This document shows positions 1-64,000 of a stretch of DNA of 64,000 nt, piece after piece. The stretch covers positions 769,501 to 833,500 of the forward strand of contig NC_135566.1 of assembly GCF_964340395.1 (NCBI RefSeq), given 5' to 3'. Position 1 is the first letter of the stretch; every line of letters begins with the position of its first letter. The stretch is from Glandiceps talaboti. Its lineage: Eukaryota > Hemichordata > Enteropneusta > Spengelidae. Both the position numbers and the translations under genes were made by a program. The notes beneath the pieces are model-generated. The model worked only from the letters and a program-made list of their open reading frames with translations, made no database searches and was not told the DNA's origin.

Positions 1-40
1 AGACATTAGCACAGGTATATTCTAACATAGACCGACAACC

Positions 41-3000
41 ATGTGGACGAAGTTGATGTTCCTCGGAGCGGTTTTAGCGCTTGCGCTAACAGAAGAAGCA
101 GAAAAGAAGCCAGTTATGAGCGCCAGAATTGAGGTAAGTTGTTGAGTTTCAATGATTACTGCAGTTGAGTGCATCTACTAGTAAATTACATGCATTGTGT
201 GTCAAAAGTTTCGTGTTGTTGAACTCATGAGTGGACTAACTTTTAACACGTGTGTATATATATACTAGTAGTACAAAACATATCTACAACCTCAAAACGT
301 TTATGCGAAATTGGGAAGAAAAAAATATACCATTTGTACTGTGGTACATTTCAAAGTCCATTCTTTGTGATCCATTACATTCATGTCTAAATATTTCACA
401 TATTGAAAGTCACTCAGTAAATAATAACCGATAGAGAAGCCCGGTTCTAAATATATTACGTAAATTACATATGTGTAACCATGGAGGTAGGCATAGAGAT
501 AGGAAGGACGGTGTAACTAAAGGCAATTGTAGTGAATAGTTAACAAATTAACTCCACAATACATACTGATAACTTGTAAGTAAACTGCAATACGAAGTGT
601 TTCATATCCGCTTTATCTAGACTATAGTTTTTGTCATTTTATTTTAACTTTAATATTTAGATTAAAGGAAATTCATAGCACCTAATTTGAGTAGTCTGCA
701 GCAATACTATATTTTCAGTTCCATTGAATATGTCACAGACATTCAAGGAGTTCTTCCTTGTCTATGAATATGTAAACTAATTTCCCTTGTTCATTTATTT
801 TTCTGTCATTTTATCTCTATAAAAATATGGATGTTATCAAAGTGTTTTATGCGATTATACTTGAATTTTGTTATAATTCTTTTTGTTGTTCAAAGTACAA
901 GTGATAATGTCTAATGCAATCAAATGTCTAATATCAGTATGACCACACAAGGGGAGAGTAAAATAAATATTACTAGTTCAATATGATATACAGCCACGTT
1001 TGTGACCTATCACAAACTCTTTACTTTATTATCTTCAGTGTCCAATCAATCATCTAAAGTGTGTAAGTATTTTACATACAATTTTAGATTTTTTAACTGC
1101 ATGCAAACAATTTTAATTTTTTCGTCAACTTTTTCCTGTTTCAGAGCTGCAGTGGATGACGATTGAACAGGCTGCCCAAAGTGAAGAAATTCATCTTTGA
1201 GGATGTGCCTTTCTTGTATCCTTTACTATTAACAGTGGGAAAGGTAGTGCTAACACTAACACAGTTTGGTTGGCCTGAATGCCGTCAATATAATAAAGTT
1301 ATAGACTTTTCAGATAAGTCAAATTAGTGACTATACAGTTAGGTTGATGACATGGGCAGTATGTATCCCACCCTTTTACCAGGGTCCCTTTACCAAATTA
1401 TGATTAAAACAGACAGGAAACTGTAAATATTTCTACATTTCTTCTATCTGATATGGGGGTTCCCAAGCAAAAACACTTGCTTATTTGTACATTTGTATTA
1501 ATAAAACTACTGTTGTGTAAATTTACTGCGAATGGGGATTTTGAAAGTGAATTGAAGCATACAATTCATGGGTCAGTGGATATGTATAGTGTTGCTGACG
1601 TGATATTTTGTTACTACATTGTATGGATTCAATGCAAAACACTGCATTTGCTCTGAACTATTTTATAACCATGTACTTACATATCATCATGTCACATAAA
1701 AGAAGTGTATAGTGTACATAGGAATGGTTACAAAATGAGTGTAATACTAGTATTAAAACTTTGTTTTAGAGATAGAGAAAATATTGGCACTAGTCACTGA
1801 TGGTTCCATCTACAGACCTGAGGTTACTGATAGTTCTATCTACATACCAGAGGTAGACAGATGAGAATGAGGGTAGTTGTAATGTGTGTACTCTCTACAA
1901 CCAAATCCTTATAAAAATTAGATAATGTGACACTTAAATGAGCTGTTAGTACAGTTGTACAGTTATTGCGGTATTACTCCAAACACAGACTTCTATAATA
2001 CAATGGCCCTAGGCTTTATACTTTTAACTCTCAAGGGAGCTTACAGTCTTTTAAACGTCTGTAAGCCAATAGGATTGAATCCTTCATATAACAACATCTT
2101 TCCTATCAGGTCCCCATTTATACAGCTGTGTGGACTGAGATGCAATCATAGTTCAAAGTGATTTAAGCCCTTCAGAAACACATGGCAGCAGAAAGGCGTG
2201 AACTATAAAATTGTGGATTACTAGTTCAACCACTCTACCATTCAATTAGCCTGATACTATGTTTGAATGTACAATGTAATTTACTCGTACTAATTTTCGT
2301 TTCAAATTCATCTGTTTAATTTTATTTTGTATTATACTGCAATATGATACCATGATCAGAAACATATTGGTTAATGAAACAATACAAATAAATTACTACA
2401 AGGTAAATATACTGGAGAACACATTTGAAGAACAGCTGTTACTATGGAAATAGTGGTACCAGGTTGTCCCTGTACAAACGAAAGATGCATTTTTACCAAA
2501 CACAGTGTCTAGAAATGTACATAGTCTCAATTAAATATATTTTGGTGAAAAGAGTGTCAAATTACAAACGTTTGTGGTAAATTTTTGTGGTTGGCAAAAT
2601 ATATTTTTCAAGGTAAAAATAACGGTTTTCAACCCCATATGGATCCATGTAATCCATCCCAATGCTAACAATAGGAACAATCTAAAATATTTCAATTGTG
2701 GGAGTATAGCGTATGTTACCTATTAACTTGTTCATACCTTAAAGTGGCCATATGGATGAGCATTGAGGTATTTATTTTTTATTGTTAATTTATAAAACAA
2801 TTTTATCGTGGCATCCTATGATACAAAATCCATGTAGATTTGATTCCTAATCTGAAGTGGGCCTTTAACAAAGCATTCTGAGATAATTAAAATGTTAAAA
2901 GAATTCCTAAATATTCTTTAGTTTCAGTAAAAGTCCTTCTGAAAGAAATATTCACATCAAGATATGATAGTTGCACCAAATTATAAAATTCTCCCTTAAA

Positions 3001-6000
3001 GTCATAGTGATGCATGTAAGAAAACTTTTTGTCTTCCCTTCTATTGTCTTCTCTTGTCTGGTTAAACAATAGAAAACATTGTTATGCAAATTATGACAGT
3101 AAGGGAAAGTGGAAATCTACTGTTTATTATATAATGGCCTGGACATCACCCTAGGGCCAGCGTAATAAACACCAAACACAAATATCACAATGGCTTGGGC
3201 ATCCCCCTAGGGCCAGCATTACACCAAACACAAATATCAGATTCTGAGTTCCTGTTTGATAAACACATACCAGTAGATGTAAAGTAAGCTGAAGGTAGCA
3301 ATGACCTTGTAATCTCTTTCTCTCTACATTCATGCAACAGTTTAATATAAAGTTTTAGTTTTCATAGGTATTACATAAATGTTGTCGATAGCATGTAATA
3401 TTTTCTTTGAGATAAAAGTATTGCATCACATCCATTTATCCATGTCTTTGTTGCGTTCAGGAAACATTCATATTTCAACATCCTAGACTTTAGACCTACC
3501 AGCATGTGATGACAGTGATATGTCATGCTCTGCTGTATAAAAGGTCAAATCATGTTGACCTTAGTCCACGTCAGCATTGAGGTCGTAGTTTACCAGACAA
3601 TATGCTCTCTATCTCTCCCAATATCTATTATTAACCCGTATGTTCTATCTCTCTCTCTTCCATTAACCCGTATGGTGACACGTTGTTTAGTTTTAGAAAC
3701 TGAGAAATAAGTCTCATTCAAAAGTCTGTCACTTCAAATGAATCTACAGCTACATGTATAGTATACAGGGGATTTTTTATCGCATTATATTATAGTTACC
3801 ATATGGTCAGCGATAGACTATTAGTGTGTCTCATTCATAGTTTTCCTAGATGTTGAGATCACTAATTCTAACAATTATATAAGTGATGAATTGGAAAATG
3901 TTTTGTGTTCACTAGAGTACATTTCACTATAAAACCATATATCATATGTACTATAATACATTTCAAACATTTACTGTCACATAAACCATAATTACATTGT
4001 GTTATTTTGTAAATAAATGAAACCATAATGAGTGGTTCTGTCTGTGAAATGAGCATGTGGCTTATTATCTGGCAGTAATTTATTATCTGGTAAAAGAAAT
4101 ACATATGGTTTCTTTCTGTTATGCAAATATACTACTAAAACATATTTCATTTGTGACTGCTAAATTTCTCACGAGATCAAATAAAAGCATTTTTTTAAAA
4201 ATATATTGTGATTTAGAATAACTATTCAACAGTAATTACTGATAATTTGTTTTTTTTCTTTGGTAAGGAGATCGTTATGTCTTATTTCAAATTTCTTATT
4301 TGCATTCCATTTTGATATTGATTTTTTGGAATGTAATTTTTGAAGGTTGTGACATCTAAATTTATTTATTTTTTATTATGCCATTATGATGATATTTTCC
4401 TTCAAATATTTTAACCAAACTTTAGAGAGAGAAAATCTAGGTGGAGTCAGTTATTTAGAACCACACCTTTTCTCATTGGACATTGTACAAATACAAGAAA
4501 ACTTGGTTAATAGATTGCTTTTCATCTGTTATAATGGGGTTTGACCTCTGACCTCAGATTGTTAATGTGTACTAACCTCCACTGTAGCCTTGCAGTACAG
4601 TCAATTTATTTCATATTGGATGTCTGGTACATTGAAGTAAACACTCAAACCAAAGGATAAGACAAGTTTAATGGTTTTGAATGGACACACTGAATGAATG
4701 AATGAATGAATGTGAGTGAACAGACAAACAAACAAACAAACAAGTGAATGAATGGAATTGAATGGATTCATGTTTTCCAAATACATGTTGATTCCTTACA
4801 GGTGTATTTTTTTTATATTTATATATATATATATTTATTTATTTATTTATTTATTGCATCCCTTTTGCATCAGGGGCTCACTAAGATTGTTAGGAGCAGC
4901 ACTAACAAAAAATTAAAATACATACACTACTAAAAAGTAGGGGTATTTACAAGTATAGGTGTATTTACAATACTATACCATTCATTGGCTGTAAAGAATT
5001 TGAACTCAAAGAAGATAGAGAAAAAAATTGGATATTAGAAAGTGAAATAAAGTCACAATGGAAACAGTAGATTTGTAACATATTCTATATTTCAATCATT
5101 ATGCATTGATGTTAATTAGTCTGTCTTAAACTTATCATAAATCTGTTGTTATGACATGTCAATTGTCTGACTGATGTCAGTGGCATCGTCTACATTATGT
5201 TTCAACATTTCCATTGGAATATGGCTCTGTAACCTATACATAATGTTGGTTTGGCAAAGATTGGAAGTAAAGAAATAAATAAGAATAATGAGAACTTAAA
5301 AGACAACAAACGATTGAGTAGATAGAGTTTTACCAATGACATCAATATCACAATAAGTGATGGTGTAGATTTGACCCTTGAATAGCTGCTGTATATTTAC
5401 TTCATTGCAATATGACCAATATATGGCCTTTTACATGTTTAGCTATGCCACCAGCACAATACAACATATAACCTGAGTAAGGTCAAAATTACACTATTGT
5501 TACATAGTCTAGCACTGTGTAATGTCACTAAAGTATATCAGTATATTTAAATTTTAATAATGGTCAAACATACTGGTACATCAAATTTAGAACTATTTTT
5601 AGGACCATTTTATATCATGACTATAGTCGATTTTTTTTCAATTTTTTCAACATTTTTGAGCCCTCTAGCACCACTTACATGTAGCAGAACAGAAATTTCA
5701 TGATGGGTTAAAAGCTTGATAATATGGCAATTACATGAATGGTAAAATTAACCATTTTCAGGCCTTCCATTGGTAGTAGTCTCTAAAATTGTATTATATA
5801 TAATTTATCAGGACATATTTGTTATAGTAAGTAAAGTTACACCATGGACTGTAGGGAGATATGAATTGTACCAATTCAAAAACAGAACATGGACTTTTTG
5901 TAACTCATTTTTGGTGAAAAGCACAAGAGAAAGATGAAAATCTGATATGCATTTAATAATTAAAGAGAGAGGGTAATTTGATAGATGTTGTTTTTTTCAA

Positions 6001-8130
6001 ACATTGTATTTCTGTCACCATATGTACTGATGTGTATCTGGATTATTTCATCATTTGGTAACAAATGCTGTATCAATCGTGTTGCTAGCTGATTGGTTGT
6101 GGCAATGATACATGTGTAGCCACCTGATTGGTTGTCATGACAATTTATATATATGGTATTTTGAGGAGTTGTAATTTTCATTTCAAATATTGTAATATGA
6201 TAAATTAGCAACAGCTGTTTTCTTCATCATTTCACATCACATGTTGAAATGGCATTATTTCATCTGTATAAAATTTTGATTTTATACCATATGCCATGTA
6301 TGTATAAAGATACAATTTCATTCCCCGATCCCTACCAGGAATACATTTCTGGAATACTAGTGATAAATTCCAGGGAGAACTGAAGTTGATGAATTTACTA
6401 CTTTGATGTGAAAACAGATGCAACGTTTGTTCCTATAGCAACTGCATTTGAAATATTTCTGACTAAACAATCAAGAAGAACTTGAAGTCTTCAAATAGAT
6501 GTACTGGTATATCAAATTATGAAATCAATGTATTTTGTACCCATGTCAAATCCTAGGTACTCTTACTAATGTGAGGTGTTTACCAGGGTAATCTGATGAC
6601 ACTTGCTACCATGTACATGACGTGACAATAATATTAATGTATATGTATATATGGATAATGTTCTGACTGATGGTTGTGATCCCAGCTTAGCTGTGCCATA
6701 TGCACTCTCAGGTTTTTATAAAACTTGTTTTCCAATCTCAGATTGTCCCATTTTGATTGGCTAGAAGAACACATGGCAGTACTCTAATCAGACTTAGACT
6801 GGATGACCAGTGCAGAAATGGTGACCATTTGAGGAAGTGAGAATGGAGCGCCCTCAAAGGGTTTAATTAGCTAGTTATTGAACTTTGACCTAGTTCATCA
6901 CTTTGGTTGCCAGTCAAGTTAGCCAGTCATCTTGATTGAAATGTAAATACATACATGTAGTTACAAATGTATTTAATAAAGGGAACTCCACCATATCAAA
7001 TTATAAAGCCCCAATGTGTCTCCTAAATGGTAAACTCACTGATAATTGTGAAAAGGGCATTCTTTCATACAGAGGAATTGAGTAGCCTAAAGTACAAATC
7101 CCATAGTTTAAATTAAGATTGTTGTTACAACATGATTTGTTTTACTTTCCTTGACTTGTCTGTCTAGTCATAACGTAGAATTTAAACCAATTCCAGGCCG
7201 TAGTCCAGATCTTCTTCTTCTGGATGAAGATGGCGGCACAGTAGAGGTTAGTATATAATTTGGTTGCTTCCTAAATTTGCTTAAGTCATAGACCCTACAT
7301 GTGTCTATACTTAAGTCATAGACCCTACATGTGTCTATGCTTAAGTCTCCAGGCTTTCTTCATTCTTTATTAGAATAAAAGAATTTAAAAGAAAACACAA
7401 ACAAACAAACAAACAAACACAATTATATTGTTTTATGTGAAATGATAACCTAACTGAATGATTGTTAAACAGTCGATTTAGCCCTTTTTGAGAGACTACT
7501 GGTAACTGGAAAATTTTTTTTAAAAATGACGACATTTTTCTTTACAAACCTTAAAATGAATGTCGAACTCAAAACATTTGAAAATTATGAGACGAAAAAA
7601 AAATCTCCAATTAGGGGACAGTGCCAGTCTAGTTACTCCTAATTAGTGGCTAACACTGTGGTTGACTTGTACACCAATTATGGTATGATGAAAACAGATG
7701 TTACCCAACATACTGAATTTTTACCACCCCCACCCCCCCCCCCCCCCCCCATGCTACCCAAAGAATTCACTTCATAGTTATTGTATTTCTATGCTACACA
7801 ACATACTGACTTTACACCACTACAAAGCTTCAGCTAGAGTTTGTTCCTGGGTGATAATCCACTGTTCCTGGGTGATAATCCACTGGTCCTGGGTGATAAT
7901 ACACTCTACCTTGACCATGTCCATCTCTTTTTCTTTTTTTTTTACAGAAAATAGATTTAAGTCCCTTCAGTAGAGAAGAGTGTAATGAATTACTTGTCAA
8001 CAAGGGATTTTTCAAAAAAGAAGAGAAAGATGGTGAAGTACCAGAAGAGTTTAAAACTGGTCCTTACGTAGCGAAGGAAGTTGAGGAGAAGGATGAAGAA
8101 GAAACAGCAGATGAAAAGAGTGAATTGTAG
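41..8130 (+). CDS. SELENOM: Selenoprotein M (ER thioredoxin-like selenoprotein), 4 coding exons
   Basis: Exons 41-133, 1145-1215, 7168-7246 and 7948-8130 join in frame (phases 0, 2, 0) into 141 residues; human SELENOM has 145. Residues 1 to about 16 form a hydrophobic signal peptide. The redox motif is C33-S-G-U36, where U is the TGA at 1157-1159, followed by RLNRLPKVKKF, which matches the family's U-Q-L-N-R-L stretch. Next comes VPFFHNVEFKPIPG, equivalent to human IPFYHN...LPG, and an acidic tail ending KSEL, a plausible ER-retention signal (human HADL). The family is an ER-lumen oxidoreductase with a thioredoxin-like fold. All introns are GT-AG; the exon 2 donor (GTATCC) is weak. The 5' UTR starts at or before the window edge. 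The CSGU motif differs from the vertebrate CGGU. The TGA is not a disabling stop, because homology continues on both sides and a SECIS follows. Confidence 0.93.
1157..1159 (+). other. UGA selenocysteine codon
   Basis: TGA in frame in exon 2 at the exact place of Sec in the selenoprotein M family (C-x-x-U then LNRL). The next base is C, a context favourable to read-through. The SECIS at 9073-9163 supports recoding. Confidence 0.92.
1216..7167 (+). other. SELENOM intron 2 (5.95 kb)
   Basis: No second gene was recognised on either strand. It holds a tandem duplication at 3131-3235 (about 60 bp, two copies), GAAT/ACAA short repeats near 4690-4745 and an AT/TTTA tract near 4816-4856. Open frames here are all under 90 codons and look random. 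Confidence 0.7.
7279..7340 (+). repeat. 30-bp direct duplication in SELENOM intron 3
   Basis: TTAAGTCATAGACCCTACAT and the following bases occur twice, starting at 7281 and 7311. Confidence 0.85.
7492..7640 (+). repeat. Dispersed repeat, copy A
   Basis: About 150 bp starting GAGACTACTGGTAACTGGAA resembles 19718-19864: both have a run of A/T, CATTTT-CTT-ACA, AAAATGAAT, CAAAACATTTGAAA-type bases, GAGAC and an ending AGTCTA. It is probably an old interspersed element of unknown class. Confidence 0.55.
7724..7905 (+). repeat. Poly-C tract and 21-bp tandem triplicate
   Basis: A C-rich run near 7724-7750 is followed at 7843, 7864 and 7885 by three copies of TTCCTGGGTGATAATCCACT-like sequence with a 21-bp period. 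Both lie just before SELENOM exon 4. Confidence 0.85.
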
Positions 8131-8255
8131 AGACAATGATAAGACATGGTTTATAAAGGGAGTGATTTGTTGTTGTCAGATCTAACCTAGAGTTTAACAC
8201 ACTTCAAACTATAATATAAATTAAGTAATGATGAAGGCTTTGTAAGAATGTCTAG

Positions 8256-8300
8256 GTATGTATGTGTGTGTGCGTGTGCGCGCGCGTGTGTGTGTGTGTA

Positions 8301-8356
<56 letters not shown>
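8256..8356 (+). repeat. (GT)n microsatellite in SELENOM 3' UTR
   Basis: GT dinucleotides interrupted by GC and GTAT, between the SELENOM stop and its SECIS. Cys/Val and His/Thr open frames here are repeat artefacts. Confidence 0.95.
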
Positions 8357-8357
<1 letters not shown>

Positions 8358-9072
8358 ATTGTGGTTCAATATTGTGTTGGGCTATTTATTGGAGTGGGCA
8401 TTTTGAAATGAAACAATATCTATATTTAGATAATGACACCTACACCAATAGTCAAATTATTTCTGGTAAATATTCAATATTGCACATTTGAAATTTGCTA
8501 CTAATCAGTAATTGTCATGTGCATGGTTTTCAAAAAGGTGTGGAAACTTGGTAACTAAAATGTAAATTCTGGTGTGATATTATATGTAGCTACAATCCAC
8601 AACAAATTTGAATGTAAATCTAGATAAGCACAACTGGGTATTTGCTAACTACTGCCCTCTAACAACTTAGTCAGTCATATTTTCATAAAAAAGTACATTT
8701 TCTAGACACATAGATGCAGTTTTTGAAGGGTGGTATGGTCTTCCTGGTTTGACACAATCATGAAAATGATAGAAAGTAGTAAATACAAATTATCATCAAT
8801 CTTCTAAAGTTTTCAAAGACTGTTAGTTGGGTTTGATATTACTGGAAATTTTTGTTTGGATATTTTGTACCAATATTCATTTATATATTTTTGTTTCTGT
8901 CCTTTTCTTTCAAATAGTCATACACACATTGTAATCTTTTACATTTATGATCGTGATCTGTGGTAGTAGTAATTGCACATTTTGAACTCTAGGTGGAGCT
9001 GTTCACTCCAGTCTCACTGACAACAAATCACTATGCCACAGTACCCTATTTACAGTGTAGCCTTGTTATTCA

Positions 9073-9163
9073 TCAAAGGACTAGTCAGCGTTATGACATT
9101 GCCTATCTAAATTAAAAAGGGGTAGGTGATCGACAAGGTTTTTATACCGGCTGATGCCTTTGA
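9073..9163 (+). promoter_or_regulatory. SECIS element in SELENOM 3' UTR
   Basis: The 5' quartet strand is ATGAC (9093-9097) and the 3' strand is CGAC (9131-9134), giving tandem G.A/A.G pairs. Helix II is 11 consecutive pairs, 9098-9108 with 9130-9120, including G-U wobbles. The apical loop starts with AAA at 9109, 12 nt after ATGA, the spacing expected of SECIS. Helix I has two blocks: TCAGC (9085-9089) with GCTGA (9150-9154), and TCAAAGG (9073-9079) with CCTTTGA (9157-9163). The internal loop is asymmetric, with a long 3' side. It would bind SBP2 and direct Sec insertion at 1157. Confidence 0.88.
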
Positions 9164-9243
9164 AGAAGTAACCAGGATAAAGTACATGGGTATGATAGAA
9201 ATGAATGGCTTGAAAGATCTCCCTGAAAAACATATTAGTATGC

Positions 9244-9249
9244 AATAAA
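9244..9249 (+). terminator. Polyadenylation signal AATAAA, SELENOM
   Basis: First AATAAA after the SECIS, about 80 bp beyond it. It gives a 3' UTR of about 1.13 kb that contains the SECIS. Confidence 0.7.
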
Positions 9250-9395
9250 ATATGTAAAACTGGATACTGTTTCTAATTGTGTCCTTTCTTTAAGTACTCT
9301 GAACTGATTAAAATTCCAGTAACTGGAACAATAGTTCCTATCATATTCTCTCGATCATGAGGTACTCTTTCTCTATTTTACTATAGTGACATGAG

Positions 9396-9528
<133 letters not shown>

Positions 9529-10042
9529 ACTGTGACTTGAGGGAAAATGAAATACAGAGTAGAGTAGAGTATTTTATTATAGTGACACGAGGTAATTTCT
9601 CCCAGCCTATCAGGCTTATATGTCACCTCCAACAAACATTGATACAGTAGCAATACAGAGGTTAGAATAAACAAAATACAAACCATTCACTGCTTTTGTT
9701 TGTTCATCTGTTTCTGTCTTTTGTTCTTTCTAAAACTGTGAAGAGAAAATCAGCATGCTATACATCTCTATAGGCCTTTATTTGTATTAGTACTGTATAG
9801 TATCTCCCATTCTTGCCGATGGCTGCGCTCTCATGCACTCTTCAACGCATGGTCTTCAACGTCTATGCACGGCGCCATCTACGGCACAGCAAGATTCTTG
9901 TGCCTTGAAGTGAAATCGAAGGTCTTCTGATAGATGGATTTTATCGAGAGTCTGTCGTACTGTTATCATCATAGCGCATGCAGTATATGTCACTAATATT
10001 TAACTTTCTAAACCAATACAAAAATGGGAGGAAAATTAGGGA

Positions 10043-10792
10043 GCCTTCGGTTACAAGGGGGGGGGGGGAATCATGCCCGGGCTGTTACGCAAAGTATGAC
10101 CCTCTATCTATTCCATCGTGCTAAAAATGACCCTCCCTCAATTTTCTTTCACTAAACATGAACGTTTTAAAATATTTAAAAAACATAGTTTAAAGGCTGT
10201 CAGACGTGGCAAAGGACATTAGTCCCAGAATCAGTGGTTTAAAGGACTTAATCCCACTGCTGCTACCATATGTTGAACTGTTTAATGGTATTTGGTATTT
10301 CCCAACTACTACTACCACCACCAGATGGATCTGTGTGAAATCGGAATCGGCACTGTATTAATCAATGCCTGTGTTTAGATTTAATTTCCTGAGCTGAAGG
10401 CCAGAAAATTAATTCCCAGACAGTAGATGGGCACATTCCCGATATTGTCGGGATCGAGGTCAACATCTCAATACAATATTATCCCTACTATCTTACCCAC
10501 TCGTTCCATTTTTTCTCCTCACATCACAACTGACAATTTAAATAACTCCATGGTTGTCAGCAACGATTTGATTGACGGTCTGATATTACGGTACCTAACA
10601 CTAACCATATCCCTAACCGATATTGCAGCTGTGGGATGCCAACCCCCCCCCCCCTGTAAAATTAGACAATACAACGAATCAAAATAAAATGTGACCCCCC
10701 TTATCCCATTTTCTAAAATCTAGCCCTCCCGAGAATTAATTTCTTAAAAGTGCCCCATCCCCCTGCCCCCCCCCCTTGTAATTACTGAAGGC
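10043..10792 (+). mobile_element. Element with terminal inverted repeats, copy 1
   Basis: The left end reads GCCTTCGGTTACAAGGGGG and the right end CCCCCTTGTAATTACTGAAGGC, near-inverse copies of each other. The 750-bp body has no transposase frame. It is homologous over several hundred bp to 37562-38190 and, in opposite orientation, to 21391-21680 (for example GTCAGACxTGG-AAAGGAC). It looks like a non-autonomous DNA transposon. I could not identify a clear target-site duplication. Confidence 0.65.
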
Positions 10793-10984
10793 TTCCTTAG
10801 ACAAAGTTATCAAAATAAAACCTCGAGAATTGATCCGTTATAAGTAAGTGATCGAACCAAAAGCTGTCAATTATTTTATATTTTTCATAATATTTACATA
10901 AATCGTAAATGTTGACTCTAGAAGTGAATAAGTCAATATGGATGGTGACAAGTGCATGTAATGAGAGCAATATGGTTTATTGAT

Positions 10985-10987
<3 letters not shown>

Positions 10988-11053
<66 letters not shown>

Positions 11054-11054
11054 T

Positions 11055-11112
<58 letters not shown>

Positions 11113-11117
11113 GTGTT
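10988..11117 (+). repeat. (GA)n(GT)n compound microsatellite
   Basis: A GA run passes directly into a GT run with two GTCT interruptions. Open frames of Arg/Glu or Cys/Val here are artefacts. Confidence 0.96.
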
Positions 11118-14100
11118 ACCTGGAAATCGAATGCGCACGTTTCCATTGCATGAAATGATAGAGCAAGAGACACATCTATGTCAACAGGTGTGAATGATGA
11201 TAACAACGACTTCGACAAACATCACCAAACACATGTTTTCAGTGTAAATATTACTTTCATTTACCTTTGTTGGTTACTATTGTATGTATTGTGAAATAAC
11301 GCGGTATGTGACAATGAACTGAATAGCTATGAAAAAATGACTTACTGAAGTATTTGTGATAAGTGCATGTAATGAGAGCAATGTGGTTTATTGATATAAT
11401 GTCATTTGTAAACGTATCTGACATTCAATTGAATACTGAAATAAAATTACACATAATAGACCAATTTTCAACTATAATAGAAAGGCTTACATCGCTGTCT
11501 TGCTCAGAGCCGCGCCACAGGAGAAAATAACACCTAGTGAGAACAAAGGCATTCAACACGAGAGTGGTTAAAATTGCATGTGGTGAGTCCAATTTGGAGG
11601 GCGCCCCCAGGCGACGCAAGGTTGCGTGATACGCTTTCACCTTTTGTTTGCTCATGCATTCGAACACGGTGTTTAGTACAAAGACAGTTTGTCATTGAAT
11701 AGAAAATTATATTACCAATCAAAGTCGTTGAAGGGGGAGCAGTACAAGAACATCAAACAGTCAATCAACGTGAGTACTATTTATTTTTTGTATCTCTGAT
11801 CTAGCGACGGATCGACTTCTATTTTAACCACCTTGTGCTATTGGGAGTGGTCATACAAAACTGTATGCGATGGTGTATATGTCGTGTTGACCTTACATGC
11901 CCATGTATATACTTGTATACATTAACCATATCATGTGCATTTTAACACTAAAATGTCCCCGTAATTACTGAATATGTTTATATTTGGTATCTATGATAGA
12001 CTAAACATTTTAATACCAAGATTTCTGAGTATTCAATACGACCATAGTATAAATTTGGTAACAGCAAACACGTTTGATGCAATTGCCTAGGTTAGTACTG
12101 TAATGCATTGTCTTATATAAAGGCAGTTATAGAATACATTATAATAAGCTTATAACGGTTTCGCCCGCACTTCCATCGTACCATGGTCAATTGTGTAATT
12201 AATATAGACTACAGTCAGACCTAATTATTTCTACAATGAAATTTAATTAACCCAACAAGGTACAAAGTCAACAACGGAGGTCTTATTTAAACAGATGGGT
12301 ATGTCTCATTTTCATAGACCGTCCATGACATTTAGTGTACTTCGAGGCCAACTTCTGTTGTTAGCGGAGAAACGCATTATGTCTGACCAGTGCTTTTGCT
12401 TTTCGTAAACAAATGCACGTGTTTGTTGGTACTGGTGTTCATCAAATTTTCAATATCCGTATAAATCCACCATGCAGTGTTGTCATTAAAGCTGTCCCAC
12501 ACGCGACCACTATGTTCAGTTTACAATGGCTCCTGTGTTACACTCTCTACTGTCGAGAGGCTGAACATCTGTGCCGATCATTTGTCTTGCAACCATCAGT
12601 GTGGCTATTTATATCTACAACGGTACAAACACGACAGATGCGGTATGGACGTGTTTTTTATTCTCAAAATAAAATGAGAGGACGGGTCACAAGGTTTAGC
12701 TAGCAGGGCAACATAACGGTTTAGTCCCTGGAAATTTAAACGAAATTATATACGTTTTCAAACAGTAAATTACTGTAGTAGATTATTTATGTAAACATGT
12801 CACGTAAAACAAAGGACGCAATGTCGTAAAAACCTGTATTACCCAGTCTAACCTTTAGGCTATAATGCAAATTGATGCAGTACAGTTGCATTTAAATGAC
12901 GGAGTTTCATTCCTTGTGCAGGTTAAGTTGATGGGTTCAAATTGTTGGAAACACGGGCTGTGTGAATATGTATTGCCCTGTCTACGTCATTTTGTGCTTC
13001 TCAAAACCTGTACTGTGACGTATACCGTGGATGTAAACCAATGACTGATGTAAATACCCATTGGTTTAAATCACTTGGCAAAACTGTAAACATATATATC
13101 GCCTACGTATCAGGAAAGTATCATGCATGACATAGGAGTGGCAGATAAAACGACTTCAATCTTAAATTTAGGATTAGTTAGTTCTTGTAAATGACTCACC
13201 ATTGAGCAAAGCGTGGCACCTATATTGTAATCAAAGTGAATCATTGTTACCTTTCGATGTATGATATATTTATAACTATCATTTACAAAATAAATTAAGA
13301 AAGTGCTCAATCTGATTAAATTCTGATATTGGAATACGCCAGCAACATTTCTTTTATATACTTTTATTTCATTCCGAAGCCACCAACTCTGAGAACAGCG
13401 ACATCGAAAACAAACGACAATGTACGAAGGAAATCAAGTAAATAGGAAAGAATTCATATGTCCGATTTTCAGATTGGAAAGTGCTATGATGTTGCGACAA
13501 AAAAAGAAATAAACACAAGAGTACATGTATACCATTTACACAAACATACTGTCAACCATTCCTACTAACAGAAATACTGTTCAAATGGAATAGACCTATC
13601 ACCCGAGGGGAAAAATGATGTTGCTAAAACTTTCTGATAAAGCATTAGAAAGTTAATCCGATAATGCATGTTTTATATGGCGACGTCGCCCACAACAACT
13701 TGTAATGACTTACATAACAGAATTAATACAGACACTGATATTACACACAGCTAACTATTGAGATCTTGTTTATCTGTCTGGTAACTTTGTGTATATACTA
13801 TCAGTAAGATTACGTTGTTTACGTGAGTCAAAACAAAATCTTTTTTTTAGTCATAAAAACACGATGCTGTTAAATTGTCTTTTTAACCCTATTAGTTTGT
13901 TTCCATATGATAGCCTCTAGGACAAACGGTAAAGACGAATATGAGGGAGCAACTGAAATTTATTTTCATTTTAAGCACTTAGAATTGTTCAGATTAACAA
14001 CATTAAAGCATATTTATTGAGTTATATATAACAAGAACAGTTACTGTATATGAAATTATTTACCTTTTAATAACAATATAATTTGGCACCACATCCAAAG

Positions 14101-14883
14101 GTAACACGGCAAAATCAGCACAGATACTAATATGATTTGCCTTCATTCTATATTAATCTATATTATGTTGCTATTACTCTTAGTCGAACAATGGGCTAAA
14201 AATAATACCTTAGGATATATGTATGGAGGTAGAGACACAGTCCTTCCTACCTCCATGTGATAAGACACGTATAGGTGACATCTAAATGAAATCCTAAACA
14301 CGTTTGCACGTAGCAACACTTCAGTTCCACTTATATTCTCACCCTGATGTATGTATTTAGGTCACATGATATTTATTTATCCAAGTGTGTGAGATTTAGA
14401 ACCCGTTCAAACATGAATAACATAAATAACGAATGTGTAATAAAACAAAAACATGGTGTATTTAAATGACGTTTTTCCCGACTGACTGTTGGCTGCATGT
14501 TTTTTAACACACGATTAACTACATATTATATATCATATTATGATTTAATCAATTGTTTTTCACTCTATTAACTTTTCAAGTATGGGCCACTGCTTCTTTT
14601 AAGCTTAGTGCTGTATAACTTGACTAAATGAACGCTCAGTGTCTTTCACTTTTCGTATCGTTGTCAGCGAATGCAGTAGACTGATATTGCGATACATGGC
14701 AGCGTTGGGATTATGGCAGCAGTGGGATAAAAAAAAATAGAAAGTAAATTATAATATTAAACACTTTAGACAGTTGTTATGTTCAAAGTAATCGAAGTAA
14801 CGTAACTGTGAAAATAGAAGGTGTCTTTATTCAGTCAATACAAAGTGAGAAAAGATAGGAAGAGAACAACAGTTTATGAGAGC

Positions 14884-14884
14884 G

Positions 14885-14916
<32 letters not shown>
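14884..14916 (+). repeat. (ATCA)n microsatellite
   Basis: Eight tandem ATCA units. Confidence 0.95.
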
Positions 14917-15444
14917 CATGTTTTCAGTATGTGAAGCTGAGCAATGTTGTTTATGAAATACAATTTACTGAGGAAATAACTTATAAATTACGAGTAATAC
15001 ATCTTTTTACAAATGATATAGCTCCATTGTTACCATTTACAAATAAATGGTTGCTTTCACATCGTAGATAAACATTTTTGATAATATCTAGTCTACTTAG
15101 AAAATATAGTTCCTTTTGACGGATTACATAGAAAAAATAAATGGACGATTATGAGTACGACAGGAGATTAATTGTAAGTTTGAAGTTTTACAAATGAAAC
15201 GATAATTCTCCATCAGAAAGTAAATGCCTTTATCTACTTATGTATTTGGTTCTCTAGCTATAAGCTTATGTCGCAAGGTTGTGGTTTTGAATAATAGATT
15301 TTTACATTTACTGTACTAGTGACCTTTTGATGAATGGTGATGACAGGTATAGGTCAAAGACCTTTATGTAATGACAGTGTGCAAATTTACATGTCGGCTA
15401 ATTTACATGTCAACAACTAAACATCTGCTGGATTTTCTGTGTAC

Positions 15445-15480
15445 CCAATCATCAAGTTGTTACGGAGACCCCTATAAATA
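15445..15480 (+). promoter_or_regulatory. Candidate core promoter: CCAAT and TATA boxes
   Basis: CCAAT at 15445-15449 lies 24 bp before TATAAATA at 15473-15480. A start site would fall near 15505. The exon that would follow ends at a strong donor. This is the best promoter candidate for the receptor gene; it rests on motifs alone. Confidence 0.45.
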
Positions 15481-15504
15481 CTCTCTCAGCCAGTGATCAC
15501 ATGC

Positions 15505-15682
15505 TTCTCCTAACATCAAGGCCTGAAGGTGGATACTGCTAGCTTGTTGGCTACTGTATGCTGCCGCCTGGACGTGTATTACATTCCACCCCAAGAACTC
15601 AACCGACACCAACGGGGCACTACGTTAATTTGGTACTACACATGTACAGACATGGGCAGTACATATTACCGTGTAAAAACGG
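15505..15682 (+). other. Candidate first exon of the receptor gene
   Basis: It starts about 25 bp after the TATA box and ends at the donor G|GTGAGTTA (15682/15683). Spliced to the acceptor at 19992/19993 (TTTTTTAATAG), an ATG at 15558 is open and in frame through to the receptor start at 20006, adding up to 46 residues. An ATG at 15642 is in the same frame, and one at 15652 opens a 15-codon frame ending in a TGA that overlaps the 20006 ATG. The signal peptide argues that 20006 is the main start, so this may be only 5' UTR. Confidence 0.4.
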
Positions 15683-16411
15683 GTGAGTTAATTATGACTT
15701 GCGGATAATTGTATACAAGACAATACGGACTGGCTGAAACCCATTTGAGCTCCACATTTCGCGTGTACAACTGTTTGCTGCCACGTGGACTAGAATTCGC
15801 TAAATAAATAGTTAGTACCTGTCATCACCATAACTATGCATTTATAAGCTTTGTTCTTTATTGTGTACAACATGATAAGTGTATCAGGGATATATAGCAC
15901 GTTCCGTTTCATTTTATGTACTATTATTTCATGGTCAAATAGAGTATTTTCAATTGATGATATGTTGTTCTCTGTCGCTTCATTTATACATTACTCCATT
16001 CTATCCTTTAGTTGTGTGTGTCACATCTTGGGACACTATATATAAATTATAACGTTCACCTACGAGGTTAATGAAATGTATAAGTGACGTACGTAAAGCT
16101 TGAAACGAGAGATGTTGTATGTGCGAGGTTTGGGAAGGAATGTTCACAATGTACCCTGTAAAGTAGGTGTTTATATAGTTTGCTTGTCTGTGTAGTATTA
16201 CAAGCTTACATGTGTAGACAGCCATAAATCATTGAAGCGGTCATTAGTGTGATATGCCATGCATGACTGTAGAAGTAATTGACAGATTCTAAGACGTACT
16301 ACGTGCATTATGTCTAGTAGCACTGTGTATCATTGAAAGCCTACATTCTAGACATCTCACTTTAGACTTGAGATTCAATAATGTATGTATCAATGACTGC
16401 TGGGCGTATTT

Positions 16412-17069
16412 CAAGTGTATTTCTACCATACCTATACATATATTCTAGACATCTCGCTGTATTTCTATCATATCTATACATATATTCTAGACATCTCACT
16501 GTATTTCTATCATATCTATACATATATTCTAGAAATCTCACTGTATTTCTATCATATCTATACATATATTCTAGAAATCTCACTGTATTTCTATCATACA
16601 TATACATATATTCTAGACATCTCACTGTGTTTCTATCATATCTATACATATATTCTAGACATCTCACTGTATTTCTATCATATCTATACATATATTCTAG
16701 ACATCTCACTATATTTCTATCATATCTATACATATATTCTAGACATCTCACTGTATTTCTATCATACCTATACATATATTCTAGACATCTCACTACTTCT
16801 ATCATATCTATACATATATTCTAGACATCTCGCTGTATTTCTATCATATCTATACATATATTCTAGACATCTCACTATATTTCTATCATATCTATACATA
16901 TATCCTAGACATCTCGCTGTATTTCTATCATACCTATACATATATTCTAGACATCTCACTGTATTTCTATCATACCTATACATATATTCTAGACATCTCA
17001 CTGTATTTCTATCATACCTATACATTCTAGATATCTCACTGTATTTCTATCATACCAAAACATTCTAGA
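16412..17069 (+). repeat. 42-bp minisatellite, about 15 copies
   Basis: The unit has TCTAGACATCTCACTG, then TATTTCTATCATA, then TCTATACATATAT. Because 42 is divisible by three, the array stays open in several frames on both strands, giving frames of up to 217 codons of repeated peptide. These are not genes. Confidence 0.95.
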
Positions 17070-17667
17070 TATCTTGCTTTAGACTTGATTTTGATAATTT
17101 ATAATCACGACTGAATTATAGGCGTACTAGTATTTTAAGTGTATTTCTATTAGATCTGGTGACTTATCATTACTCACCTATTTGTAATTGAGTTATTTCA
17201 AAATGCTACCTTAGCTTATTCAGGGAAATTCTTTACATTCTTATCAAAAGTCTATGTGTTATTTTGGCGGGATATACAATGGACGATAACGATAAAATGG
17301 AAACGACATGACGTCATCATGTACAGTACTAGTCACACCCATTTAAGTAATGGTATTTATAATCCGTTAATTTAATTCACAAACAGATTTTAGCTCTTGT
17401 CAAAGTCATTTTTTTTAAAAAAACATAAAAGAATGAAAATACGCCTGTAGTGTGTGATAAATGTTTTACTATAATTTTCACAAACATTAATTTACAATTA
17501 GTTGAAATATATATATTATTTAAAGCAAATGAAATGACTTACAACCACAATCCTAGTTACATTTTGTCGTAAATAATCGTGAAATAAACACGAATTTATA
17601 GGTTATACAGAAAATGATAAAAATTGAAATGAGCACACACGAATACGTCACTTGATTCACATACTAT

Positions 17668-17910
17668 CGAGATAGAGATCGAGACAGACAGAGAGAGAGA
17701 TCGAGACAGACAGAGAGAGACACACAGAGAGAGACAGAGAGAGAGAGTGAGTGAGTGAGTGAGTGAGTGAGTGAGTGAGTGAGTGAGAGAGAGACAGAGA
17801 GAGACAAACAAACAGACAGAGTGAGTGAGTGAGAGAGAGAGAGTGAGTGAGAGAGAGACAGAGAGAGAGACAGAGAGACAGAGAGACACAGAGACACAGA
17901 GACACAAAAG
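17668..17910 (+). repeat. GA-rich tract with GAGACAGA and GTGA blocks
   Basis: Mixed GAGA, CAGA and GTGA units. The Ser/Leu-rich and Arg/Glu-rich frames across it are artefacts. Confidence 0.93.
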
Positions 17911-19271
17911 AGAGACAAACAACAATAAATCCCACTTTCCGAAAATGCCGGGAGTTATCCTTTTTGTTGTTGTCCGTTCTGATGTTGAAAGGAAATTGGG
18001 AAAATGATTTAAGATATTTAACTATATTATACATTTTCGTTCGGTATTTGTACAATTGACACCTTTCCACTTTGATTGTTATTGGTGTTCACAGTCACTT
18101 TGATACCTGTCTGTTTGTATCACACAACCACTTTGATACCTGTCTGTTTGTATCATACAGTGTCCTGCGATTGAACCCTCTAGTAAACGTGCCTTGAGTT
18201 CGAAATGGATGTTTATAAGACAGCTAATAAATAATTCATGCAGGTTAATATATTAATCCATGGCATGCATGCATATCTATATATATACATCATTCAGTGA
18301 CGTTGGTGGGGGCTAAAGAGTTGCTATTTAGAGCTATATAATAAAGATGAGGGTTTGTTCAAACAGATAGAAGGCATACAGACGGATTCATTCCAGTATA
18401 TTACTGTTGTCGTTCTTTCATTGTCACAGTGTTGTCAGACTCAGCTGTCTCGTGGTGTGTAATCACATATTTTTCCACGATGCTACGACGCTGTAGTCGA
18501 AGGCTAACTGTAACCATATCCAAGCTTGGCCGAGTCAACCATCTGACAAACGGAAAGAAGGTCTGCCAGTCGATCAATGAGTCATTTCATGACCTCCATT
18601 AAAAGCTTTACAGATATATGTATGCCCTGTTGATTTGAAATTAGAAGGAAAAATCGCAGCTGTCAGTCATAGTATAAACATCTGATAGCAGGGTAAGCTA
18701 CATAGTTTGGTATCACAATGATGGTGAAACAGATGTTTTGATATCAAGATTATAATAACATGAAAATATAAACCTATAATTCAGTTAGTTAGTCACTCAG
18801 TCACTGTGGAAAGACAAAATAGAATATGTGAAATACCAGAAAGGTAGAAAAATAATATGGAAGAAGTAGAATAGAAAGAAAAGACACAATTGTAAATATT
18901 CAACAACAGAAAACACAAAGAATATAAAGTGATGACATTGCCTATCTATTATTCCATTGCATGTTAAAAATAGCATTTTCTATTACGCGATGTGGAAGGT
19001 TGGAAAGGGATGACCTGTGGACGTGTTCACAGACAGATTTGTTATCCAACATTAGTAGCTCCCATTAACAAATTTAAAAGTACAAATTAAAAGCAACACA
19101 AATGCATTGTGCAATAAATGATTTCACTTACAAGAATTAAATCCGCGCTGTTTCTACAATACAAACACACGAGGCAGTCTGTAATAGTCATAGTCTTGAT
19201 GTTTGTTGGAGATTTGTGGACTACATTTGAAGGCCAAATGTTTCATTTATATAGGATCTCTTTTGTATTGC

Positions 19272-19517
19272 CATGCATGCATGTTTGCTATGGACGTTGT
19301 CTCGCCCAGACTTACTCAAAGTCTACGGGCCATGCATGTATGTTTGCTATGGCCGTTGTCTCACCCAGACTTACTCAAAGTTTACGGGCCATGCATGCAT
19401 GTATGTTTGCTATGGCCGTTGTCTCACCCAGACTTACTCAAAGTCTACGGGCCATGCATGCATGTATGTTTGCTATGGCCGTTGTCTCACCCAGACTTAC
19501 TCAAAGTCTACGGGCCA
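19272..19517 (+). repeat. About 60-bp minisatellite, 4 copies
   Basis: The unit includes TGTTTGCTATGGCCGTTGTC, CACCCAGACTTACTCAAAGT and CTACGGGCCATGCATGCATG; copies differ by 59-62 bp in spacing. Confidence 0.93.
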
Positions 19518-19574
19518 TTTTCAATCTTCATTTGATTATATATTTGTACGTTTTCTTTTTGTGTGAAATAGTCA

Positions 19575-19686
19575 TGTGAGTGAGTGAGTGAGTGAGTGAG
19601 TGAGTGAGTGAGTGAGTGAGTGAGTGAGTGAGTGAGTGAGTGAGTGAGTGAGTGAGTGAGTGAGTGAGTGAGTGAGTGAGTGAGTG
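19575..19686 (+). repeat. (GTGA)n microsatellite
   Basis: About 28 GTGA/GAGT units, uninterrupted. Confidence 0.97.
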
Positions 19687-19717
19687 CGAAAAGTGGTGCG
19701 ATCGTGTATAGAATTAG

Positions 19718-19864
19718 GAGACTAATAGTAACTGGGAAAAATAATCTTAAAAAAAGGTTGGCCTCATTTTCCTTCACAGAATTTGAAATGAATAAAAAAA
19801 TCAAAACATTTAAAGATTGTGAGACAAACAAATGTCCCAAGGTACTAGTACCAGAGTCTAATCC
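19718..19864 (+). repeat. Dispersed repeat, copy B
   Basis: Matches 7492-7640 in order and spacing: GAGACTAAT-GTAACTGG, an A-run, CATTTTCCTTCACAG, TTTGAAATGAAT, ATCAAAACATTTAAAGATTG, GAGAC, CAGAGTCTA. The 72-codon frame across it is therefore not taken as a gene. Confidence 0.55.
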
Positions 19865-20005
19865 TGACCCAAAACCGAGACCAATTGACAAAGTGTAGAT
19901 AGTGATTGCAAGTCATTTACATATACAGAAATACAACAAGTTATTCGCTGTCTACAAATTAATTTGATAATTGAATATATATTTTTTAATAGGTTTGAAC
20001 GCTGC

Positions 20006-20801
20006 ATGATGGCGAGGTGTCTGTGTTTACTGGTCATCATTGCTGTGTTCTACTCCGGAGTTCTTTGTCAGGACAGCTGTATATATCCTAGTGTTGGAAT
20101 ACTGCCTGGAGATGTCATTCTAGGTCTTGACTTTTCTTTTCATGGAAGTAACGAAGACCAATCTGGCTGTAATACGTCACATATTCCTATGTTTGACTCT
20201 ATTCAGCGACTAGAAGCAGCCATCTACACCATCAACGAATTGAATGACAAAAACACCATACCTGGTGTCAAAATAGGTAGGCTATATACTTAGTAGTTTT
20301 GTTTGAGGCCCTCGAAACACATGTGTCAAGTCGTTGTCATGGGCGTGGCGGGGTGTAGTAGTCATGGTCTGGGTTAGGTTGTTACTTCTGTGGATGTCAT
20401 GCAATCAATAGACCATCCCATCCCAATCTGATTAAAATCCGATGTAGATGTCGGCTAATCGGGCATTGCTATCTTACCATCGTTATTTAGCTTGAATTGA
20501 CCTTCGTAGTAGATGTTTACGTTTTTAGCCTGATCGCCTCCTTTCACTATATGAAACTAGCAAGATATAATGAGTGACTTTTCGCTTTCTACCTTCAATA
20601 GGTCTTGAAGCCAGGGATTCTTGTTATTCATCTACTATCTCCCAACAACGAAGTTTGGACTATGCTAGTGGTAAAATTGATATCACGAGTGTGACAGGGC
20701 AAGTGTGTCCTGCCACGACCTTACGACCAGGTAAGATGCGTTTTTGTGGTTTTTACTATCTATAAATTTGTATGCACAGAGCACACGATGCAAGTATCTG
20801 A

Positions 20802-20843
<42 letters not shown>

Positions 20844-23800
20844 ATGTCTCTGTTCTTCGTATTTCACTCGAAAATAATTTCACAGGCATTAACTTCGGTC
20901 AAGTTGGTCTCATCAACAATCAAAACCAACTAACATCTGAAACAAAAGAGCTAAATGTCTTATTATAGATTCATGTCTCTCTTGTATTTACAATAGGTGA
21001 AATTTTGGGGAATTCTATTATGCTAATGAACACACAGCCAGTCATCTCGGGTCCAATGGCGCCATTTTTCACGGATCCATTTACAAAGATGATGGACGCG
21101 TCAACTACGGACTTCCAGAAGGTAACTTGTCAGTTTTTACGTGAACCACGCAAGAGTCATTTCTCAGATGCTAGAACTGTTTACAATAAAATTCCGTGAA
21201 GAGACCCATTGTGCCGGTGTACGGTCACGGACAAATCTTGAAATGCCCAAAACAAGCACAAAATTTATCAGTTGAGCCAATAATGCCTCGAACAACCCTA
21301 AAACGAGTAATAAATGTTTGTCTATGCCAACTGTATACTAGTATTTCAAAACCATTGAAATAAAATACACCAGAAAATTGTGCTTAGAATGCCTTCAGTA
21401 ATTACAAGGGGGGGGGGGGTTTCTTCTTCACTTTTTATACCTCGGTTCTAGGGGAGGGCAGTGGTGGGATGAAGTCCTTTCACATTGATTCTGAGACTAG
21501 TGTCCTTTCCATGTCTGACACCATTTAAACCATGTTTTTGAAATATTTTAACAGCGGAGGGGTCATGTTTTAGAGAAGGAAAATTGAGGGAGGGTCACCT
21601 TTTATAAAACGGGGCGGGGAAGGGCCACATTTTACGCAACATACCGGTTTTGATTTCCCCCAGTACTGTAATTACTGAAGTCTCACTTATCTAATATTAT
21701 GGAATGCTCATAAAAGTAACTCAATAACAACTGTTTTTACGTATACATACTAATATTTCACATTTTCATGTTTTGTACACAGGCGACAATAGACTTGGCC
21801 AAAGCACTAGGGTGGTCGTATTTATCTATAGTTTACATCGAGGACACGATGCAAGCTGCTATGGATGGTATCGCTATGGCAACAGACAACAATATCTGTA
21901 TTGCCGGTTCGTATGAAATACATAAAACAGATTCTAGTGGATATGGTGACGTCATCCGATCTCTCATGGATAAACCAGATGCAATAGGTGAATACACGTA
22001 TAGTATCATATCTGTAGCAAATGTAACGTATGACATATAAGAAATGTAATATCAACGGCAACAATTATTTAGGCACTTTTATGGAAATCCTACACAATTT
22101 ACTCGTAGATAATTCTGAATATTAACAGTCATATCAAACTAGAGGTAAATTTTCCAGACATACTTCAATGAACCTCAACTCAACTCAACTTTAAACTGAA
22201 GCATTTCAAGCTCACAAATATTACTTTTAAAGTCAATCACGTATAATTTCCGCCTTGTTTGTTCAATATTGCTTGTCAGAGTAAGCACGGGGCCATCTCG
22301 GCCAAAGTGATGAGATCAAACCACAGTAATAATTCAGACCCATGGCACTGCCATTACTTTCAACATTAACACTCCCTCTCAATAGGTACAACGTTGTCAA
22401 TATAGACACCCTGCTTTTTCTTTGAAATTTGACATTCACATCGACCAACTGGCCTAAATACTTCAAGTAGACTGCCACTACTTTCAACATTTTCATTCCC
22501 TCCGAATCATACCTTTACAGCATAGTCATGTCATAAATGTATCATTGAAGTTTTCCGTATTTATGTACTTTTACAGGTGTCATTCTACTACTTGACTTCT
22601 CTGATACGTTAGACAGCTTCTTTTCATCGGTTGAAAATTACTCGTTTGGTAATACGGAATTTAATTTGGTATGGATAATTCCGAATATTGGTTATGCCGA
22701 ACCGATTCTCCAAGCACATGAGAATGTCACACGTGGTGCGATTGGTGTAGGAGCCGCCTCTCCAGAAATTGAAGACTTTCTAGTCTATTTTCGAAATCTG
22801 GGTCCAGGCAACATCAATACTACGTCAGATCCCTGGTTTGAACAATATTATCAGACGAAGTACAAATGTGATATAGCTAGCAACACCAATTATGGTGTCC
22901 AATGCGACCAAACTGTTGCTGACAAACACAAATTAACTCAACAAATCCAAGGCGTGCCAACTGTCATGAACTCCATCAAAATACTAGTTGAAGCTGTGAT
23001 GGCTGCCCACACCCAAGTATGTCCAAGTGACGGATTTTGTGAACAGCTTGCAAATATTCCGGACTACGCACTCCTTGGCTATGTGAATGCCGTCGATTTT
23101 ACTGGCTACGACAATAGTGATATAAGTTTTAGTTCGAGTGGGGAATTCATTCCACAAATCGATATTCTAAATTTCCAGTCTGATGGTAATGGTGGATATG
23201 CTTTGATGCAGGTAAATATGTTTTTTTTACTTGACTTTTGAGGTGATATATGGGTAGAAACACGTACTCTGAAGGTTCATATCTGTACAAATGCCGTGAA
23301 AATAAAGACAAAGAAGTGCGTCACTGTATATCATTCTACATATATGATACGAAACAATTTCTTACTGGTAATTTATGTCACAGATAAATGTGAAGTAACT
23401 ACCCGTGAATTGTCCAAAACAACCCTCATACTGGACGATTTGCTTCTTATTACTAAACCTAGTATGTATCAAACACGAGATGAGTCATAATAACTTTCGA
23501 TTTCCTTAAAGAGTTAAAGGCCTATAATTCAATGCTATGTTATAACATTTTTGGTATTTCAAAATAAAATTATTCAGTTGTCCTGGACCAACCTTTTCTA
23601 TAGCTCTGTCAGTTAACTGTTTTCACATGAATTTCCATCCTTATCTAAACTGGGCATTCAGAGCGAGACGTAATACTGTAGAATTATACACATTGTCGGG
23701 CCAACAGGGCCTAACATGGGGAGGGGTATAAGGTAAACTGTAAGATGGAGATATGTAATGATATGTTTAAATTGTATAAATTAGGAAAATTACAAATATT

Positions 23801-26403
23801 TTTTTGTCAGCGTTGATATTCAGAAAAATAACACTTGAAAACTCTTCACTGTATGTGTGTTGTTTGTCATAAATGTACATACATGTCATTATCAGACAAA
23901 TAGCTAAGCTAAACATAGAGTTTCCGTTACTTACGTTAGATTCCTTTATCGTATTAATTTTGACAATACATGTTGTGTTTACTTTTAGGTTGCTAACACA
24001 ATGACACTGAATACAGGAGACTCAGTCCGTAATGTTACTAAAGTGTGGCAAAATAATGTCGAGTATATAGCTGATGACGTCACTTCTATGTGTTCAGCTC
24101 CATGCAATGATGTCAACTGTCAAGCAATGAACGACATGTCTTATATACAGGGGGACATAACACTTGGGGGAATGTTTGCTGTTCATTTTGAAGGTGAGAC
24201 TCCCGACAAATGTGGGCCTATCCACCCAACAGGTGTTATACGATTAGAGGCAATGATGTATGCTATAGACAAGATCAATGCCGACAACAATATCCTGCCT
24301 GGTTTAAAGCTTGGTATGATAGGTGGAGATAGCTGTTATTCCGCTAAGCAAATAAAACAGAAGACGATGGCTTTCATTGGAGCAGCTGATTTTAGTAAAG
24401 GTGTTGTCGGTGTACAGACGTCACCGATAGGACAGAGAACACATATCATGGGAACTATTGGTACTACACGTAGTAGCCTAGCCATTGCAATGAATGATGT
24501 TACACGCATCCTCATGGTACCACAGATTGCATACAGCGCCACAAGCCCGTTGCTAAGTGACAAGGAGATGTTTCCTAACTTTTTTCGCACTTCTCCATCC
24601 GATCGTCACCAAGCGAGAGTGATGATACACATTGCCCAAAGTCTTGGATGGAAGTATATTCAAACCATAAACAGTGATAGTGCCTATGGTAATGCCGGTG
24701 TTGAAGCTCTCAGACAATATGCTAGAACTGTAAGTGTAATTTAAGTTCAGCATATAGTAATAATTTATATTTCGTCGTCATTGTCATACCAATCACCATA
24801 TCACGTAATCAATATTAAAGTATGGTCCTTGTGCACATCATTAATAGTATGTTAGTTTTTTATATAGCTCTTTCCTACATTACTCAAAACGCTTTGAAAT
24901 CATTATCAATGGTACAGACCTATAGCGGCACAGGGGCACTTTTATACTTCCTCATCTAGAAAACACGCATTCCATTGCAGCTCTGTAAGTGCAAAGTATA
25001 AGGTAGTCATATAGCAACCTCTAATCGCCATATTTATACAGCTGGGCTGACTAGGACACAAACTACAACCTGCATCCTTCTCAGGTCAGTTACTCTAAAC
25101 CATTCGACCATCACGACCCCACTTGTCATGTAGACTATGATACATGTCATGTATTGCCATTATTGTAGGTTGCTGATCTCTGTATTGCTAGTTCACACGT
25201 GATCAAAGACAGCAGTAACAACGATGAAATGGACTCTCTTATCAACCGACTCCTCTCACGAGCTGAAGCCAGGGGACTGCTCGTGTTTTTGTCGAATACT
25301 GACAGCCGAGCTTTGCTGCAAAAATTCACAGAAGAGGGTCTCCAAGGAAACTTCTCTTTTGTCGCTGCAGATGCTTGGGGTATTAGTAGTGACGTCATTA
25401 ATACGTTAGAATCAGCAGCTGCCGGTAAGTAAACTGGTACGAAGGCTGTCGATATATAGAAAATGGGTTGGTTGTTGGTAGGTTAGTCTACCTGTATAGT
25501 AGATCCGCGAACGGAGCGCAAATTCAAAAAATTCAAAATATCAGTTAGGATTGCGGAATAGCGTACGGATAGCCGTTCACAAGTCTACAGGTAGGCTACA
25601 ATTAGGATAGCAGAATAGTGTAGGGATAGCCGTTCACAAGTCTACAGGTAGGCTACAATTAGGATTGCGGAATAGCGTACGGATAGCCGTTCACAAGTCT
25701 ACAGGTAGGCTGCAATTAGGATAGCAGAATAGTGTAGGGATAGCCGTTCACAAGTCTACAGGTAGGCTACAATTAGGATTGCGGAATAGCGTACGGATAG
25801 CCGTTCACAAGTCTACAGGTAGGCTACAATTAGGATAGCAGAATAGTGTAGGGATAGCCGTTCACAAGTCTACAGGTAGGCTACAATTAGGATAGCAGAA
25901 TAGTGTTGGGATAGCCGTTCACAAGTCTACAGGTAGGCTACAATTAGGATTGCGGAATAGCGTACGGATAGCCGTTCACAAGTCTACAGGTAGGCTACAA
26001 TTAGGATAGCAGAATAGTGTAGGGATAGCCGTTCTCAAGTCTACAGGTAGGCTACAATTAGGATAGCAGAATAGTGTAGGGATAGCCGTTCACAAGTCTA
26101 CAGGTAGGCTACAATTAGGATAGCAGAATAGTGTAGGGATAGCCGTTCACAAGTCTACAGGTAGGCTACAATTAGGATAGCAGAATAGTGTAGGGATAGC
26201 CGTTCTCAAGTCTACAGGTAGGCTGAAGGTAGGTAGGCCATGAATAAGAAACCCACCCTAGCTTTACAGCATACCGTAATTTAACTAACAATTACAACAC
26301 TATATATTGTATGTATGTATGTATGTATGTATGTATGTATGTATGTATGTATGTATGTATGTATGTATGTATGTATGTATGTATGTATGTATGTATGTAT
26401 GTA

Positions 26404-26497
<94 letters not shown>

Positions 26498-29400
26498 CTT
26501 TATTTGTTAAGTTCTTTTGTGTCACTTCTTGTGTACGCGGATAAATAAATATGTGTGTGTGATTAATTAACAAGATGGTCTCTTTCTGTTTCATTGGTGG
26601 ATAATTTGAATGTTGTTAAAAACAAATCCACTGGATTGTGACATCATAAATAGTTGGAAGACTACTAGTTGTATTGATGCAAGTCACCTTTGAAATGTAG
26701 ATGTTTAGTTGACTAATTCCTAAAATTTAAATTTTGTGTAAACTACTTATTATTAAAAATGATATCTCAAGTCAATGATCTCTAGCAGGTACGTACAATG
26801 TAAATAAAACTACTTGGAAGACAAACTAGTTTTATTAAATTGTAGTTGTATCCTCGACAAGAGCTTAACCCTGCATGAATATGATTTTTCCCTACCAGGA
26901 GCCATTGTCATCCTCCCAACTACAAATTCCGATTTATCGAATTTCGCTTCCTACTTATTATCCCGGGAAGTCGACAACAATCCAAGGAATCCGTGGTTCA
27001 GATCATACTGGATGCATAAATTTCAGTGTCAACTGTCGGGAGAATACTCCACCTTTGGTGCAATGTGTCCAGGTAATATATACTATTTCTTCTGGTGTAC
27101 ATAAATATTATATTCCCATAATCCCATTGTGCATCCAGACAGTCGTTCTCTTCATATGAAGTACACATTCTATTTTGGTTTTCCTAATATACATACATGT
27201 ACTAATTATATATCGTATGTGTAACGTCATTTGGAATCATGCAACCTGTGTGAGGTATGACAGGCATCTAAAGGGGGTACACGTTGAGTTTATACGTTTT
27301 GGGGTATATTTTTTGCTACTTATCTCAAAGATACTCGTAGTATTCTGAAAGCATACTATTACTTAAACCATCGCTTGCAATTGACAACTCAAACCTGGAG
27401 TTAAGATATAACTTATAAACGACCCGATGACGTAATTTATTGTACGTGTAAAATGTCCAGGAAATTTTCTTACAATTGCATAAGACAATTGTAATGTCAT
27501 AGACGGCATTTATCGACATTAACATGATTGTACTAAAATAGTTTAATCTAGTTTTTGTGTGTAAGTATTTTCACTGGTATAAACTCTGCTTGTATCACTT
27601 TAAGAAATCATTACAGTGAGTTTCTTGAAACGACAAACTGACGAACTTGGAAATATTCCACATTTTCACAGACGGTCTATCACTTAGCGCTGAGGACGCC
27701 AATGCCGACTATGTAGCCAACACAATAGATGCTGTCAATGCCATGGCTTTAGCAATCGACCAATTACACAAACAGAAATGTCCTGGATCAGCTGATATAT
27801 GTGACAACTTTCTGACGTCATCATCAGAGGAACTTCTTGACAAACTTCGCGCAGTTTCATTTGAGAGTGCAACAGGGCTAGGCAACTTTGAATTTGACGA
27901 ATACGGCGATGGCAAACCTATGTATACTGTGTATAATCTACAGAAGGATACATCGACGTCACTCTACGCATATAACAAGGTACAGTAGCTATCAGACAAT
28001 ATAAAAGTGTATGCCATGACAGATACCATGCTTTTAGAGAGTTCAAGTAAGGTGCCACTGATAAATAATCAATTTTATGAAATGTTGATAAATCAGAAGC
28101 TATTCAAGATACAGCACGTTCTATTAATCAAATTCACTTTTGCTGGACTGGTGAAAACCTCAACCCAAATGCTTTTACCTTACAGTAAATATCAGGTATG
28201 GAAACATAATGTTTGTAAATATGACTTCATGATGCGGATATCGATGTTTATTTTGATAATTTAATGTTGATATAACGAGTGGACTCTTCATTTAAAGAAG
28301 GTTACAAAGTGTGTATAAACTTTAAAGTAGAGATGCTTCTGTAGTTTTGACTGTGAAAGAAACTGAAAGTTCCATTTATCACAAAATTTATAATCATTGG
28401 TGCATGTTGTTTTGATCCAGGTTGGTAGTTGGGAGGACAATACACTTGACATGAATGATGGCGTAGTCATATTGTACGATTCTGATGGTGAACCAATAAA
28501 TCCAACTGACAGTTTCGAATCAGATTGCAAATCCAACGGATCATGCGCGGAATGTGTTAAAAGTGAAATCACCTTTGCGCATATGGATGGTCACATCGAA
28601 ATCCCTGTATTGTTTGGTATCAGTGAACAAGGTGAAAATACACTGCTGTGTGGTGACGTCTTAAATGATCAGGTCATTAACGTTGAGGCCATTTTGTTTG
28701 CATTGGACAAAGTTAACGAGGACGATACGATTCTACCCGGAGTGACGTTGGGGGCGACAATCATCGATACATGCTCAAGCCCCCAGCGTGCAATGTCACA
28801 GACTCTGCTGGCCTTAATCGGTGATTCCAAGTTTGGCAACAATCCGGACAACACAATGGCAATCATTGGTGCAGTGTTAAATGATGTTTCCATGGAAATG
28901 CTGCGAGTAACAGATGCTGTCAAAAAATCGCAGGTATGTATGGGCCACAATTTATATTTAATATAGACATTTTTAAAGATTTGATTCTGAAGCATGTTCT
29001 ATGTAGAGTGAAAAACCGCCAAATGTTGTTTTGAAGAGACGCCCTCTTGCCTTGTCTTGCCTCACTGTGTCTGCCGGTAGACAGTGGTGCAATGTTAGAG
29101 TTACTACAGTATAATACCTTGACAAAAACAGAACACTTTTTTCCTATTTTTCGGTTTGTTTGTTTGTTTGTACATGAAATATTAGATGAGAGAAAACTAA
29201 AACCATCATATACAGATACATTTGAAATGTGTGTTATCATGGAAGTATAACCGTGGGTGATACTTCAATGGTTCTATTTATAACTTTACCTTTTTTTTTG
29301 CCTGTTACAGGTTAGTTTTGGGTCATCGAGTATAGAACTGACTAAAGAGAGATATCCCTACTTTCTGCGTACAGTACCAGTTGATGATAGGCAAGCTGAA

Positions 29401-32400
29401 GTTATGGTCAGCATACTGAAGAAATACGATTGGTATTATGTATCGACAGTCAGGTCAAATACTTCCTATGGCCAGACGGGAATGGAAGATTTCATGACGA
29501 AAGCTAACGATGAGGGCGTCTGCGCTGCTGTACAACTCACTATACCTTCGAATCCAACTCAGAGAGATTATGTTCGTATCATTACAGATCTTATTACCGA
29601 AGGAGACAAAAAAGGTTCCAATGTAGTTGTGCTCTTCACGAGTCAAGAAGACACTCGAAATTTATTGAAATATGCGGAGACGAAAGCTAAGACTTACTCG
29701 AAACAGTCCTATCATTTCACATGGGTTGCACCTGATTCGTGGGGGATAAGCCTTGATGTCGTGGAGGGATATCTGGACCATGCCAAGGGCGCTTTGACGA
29801 TCATTCCTCTGCAACCATCCATGCCTGAGTTTGAAGAGTACATGGAAAGCCTAACACCCATAAGCAATACAAGGAATCCGTGGTTCCGTTCACTCTGGGA
29901 AACCATATTTGATTGTAGGCTTAGACTAGACGAATTCAGCAGCAGAGAAAGTGCCTATTGTACTGGCGATGAGGATCTAAGAGCAGGACACACTTCAGAA
30001 TTACATAGTGCACTTTCTTCATATGCAATAGATGCTGTCTATGCAATTGCAACTGGCTTACACAATCTGCGCCAGAAAAAGTGTCCTGGACGTAATTTAT
30101 GTTCCGAATTTTTCAACTCCGACCCCGAGGATGTCCATCAGGAGATAACGAATGCAAGAGTTTCTCAAAGTGCCACTGGTCGACCATTCTCATTCTTAGA
30201 AGGTGCAGGGGAGGGTGAATACGCAATTATGAATTATGTGCTTGAACAGAAAGATGAAAACACTACATCTGGAAAATATAGAAAGGTAAGTTTCCTTTTC
30301 ACAAGTCTTCCTGCTAGACCCCCTCGGACTATACTGCTCACTGTGAAGGCGACTGAGGGAGCTGGCCCGTGCTTTATTCTTACTTGTTTAGACAAATCTG
30401 TGACGTACGTACTGCCATGGATATGTAAATTAATGAATATGATTATTTGATAGTCAAATTACTTACTATTCTTTAACTCTAGTGTACATATTTTTAAAAG
30501 AGACAGTATGCACGTGGTCGTGTGCATGGTTACATTGACTATCGACCTAATTTATTGCTTGTTATATATAACGGTTACTAATGACAATTTCCACATCCTA
30601 AATAATTCCAAGTAAAAATAAATGATATAGGAAACTATATAGGAAACAAAATAATGATAATTGTAAATCGTGAAAATAAAGGCAATAACACAACACAACA
30701 CAGCACAGCACAGCACAGCACAGCACAACAAAACAAAACAAAACGTAATGCAACACAACTTAGGACAACACAACACAACATAACATGCAAGTTTTTAGAC
30801 CAGTGCAGTGATTAGTTTTCCTTTATACCTTTAGGTTGGAGAATGGCTTCATGGAACACTGACGATGAGTGGAGGAGAGGTACAATTCTTTGACTTCCGT
30901 GGTAGCAACACGTCATCTGTTGATTCTCGTTGTCCATCAGTTTGCCGTGTCTGCTACACGCAAGGCATTCCAAGTGTTGAAGTACCAGAAATGGCACCCT
31001 TGGTATTTAATGGCGATTCAATCTGGGGGATTATCATCATTGCTATCATTGTTCTTATGATAGTATTTTGTTTCGTTATCTTCATCTATTTCTTAGTTGA
31101 ATTTCGTAATCCCGTAGTCAAGGGAGCATCTTCTAGCCTCAGTTATTTCTTACTTCTTGGCATCACGTTACTACTGCTTGAGAACTTTGCTTTCATGTTT
31201 GAACCTACTCGGATCGTATGTGGATGCCGACGATTTGGCCTTGGGTTTTTTCATGTCCTTATTTGGAGTGCCCTTTTTTGCAAAGTCGTTCGCATTTTGC
31301 GCATCTGTGGTACAGGAGAAATCAACAGCAGAGTACCATTTGTCAGTCCTTGGAGTCAAACCTTTCTTTTGTTGGCTCTTCTCTTAGTTGAAGTGATTTT
31401 GGTTGGCGAATGGTTGATCCTTGATCCACCTGCAGTGTGGCATGAAATCGTGGAAACAGGAATATCTCCTCCATTCAAAGTAGTTTTTCATTGCAATTAT
31501 GAGAACAAATGGATGGTGGCATCTCTTATCTACGCATTTCTACTGATACTGCTCACATTTTGGTGTGCTTGTAAGGCCCGCAAGTATTCAGATCTTGTCT
31601 ATGAAGGTGCCTACATTCTCTTTACCACTATCGCATCAATCTTCATCATGGTTGCTTGGTTACTCGTGTACTCACTTGGTGATGAAGAGTACCAAAACCC
31701 TGCAGTATGCATTGGTATTACTTCAAACGCCATTATTATCCTGGCAGCCATCTTCTTGCCAAAGATTACAGCCCTGACATCAACGGAAGAGAGAGCACAG
31801 GATGGACCAGCAACTGGCAATGACATGGGCAAATCATATGTCTACAGTAATCCAGGTAAGGGTAGAATCAAATAGCCATCTTTCTCAAATAAGTTACCAT
31901 TTACACACCAAGTTATGTCAAATTTACAGTAATATTGTTGAATAGAGCACAATGATAGGAGGACTGTGAATAGACAAAATGATCCTTGTAAAAAGTTTGT
32001 AAATAAACAAATTGTTTCACCATGACAGATAGAGAAATGAATCCCTTGGCAATTTCTGCATGTTTTACAACCAATTTGCAATTATCATGACAACATTGTT
32101 TTGCCATCCCCTTTTCTTCTGATATCGTGTTTATCTCATACTTGTCAGAATACACCAAAGAAGATAATAACAACAACTGTTATGATCTCTGCAATATGTA
32201 AATACTACATGTGTAGATATTAGGCATACTGTTTTTAGTTTAATTTTAAATGGACAGTATATGGTTTCTGCTCGAATCTGATGAACCATCATTTTGTCAT
32301 TCAGTTATCACTTTCATGGCATAAAAATACAATACATATATTTTCCTGCATGAATTTATTTTAAAAACAAAATACATTTACCATTTGATCATCTGTAGAA

Positions 32401-33367
32401 ACATACTGTTATTATATTTTATGTTTGCTGGATGGAGTTTAAACTTATTTAATTTGGTACTTCACATATGTAGAATTCTTTGACCAAGATGACTACGTAG
32501 TGGAATCTACAACTTCTATTTAACACCTGATGATATATAATAAGTGGAAGATTTGGTAGGAGAGAAAGATATACTTTCAAATCGTTGACTTGTGTGTGAA
32601 CTGTTTAGTTTGTGTCGCTATAATTTCAGAGGCCATGTGCAATTTGGTAATGTTTTGTGTGAGGCACATTTAAAGTAATGATAAGCACATGTTTGTTGCA
32701 ATACATGTATATGAAACAGTACGTTGGTTTGTTGAGTACTCAAAGACATCAAATTAATTCTTGTTGCGAGCTGTATGTACGATAAAACAATGGCACTACA
32801 CACAGCTCATTGTCTTTTACTATAATCTAAAAAATATGCAAATAGAGGTAACAAGAAAATGAAAAATTTTGATAATTACAAATGTCAATAATATTTGTGA
32901 ATAAATATTAATTGACTTACCGCTAATAAATGTAGATATATATATATAGATTTACACAAGAAAGGAGTGTTTGCATAAAATGGTCAAATGCTATCCTTGT
33001 CCATGAGGCTCATAAATTTGCTGACCAACGTGCTTTTTGTGAACAGGTGTTAAAAGTTATCTGACACTGTAATATTTTAGTTGAAATACATAAACATGGG
33101 TATAATATAATAAATTTGTAAGGATATCATGACAAACTATGCGAAATATGCACCCCTCACACACAGACACAGACATGCACACACACAGCCATGCAAACAC
33201 CCCCCACACACACACACAGACTATGAATAGACTCTTTGTATTCATCAATTTAACATTTAAAATTGTCATATATATCAATGTAACATTTACAGAATTATCA
33301 TCTGACAAAGGTTTCCCTGTTTTTTTTTCCAGATGTAAACAAAGATGACGAAGTCACTGCATTTTAG
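20006..33367 (+). CDS. Class C GPCR, metabotropic glutamate receptor-like, with three tandem Venus-flytrap domains
   Basis: Coding exons: 20006-20276, 20602-20730, 20997-21121, 21783-21987, 22577-23211, 23989-24729, 25169-25424, 26899-27072, 27672-27979, 28421-28933, 29311-30285, 30835-31855, then 32474-32523 or 33333-33367. All junctions are GT-AG and phases agree, giving about 1,800 residues. Order: signal peptide (MMARCLCLLVIIAVF); flytrap 1 (about 27-440); flytrap 2 (about 508-945) with PQIAYSATS, WKYI and RNPWFRSYW; flytrap 3 (about 1006-1440) with YPYFLRTVP, WYYVST, SYGQTG and RNPWFRSLW; a short Cys linker; seven transmembrane segments (about 1507-1750) with FRNPVVKGASSSLSYFLLLG, CRRFGLG, FVSPWSQ, DPP and LPKITAL. 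These stretches match mGluR landmarks. The canonical nine-Cys domain is replaced by short linkers holding three to five Cys. Role inferred: plasma-membrane receptor for an amino-acid-like ligand coupled to G proteins. No stop or polyA signal separates the flytraps. Flytrap 1 is the most diverged, and its exon 3 region is unclear. Confidence 0.85.
20804..20842 (+). repeat. (TCTG)n microsatellite in a receptor intron
   Basis: About nine TCTG units between receptor exons 2 and 3. Confidence 0.93.
20886..20968 (+). other. Unresolved exon of flytrap 1
   Basis: After acceptor TTTCACAG the frame continuing exon 2 reads INFGQVGLINNQNQLTSE, which fits the missing strand before QPVISGP (compare MGTIGTTRSSL in flytrap 2). 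The frame ends in TAG at 20966-20968 and I see no good donor before it that keeps phase. Either a rare donor is used, it is an isoform-ending exon, or it is a decayed exon now skipped; skipping keeps the receptor frame. Confidence 0.4.
21391..21680 (-). mobile_element. Element with terminal inverted repeats, copy 2
   Basis: Left end GCCTTCAGTAATTACAAG plus a G run; right end C run and TGTAATTACTGAAG. The interior, read on the minus strand, has GGTGTCAGACATGGAAAGGAC, shared with 37562-38190 and 10043-10792. At 290 bp it is a shortened copy. It sits in the receptor intron 21122-21782. Confidence 0.65.
25535..26224 (+). repeat. 57-bp minisatellite, about 12 copies of two types
   Basis: The shared part is CCGTTCACAAGTCTACAGG, then TAGGCTACAATTAGGAT. 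Type A continues TGCGGAATAGCGTACGGAT and type B AGCAGAATAGTGTAGGGAT. The order reads A B A B A B B A B B B B. It lies in the receptor intron 25425-26898. Confidence 0.95.
26309..26495 (+). repeat. (ATGT)n(CTGT)n compound microsatellite
   Basis: About 24 ATGT units pass into about 22 CTGT units, in the same receptor intron as the 57-bp array. Cys/Val/Met frames here are artefacts. Confidence 0.97.
30687..30784 (+). repeat. CACAA/CACAG pentanucleotide tract
   Basis: Pentamers CACAA, CACAG and AAAAC in the receptor intron 30286-30834. Confidence 0.92.
32474..32523 (+). CDS. Alternative last coding exon 1 of the receptor
   Basis: After acceptor CATATGTAG, phase fits the exon ending at 31855. 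It encodes EFFDQDDYVVESTTSI then TAA. The end T-S-I fits a class I PDZ-binding motif, as seen on several mGluR tails. AATAAA at 32900 and 32925 could end this form. Confidence 0.6.
33333..33367 (+). CDS. Alternative last coding exon 2 of the receptor
   Basis: A pyrimidine-rich acceptor (TTTTTTTTCCAG) in the right phase joins to 31855 and encodes DVNKDDEVTAF then TAG. The end T-A-F also fits a class I PDZ motif. AATAAA at 34178 and 34281 are possible polyA signals. Intron retention after 31855 would instead give GKGRIK and a stop. Confidence 0.6.
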
Positions 33368-33732
33368 CTGTATAAGTTGTTTACACGTACTAGTGGACAT
33401 TTGTGGCAACACAGGAGAATGACGGGATATCTCTCATCATCTGTACTGTTGGACCCCTTATGATGATAGACACAGTACAAACCTTGACGTCAAACTGAAG
33501 GAACTGAACATTGAATAAGCTTAGTGGAATCGTACATTTGACTATGCATTGACGATCATGTACAGTAGATGGTATATAAGATTTCAATATCAATTGACAT
33601 GTTAGAATTGCTTTTGAAATATTTTGTCTTTTTTGAACAAACTGTAAATACACTTTTGAATGCTGGGAGTGAACAGTATGTACCATGGTATAGCTGGAAC
33701 ATGTTCTAGCACTGATGTGGCAAATTTACCGC

Positions 33733-33868
33733 GGTCTCCTGGAAGTGTACGTGCACTGGACAGTGCCATGGTCTCCTGGAAGTGTGCACTGGACAGTGCC
33801 ATGGTCTCCTGGAAGTGTGTACTGGACAGTGCCATGGTCTCCTGGAAGTGTGTACTGGACAGTGCCAT
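33733..33868 (+). repeat. 33-bp minisatellite, 4 copies
   Basis: The unit includes GGTCTCCTGGAAGTGTGTAC and TGGACAGTGCCAT. As 33 is divisible by three, it gives false frames on both strands. Confidence 0.93.
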
Positions 33869-34177
33869 AAAGAGGCATGTGGTTTTATAGTGATGGCGAT
33901 ACATCTCACATGATACCTTAAAGAGGCCAATTGTTCGATGAGGATGACCAATGGCAGTCGAATTGGCTCTTTTGTTTTTGTCAGAGAAAAACTAAATATT
34001 TTAGTATAACACTAACGCAAGGAGTTGTAAGATTATATCTCAGACCTTTGAGCTTGAGATTGTATTATCTGAAGTGGTATAAAGTCCCTTACTTGATCAA
34101 CAACAAGGCTTTTTGTCAATATTTCAATGTGCAATGTTCCTGACTTTTAAGATAATTTAATATGGTAGAAGGGTTGT

Positions 34178-34183
34178 AATAAA
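34178..34183 (+). terminator. Candidate polyadenylation signal AATAAA, receptor
   Basis: First AATAAA after the distal stop at 33367; another is at 34281-34286. Either would suit the longer transcript form. Confidence 0.4.
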
Positions 34184-35074
34184 TAATATATAGATATAAG
34201 CATACTAGGATTCCAAATAACAGTTTTACTTTCATCTTTAGATTCAAAGTCTAGCAATACTTTTAAGGCAGTACTATCCCAATAAACCGATGAATTATCT
34301 TTTCTACTTTAATTTATTTTGTATATATTTTTGAATATAATTTGACAGAAAATGTATCTATGATGCAATATAGCGTAGCTGTTTTTGACCCACCATAATT
34401 TTGTATCTTTTGCAATTATCGCAACCATTCAGAAAGCGAGATTGTTGTTAGCAGTGCATGTGTGAAATGAGTCTTTATTTAATGTTACAGGTGACTTGGT
34501 ACTATCGAACTACATAGCTATGTCGTTTCATAATCATTCAGAATGGTGTGTACAGTTTAGCTTGAAAACATTAGCTTATCTAAATACATTTAATTGATAC
34601 ACAATTCACACATGCACAATAATGGACACTGTCCCTCTTGAAAACATATATCAAGTGAAATGTTGATGTTATGTTCTGCCTTTTTAATACAGTATTATTT
34701 TTTGCCATACAGTGTCGGCATTATCTGTACCTCCTTCAATTGAAATCACTTTTTATCAAATCAAATAAAAAATTACCTTCTGTTTAGGAACCAAATGTAT
34801 TAAATTCTATAATCATGTGAAAAAATGGGTGGTCTCAGCAAAACTTAACTCAAATGGGTTCCAAAAGTTCTGACTAGCTTTCTCTCTTAACAGAGCATCA
34901 TCTGGTCAGTGTATATATGTGTGTATGTATAGATGACCACTCCTGCCAAAATATGAATGAGTTTTTGTATCAATATAGTTGAAGAATATTTACTAGCGCA
35001 ATATATTATTAAACTGAATTCCCATCAAATTTTTATGGTTAAACAGTATAGTTTCTAAAAACAAGTTATTTTGG

Positions 35075-36370
35075 CTGACAAATCAAAATTGTGAACTACA
35101 GGATGTCTTTAAATATATGGCAAGGTAGAGATATATTTCTGACAAATCAAAATTGTGAACTACAGGATGTCTTTAAATATATGGCAAGGTAGAGATATAT
35201 TTCAGACAAATCAAAATTGTGAACTACAGGATGTCTTTAAATATATGGCAAGGTAGAGATATATTTCTGACAAATCAAAATTGTGAACTACAGGATGTCT
35301 TTAAATATATGGCAAGGTAGAGATATATTTCAGACAAATCAAAATTGTGAACTACAGGATGTCTTTAAATATATAGCAAGGTAGAGATATATTTCAGACA
35401 AATCAAAATTGTGAACTACAGGATGTCTTTAAATATATGGCAAGGTAGAGATATATTTCTGACAAATCAAAATTGTGAACTACAGGATGTCTTTAAATAT
35501 ATGGCAAGGTAGAGATATATTTCAGACAAATCAAAATTGTGAACTACAGGATGTCTTTAAATATATGGCAAGGTAGAGATATATTTCTGACAAATCAAAA
35601 TTGTGAACTACAGGATGTCTTTAAATATATGGCAAGGTAGAGATATATTTCAGACAAATCAAAATTGTGAACTACAGGATGTCTTTAAATATATGGCAAG
35701 GTAGAGATATATTTCTGACAAATCAAAATTGTGAACTACAGGATGTCTTTAAATATATGGCAAGGTAGAGATATATTTCTGATAAATCAAAATTGTGAAC
35801 TACAGGATGTCTTTAAATATATGGCAAGGTAGAGATATATTTCAGACAAATCAAAATTGTGAACTACAGGATGTCTTTAAATATATGGCAAGGTAGAGAT
35901 ATATTTCAGACAAATCAAAATTGTGAACTACAGGATGTCTTTAAATATATGGCAAGGTAGAGATATATTTCTGGGAAAACAAAATTGTGAACTACAGGAT
36001 GTCTTTAAATATATGGCAAGGTAGAGATATATTTCAGACAAATCAAAATTGTGAACTACAGGATGTCTAAATATATGGCAAGGTAGAGATATATTTCTGA
36101 CAAATCAAAATTGTGAACTACAGGATGTCTTTAAATATATGGCAAGGTAGAGATATATTTCTGACAAATCAAAATTGTGAACTACAGGATGTCTTTAAAT
36201 ATATGGCAAGGTAGAGATATATTTCTGACAAATCAAAATTGTGAACTACAGGATGTCTTTAAATATATGGCAAGGTAGAGATATATTTCTGACAAATCAA
36301 AATTGTGAACTACAGGATGTCTTTAAATATATGGCAAGGTAGAGATATATTTCTGACAAATCAAAATTGT
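35075..36370 (+). repeat. 64-bp minisatellite, about 20 copies
   Basis: The unit runs CTGACAAATCAAAATTGTGA, ACTACAGGATGTCTTTAAAT, ATATGGCAAGGTAGAGATAT, ATTT. Copies are nearly identical, differing mainly by CTGAC versus CAGAC at the junction; one copy lacks three bases near 36068 and one has CTGGGAAAA near 35971. Confidence 0.97.
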
Positions 36371-36545
36371 GATGTCTAGAAATCAAAATTGTGTTCTGAA
36401 GGATCTCACTGACTACATGACAATTGTAGAAAATGAGAGATGTATGTCACATGCAATAGTGGGCATTGGTTTGAGAAAATGGCTACAAAGAACAATACAC
36501 ACTGAATCTGGAATGCACTCTTAGCAGTTTTACCTTTATTTATAG

Positions 36546-36866
36546 CTGAGACTAGGTTGACTGAGGCAAGGTGTTAAAGTCAAGTTTAATAGTGTATGGT
36601 GTCAGATTTAGTGGGCAATACATTGTCGTTGAGACTAGATCAACTGAGGCAAAGTATTAAAATCTAGTTAGTGTGTATTGTCAGATTTAGTGGGCAATAC
36701 ATTGTCGTTGAGACTAGATCAACTGAGGCAAGGTATCAAAGTCTAGTTAGTGTGTGTTGTCAGATTTACTGGGCAATACATTGTTGTTGAGACTAGATTG
36801 ACTGAGGCAAGGTATCAAAGTCTAGTTAGTGTGTGTTGTCAGATTTACTGGGCAATACGTTGTCAT
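36546..36866 (+). repeat. 79-bp tandem repeat, about 4 copies
   Basis: GAGACTAGATCAACTGAGGC starts copies at about 36631, 36710 and 36789, with a more diverged first copy at 36548. Each includes CAGATTTAGTGGGCAATACA. Confidence 0.92.
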
Positions 36867-37561
36867 CAATGCATTGACCCCATTCAAAAAATTACCATCA
36901 CCAAACTAAAAGCCAATAGTTTTCAACTCCACAGTAGACTCTGCCCTCACGTGTTGATTTCAAGAAATAACTGAGTACGTTATTAGACTATCAAGAATTA
37001 GGTCATTTTCACATTCTAAGTTCAACATACTTGTTGTTTGCAGTCATTTAAATTTTCAGACCATGGCCCAACATCACTTGTGTATCTATGTTATATTTGC
37101 ACTGAAGGGCTGGGTTAATAAAATATGTTTTATAAGTTATACATATGTTTTTACTGCAAATATTTTATAAAAAGATAATTTAATTGATGTTTTTATTCAA
37201 AGAAAGTTTTGAACTCTTAAAGCTGGCACATTATAAATAATGAATTGTATAACACCAGGTAAAGGAAATGCAATACACTTGCACAATGTAAGTGAGTCGG
37301 GACTCTGATAATCTGTCATGTTAATTATATATTCATAAAATGTATATTACTCAATGACGCTCTATTTGACATTGTATTTTTTCAAATTTATCTGAAGTGT
37401 ATTTTTTGATCCATTTGTTGGTAATGCTTCATCTAAATATATTTTGTATCTGAAATCAAAATGAGGTGTACGGTAATAATGGTTTAATAAACTTAATTAA
37501 TAATAAGCTTATTCTGTTTTTTGACTGAAAATGATGTGAGAACATTGTGCACTTTATGAGA

Positions 37562-38190
37562 CATGACAAACAGCTGCTGCATATAATTTGACCCTCCTCC
37601 GATTCTGCCATGCTCAATTTCTGTTGTCTAAAACATGACCCTCCCCATGTTAAATATTTCAAAAATGCTTACTAGGTTAAACAGGTGTCAGACATGGAAA
37701 TGGACACAGGTTCCAGAATCAATGGTAATCCAATCTCTGCCACCATGTTAAAAGTTTTAAAGCCATGGGTTATTTTCCCAATAGCACAACCAAGGTTTGT
37801 GAAGGCACTGCATTAATCAGCACGTGTGTTTGGATCTCATTGGCTGAGCTGAAGGCCAGTACTCCAAAAGACTAGATGGGTACACTTGCAACATGGTTGG
37901 GACTGAGGTCAACATCTCCAGAACATTATCCCTAATATCTAACCCAACTGTTCTCATTTTACTCCTGAGAAACCCTCTCTACTCCTCACATTACATCACA
38001 ACTGACAATTGATTACTTGCATGGTTGTCAGCAGTGATTTGATTGATATGGTCTGCTATTACTTCACCCTAACCCTAACCCTAACCAATGTGGCAGCAGT
38101 GGGGTGTAGAACTGGTGGCAGTGATGGGATGCTAAAATCACAAAATAATTCAAAGTTACTGAGACAATACAATGGGTCTAGCAAAATGTA
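37562..38190 (+). mobile_element. Dispersed element, copy 3, without clear ends
   Basis: It follows 10043-10792 in the same order and orientation: GACCCTCC, GTCAGACATGG, CCAGAATCAATGG, GAGCTGAAGGCCAG, GAGGTCAACATCTC, CACAACTGACAATT, CATGGTTGTCAGCA, GATTTGATTGA. The inverted ends are not visible, so it is probably an older or partial copy. It includes (CCCTAA)3 at 38067. Confidence 0.55.
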
Positions 38191-38479
38191 AAATTATAAT
38201 ACCATGTAGATGAAAACAACTCAAGAAGTCAAGTTCATGGACAAGTGGTGTTTTAATGGATTAAGTTTGAAAGTTTGGTGTAAAAAATAGTTTTTTACAT
38301 AACTTTTTTTTTCAGAGACAGTGGTATGATATCAGTCAGTACACTTTTGATCTGGCCTTCAATATGAATACACAACTTCATTGTTGAAACATTCGAAGTA
38401 AAAATTGACATGAACTATCAGAACTTTTTGTTACATTTGTGATAATTCTTTCTTCGTTAGCGTCAAGTAGACAGAGCCA

Positions 38480-41220
38480 TCAGTATCTATTCAATCCAAG
38501 ACTTGCTTGAAATGACCTCCCATCACCTAAAGTGGCTTGCTGAAATGTACAAAAAAATGTGGGTTGTTGTCATGTGATGGGGATGTTGTCAGGTGATGCA
38601 AAAGAAAGAAAATTCAATGTAAGTATTTGTACATACTAATGACTAATATTCAGCAATATATGAAACTTAAAAACTTTACCAAAATATGCATCTTATTTGC
38701 ATATGGAGTGTTTTTTATTTGGAAATATAAGCTTTGATTATGCTTCCTTTTTCCATAGTCATCAAATATCCAAACTTTATAAGCAATTATTTATTTCTTT
38801 CATTGCTACATTACAATACTAAAAATACAATATTTAGACATAACAGTATAAGTGCATCTATGTACCTTGTACATTCAAAACACTGCAGCCTTTCTTGGAC
38901 ATTATTGTACAAGCAGTGTCATTTCTGCTACTATCACAATCAAATGTTATATAGTAGTAAATTAGTTTACAGCTTACCTTATTTATTTCTTTATGTCTTT
39001 CTTTACTGACAATTTCTTCTAAGATTTCTCCATCCCCCTTGACAAGCCTATAAGACAAAATAGTGGTGCAGTCAGTATGCTTTAATTACTCTCTTGACAG
39101 ACGTCCATGTCTCCATCCAGATCTTACATTCCTCCTTTACCAACACTCTCATCATTTGACTCCTCTCCATCAATCTTTCCTTTCCCATATCTCTTCTTCA
39201 TCCTCTCACATCTATCCTCTCTGGGCAGATAATACTTTCCCTTATTTGATCTTCCATCCCTAGCCCTTCCCCCTTCCTCTCTCAGGGTCTCACATCTACC
39301 TAGTCTGGGTATATATGTCTTTCCACTGTATGTTCTCCCATCCCTTTTTATACTATCCTATGTGTTATCTTTTTATTCTTCAACTCCTCTCATTTATCTT
39401 TGTGTAGGTATAATATACAGACACCACATGCGTAAAGATATTCTATTTTGGGGTCTTACCTGGTTCTCCCTGTTTCAGGATCAAATACTCTTCTGACAAC
39501 ACTTTGTTGTTTATCCCATTGTTCTTTTGTCATAGGAGCCATTGACCTTACTGGTCTACTCTCATCATCTACACTCGGTGCTGGTCCTGGGAAAGATCCT
39601 GGGAAAGATCCTGGGAAAGATCCTGGCACTTGGGCATCAGCTGGGAAAGGTCCAGGTATCGGGACATCAGCTGCAGAAAAACAGTTTTACCATTTACTGG
39701 ATTATTGGGTATTTATTTGGATTTTTCAAGAAGGAAACCATGATAAACTTGTTTTATAAATCCAAAATCCAAAATCCAAAATAAATGGCAAATCCTCATC
39801 CCACATGGCCACTTTAATCCTTCATATTAGTAGAAGTACCTGTAATACTAGTCATTGCTGGTACTTTACACATTGCATAAACATGTGTGTAAATAACGGG
39901 AATAAAAATTCAACACCATTTATTTGTCAACAACTTGTAAATTTGTGGGATGCCGATAGACTTGATAACTGGATGATCCTACATGCTTTAGAAAGCACAC
40001 CAACAACACAGAGAAGTAGAAAAATAAGAACAGATAGTGTGTATAAAATACTAGTAGTGCAAGTGACAGAATTCTATTTTTCCCAAACTTGTAGATTTTT
40101 ATGTACAATCAAACCCCACCACCCCCACCCCCACCCCCACCCCGGTAGAAAGAGGATTAACAAATGGTAGCTACTTCAATATTTCACCTTTTTGTTTTTG
40201 TTTGGCCAACTTCTTTGCTTTCCTAGCCTCTGCTTTCATCTTCTTTTTCATCTTTTTCTTTAACTTTTTCTTTTTTCTCTTGATTCGCTTCTGTTTCATT
40301 TTCTTTTCCCTGTGTCTTTCAACTGATGAATCACTACTGCTACTACTACTGCTAGACTCACTATCACTGGAACTACTGCTTGAATTCTTCTTCTTCCTAC
40401 ATTTCCTCCTTCTCTCTCTTGAAGAATCAGAACTACTACTAGAACTTCTGGTTCTCTTTTTCATAGCTTTTTTGTTTCCTTTATTCCTTGATCTACTTGA
40501 ACTATGTCTTCTCTTGGTCCCCCTTTCATTTGACCTTGACCTTGACTTTTGTTTGTGGTCTCTGCTAAAAGCAGACTCTCCAAATCTTGCATCTTTCCCC
40601 TTGGCACGACTGTCTGATTTATTATCACTCTTTTCACTTGCAAAATTACTGTATTGGTACATCTTTGGCACTTCTTTTTTCTGTCTGACAGATTCTGTCC
40701 TACTTGTCTTCTGTCCTTGTTCCCTAGATTTACTGGAAATGTCTTTTCTGTGACTTCTCTCACTATGATCTCTTCTACCTTGGGAACTATGCCTGTCACT
40801 GTCATACTCACTTTGTCTGTGCCTGTCATGTTCACCATGTCTGTCCCTCCAATGTTCACTGTGTCGTTCACTGTGTCTATCTATGTCTCTCACCCTATCA
40901 TGTTCATTATGTCTATCTCTGTCACCATGTCTGTCAAACTTTCTGTCACCATCTCTCCTGTGTCTATCACTTTGTCTATTTGGAGACACATCTCTGCAAT
41001 GTCTCTCTTCATCTCTTCTCTCTGCATCTTTCTTTTGTGAATGATCATTGCTTTTATTTTCAGATATATGTTTTACATTTTTATGATAACCTGACTGGTG
41101 TTTGTTAGAAGAAAAATATCTTGGTGAGCGACTTCTAGGTCGTCCATATCTTGGTGAATGACTTCTAGATGGTCCATATCTTGGTGAATGACTCCTTGAT
41201 CTTCCACGTGTTTTTGACAT
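38480..41220 (-). CDS. ARL6IP4: ARL6IP4-like RS-rich nuclear splicing-associated protein
   Basis: Exons (minus order) 40188-41220, 39460-39670, 38978-39047 and 38480-38539 join in frame into 457 residues. Residues 1-344 are an RS/RD/RH-rich, Lys-rich low-complexity region beginning [16 protein letters not shown], with a Ser run and a Lys block. A short [13 protein letters not shown] repeat follows. The end is the conserved family tail: [48 protein letters not shown] and [15 protein letters not shown]. In mammals the protein (SRp25) localises to nuclear speckles and nucleoli and modulates splice-site choice. The start at 41220 precedes the first RSHSPRYG repeat. The N-terminal part is longer than in the human form. 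POP5 lies head-to-head 1.9 kb away. Confidence 0.92.
39590..39631 (-). repeat. 12-bp coding repeat in ARL6IP4
   Basis: CCTGGGAAAGAT-type units in tandem on the plus strand encode Pro-Gly-Ser-Phe repeats in exon 2 of ARL6IP4. Family members vary in length here. Confidence 0.8.
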
Positions 41221-41305
41221 CTCAAATTTAAAATAAAAAGGAAAGTATGTTAAAATTACAAATGATGTGAAGACAAAATATTTTATGTGTTCTCTTCCTA
41301 CAATA

Positions 41306-41393
41306 GACTGTAAGATACATCGTTATGTTTCGCCCTCACCGGCCTCCTCTCTAGGGGTTGGCCGATGTGTGAGGGTGCCCCGACCTTACAGAC
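41306..41393. mobile_element. Possible small inverted-end element
   Basis: The ends AATAGACTGTAAG and CTTACAGACTATT are near-perfect inverse copies; CGCCCTCACCGGCC and GGCCGATGTGTGAGGGTG inside pair as well. Similar GTGAGGGCGC...TTACAGACT pieces occur near 48209-48244 and 53006-53043, suggesting a dispersed MITE-like family. Confidence 0.45.
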
Positions 41394-41429
41394 TATTCCT
41401 ACAACCATTCTACCTTCATGCTGCAACCA

Positions 41430-41830
41430 TGGGATTATACATCCATGCTACAATCATAGAGATTCTCCCACCATGCTGCAATCATAGAGATTCTCCCACC
41501 ATGCTACAACCATAGAGATTCTCCCACCGTGCTACAATCATAGAGATTCTCCCACCGTGCTACAATCATAGAGATTCTCCCACCATGCTACAACCATAGA
41601 GATTCTCCCACCGTGCTACAATCATAGAGATTCTCCCACCATGCTACAATCATAGAGATTCTCCCACCGTGCTACAACCATAGAGATTCTCCCACCGTGC
41701 TACAATCATAGAGATTCTCCCACCGTGCTACAATCATAGAGATTCTCCCACCGTGCTACAACCATGGGTTATACTTCCATGCTACGATCATGGTGACTCT
41801 ATCTTCATGCTACAATCATGGAGATTCTAC
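41430..41830 (+). repeat. 28-bp minisatellite, about 12 copies plus degenerate flank
   Basis: The unit is CATAGAGATTCTCCCACCAT then GCTACAAC. Copies decay towards CATGGTGATTCTACCTCCAT after 41770. Confidence 0.93.
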
Positions 41831-41942
41831 CTCCATGAATGAAAGTATCACCAACATGATACTTCCATGCTACGTGATTCTACCTCCATGCTACAACCAT
41901 GATGATTCTACCTCCATGCTACAACATGGTGATTCTACCTCC

Positions 41943-42600
41943 ATGCTACATATACTTGTAGTATGGCATATGATAGTGCATGTTTTTTTAAATGTACAAT
42001 TTTGCCAGAATAGCAGAGCAACATCCTGTACGAAAGTCGCAAGTTTACTACATGCATGTGCAAGATTGCAACAAGCTTGTAGACAGCTTGTAGGGTTTAG
42101 TAGAAGATTGCACCAAGCTTGCGCATGCTTGCAAACCCGGTAGTCAAGTTTAAGTCTCTTTGCTACAAGTTTAGGACATGCTTGCAGTACCTTGAAAGCT
42201 TGCAAAACCCTGCAAACTTGTAAGCCTTTGAGGCAAAGAAAAATTTCATACATTCAGTTCCTCTCAGCTTTGCAAGCTTGTCATATGCTTGTAAGTTGTA
42301 GAATGACATATGATAATGCATGCTTTTTTAAATGTACAGTTTTGTTAGAATAGCAGAGCAACATCCTGTACGAAAGTCACAAGTTTGCTACATGCAGGTG
42401 CAAGTTTGCAACAAGCTTGTAGACAGCTTGTATTAGAACATGGATGTATTAGTGAGACTTGTAAGTTGTAGAGTTTAGTTGAAGATTGCACCAAGCTTGC
42501 GCATGCCTGGAAACCCGGTAGTCAAGTTTCAGTCTCTTTGCTACAGGTTTGGGAAATACTTGCAGTATCCTGCAAGCTTGCAAACCATGCAAACATGCTT
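41943..42600 (+). repeat. About 300-bp direct duplication
   Basis: 41960-42200 and 42299-42560 share TGCATGTTTTTTTAAATGTACA-type sequence, CAGAGCAACATCCTGTACGA, GCAACAAGCTTGTAGACAGC and GAAGATTGCACCAAGCTTGC in order. Both are full of CTTGCAA motifs. Confidence 0.85.
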
Positions 42601-42783
42601 CAGTACCCTGTTTTAGGTACCCTTACATAAATCCATTATCTGTATACGGCTGTCGTACACTTAATATTCACAGTCTGATTTTTAACTCCTCTTCCCGTTT
42701 AATGGTGTATGAGTCTATGACGATATTTACACACTGCTATGCAAACTGATATCAATCATAAACTATAGTATTAGTGATTGGAG

Positions 42784-42812
42784 CATAGACCCTCCACCCA
42801 GGAGGGTCTATG
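42784..42812. other. Perfect 12-bp hairpin with 5-base loop
   Basis: CATAGACCCTCC (42784-42795), loop ACCCA, GGAGGGTCTATG (42801-42812). It lies 290 bp before the POP5 start. Confidence 0.85.
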
Positions 42813-43101
42813 ATTTGAGAGAGTATTCAGAAATTGCATTACCTTGGAGTACACAGTACACAGTTTTGATACGCTACTGAACTCTGAACAGCAAATTGTG
42901 GTGTCCTCAAATAACTGTGTTGACCTGACTGTAAACTTTTACCTTTGACCCCGGAAGTTGATAAAACGCGCTCACATGTGTTGTTCCTCTGTTGAACGAA
43001 CAGCGTGGATATCGATACTCTGGGATGTGCCCGTCTAGTTGGCTATACTCTAGAGAACTGCCAACTCTTTTAGTCTTGGAAAACCTGACACCAGCCTAAA
43101 T

Positions 43102-45626
43102 ATGGTGCGGTTTAAAAACAGGTAAGGCTTGAGTTAGAATTTACGTCGGGGGCGGGGGGGGGGGGCGCTGGGGAGAAATTATTTTGTCATTTTAAAAAGG
43201 AAAGATCCTGGTTAGCCCGGAGGTTTCGAGATTGATAGATTTATAATGAGTTATGTCTGTATACACCAGGTATATACTGTGTGAGCTGGTTATGGAGAGT
43301 GATCGTTTAGTCTATCCAATTGAACAGAAGGATATTTACTTTGCTGTAAAACAAGCCATAGAGAGATGTCATGGGGATTATGGAGCTGGAGTTACCCAAG
43401 GAGGGTTGAGTGGTAGGTGATACTTTTTATGCAACTTGTTTATAAAAACTTTTCCATATACACTTTAGGGACCGGGCAGTTTCTTCGACTGGGGGTGGGG
43501 GCACCCTGTTTTTGAAATTGGCAGGGGGGGGGGGGTCATGCCATTTTGCAAATTGTGGATGAAGGGGGGTGGGGGTGTCATTGTGTTTTGGATTGTGGTG
43601 AAATAAAAAAAATCCCATTTTACAATGGCATATAGCCATGTCTGAAATGTGGTACATGTAAATATTTGTTCTTGTCCCAGATTCTTACATCAGTTCTTTA
43701 GTATTACTTCACATAAGATTTCAAGCATAACTATACATATACATATACATGTATTATCTAGCTACATGTACCACACTAGTTACAGAACATGTCATGTAAA
43801 TGCTTGGCTGTTTCACAATCAATGCTTCACTTATATTGCACTTTGGGGCAAAGGTGAACTTTAAGGTTTCATAATAGTAATCTTCATAGATAGTTTATAA
43901 AAGAAGTTTATCTAAACTGTTCAACTCTTCAGTATGAACTTGTCAGAAGGGATTAATACACTTTCTATTTTGGACACTACATGTTGTATTATGACAAATG
44001 TACTAGTGATAATTTGGAATGGAGTGTGCACACGCTAGTGGTATTATGACATGTACTGGTGATAATTTGGAATGGAGTGTGCACACGCTAGTGGTATTAT
44101 GACATGTACTGGTGATAACTTGGAATGGAGTGTGCACACGCTAGTGGTATTATGACATATGTACTGGTGATAACTTGGAATGGAGTGTGCGCATGCTAGT
44201 GGTATTATGACATATGTACTGGTGATAACTTGGAATGGAGTGTGCACACGCTAGTGGTATTATGACATAAAGACTGGTAATTTCTTGCATTATAGTGTGT
44301 ACATACTAGTGGTATTATATGCCAGTAAAGCCCACTCATAAAAGTAAAAACTACCAACACAATTATCTTGTCTAGTTAAAGATATTTACTCTTGTGTTTG
44401 TTTTTTCTGTTTTCAGTGAAATATCTGAATACCTACACTAAGACTGTTCTTATCAGAGTAAGAAGAGATCACCACAAGTTACTGTGGTCAGCATTACCAT
44501 TTATCAAATCAATTGGAAAACAGCAAGTTTTTCTCCATTCATTGCACATAGGAGGTTAGTATGACATTGTTTTTGACAATCAAGATATTTTTAAGACCTT
44601 GTCACATAAAACCGTACAAATTTGCATGCATGTGAAGTAGTTAAGGTCTTCTTTGTCACATAAAGCCATACAAATGTGTGTGAATGTGAAGTAGTTAAGG
44701 TCTTCCACATCTAGTAATCAATAGCATGGCAATACTGTTGTCCACAAATTAATCTTTAAAATGTTGCTAGAAATAACAAAACAATAATTTTTTATTTCTA
44801 AAAAGGCACAATCAGGTCTTGTCAGAAATTCCTGACAAAATATGGCCGACAGCAATTGGTGGTCTTGTTGCAGAAGTGTAGAACACAAGGTAAATTTTGG
44901 TTTCAAACATTGTTGGCGGGGGTTGGGGAATGCAGGATACTGTAGGTACAAGGTAGTATATAATATTGTTTGTTTTGTTCCATTTCTGTTATCACATTTC
45001 ATGTAGAAGTATTTGTTGATATATATCACAATAGTACCCAAACAATAAAAAACACCTTGTTTTAAGATTGTGTGCAAATCTGTCATCCAAACTGACCTGA
45101 ATTGGGGTAGCACTTTTCAAGAATGTGGGGTTTTATTAGTTTGCTATCATATTGCCATACCGCAACATCTGGCTATTAAAGATACATATTGCAAGAATGC
45201 AAATTTGAAACTTTTTTTTTTAAATTTCAAGCAGTTCATATTCATTAACATCCAGTAATGCAAGTGTTTACACACATATTAATATTATACTATATAGATA
45301 AAGCAAAACATGAAAATTTCAGTGATCACCAGAGGGCGCTGTTCATTAGAGTCGTCCATGAATAATTGAGGGCAGCCATCTTTAAACCATATGTACAATA
45401 TCAAGTGTATCAAAGTGAAGAGTTTTGTTCTTATAGTGATGTCAAGTCTGTGCCGTCATTGGCCTCCAGTCTTGGTATACATCTGACACAAATTTTAACT
45501 CTCTATTTATATTTTCTTTTTTCAGAGGAAAGGAAGGCAGTACAGAAGTCACTTCTTAATATTAAACTGAGCATAAAGAGGCAGTCAAAGAATGGTGCAG
45601 ATGAGGATGATGATTTTAGTGACTGA
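43102..45626 (+). CDS. POP5: Ribonuclease P/MRP protein subunit POP5
   Basis: Exons 43102-43121, 43270-43412, 44417-44554, 44806-44889 and 45526-45626 join in frame into 161 residues; human POP5 has 163. The sequence starts MVRFKNRYILCELV, has the family's DIYFAVKQAIERCHGDYG, then VKYLNTYTKTVLIRVRR, HHKLLWSALPFI, SLHIGGTIRSCQKFL and an acidic tail ADEDDDFSD. POP5 is a core subunit of RNase P (5' maturation of tRNA) and RNase MRP (rRNA processing) in the nucleus and nucleolus, with an RRM-like fold that contacts the RNA. The first coding exon is only 20 bases. AATAAA at 45886 may end the transcript. Confidence 0.96.
43470..43640 (+). repeat. G-rich low-complexity segment in POP5 intron 2
   Basis: Runs of up to 12 G with GTGGGGG blocks and GTCATGCCATTTTGC. 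It recalls the G-rich ends of the inverted-end element, but no clear homology could be drawn. Confidence 0.4.
43988..44270 (+). repeat. 53-55-bp minisatellite, about 5 copies, POP5 intron 2
   Basis: The unit includes CTAGTGGTATTATGACATGT, ACTGGTGATAACTTGGAATG and GAGTGTGCACACG. Confidence 0.94.
44588..44706 (+). repeat. About 55-bp direct duplication, POP5 intron 3
   Basis: Two copies containing GTCACATAAAxCCxTACAAA and TGTGAAGTAGTTAAGGTCTT. Confidence 0.85.
45326..45341 (+). promoter_or_regulatory. CTCF-like motif
   Basis: TCACCAGAGGGCGCTG matches the conserved bilaterian CTCF consensus with one mismatch at the first base. It lies in POP5 intron 4. A single motif match is weak evidence. 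Confidence 0.3.
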
Positions 45627-46077
45627 AGGAAATTAAATGCACTGTTAGTCTACTGTGTGTCTCTGGTGCTACACCCAAACCAACCAGGACTTGCCTAGCT
45701 ATCATGCTTCAGAGTGTATGTCTGCAATGATAGACAGGGCTATCAGATTATTTAAATGAACAATCTGTAATTCACAGACACACAAACACACAAACTTTTT
45801 TAACAATCTGTAATTCACAGACACACAAACACAAACTTTTTAAAGTAACTTTATTTTGCTGAAAAAGAGAAGATTTGCATACATAAATAAACATAAAGAG
45901 ACTAAACATTTGGTGTATGTGTAGTAAATAGTATTGTGTGGAAAGAAACATTAAATCTGAACCACTAATACTGAAATTGTTTGAATGTAATGTCTGAATT
46001 TGTTTTTGAAGGAATCGTATAATCATGGAAAATTAGTAATAATTTTTTGACCACTACTCTCTTGTATCAAATCATAA

Positions 46078-46500
46078 CAATGTGAGTTACTGTGCCACAC
46101 TAGACTGTCACCACCATGCCATAACAGTGTGGGTTATTGTGCCACACTAGACTGTCACCACCATGCCATAACAGTGTGGATTATTGTACCACACTAGACA
46201 GTCACTACCATGCCATAACAGTGTGGATTATTGTGCTACACTCGACAGTCACTACCATGCCATAACAGTGTGGATTATTGTGCCACACTCGACAGTCACT
46301 ACCATGCCATAACAGTGTGGATTATTGTGCCACACTAGACAGTCACTACCATGCCATAACAGTGTGGATTATTGTGCCAGACTAGACAGTCACTACCATG
46401 CCATAACAGTGTGGATTATTGTGCCACACTAGACAGTCACTACCATGCCATAACAGTGTGGGTTATTGTGCCACACTAGACTGTCACCACCATGCCATAA
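46078..46500 (+). repeat. 47-bp minisatellite, about 9 copies
   Basis: The unit is CCATAACAGTGTGGATTATT, GTGCCACACTAGACAGTCAC, TACCATG. The outer copies carry GGGTTATTG and CTGTCACCACC variants at both ends of the array. Confidence 0.95.
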
Positions 46501-46566
46501 CTTACAGCACACTTCTTTTTTTTCCTGCAACTGCTTCTTCTTCCATGGTACACCATTGCCTCGTAC

Positions 46567-46693
46567 GTCTTAGCAGACAGGAATATTTCTTGGATGAACA
46601 TAGAATATTCATGACTCGTAAGTACTTATTTCCTTTTAGATAAAGTCATGAATATGTAATGTTCATCTAATACATATTCATGTCTGCCAAGAC
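46567..46693. mobile_element. Foldback (MITE-like) element
   Basis: The left arm starts GTCTTAGCAGACAGGAATAT and the right arm, read inversely, starts GTCTTGGCAGACATGAATAT. Pairing continues through GATGAACAT and ATATTCATGACT, so the arms are about 60 bp with almost no loop. There is no coding content. Confidence 0.75.
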
Positions 46694-46829
46694 CCATTAA
46701 TTAATGTTGTACTACTGAAGAGCAATAGAGTTGACTTAAAATTTGGGTTTCTTAGGATAAATTAAGTGAAAATTATGAGATGTGAAATAATAAAAATGAC
46801 TCTCCAGAACCAAAGGTTAATGAAATACC

Positions 46830-46835
46830 TTTATT
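46830..46835 (-). terminator. Candidate polyadenylation signal, TYW1
   Basis: TTTATT on the plus strand, AATAAA on the TYW1 strand, 278 bp after its stop codon. Confidence 0.45.
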
Positions 46836-47112
46836 TCGTGGAGAGGAATTCCCCTTTAAACATTAACTTTATCCAGCTACCAAAAAGAAAATAATTACGA
46901 AAGAAAAGTAACTTTTTTCTTCATTATTACAAAAGCTAGAAGGGTTTCTCAAGAGATAAAGTCTGTCTGTCAATGTCTTGTTTTGATTGACAGCTGCCCT
47001 TCGATAAATTTACTTTTACATAATTATTCTAAATTTATCATCAATGTATTAGTCTAGTTGTTCAAAGGGCAATGGGACTACTTCAATGTCATTGCCATAG
47101 TAATGCCAAGAT

Positions 47113-50100
47113 TCAACACCCAGAGATGTCCTTTTTCTTTTTCCGGTGGAACCTTGTCTCAACTGGATCAAAGCCTTGTTCGTTGCTACCAAAAACTGCC
47201 CATGCTGGTGTCTTTGCCATGTAATCCTCTGCTGTGAAGGTGTTCTTGTCATTTTCATAACTTTGTATTAATTGATGAAATCTACTGTAGTCTATCCATG
47301 TGTGCCAGGTGCCATCAACTTTAAACTGAAAAACAAAAGGAAGAACAGAATGACGCACATCAGTAACTAGCAAAATATGTAATAGATAGTCAACGAGTTC
47401 GGGAGGGTTATGTGCCAATAAACGAGTTTCGGGCACATAACCCTACCGAACGAGTTGTCTATCTTACTTAATATACCATGGCGTGATTGGCTCAAATGAA
47501 TCTTTTTCAAAATTTTGTGTAATTTGTTGCATGCAAATTGAGTGCTGAGCGTAATATAGGTCACACCCCTTAGAAAGAGTGGGTTATGGCTCCATATAAC
47601 CAACCAATATCAAGGCTTCTGATTGGTCAAGTCAATCTAGCTGTAGTATAATTGTTGTTATATTAATCTTCCGTAATTTCTTTTTTAACTTATTTGTTAT
47701 ATTTTACAAAATCTTTTAGCAGATTTCTTTTCATAACCAATATATTAAAGCTGCTTCACTTTACATGTTTTTAGTATGCTTATATCATTGTAGAATTTGA
47801 TTGGCCGAATGATGACATGTGATGGTCATGTGGTATTAGTGAAAGTTCCTGTGATTATGAAATGATTATCATCACCTTACCTTGTTATGTGCAATTAGTA
47901 CACAGTTTGAATGTTCATGTTCACATGCTATGTCATAGTCTGGCAGTTGGTCAGCAAGTTGTTGTACAAAGGACACTACTTCTCGATGCCAGGGTATGTT
48001 TTTCATAGTAAGACTACTAGCTTTGGATTCACCACAGTAAGTTACACCCTGTTTAAAGAGATAACATGTACAATTTTTGATAAGCTAACTTATAAATAGC
48101 TAAGTTATCCCAATCTCCAATACAATGGTGTCATAAAGTGGTCAATATCACCTATTCTAGTCAACATCTCCAAAACAACAATGCCACGAGCAGCAGTAAC
48201 ATTAGACTGTGAGGGCGCCCCATCAAGGCATACCTTACAGACTACAGGTAACATTTGTATCAGGTACAAATTATAAGAACAGTAGTTTAACTTAAAAGGC
48301 AGGTCTGTGTACAAATGATACAATGTTGAACAATTTATTCTATACACTCCATATCATAAGAATCAAATTTGGAAAGTTATGTACAGGATGGTTGGTAGTT
48401 AATATTCATACCTTAACTTCTATGAAATCAGGCTGACCAATAGCAATCAGATCGGCATAGGACTGTATTTCATCTGTATTCCAGGATTTCACCAAGGTCA
48501 GTCTGTAAACAGTTCTTTGACCCTGTCAAAGAAAAACAACGGAAAATATTTATGTTTTTCAAACATTTAAAACAATAAATATAATAATTAGGATGACAGT
48601 ATGGCATTGAAGTTCAAATGCGTAATGTGTCAAACTGGTAAACTTTAGTTTTCACATATTGAACACATATTGCCTGGCCATGAGGGCTATAGCATCCGTT
48701 TATTACACCCAAGGGACTGTGAGTTACCAGAATCACATGCCATTTCCAGAGGCCGATGGGGAAATAGCATGTGATTCTGGTAACTCACAGTCACGAGGGG
48801 GTAAATGAACGGGTGCTATAGCCCAAATATAGGCCAGGCAATATGTGTTTTATAATATACCTCATGCTGTGAACTCGCGGTGGCAGACGGCATTATCAGA
48901 AGCTGCCATTTTGACCTGCTGTGAACTCGTGATGGCCACATGACCATGTAATAGTTGATGGAACTATTCCCCTAGGGAAAATCATTCTATTTTCCTATCA
49001 CGTGACTGATTCTAGCGAATCATGGCACAGCATTATCACTAGGTAAGTTATAATAAAGTTTAACACAAGCTGGAGAGTAATTTATTTTCATCCTGTTAGG
49101 AAGTTAGTATCTTTCCCTGGCTTCACTCTACTCAAAGGTGATAACGGTTAGCTTCAGTTCATAGTGAACGATCACTGTCAAAATAACCAAGAACAACACT
49201 AAATCTGAACCACATCTTTTAGTGACTGCATATCAATATAGTGTTACAATACCTTTAATGATAATTCCTTTAAACTGTCCAGAAAGCGAGGCCAGAAATC
49301 TCTAAACAGTGGTCTGTCAATCTTCTTAAGACTGTCCTTTGTACTTGCATCAACACTGACATACAGTTGAGTCACTGGTACTAGGTTCCTACAAGGTCAA
49401 AGGTTATTAGATATATTTTACTGTGGTTCTAACAAGAAATTTACTTTGTACATATTTAGGATGGAAAGCTAAGGTCCAAAGATACTGTTTATCATTTATG
49501 TTAAAATATTCAAAAAATAAATTTTGCAGTACATTTTGAAGTGTATTCAGATAAAATAGCAATTACAACTGCAGATGTTTTGTTGATACTACCTGCAATG
49601 ACTAATATGGGGGTCTTGCTATTTTTTTTTAGAGAGATGTAAAATGTTAAAGACTGAAACTTAGGAAGAAATATACGATACAAGCAAATGGAGAACTGCT
49701 GAATGTAGATCGTAGAATGTTGAAATATGAAGAAAGGAGGTGATAGATAGTTTTTGCTGAGAGCTCTACTATGTATATTATGAGACCACCCAGATGAGAG
49801 TCTTGGGGAAACGTGATCCAAATTCGCCTGCACTGGAAGTCACACAGTACATTTCTTCCAAGTCATGAAAAATGGGCTTACGGGGCCTGTTTGTTGTAAT
49901 TTAGATGTATCAGTTGCTTGTGGCAAGATAACCTGTCATGAAGGCACCTCAATCACTAAGCCCGCAATGTTAGAGGTGAAGTATTCCCCAGCATGCACTG
50001 TTCTGGGAAAGACTCTCATCTGAATGGTCTTGTTGTAGAACCTCAAGCAGTGAGAGTCTGGGTAACCCAGACTAATTTCACTCACCTTATAGCTTCTGGA

Positions 50101-51855
50101 AACTGTGCATTTGTTACAAGGAAAGTAGAAATACTATGACTATGTAACAACTGAATGTATTTGTTGATTTCTGGGTACATTATAGGTTCACCAACCAATG
50201 ACAGGGCACAATGTTTAATTTGCATGGCTTCTTGAAATCTTTCTGGTTGTACACCTGGAACACCTACATGAATATGTAAATGAATACATGAAAGTCACTG
50301 CTGCTAACCAATCATCATCAAGTGTTCATATTATACTACACCAGCTCACATAAAATCATTATCATTCAATGAACTGGAGACATGAATACTATCTAGCAAA
50401 GTTTGAATGCCATGCCAAATTATACTAGATGTGAGAATATTCTAATGATAAATTAAAACACTTCCAATCTTTTTTTTTTAAAGATAGTACTATTAGATAA
50501 TATATTTGGGGAAATGTTTAATTGTGTCTGCACAAGCACAATCTATAAACATATTGGTGACTACTCATTTTGACATATTTTGAGCACCACTGAACAAAAA
50601 ATGTAGATGTGCATTGCTGTGATGAAGAAAGACCTGGGTATAAGTACAGTATTTTATTTCAAATGCATTCAACTTGGTTTGTATGTGATAGAATATTATT
50701 TATGTCTATCATTGGGTCAACTCATACATTTCTATCATCATTTCCTGTGACCCAGCTATGGTCAAATTTCTCCACACAGTTTACAACATTTTAGAAAGCT
50801 GAGTCTTAACTCTTATATACCTCTGAACTGTTTAATGAGTTGACGATGGTTTTGTATAGCACCATCTAAAATAGTCTGGGCACCATCCATCTTCCATTTC
50901 CACTCTGTACCAACAGGGTTAGTATGATGTCTGAAATTAAAACACATTACATATTAAATTCATCATGTTATCCCTAGTAGTACCAACAGGGTTAGTATGA
51001 TGCCTGAAATTAAACCAAATCAAAATTCATCTATTAACAACATACTGTTATCCTTAGTACATCTTGACAATGTTGACAAGAAGTAACAATTTTGTGATTC
51101 ATCTTCAGGAGACTTTTATGCTCTGTGAGTAGTCATTTTTATAATAGATATCTTTTGGAATTTTACTGTTGTGTTAAATTCGAATGTACAGTCTCTTTGA
51201 AAAAGCCTGCAAATTAGTTTGTAATTTATACTGCAGAACAATGAATATCCATATTTCTAAGAGTATACAAATTAGAACATAAGTGACACTCCAGCTTGTT
51301 AACATGTTGTGTTTTACTACATGGCTTTACTTGGGCTATCTTTTCACATGAATACTCTACTACTACATCAGTTGTAGGTAGAATACTGTATTAACACTAG
51401 AATTAATGTATAAAAGATATTTAGGGTAGTGTCGTCCTCACCTCCAACAGAACACGCATTTATTAGCACAGGCTAAACTTGGTGTGGTTTCCATACAACG
51501 ATGACTTTCAATACCATAGAAGGTGTGTTTGTAACATCCACCACGTCCTCGTAACATACTCTGGTTATGAATAACAACATAATAACAGTTTTACAGAATT
51601 ATGGGAAAATATCACTTAGGTGGCATAAAGCTCTACGGTTTACAAGCAAGGCTCACGCAACTTGCTGGCTCAGGATGTATGGTTTTTATACCATAAATGG
51701 CTATTATGGGAAACTGTCATGTTTTTAGCTGTAAAGGTTGGAATGGTGCACATATGTTGTTACTGTGAAATGAAAATGATGCATATATGTCTGTATGTCT
51801 GTATGTCTGTATGTATGTATGTATGTATGTATGTATGTATGTATGTATGTATGTA

Positions 51856-51906
<51 letters not shown>

Positions 51907-54900
51907 ATGTATGTATGTATGTATGTATGTATGTATGTATGTATGTATGTATGTATGTATGTATGTATGTATGTATGTATGTATGTATGTGTATAGGATA
52001 TAAAAATGTTGTAAGACGGTTATAACACATTGGGGTAATTCTTTAGGTATTGGGACATTTGAAAACACCAAAGTCTCAGTTTGTATAGTGCTTTAACCCC
52101 ATAATTCACACTATTTTGACATGGATTTGATCCTAAATAAGTCCTAGTGTGTGTCTCATGTATTTTCTATTTGTACTGGTATATTGATATCCATTGGAAA
52201 TAGAGTCTTGGTTGAAGATTGTGCCACTTTTTGTACTGGTATACTCACCTTTGTCCATCTACAAAGCTTTACTCCTGAATGACTGCCAATCAATTTGTAT
52301 CCTGTTATAAAAAATATAAATACAAAATATGGCATTACACAGTGTCAGCAATGTTGTATGGGTATTTAACTTGACCAGTATGGGTTACAGTAATGAAAAT
52401 ATACACATGATAATCTTGACTGACCAATAGGATTATAGATATATTAATAATATTTTGCCATATATGCAAGTTGGTCCTCTTTCTCCCTAGGGGGTATTTG
52501 TTTGTACACAACTAAGTACAAGTTAGTCCTCTTTCTCCCTAGGGGTATTTGTTTGTACACAACTAAGTACAAGTTGGTCCTCTTTCTCCCTAGGGGGTAT
52601 TTGTTTGTACACAACAAACTACAGGTTAGTACTCTTTCTCCCTAGGGGGTATTTGTTTGTACACAACTAAGTACAAGTTGGTCCTCTTTTTCACCTACCT
52701 AATTGACATTTCATGACAATAGCATCAATCAATTATTTAGTCGATTGATTATCAAGGAGTTTCCAGGAGTTGAGCACATTTTTCCAGGACTTTCCAGGAG
52801 TCCTTTGATGCCAGGACTTTCCAGGAATGTACGAACCCTAAAAATTATCTTACTAGTTTATTAAATGAGTACTTTGAGTTTGTTGAAAACTAACCTCTAG
52901 AAATGTCTAAATATTGCTATCAGATAAGATGTTACCCAGTAAGAAAGGTTGTGTCGCTCTGCTCTCACTGGGCTGCTCTGTGTGTGAAAGGGGTTGACTG
53001 TTGTGTGAGGGCGCTGTATTACAGCCTACCTAAGTTACAGACTAATAAGATGTGTAAATGTGCAAACCTTGTTTAGTAAGAGACTGTCTAAGAAGTGGTG
53101 TGATCATTTCTTTAGGTTCTCCTTGGTTGCTCTTCTTTCTGCTAGACTTTTTAATTCTGACAGTATTTACTGCCACACCATTTCTCTCAGAATCACCATC
53201 ACCCTGTATCAAGGAATATTATAATTTGATAACCTTTCACCTTTGTGAATTTCTACATAGAATATTCTCAGTATCTGTCACAAACTTATTTCTCGTAAAA
53301 TTTTGTTGTTAATTTCAATTTTTCAATGTTGTTGTATTTGGTGTTTGTGTGCATAGGGTTAAGTATGTAAATTTGTTTTATAAAGGATTATCTCTCTTGA
53401 CTTGAAGTTAATGCTGTCATGACAGATGGACAGAGCCATTGAAATAGTTCCCCCTTTGGGCGACTAAAAATTGTGAAAGTAAATTTTTTTTTTTCAAGAA
53501 CTGTACATTCAGTTTACCTAAATCTTCAAAATCTACACTACCAGATGTCTGAATACAATCTTACCTTTCTTTGGTTTCTACTGCCAATCAGTTTACCCAA
53601 ATCTTCAAGATCTACTACACCATTTGTCAGACTTAATTTCTCTCCACCTTCTCCCAAGGCATAATCATCATCAGATGCATCATCATCACTTGAAGTTTCA
53701 TATAACTCCTTATTGGAACAAAATAAGTCAAAATAAAATAAGTTGACAATAAATATAGCATACATTCATATTTGAAGTAATAGTTGCCTTGTATACCTTC
53801 CTAAATTAGTGAATATTTAGTGCAAGGCAAAACAATTATTTTGCTCTCTTCAGTAAAAAGTAAATCCCCTCTGAGAAATTTAGAAATATTCAAGTGTGCC
53901 AAAGTATGTCACACAGACACTTTGTTGGAAATTTGGTATTGACTAAACTGAGTTGAAGATGTTGTAAAGTGTCACAAAGTTTAGAATTTGCGTATATTAA
54001 AAGTTCCATATCAAATTGTATATTACCTCGTCATTGCTATCCTTTTGTTGTTGACAATCTTTATCACTACCCTTATAGCAGACAGCTTGACCTTGTAAGA
54101 GGGGAAGCACTTTCTTGAAGAATTCATCTTTCCAAGCTAAGAAATCTTCCTCAATACCTTACAAATGAAAAGAGAAAGTTGGTAAATCCAGAGTGAACCT
54201 TGAAAAGCTGTTTTGTGCTATAAAAAGGCAAGGAATGAATTTGACACACTAGATGTCTTGAATAACTGCCATTATTATACATGTACCAGTGATTACTTGC
54301 ACCAGTGTACATGCATACTACTCGTGGTATTATTATACATGTACCAGTGATTACTTGCACCAATGTACATGCATACTACTCGTGGTATTATTATACATGT
54401 ACCAGTGATTACTTGCACCAATGTACATGCATACATACTAGTGGTATTATTATACATGTACCAGTGATTACTAGTTGTAATTACTTACAAGACTAGTAAT
54501 GTTTTACCTGTTCAGGTCAACAGACTTTGTCAAACTCTCCATTTCCCCAATGTTTCACAAACTGTATTTGCGAAGGTACAATTATATTACTCCCTAACGT
54601 TATGCAGCAAAAAACTTATGACTTAAAGGGTTTTGTCACGCATCTTTCATCATATAGTAGCAAAGCCCCTTAAGTCATTCATATCTTCCTTGGTTGAAGA
54701 AAGATAAAAATATTGGTGAATAATTTTAATCCATTTAATTGAACTTCTTGTCACAAAACACATGATGAATTAGTTATTACGAAATATCATATCTTTGTTT
54801 GATTGATTGTATCATCGTTTTTATTATTCCTTCAACTGTATGAGTCATATTTTGTGATGTAATTAAATGATTGGGTGATAGTGGATAATAACATTATACT

Positions 54901-57773
54901 GTGATATCCCTGTACACTTTATCAGTTTCAATAACTTGTTGACTATCAATCTGCTAGTAACTATAACATTGTAGCTTTGCATTTATCCTCAATAAACAAT
55001 ATAGGCTACATTAATGACCTTTTCCTTTGCTTTTCAATTCATTATTTCTTTGTTATCCCCCAAAGTTTTCTTTGTTCAGCTGATAACGATATGATGTACA
55101 CAAACATGGGCCCATAGTCAGAACTCAAACTACTATTATGAATGATAGAATGCAATTTATTTCACCAGATAACACAAATAAGCTACACTTTCAAAGAAAC
55201 ATATGATACAAATATACAAAATGAATACAAAAGAAATAGACAATTGTTATCTGATATGGACCATGGAAATAGTTCAACAGAACTAGTCTTGTTAATAACT
55301 TATAATTTCATATACTACAGAACCAACAATGTAAACATGGATTGTAATCATGTAGAAAAGAGAGAATATAAAATCCTTCATTTTTGGGGGTTTCAAAACA
55401 CATGACACTTGGCTTACATGTTACATGTGGTACGATAGAGAATGGTTTCCTGGTAAGACACTATCAATTAAATTCTTTGTTTGCCATCCGCATGCGGGCA
55501 GGTTTGTCGGTAAATTTAGAAAAAACAAACAAATTTTGGTTTACTCACTGCAACACCCTAATTATTGATTTCACATTCACAAACATTACTTTTACACTTT
55601 ACTACATGGTATCCGATTATGTGTACACACTTTTTTTTCACTCTACTCATCCAACAGTGACACCAATCCGGCCATTTAAAAAATGATAATTTTTATACAG
55701 AATATTTTCCTTTGTTCACCAAATCTGATAAGACTCTATCTTAATATCCCTGGAAGTACTCTGATGATAGGTGTCACTTTTTTAATAGTGCCTTTCATAT
55801 TGTATGACTTTAGTATAAAGCTTTGATGTGACTGAATAATTCCTAAATCACAAAGGTCTATACATTAAATCCCTACTGACAGCTTAAATGGAGAAGAGTG
55901 GGTGTTAACAGCTGTTTGAATTACAGCCCACACACTGAAATTGATCAATTTCAGTGTGTGGGCAGTCCACATATACAGTGCAGTCTCTCAGATAGTCTGT
56001 CTGTCTCTGACTCCAATCTCATTTTACCTGTTTACCATGTACGTGTGTGTACCTTTACTTAACAGATAATGAAAGACTATTAATTATGTATTCTAGTATA
56101 ATCATATATGTTACCTCCATGTTGGCTGTCAGATACATTCTCATTTCCTTCACCTCTGTCCATCACTCTTAATGCACTCAAACCTGTTAACCATGTATCT
56201 AAATTCTTGCTAACCTGAAAAACATACAAAATAATACCATGACGATTACACTTACCAACAAAGTATCTAGTTTCTTATTCACCTATGAACAGATACAAAT
56301 GTTGCTATGACAATGATAGATGTCGACATTATATCAAGATTCCTGCTAACTTGAAAAGACAAACATGTTGCCATGACAACAGTCGCTAATAACAAGAATC
56401 TAGATTCTTGCCTTTCTGAATACGGTAACAATAGGTTAAATTTACGATCACATCAGATGTGTGTTTGAATAAGTGATTATCCAGCGAGATGGTCATATAT
56501 TCTAAATCACCTGAAATACACATCACAGAGATGAAATACATCTTTGACATTTGTACTAACAGTAAGGCTTTGTCAAAAACATCGTTATTATGTCACGCTT
56601 ACGATAGATAGATTTACCCATTGGTAAAGAGAGTACAATCAACTATCTAACAGAGAGATATGGTCATTATCTTCAAGGTCAAATGAAATCCAATCACCAC
56701 AAAACCAAGATATTTGTTTCACAGTAATAAGGGTGAAGTCATTATAACTGATTGTATTTCCATGGTCATTGTACAAACAGCATATGACTTACATTTGTAA
56801 AAATTGATAACACTAAAACAAACCATGTACACATGTCCACTGTTCTAACCTTTGTGCAAGATTTGAAAGATGTCAATTGTATGTCTCATGGCTTAAACAG
56901 GTTGTTCTGACATTTGACCTTGAAAGTCAATGTCAAATAAAAATAAAAATAATAATACCAATAGATAGATCAAATCCTGTTAATATATGAAATAAGTCTC
57001 TATGTCTTATAGTTCCTGAGTTATTGTACAAATAATAGATTTTTACAACTAATATGGCTATTTGTTGAAATTAGGTAAATGACATGGATTTACATAGTAT
57101 GCATGTCAACTTTGTGCTAAGTTTGAATGAGATTGTTGCATTTGTGAAAGGATTGACTGTGTGGACACATGAAACACTAGTAGCACCTTCTCAGTGTCAC
57201 CTATTTAGAGCTAAAGACAGAACCTACTTGCTGCCGTTTACCAAATGGAGATTTTAAACCAAGACAAATTTTTGGACAATCATTAACACAATACAAGTTA
57301 CAGTAGACGCAATAACATAACCATACATTTCATCCTACATTATTTACAAGCCACTATTCTGACCAAAGATGGCTGTCACTGATATTGCTTGATCCATTTT
57401 GTACAAGGTTTGTTTTAATGTACAGAGCAGACAGCTACGTAATAACCATATCTTTCGCATCAGTGCCTCCAGAGTAAATCTGAGAAAATATTCCCCAATT
57501 TTAAGATGTTTAACCACTTGTAATGACGTTTTTAAAGCAAATCCAAACATAGATTTATTTAGTCCTGTTTCCGCCTTTCGGCGTGTGCTTCAGGCTGCGT
57601 GTTTTTAATAATTTTTCCTGTTTTGTTGTTTTTATTTCTGTGTTTGCCTTTTATGTCATGTCACTTCTTTCTGTTATTGCTACCCCTTGTTTTTATCTTT
57701 TTAGTGCTTGTTTTTCCTTATTTGTTTCTAAAGGTGCCTGTAAATGGGCTTTATGCCCATTGGTTTACCTGAA

Positions 57774-57804
<31 letters not shown>

Positions 57805-59315
57805 ATAGTAATACAAGTATTACCTACAACATAAATTGTGAAATTAAACACGTTTTTAATAATTTGACACCACTTACCTTATTGTAATTATCAGTATATA
57901 GTGAATTTCCCAATCCAAAGATAACATACTGTAGTCCTTGTAATAATGTCTTTTGTACTCTGAAATCATTACTTGCCTCTTCTACCCACTTAAAGAACCA
58001 TTCTGTTTTCTCTGGTGGCTGGCCATCAGTGTATGATGACACTAGAAATACACATACCTTCTGTCCATCAGCCTGGAAATATCAACATTACTCTGTTACA
58101 TAGGGTAGTAATATTCTGAATATTCTGATAAAGAACGTTTCTCTTTCATCTACTCTTCATCAGGTGATCAACATTATTGATACAATGTATCACAATGTAT
58201 ACAAAATATTATTCCCAATATTTTTCTTTGTTCAGCTTAGGAAAACATGGGTGACCTTAGGGACCTTGTCACTACAAGTCACATGATAGTAGGGGGCATC
58301 AACATTCAAACAGCTGATAGTAGAGAGTATTAGCATTCAAACAGCTGATAGTAGAGAGTACTAGCATTCAAACAGCTGATAGTAGAGTATCGGCATTCAA
58401 ACAGCTGATAGTAGAGTATCAACATTCAAACAGCTGATAGTAGAGCGTATTAGCATTCAAACAGCTGATAGTAGAGAGCATCGGCATAAACAGCTGATAG
58501 TAGAGAGTACTAGCATTCAAACAGCTGATAGTAGAGTATCGGCATTCAAACAGCTGATAGTAGAGAGTATTAGCATTCAAACAGCTGATAGTAGAGAGTA
58601 TTAGCATTCAAACAGCTGATAGTAGAGAATATTGGCATTCAAACAGCTGATAGTAGAGAGTATTAGCATTCAAACAGCTGATAGTAGAGAGTATTAGCAT
58701 TCAAACAGATGATAGTAGAGAGTATTAGCATTCAAACAGCTGATAGTAGAGAGTACCAGCATGCAAACAGCTGATAGTAGAGAGTACCATTAGCATTCAT
58801 CACATGTTTGACAAGGAAGAAGAACTCATAACTGATATTGAAATAATTAGAGAAATACCTTACCTCATTGACAAGATTATCTTCTGGATCATAGCTTTTT
58901 AGGTTAATTAGCTCAGATGTCACACCATGTTTGCTTGCCTCTTTACTCATGATATCTGCAAAACGCTACAGTAGTTCCAAATCATAGAAGAGATATAAGT
59001 CAATGCTGAACATCCACACAATATCCACATGATATTTCAGTAAAATCTGTGCAAATCAACCATTTTGTATTTGCCAAGTACATGGTGTCTCAGACTAATA
59101 TTATCATTTCATATATAAATTCCTGGTATAAACTCTTCTAAATTAAAGACATGATTCTGTTTTACTGGTTGAAATAATATAAGAATAATCCAATATAAAA
59201 TAAAACTAAGGTGCCAAATACCATCAATTCACAGACTGTGCCCCTTTAATCTTGACTGTTTGACCTTCACAATATCTGACATATATTTCATAGAATTGTA
59301 AGTTTATGCTCCGGA

Positions 59316-59407
<92 letters not shown>

Positions 59408-59456
59408 TGTGTGTGTGTATGTGTGTGTGTGTGTATGTGTATGTGTGTGTGTATAT

Positions 59457-59506
<50 letters not shown>

Positions 59507-60988
59507 ATGTACAAATGTACGTGTGTGTACATACGTACATACATATTTATTAATAAAATTATCACCCCAGATATATTGTACTTACTTGAGATGTTCCAGT
59601 TTGTGATGCAAAGAAGATTTTAAGGCACTTTGTTTCACCACTAGTAGAAGTAGGCATCTTCTTGTCGATCTTATCCTCATCAACACTTTCATTCTAAAAA
59701 AATGACGAAATAATTTTCACTAAAATTCAACAATTTTACTCTTTGATAATAAATCCATCTTGTCCATCTATGTGCCAAAGAGGCATTTTAATGACACAAA
59801 ACATTTTTGTTAATTTTTAGCTAGGACCTTTTTAAATGATACTATACACAACAAAACGGTGGCGTGTTCAAATAAAAAACTTTCATCATAGGTAGATCCA
59901 GCATTTATTTATGGCAGAAAAATCTGCATAACTGAAATACGCTGTCGTGGTATTGTCAGGACACAAGGGTGTCGCATGCACACATGTATTTGGTATCCCA
60001 TGGAAATCCTATAGGACATTTACCTGTATACCTGTACCCACACACACACAGAGCCATTATACACCCACACATGATTCAACACACAACTAATATACTTGTA
60101 CACACAGCCATATACCCAACACACACAGTCATATACATGTACTCACATACACACAGCCATATACCCACACACACACTCTGCCATATACATGTACTCACAT
60201 ACACACAGCCGTACACCCACATATACACACTCACAGCCATATACATGTACTCACATACACTCACAGCCATATAACCACACACACAGCCAAGCAACAAAAG
60301 AGAGGGATGACTATGATCCCCATGGGACTTTTCCCTCAGTAAATTGCACACAAAATTCATAAATTTAATGGTTTTCTTCAATTTAGTCAAATTAAAATGT
60401 CATGGCTGAATTATTACAAACTACTAAAAATAAATGTTTGTATATGAGGATAAAATTAATGTACTGTAGTCTGCAAAATAGCACAAAAAATGTAAAGAAA
60501 AGAGTGAAAATATTCTTAAAACTGCACACAAAATAACGATAAAAAATACTTCTAAAGTATCAAAATATATTTCATATTTTGTGACTAGAAAATTGAATGA
60601 TTTTATAGCCTTCCACTATTTCCAACACACATACAAATAATTTTTTTTAATGAATTTCTGAGGCTTGTCCTTTGTATCTATCTACAAGTACATATTTTGT
60701 TTCCACTTAAAAGTTCAATGTGTTTGTGTATTTTTTTTCCAGAGAAATAAACAAAATAGTTAGTTTTTAGTGGAAATGTTTTCATAACACCAACATTATA
60801 GTCATATCATTATCTGTTTCAGAATAAAAAAAAACATAAAATTTTGATCCCACCTTATCTGTATTTTTATTCCTTGTGTAAATAATCAGCGAGATGATCA
60901 GAGCTAATAATGCAGTCAGTGAATAATACATGAGCTCATTGCACCACAATTGAGATATGCCAAAGCCCATCACTGTGGTTGTGTCCAT
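47113..60988 (-). CDS. TYW1: tRNA 4-demethylwyosine synthase TYW1
   Basis: Sixteen exons, minus order: 60854-60988, 59586-59693, 58864-58965, 57878-58072, 56115-56214, 54027-54157, 53565-53708, 53068-53203, 52249-52301, 51442-51560, 50821-50930, 50086-50263, 49253-49388, 48412-48522, 47881-48048, 47113-47325. All phases agree; 712 residues (human 732). A hydrophobic segment at about 22-37 could anchor it in the ER membrane. The flavodoxin domain begins KIFFASQTGTSQ (about 70-81) with VFLVSSYTDGQPPE and FGLGNSLY. An acidic linker holds SSDDDASDDDY and VDLEDLGKL. The radical SAM domain has C399-A-N-K-C403-V-F-C406 for the 4Fe-4S cluster, then HHTNPVGTEW, LSLVGEPIMYPEIN, LYVSVDAS and KGVTYCGES. 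The end DYMAKTPAWAVFG...ISGC is conserved. The enzyme joins pyruvate-derived carbons to 1-methylguanosine in tRNA-Phe, the second step of wybutosine synthesis. Confidence 0.96.
47384..47464. other. Imperfect inverted repeat in TYW1 intron 15
   Basis: GAGGGTTATGTGCC (47403-47416) pairs with GGCACATAACCCT (47432-47444). The flanks AGATAGTCAACGAGTTCGG and CCGAACGAGTTGTCTATCT pair partly, leaving a 15-base loop. Confidence 0.65.
48662..48849. mobile_element. Foldback (MITE-like) element, 188 bp, TYW1 intron 13
   Basis: Both ends read AACACATATTGCCTGGCC inwards. Further paired blocks are GGGCTATAGCA and GACTGTGAGTTACCAGAATC followed by ACATGC. The arms are about 85 bp with roughly 90% pairing around a 13-base loop. 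There is no coding capacity and no clear target duplication. Confidence 0.8.
50908..51014 (-). repeat. Duplicated exon edge, TYW1 exon 11
   Basis: GTACCAACAGGGTTAGTATG plus the adjoining bases (50908-50942) recur at 50980-51014. The copied piece holds the first 23 bases of exon 11 and its TTTCAG acceptor, so a decoy acceptor lies about 72 bp upstream of the real one. Confidence 0.8.
51787..51990 (+). repeat. (ATGT)n(CTGT)n(ATGT)n microsatellite, TYW1 intron 9
   Basis: A CTGT block sits between two ATGT blocks. The same unit pair occurs at 26309-26495. Confidence 0.97.
52470..52690 (+). repeat. About 52-bp minisatellite, 4 copies, TYW1 intron 8
   Basis: The unit includes GTCCTCTTTCTCCCTAGGGG, GTATTTGTTTGTACACAACT and AAGTACAAGTTG. 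Confidence 0.94.
54262..54478 (+). repeat. 58-bp minisatellite, nearly 4 copies, TYW1 intron 5
   Basis: The unit includes ATTATTATACATGTACCAGT, GATTACTTGCACCAATGTAC and ATGCATACTACTCGTGGT. Confidence 0.94.
55926..55963. other. Perfect 38-bp palindrome, TYW1 intron 5
   Basis: The arms GCCCACACACTGAAATTGA and TCAATTTCAGTGTGTGGGC are exact reverse complements with no spacer. A match of 19 pairs without loop is far beyond chance. Confidence 0.95.
57560..57806 (+). mobile_element. Probable LINE or SINE 3' end, antisense in TYW1 intron 4
   Basis: A T-rich stretch ends GGGCTTTATGCCCATTGG, then TTTACCTG and an AATA/AAATA run of about 33 bases to 57806. The 3' hairpin-like GGGCTTTATGCCC before short tandem tail repeats is typical of CR1/L2-type non-LTR elements. 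No reverse transcriptase frame is present, so this would be a 5'-truncated copy; the left edge is uncertain. Confidence 0.5.
58287..58797 (+). repeat. 31-bp minisatellite, about 17 copies, TYW1 intron 3
   Basis: The unit is GCATTCAAACAGCTGATAGT then AGAGAGTATTA; several copies are shortened to AGAGTATCG. It lies within 70 bp of TYW1 exon 3. Confidence 0.96.
59319..59504 (+). repeat. (GT)n microsatellite, TYW1 intron 2
   Basis: Long GT run with GTAT interruptions, ending in GTACATGTAC units. Confidence 0.97.
60040..60290 (+). repeat. CA-rich degenerate repeat, TYW1 intron 1
   Basis: Irregular copies of CACACACAGCCATATAC and CATGTACTCACATACA of about 25-50 bp. Confidence 0.85.
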
Positions 60989-63900
60989 ATTTTATTAATC
61001 TGCAATTAAGTGATAAAAATCATTAGTCATGTGTCTACCGTTGATTCAAGCGGTTTGAGTGTCATTCACATGTGACATGTGACCTTTGGGACTTGACAAT
61101 AAATTACTACCTGGATAAAAGACAATGTCATAAAGTGAACTAAACGTTTGTTGTCAAGGCCACCAAGTTGGTAAAATATTATCTCTGACATCATGGCCAG
61201 ATCCCTAGGCAGTGCAATAAATTTTCTGTTTCCTCCTAGCATTGTATTTTGGAAAACAAGGCCATAAAACAGTATTGCTGAACACTTCTACTCTATGGTA
61301 TGATTATAAATGGTATGAAACAAGGTACAAACTAACAAAATTAGTGTCATATTATTTGGATGTTGTGAAACAAGAATTGTCTCCTCTGCCATATCACCAT
61401 CTTGACAAGTGTCAACAATAACCCTTTAGCTGTATTATTAAACTGGAATGACATTTTCTTTCATTTTTGTTCATAATTACCATTTATTTATTTCTGTTGT
61501 ACAGGTTGATATATTTGTTCATTAGGATGAAATCCTACAAATATCAACAAATTACCTCATGATTTATTGACAAACAAGTTATCATATCTGTACCTGATTC
61601 ACAACGGTTTACGTATTGATCATTGTCACAAACCAGAACTGACATTTCTTGCTGTGAAAGTGTGTCTTGGATGGTGCCATAAAAGTGGCTGTGGTTTATG
61701 ATGATACACACTGATATCAAGCCAGTATATACATGTATAATACCATCAGTGGTTAATACTGAGGTACCAATTTGTATGTCTTGCATCTGGTATTATACAA
61801 AATGTATGTATAAGCACTGAAATGGAGTCAATACATATATGTACATTGTTTTACAGTTATTAAGTTAATATAGGGTAGAAGTGGCTGTCATTCAGTCATA
61901 GACCCTGAACATCAAGGTCAAGGTCAAAGATAATGATATCAGCAGAATGATCACATCATATGATTTTATAAGACTTTAAGAGTACATACCTAATTAAAAT
62001 AATATGCCCTTATGACTTATGGTTCCTGAGTTATAATATCATACAAATGGTGTTTTCATACAACATTATTATAAAAATATACATGACATGGAAGTGAGAC
62101 TGTTCCAACATGATGCATGTATGCATGGCACTTTACTACTGCACAAGACTGAAGGGCAATCAGCTTATGTGTAAATGCAATAAAGTGTTTATGATACAAG
62201 AGATGAGGATGGCTTGATTTTCATAATAGACCTTGAGAGTTAGTGTTGAACATCAAGGCGTGATAATATAGGGTAGACTGATGATGTGAAGTTTGAACTC
62301 CACTAATTATTCCAATGTCATGTGACCAACTTTCACTGTTTTAATGTTTTGAAAAAATGAATACACAGAGAAGATTCATAGCTTCCAAATATGTCTGGTT
62401 TAATTGGTGATAAATGTCAAATACTCAAATGAAATACTATATTCTGTCATTGTAATTTAGGGTGGTCTAATACCTTAAATGGAGTCATTATGTAATAGAA
62501 TACATGCAATATTCCACTTTTGTACCATAAGTGGTTTTTTAAAGTAAATATGGCTACCATTCAGAAAATTTGACAATGTTGTGAACAAAGTGACATGCAT
62601 ATGGCTTATAGTATGGCACCTTTTTAGTAGGTTTGACAGAAATTGGTCATATGGCTGTGCATGGACACACATATACAAACAGATGTATGGACAAGTGGAA
62701 CATTTTGTAAAGGTGATGCTGGGGGGGGGGGGGGAGCTAAAAAATCTCTTTTTTCTGTTTCTGTTGACTCGGTAATACTAATACGTATCATTGACACCAA
62801 GATCCGGAATATGTACATGTGTTTAACCTCTGTTAAAAAAAATCCTTACAAATTATTACAAAGTACTTATTAGCTACCTTTCATCAAATTCAGAATGCAA
62901 TATTCTATCATATGACCTCCACATAGAGTACAATGCTTTAAAAACAAAATAAAATGGTATTGTCAAAGTTATGTAAGTGTATGTATGCACACTAATGACT
63001 TCCTGCATTTCATTTTGTCAAATTAGTTTTCACTATAAGATTTTGTATTCTACACATGAGGTTATTCAAGGTCAAGGCTATTTCACTAAAAACAAATCTT
63101 GATCATGGTCATTATTTGGATGCTGCATAGCCATGGGAGTTTAAAAGCTAGGCTTCTCTTTTATTTTTTAAGTGTAGAATAGATTATGGAGTCTTGACTA
63201 GAATTTCACACACATAGAATTATTTGTTCATGACTTTTGATATATTTTGTTCCTTGAAATACCAGTGGTAAGTAGGTTAAATCTACCTGAGTTCCCCTGC
63301 AGTGACATTTTACCAAGGTTCACCACCAATGTTGCAATGTATTATATTGATAGGATAGTGATTCACTTTGCCCCAATTTCAACTCATCCTATTTCAACTT
63401 ATCCCAATTTCAACTCGCACCAGTATTAACTTGTCCCATTTTCAACTCGTCTCAATTCCTTTCTAAATCATATACCTGTAGTAAGTAATTTGCAGATCTT
63501 TGCAACATGATTTATGTGTACATGTATGAAAATCGGGAATGCACTGATTGATGCCTACGTGCAATGTAAAGTAAAGGCCTATCCCTTGGCTATGTGTGCC
63601 CATCGTTCATCCTTAGCTTATCTCCACCATGGAATAAAGTACAAAGTTAGGCAATGAAGTTGCATTTGGATTAGTGTGATGTGGTCATGATTGTGTTTCC
63701 TGATTTTAATCATTATACATGTATAAGACGTTAATATATAGACACCATGCATCCACTATGTCTTGACTTTCAATTTGGTTTATCCCTCCATCGTTTGCGA
63801 AAGAAAACCAGATTTTTTATGTGAAACACATAATGAAAAGTAGAAACAAGCAATCAGCCCACAAATCCGATGCACTGAAATTGGGGCGAGTTGAATGGGA

Positions 63901-64000
63901 CGAGTTGAAATTGAGACGAGTTGAAATTGGGACGAAGTGATCCATCACCTCTTATTATTATTATTGATAGTATTCTAGTGTACTACTATTACTAATAACG
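60989..64000. other. Region upstream of TYW1, no gene recognised
   Basis: It should hold the TYW1 promoter, but no TATA box or clear exon was seen. Frames stay under 85 codons and look random. The far end has a foldback element. Confidence 0.5.
63352..63951. mobile_element. Foldback element with iterated ends, about 600 bp
   Basis: The left end runs GATTCACTTTGCCCC then AATTTCAACTC; the right end, read inversely, runs GGATCACTTCGTCCC then AATTTCAACTC. Each arm of about 75-100 bp consists of 15-17-bp iterons such as CCAATTTCAACTCGTC. No transposase frame lies between. Confidence 0.7.

Follow-up and report, generated by a model that had tools for sequence, protein, structure and literature searches.

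We predict that the locus at positions 20006–33367 of the window, a 64,000-nucleotide stretch of contig NC_135566.1 of the hemichordate Glandiceps talaboti, encodes a single class C G-protein-coupled receptor (GPCR) with three tandem Venus-flytrap domains (VFTs) on one seven-transmembrane domain (7TM); the gene is likely a member of an ancient family of animal receptors with several flytraps per chain. To our knowledge, known class C GPCRs have one VFT per subunit, a rule that the Glandiceps product, with both VFT and 7tm_3 matches, breaks. Searches of open-access papers aimed at this layout brought up no description of a multi-VFT class C receptor, consistent with an earlier note on this DNA that knew of no receptor with this layout.

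Gene structure and domain layout

The exon chain assembled here comprises 13 exons and 12 introns on the forward (+) strand and runs from an ATG at 20006 to a TAG at 33365–33367, a span identical to that of the earlier note; its predicted product has 1795 residues and no internal stop. All 12 introns have GT-AG borders with phases that agree throughout, which bears out the in-frame exons described in that note. Exon 1 (20006–20276) holds the start codon, the signal peptide (about residues 1–22, judged by eye) and the start of VFT1, and has a homologous N-terminus in protein P0002 of Ptychodera flava. VFT1 continues through exons 2 (20602–20730, also in the NCBI model P0001), 3 (20997–21121) and 4 (21783–21987) and ends in exon 5 (22577–23211) at a phase-0 border. 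Exon 6 (23989–24729) carries three-cysteine linker 1 (residues 456–505) and lobe 1 of VFT2, which extends through exons 7 (25169–25424) and 8 (26899–27072) to a phase-0 border at the end of the domain in exon 9 (27672–27979). Linker 2, also with three cysteines (residues 949–1000), and lobe 1 of VFT3 lie in exon 10 (28421–28933), and the remainder of VFT3, up to a phase-0 border, lies in exon 11 (29311–30285). Exon 12 (30835–31855) contains linker 3 (residues 1445–1495; 51 residues with three Cys between VFT3 and the 7TM), the 7TM (residues 1496–1765, nucleotides 30988–31797) and the start of the C-terminal tail. Exons 3, 4, 7 and 8 were placed by the exon chain, and exons 5, 6 and 9–12 by the exon chain and Pfam. 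Exon 13 (33333–33367) encodes the final 11 residues, DVNKDDEVTAF, and the stop TAG; this C-terminus is the same in P0001 and in the Saccoglossus protein P0020 and near-identical in P0002, and 26 of 30 tail residues are identical between Glandiceps and Ptychodera.

NCBI lists a single Glandiceps gene for the locus, LOC144449214 (protein P0001), whose model replaces exon 1 by an alternative first coding exon (20339–20372, + strand) and so lacks the signal-peptide exon that is backed by Ptychodera. No second copy was found in the window, all 21 tblastn matches of the four modules falling inside the gene, and neither Rfam nor a tRNA scan gave a match in the window.

Pfam agrees with the exon chain on one receptor with three flytraps and one 7TM, as the earlier note had it: ANF_receptor (PF01094) matches three stretches (E 3.5e-139), corresponding to the three VFTs, and 7tm_3 (PF00003) matches once (E 3e-45, 155.3 bits, cutoff 33.5). 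NCD3G (PF07562) had no Pfam match in the product at E 0.01. The hydrophobicity profile (Kyte-Doolittle, 19 residues, above 1.6) has one N-terminal stretch and the next only at the 7TM. Sequence identity is 30% between VFT2 and VFT3, 25.5% between VFT1 and VFT2, and 19% between VFT1 and VFT3; the first of these values speaks against the assembly collapse that the earlier note had raised as a possible error. Phase-0 introns bound the module of VFT2 as well as that of VFT3, at the same site before a V(A/G) motif. Identity between Glandiceps and Ptychodera climbs toward the membrane, from 42% in VFT1 through 51% in VFT2 and 58% in VFT3 to 68% in the 7TM.

AATAAA or ATTAAA hexamers occur 19 times in 20001–33800, two of them (23301 and 23563) inside the VFT1–VFT2 junction intron and none in the VFT2–VFT3 junction intron; because the gene span has a GC content of 38%, they are expected by composition and are uninformative alone. 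Of the claim that no stop, start or polyA signal separates the modules, the part on internal stops stood, and the part on polyA signals did not, given these two hexamers.

Receptors with several flytraps in other phyla

The earlier note had suggested a database search for other three-flytrap receptors. Our three homology searches, which detect a protein only if it has short words in common with the query and falls within a set length range, yielded 50 proteins, of which 38, including the Glandiceps entry P0001 itself, have at least three full VFTs followed by a 7TM. These members, with three to five VFTs each, come from hemichordates, echinoderms, molluscs, nemerteans, an annelid and a horseshoe crab: three VFTs in both hemichordates, four or five in echinoderms, five in the named molluscs, two nemerteans and Capitella, and four in Tachypleus. 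Chance is excluded as the source of the layout because P. flava P0002 (1784 residues) also has three VFTs and a 7TM; it is 55% identical to the Glandiceps product over residues 450–1795, the part searched. NCD3G is absent from all 38 members in the precomputed Pfam column. In all nine "lgn" members the longest contig is 6.4–11.1 kb and the open reading frame (ORF) occupies 78–98% of it, so that these entries look like mRNA assemblies. No vertebrate or insect member is among the 50 proteins found, which, given the reach of the searches, is no proof that vertebrates, insects, cnidarians or amphioxus lack such receptors. The multi-VFT genes are named "uncharacterized" or as mGlu2, mGlu3 or mGlu8 types, and this naming may hide the layout.

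The 12 proteins left out of the count are P0010 and P0015–P0025: P0010 has two full VFTs, a partial third and a 7TM, with three stretches in Pfam; P0015 is a fusion of two genes; a 7TM is missing from P0016 and P0021, each with two VFTs, and from P0017, which has three VFTs and a weak TIR match; and P0018, P0019, P0020, P0022, P0023, P0024 and P0025 complete the set. Saccoglossus P0020 (708 residues) has one partial VFT, starts mid-lobe of VFT3 and lacks a signal peptide; we read it as a 5'-truncated model, the alternative being a short isoform.

Phylogeny of the flytraps

The main VFT tree, like the pocket and cysteine tables below, covers 12 receptors (the window model plus 11 of the remaining 37 members) with 52 VFTs; the tree also holds two mGlu VFTs. 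The first VFTs of all 12 receptors form one clade (support 96/92), which suggests that two or more VFTs were likely present before the protostome–deuterostome split. Hemichordate VFT2 groups with the starfish middle VFTs and with VFT2 of Antedon and Holothuria (98/94), hemichordate VFT3 groups with the echinoderm last VFTs (97/95), and at each of the three positions the hemichordate VFTs cluster with echinoderm or protostome VFTs. Forcing the six hemichordate VFTs into one clade, a grouping set by the claim of the earlier note, was 88.8 log units worse and was rejected (AU p 5e-9). Single clades of ambulacrarian VFTs (AU p 0.0025) and of protostome VFTs (AU p 0.001) were also rejected, with p values weakened because these two groups were chosen after the tree had been seen; one cross-phylum clade of all last VFTs was neither rejected (AU p 0.197) nor recovered, so that VFT3 and mollusc VFT5 are at most candidate orthologues. 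In a quick tree of 60 rows, which additionally included Mercenaria b and the Gigantopelta protein P0022 with its one VFT (both omitted from the main tree), the first-VFT clade had an SH-aLRT of only 83, and VFT2 of Antedon and Holothuria were placed elsewhere.

Pocket residues and a putative dimer cysteine

Pockets were scored, by a strict and a lenient rule, at the alpha-amino-acid backbone positions Ser165, Thr188, Asp208, Tyr236 and Asp318, and for the glutamate side-chain at Arg78 and Lys409 (all mGluR1 numbering). By the strict rule, VFT2 and VFT3 have 5/5 and 3/5 backbone residues in Glandiceps (Asn occupies the Ser165 position of VFT3) and 5/5 each in Ptychodera, and VFT1 has none in either species, a count that hinges on the alignment because two of the five positions in hemichordate VFT1 are gaps and Ptychodera VFT1 shows the pocket Ser in a second alignment. 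That second table (20 family receptors and four other proteins) gives the same pocket residues for Glandiceps VFT2 and VFT3. At Arg78/Lys409, Glandiceps has R/G in VFT1, R/Y in VFT2 and N/L in VFT3, and none of the 52 VFTs in the 12 receptors has both residues; in Capitella VFT1 the Lys is present and the Arg78 position is a gap. Because VFT2 has all five backbone residues and an incomplete Arg78/Lys409 pair, we infer that its ligand would be an alpha-amino acid other than glutamate. An amino-acid ligand is no family-wide rule, because 31 of the 52 VFTs, including all nine of Tachypleus and Capitella, lack a complete pocket even by the lenient rule. The starfish last VFTs are incomplete (Asterias 3/5, Acanthaster 2/5), in contrast to Ptychodera VFT3.

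A cysteine lies within 8 residues of the mGlu3 loop cysteine, which we take to be the position that bridges mGlu dimers, in 12/12 first VFTs and 4/40 other VFTs, and within 3 columns of it in VFT1 of 8 of the 12 receptors. Since the first VFTs carry a cysteine near this position, the Glandiceps receptor may well dimerize; this cysteine in VFT1, together with the missing amino-acid pocket residues there, argues for unequal roles of the VFTs rather than three equivalent sensors. Several ligands per receptor and six flytraps per dimer, as the earlier note had proposed, remain plausible possibilities. Linkers with at least three Cys number 44 of 52 in the 12 receptors.

Comparison with known receptors

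The best solved relatives are mGlu3 for VFT3 with the 7TM (E 3.4e-94, among the best 60 of 122 matches), mGlu8 for VFT2 (E 3.2e-78, among the best 60 of 113), mGlu3 for VFT1 (E 1.8e-31) and mGlu3 for the 7TM exon (E 4.4e-31, 111.7 bits, pairwise scores). The closest solved 7TMs, those of mGlu3 and mGlu2, point to G-protein coupling. The predicted model of P0020 matches mGlu cryo-EM chains (best E 6.4e-40, TM 0.45). The likeness to mGlu2, mGlu3 and mGlu8 thus extends over VFT and 7TM sequence, the P0020 fold, the VFT2 backbone residues and the VFT1 cysteine position; the Glandiceps receptor differs in having three VFTs rather than one, in lacking the nine-cysteine NCD3G and in its broken Arg78/Lys409 pair.

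In GABA-B, according to the part of the source available (PMC12716839), the VFT precedes the 7TM without NCD3G, as in Glandiceps. GABA-B differs in its one VFT, and we rejected this assignment as the Glandiceps 7TM scores far lower against GABA-B (25.6 bits, E 6.5e-5) than against mGlu3. The calcium-sensing receptor was set aside on its VFT2 score (138.7 bits versus 266.9 for mGlu8, best 60 of 113 matches) and the missing NCD3G; no T1R is among the best 60 of 122 matches of VFT3 with the 7TM or the best 60 of 113 of VFT2. The invertebrate Venus kinase receptors, whose VFT has been compared to mGlu1 and is reported to bind amino acids, carry one VFT on a tyrosine kinase, as far as the excerpted source goes (PMC2680970). 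Tandem VFTs in one chain also occur in the bacterial sensor kinases BvgS and EvgS, described in partial sources as having two VFTs on a histidine kinase; with this unrelated output, they offer an analogy only.

Alternative explanations

The rival with the strongest case, which we nonetheless consider rather unlikely, is that one flytrap only (VFT2 or VFT3) senses and the others serve as spacers or as adhesion or allosteric modules, holding the sensor off the membrane or setting dimer geometry. The empty pocket of hemichordate VFT1, the drop in conservation away from the membrane and the incomplete pockets, by the lenient rule, in 11 of the 14 VFTs of Mercenaria a, Haliotis and Tachypleus would all suit a single sensor; against it stand the complete pockets of both VFT2 and VFT3 in Ptychodera, the pairs of complete pockets in Mercenaria a (VFT1, VFT5) and Asterias (VFT3, VFT4), and Tubulanus with 5/5 in all five VFTs (lenient rule). 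A divergent mGlu receptor that senses glutamate and has added flytraps is improbable. Although mGlu is the best solved relative of each part and Arg78 persists in VFT1 and VFT2, Lys409 is replaced in VFT2 and VFT3 and Arg78 in VFT3, the pair is intact in no family VFT, and NCD3G is absent. Both residues are replaced in mGluR class IV, which is read as loss of glutamate binding in the accessible part of its description (PMC6307864); Glandiceps VFT2 differs in retaining Arg78, and that part of the text makes no mention of more than one VFT.

We hold it highly improbable that two or three adjacent class C genes were merged by the gene model and the earlier note alike. Such fusions exist, Mugilogobius P0015 (VFT-7TM-VFT-7TM with two NCD3G) being one, and the hexamers in the VFT1–VFT2 intron and the 7TM-less models P0016 and P0021 could be read likewise; yet the sequence between the VFTs is free of 7TMs, signal peptides and hydrophobic stretches, the layout recurs as one ORF in Ptychodera and 36 others of the 50 proteins, ORFs fill mRNA-sized contigs in nine members, and VFTs group position by position across phyla. 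We therefore rejected separate genes and an artefactual fusion, and likewise a collapsed assembly, because the layout recurs, ORFs fill short contigs and the modules are 19–30% identical to one another. Least credible is that the intragenic triplication by which the earlier note had explained the receptor took place recently and within the hemichordates: the phase-0 borders of VFT2 and VFT3 suit exon-module duplication at some date, but the low identities between VFTs and the grouping of each hemichordate VFT with other phyla oppose a recent one, and a hemichordate-only event was rejected by the AU test under the model used.

Proposed mechanism and significance

The reading that we moderately favour is a three-VFT class C GPCR of an ancient family, acting as a VFT1-clamped dimer in which VFT2, and probably VFT3, senses amino acids. 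The receptor would likely dimerize through a clamp at VFT1, the outermost flytrap; binding of an alpha-amino acid other than glutamate by VFT2, and probably VFT3, would close the flytrap, and closure would be relayed along the chain to the single 7TM, which would couple to a G protein. In mGlu-type class C receptors a rigid cysteine-rich rod relays flytrap closure to the membrane; here the short three-cysteine linkers would have to pass the signal without a full cysteine-rich domain. The protostome–deuterostome ancestor likely had at least two flytraps, and later gain and loss would have led to three to five.

More tentatively, and at somewhat less than even chances, the members may form an undescribed pan-bilaterian class C family in which three to five flytraps strung along one chain, with three-cysteine hinges in place of the nine-cysteine domain, sense combinations of amino acids: the flytraps would differ in the ligands that they recognize, or divide the work as gate and sensor, and the 7TM would report the sum. 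If so, the fold would allow serial input through three to five flytraps, and the family, which spans ambulacrarians, spiralians and a chelicerate, would offer a test of whether mGlu-type signalling needs a full cysteine-rich domain.

Gene model and domain layout

The receptor gene comprises a chain of 13 exons on the plus strand (window 20006-33367), whose reading frame of 1795 residues is closed by a TAG stop codon at 33365-33367; all 12 introns are GT-AG and their phases match. Three ANF_receptor stretches, the Pfam counterpart of the Venus-flytrap domain (VFT), and one 7tm_3 seven-transmembrane domain (7TM) were identified in the product, and the Pfam scan detected no nine-cysteine domain of mGlu receptors (NCD3G) in it. 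A 19-residue hydrophobicity scan gave one N-terminal stretch and the next ones only at the 7TM region, so no membrane-like segment lies between the flytraps. Exon chain, Pfam and hydrophobicity scan thus agree with the span and the layout of three flytraps and one 7TM that had been claimed from the sequence in the earlier note. The accompanying statement that no polyA signal occurs between the modules was wrong: AATAAA is present at 23301 and 23563, in the intron between VFT1 (the outermost flytrap) and VFT2, as is expected in AT-rich introns. VFT2 (exons 6-9) and VFT3 (exons 10-11, nearest the 7TM) each have phase-0 introns at their borders, immediately ahead of a V(A/G) motif, an arrangement of the kind that exon-module duplication would leave.

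Intron 7 contains a minisatellite of 57 bp x 12 (25545-26224); the window holds many, including those at 16416-17054, 35075-36372 and 58284-58786. On the minus strand, a serine- and arginine-rich stretch of 383 codons, open from stop to stop (40174-41322), matches an SR-25 splicing protein weakly (22.3 bits, under the cutoff of 40) and is likely a neighbouring gene.

When residues 450-1795 were searched, the top database match was the uncharacterized protein of NCBI LOC144449214 from the acorn worm Glandiceps talaboti, with 100% identity. The NCBI model (P0001), of 1716 residues, omits exon 1 and starts at the ATG at 20339, with an alternative first exon (20339-20372) that replaces exon 1 and lacks a signal peptide; this start probably needs correction in the annotation, or else reflects an alternative promoter. 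At its N-terminus, the relative from Ptychodera flava (P0002) has a hydrophobic leader and then a VFT1 start resembling exon 1 of the Glandiceps gene, and its C-terminus, GNDMGKSYVYSNPDVNKDDELTSF, resembles Glandiceps exon 13. Because both ends are shared, the model including exon 1 is likely the fuller version of the gene. Identity between the two species is 12/31 in the leader, 180/424 in VFT1, 224/443 in VFT2, 257/444 in VFT3, 184/270 in the 7TM and 26/30 in the tail, and is lower in the linkers (17/50, 16/52 and 25/51).

A family of multi-flytrap receptors

The earlier note had called for a search for other three-flytrap receptors. Three protein-collection searches yielded 50 different proteins (rows representing 90%-identity clusters, not species), in which VFTs were counted with an iterated profile derived from the flytrap modules of the window itself, together with a 7TM profile. 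At least three full VFTs followed by a 7TM were found in 38 of the 50, P0001 included, and the precomputed Pfam column lists NCD3G for none of these 38. There are three VFTs in Glandiceps and Ptychodera; four in Acanthaster, Patiria, Antedon, Holothuria and Tachypleus; and five in Asterias, the named bivalves and gastropods, the nemerteans Tubulanus and Lineus, and the annelid Capitella, where the phyla are those we presume from the organism names. Pfam counts agree with the profile for P0002 (3), P0003 (5), P0004 (4), P0006 (5), P0008 (5) and P0014 (5). One member, P0029, has three full VFTs and part of another, and its sequence seems to be missing its start. The picture is less simple for P0016 and P0021, each with two VFTs but lacking a 7TM; these may be broken gene models.

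For nine members labelled 'lgn', the longest contig measures 6.4 to 11.1 kb, and the open reading frame would occupy 78 to 98% of it. This points to assembled mRNAs, provided that their genes contain introns like the Glandiceps gene, and although they come from outside Glandiceps, these members are the best evidence here for single-transcript multi-VFT receptors.

Mercenaria and Lymnaea have two entries each among the relatives (P0009, P0013 and similar); it seems that, besides the main receptor, molluscs possess another with five flytraps that has diverged more. The searches also returned P0017 from the alga Prymnesium parvum (2622 residues), which combines three flytraps with a weak TIR domain and lacks a 7TM: tandem flytraps on a different output. 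P0015 from Mugilogobius chulae (1498 residues; VFT-7TM-VFT-7TM, with two NCD3G) looks like two adjacent class C genes merged in one model and shows how a false fusion appears.

In searches of open-access full text, mostly titles and the starts of abstracts, no description of a class C receptor with several flytraps was found, and the tandem-flytrap matches were bacterial sensor proteins; as far as these searches show, the layout is undescribed. In the parts consulted, a 2025 GPCR survey covering relatives of animals gives the animal layouts as ANF + NCD3G, ANF alone, and Cache + EGF (PMC12716839), a paper on crown-of-thorns chemoreceptors reports mGlu3 and mGlu7 with ANF + NCD3G and no multi-flytrap receptor (PMC6267866), and the main text of a 2018 survey lacks the words 'tandem', 'Venus' and 'ANF' (PMC6307864).

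Origin of the flytraps

A tree was built from 56 flytraps: the 52 of 12 receptors (the window's model and 11 other members), two mGlu VFTs and a fish pair. Across ambulacrarians and protostomes alike, the first VFTs of the 12 receptors formed a single clade (bootstrap 96, SH-aLRT 92). Hemichordate VFT2 grouped with the middle VFTs of starfish and the second VFTs of Antedon and Holothuria (98/94), hemichordate VFT3 with the echinoderm last VFTs (97/95), and the protostome last VFTs with one another (94/96). A quicker tree of 60 rows, with mGlu left out, retained the first-VFT clade (SH-aLRT 83) and placed VFT2 of Antedon and Holothuria elsewhere. In AU tests, monophyly was rejected for the six VFTs of hemichordates (p = 5e-9), and likewise for the 23 ambulacrarian (p = 0.0025) and the 29 protostome VFTs (p = 0.001), the latter two groups having been chosen only after the tree had been seen. 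Because of the first-VFT clade and these rejections, the divergence of the first flytrap from the rest is likely older than the protostome-deuterostome split. VFTs 2 to 4 of Asterias lie close together; the starfish middle VFTs multiplied later. Since the mGlu VFTs are placed, with weak support (81/61), between the clade of first VFTs and the remainder, the string of flytraps may have arisen by duplication or by the joining of two genes.

Putative ligand pockets

In mGluR1, the amino-acid backbone is held by Ser165, Thr188, Asp208, Tyr236 and Asp318 (PMC2680970, in the part consulted). By alignment, all five are conserved in Glandiceps VFT2 (Ser, Thr, Asp, Tyr, Asp). At these positions Glandiceps VFT3 carries Asn, Ser, Asp, Tyr and Asp, and Ptychodera VFT3 has the complete set. 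VFT1 has none of the five in either species, with two of the positions falling in alignment gaps, and a second, different alignment shows the Ser in Ptychodera VFT1. Across the 12 receptors, all five residues are present in 10/52 VFTs under a strict rule and in 21/52, spread over ten receptors, under a lenient one (S/T, T/S, D, Y/F, D/E), by which Tachypleus and Capitella still have no VFT with a complete pocket. Arg78 and Lys409, called critical for glutamate in the part consulted of the 2018 survey (PMC6307864), are R/Y in Glandiceps VFT2 and N/L in VFT3, and occur together in none of the 52 flytraps. The ligand of the Glandiceps receptor we infer from such residues.

Linkers, predicted dimer and signalling

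The 7TM is closest in sequence to mGlu3 and mGlu2, and by analogy we would guess at Gi coupling as in those receptors. For the Saccoglossus relative P0020, AlphaFold2 gave a model (partial VFT3, linker and 7TM; mean pLDDT 75.2, pTM 0.52) to which Foldseek matched full mGlu chains; the relative placement of flytrap and 7TM in the model is not trustworthy (TM about 0.45, rmsd about 20). A class I PDZ-like C-terminus, by a permissive pattern, is found in 13/41 rows, including Tachypleus and each of the ten ambulacrarian rows analysed, with the window's model and P0001 counted as separate rows; in Glandiceps it is encoded by exon 13 (33333-33367). YxN occurs within the last 60 residues in 31/41 rows. 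Signalling by the Glandiceps receptor is a prediction from its sequence.

In mGlu receptors, a loop cysteine bridges the dimer. A cysteine lies within eight residues of this position in 12/12 first VFTs versus 4/40 others, and within three columns in 8/12 versus 0/40; this enrichment suggests a clamp at the outermost flytrap, where the loop cysteine of VFT1 would hold a putative dimer together. Behind each flytrap is one linker (cut by script at 40 to 120 residues, including the last 12 of the preceding flytrap), and 44 of the 52 contain at least three cysteines. By eye, the linkers resemble the beginning of the cysteine-rich domain of mGlu receptors, in whose place these short cysteine linkers would act as a hinge.
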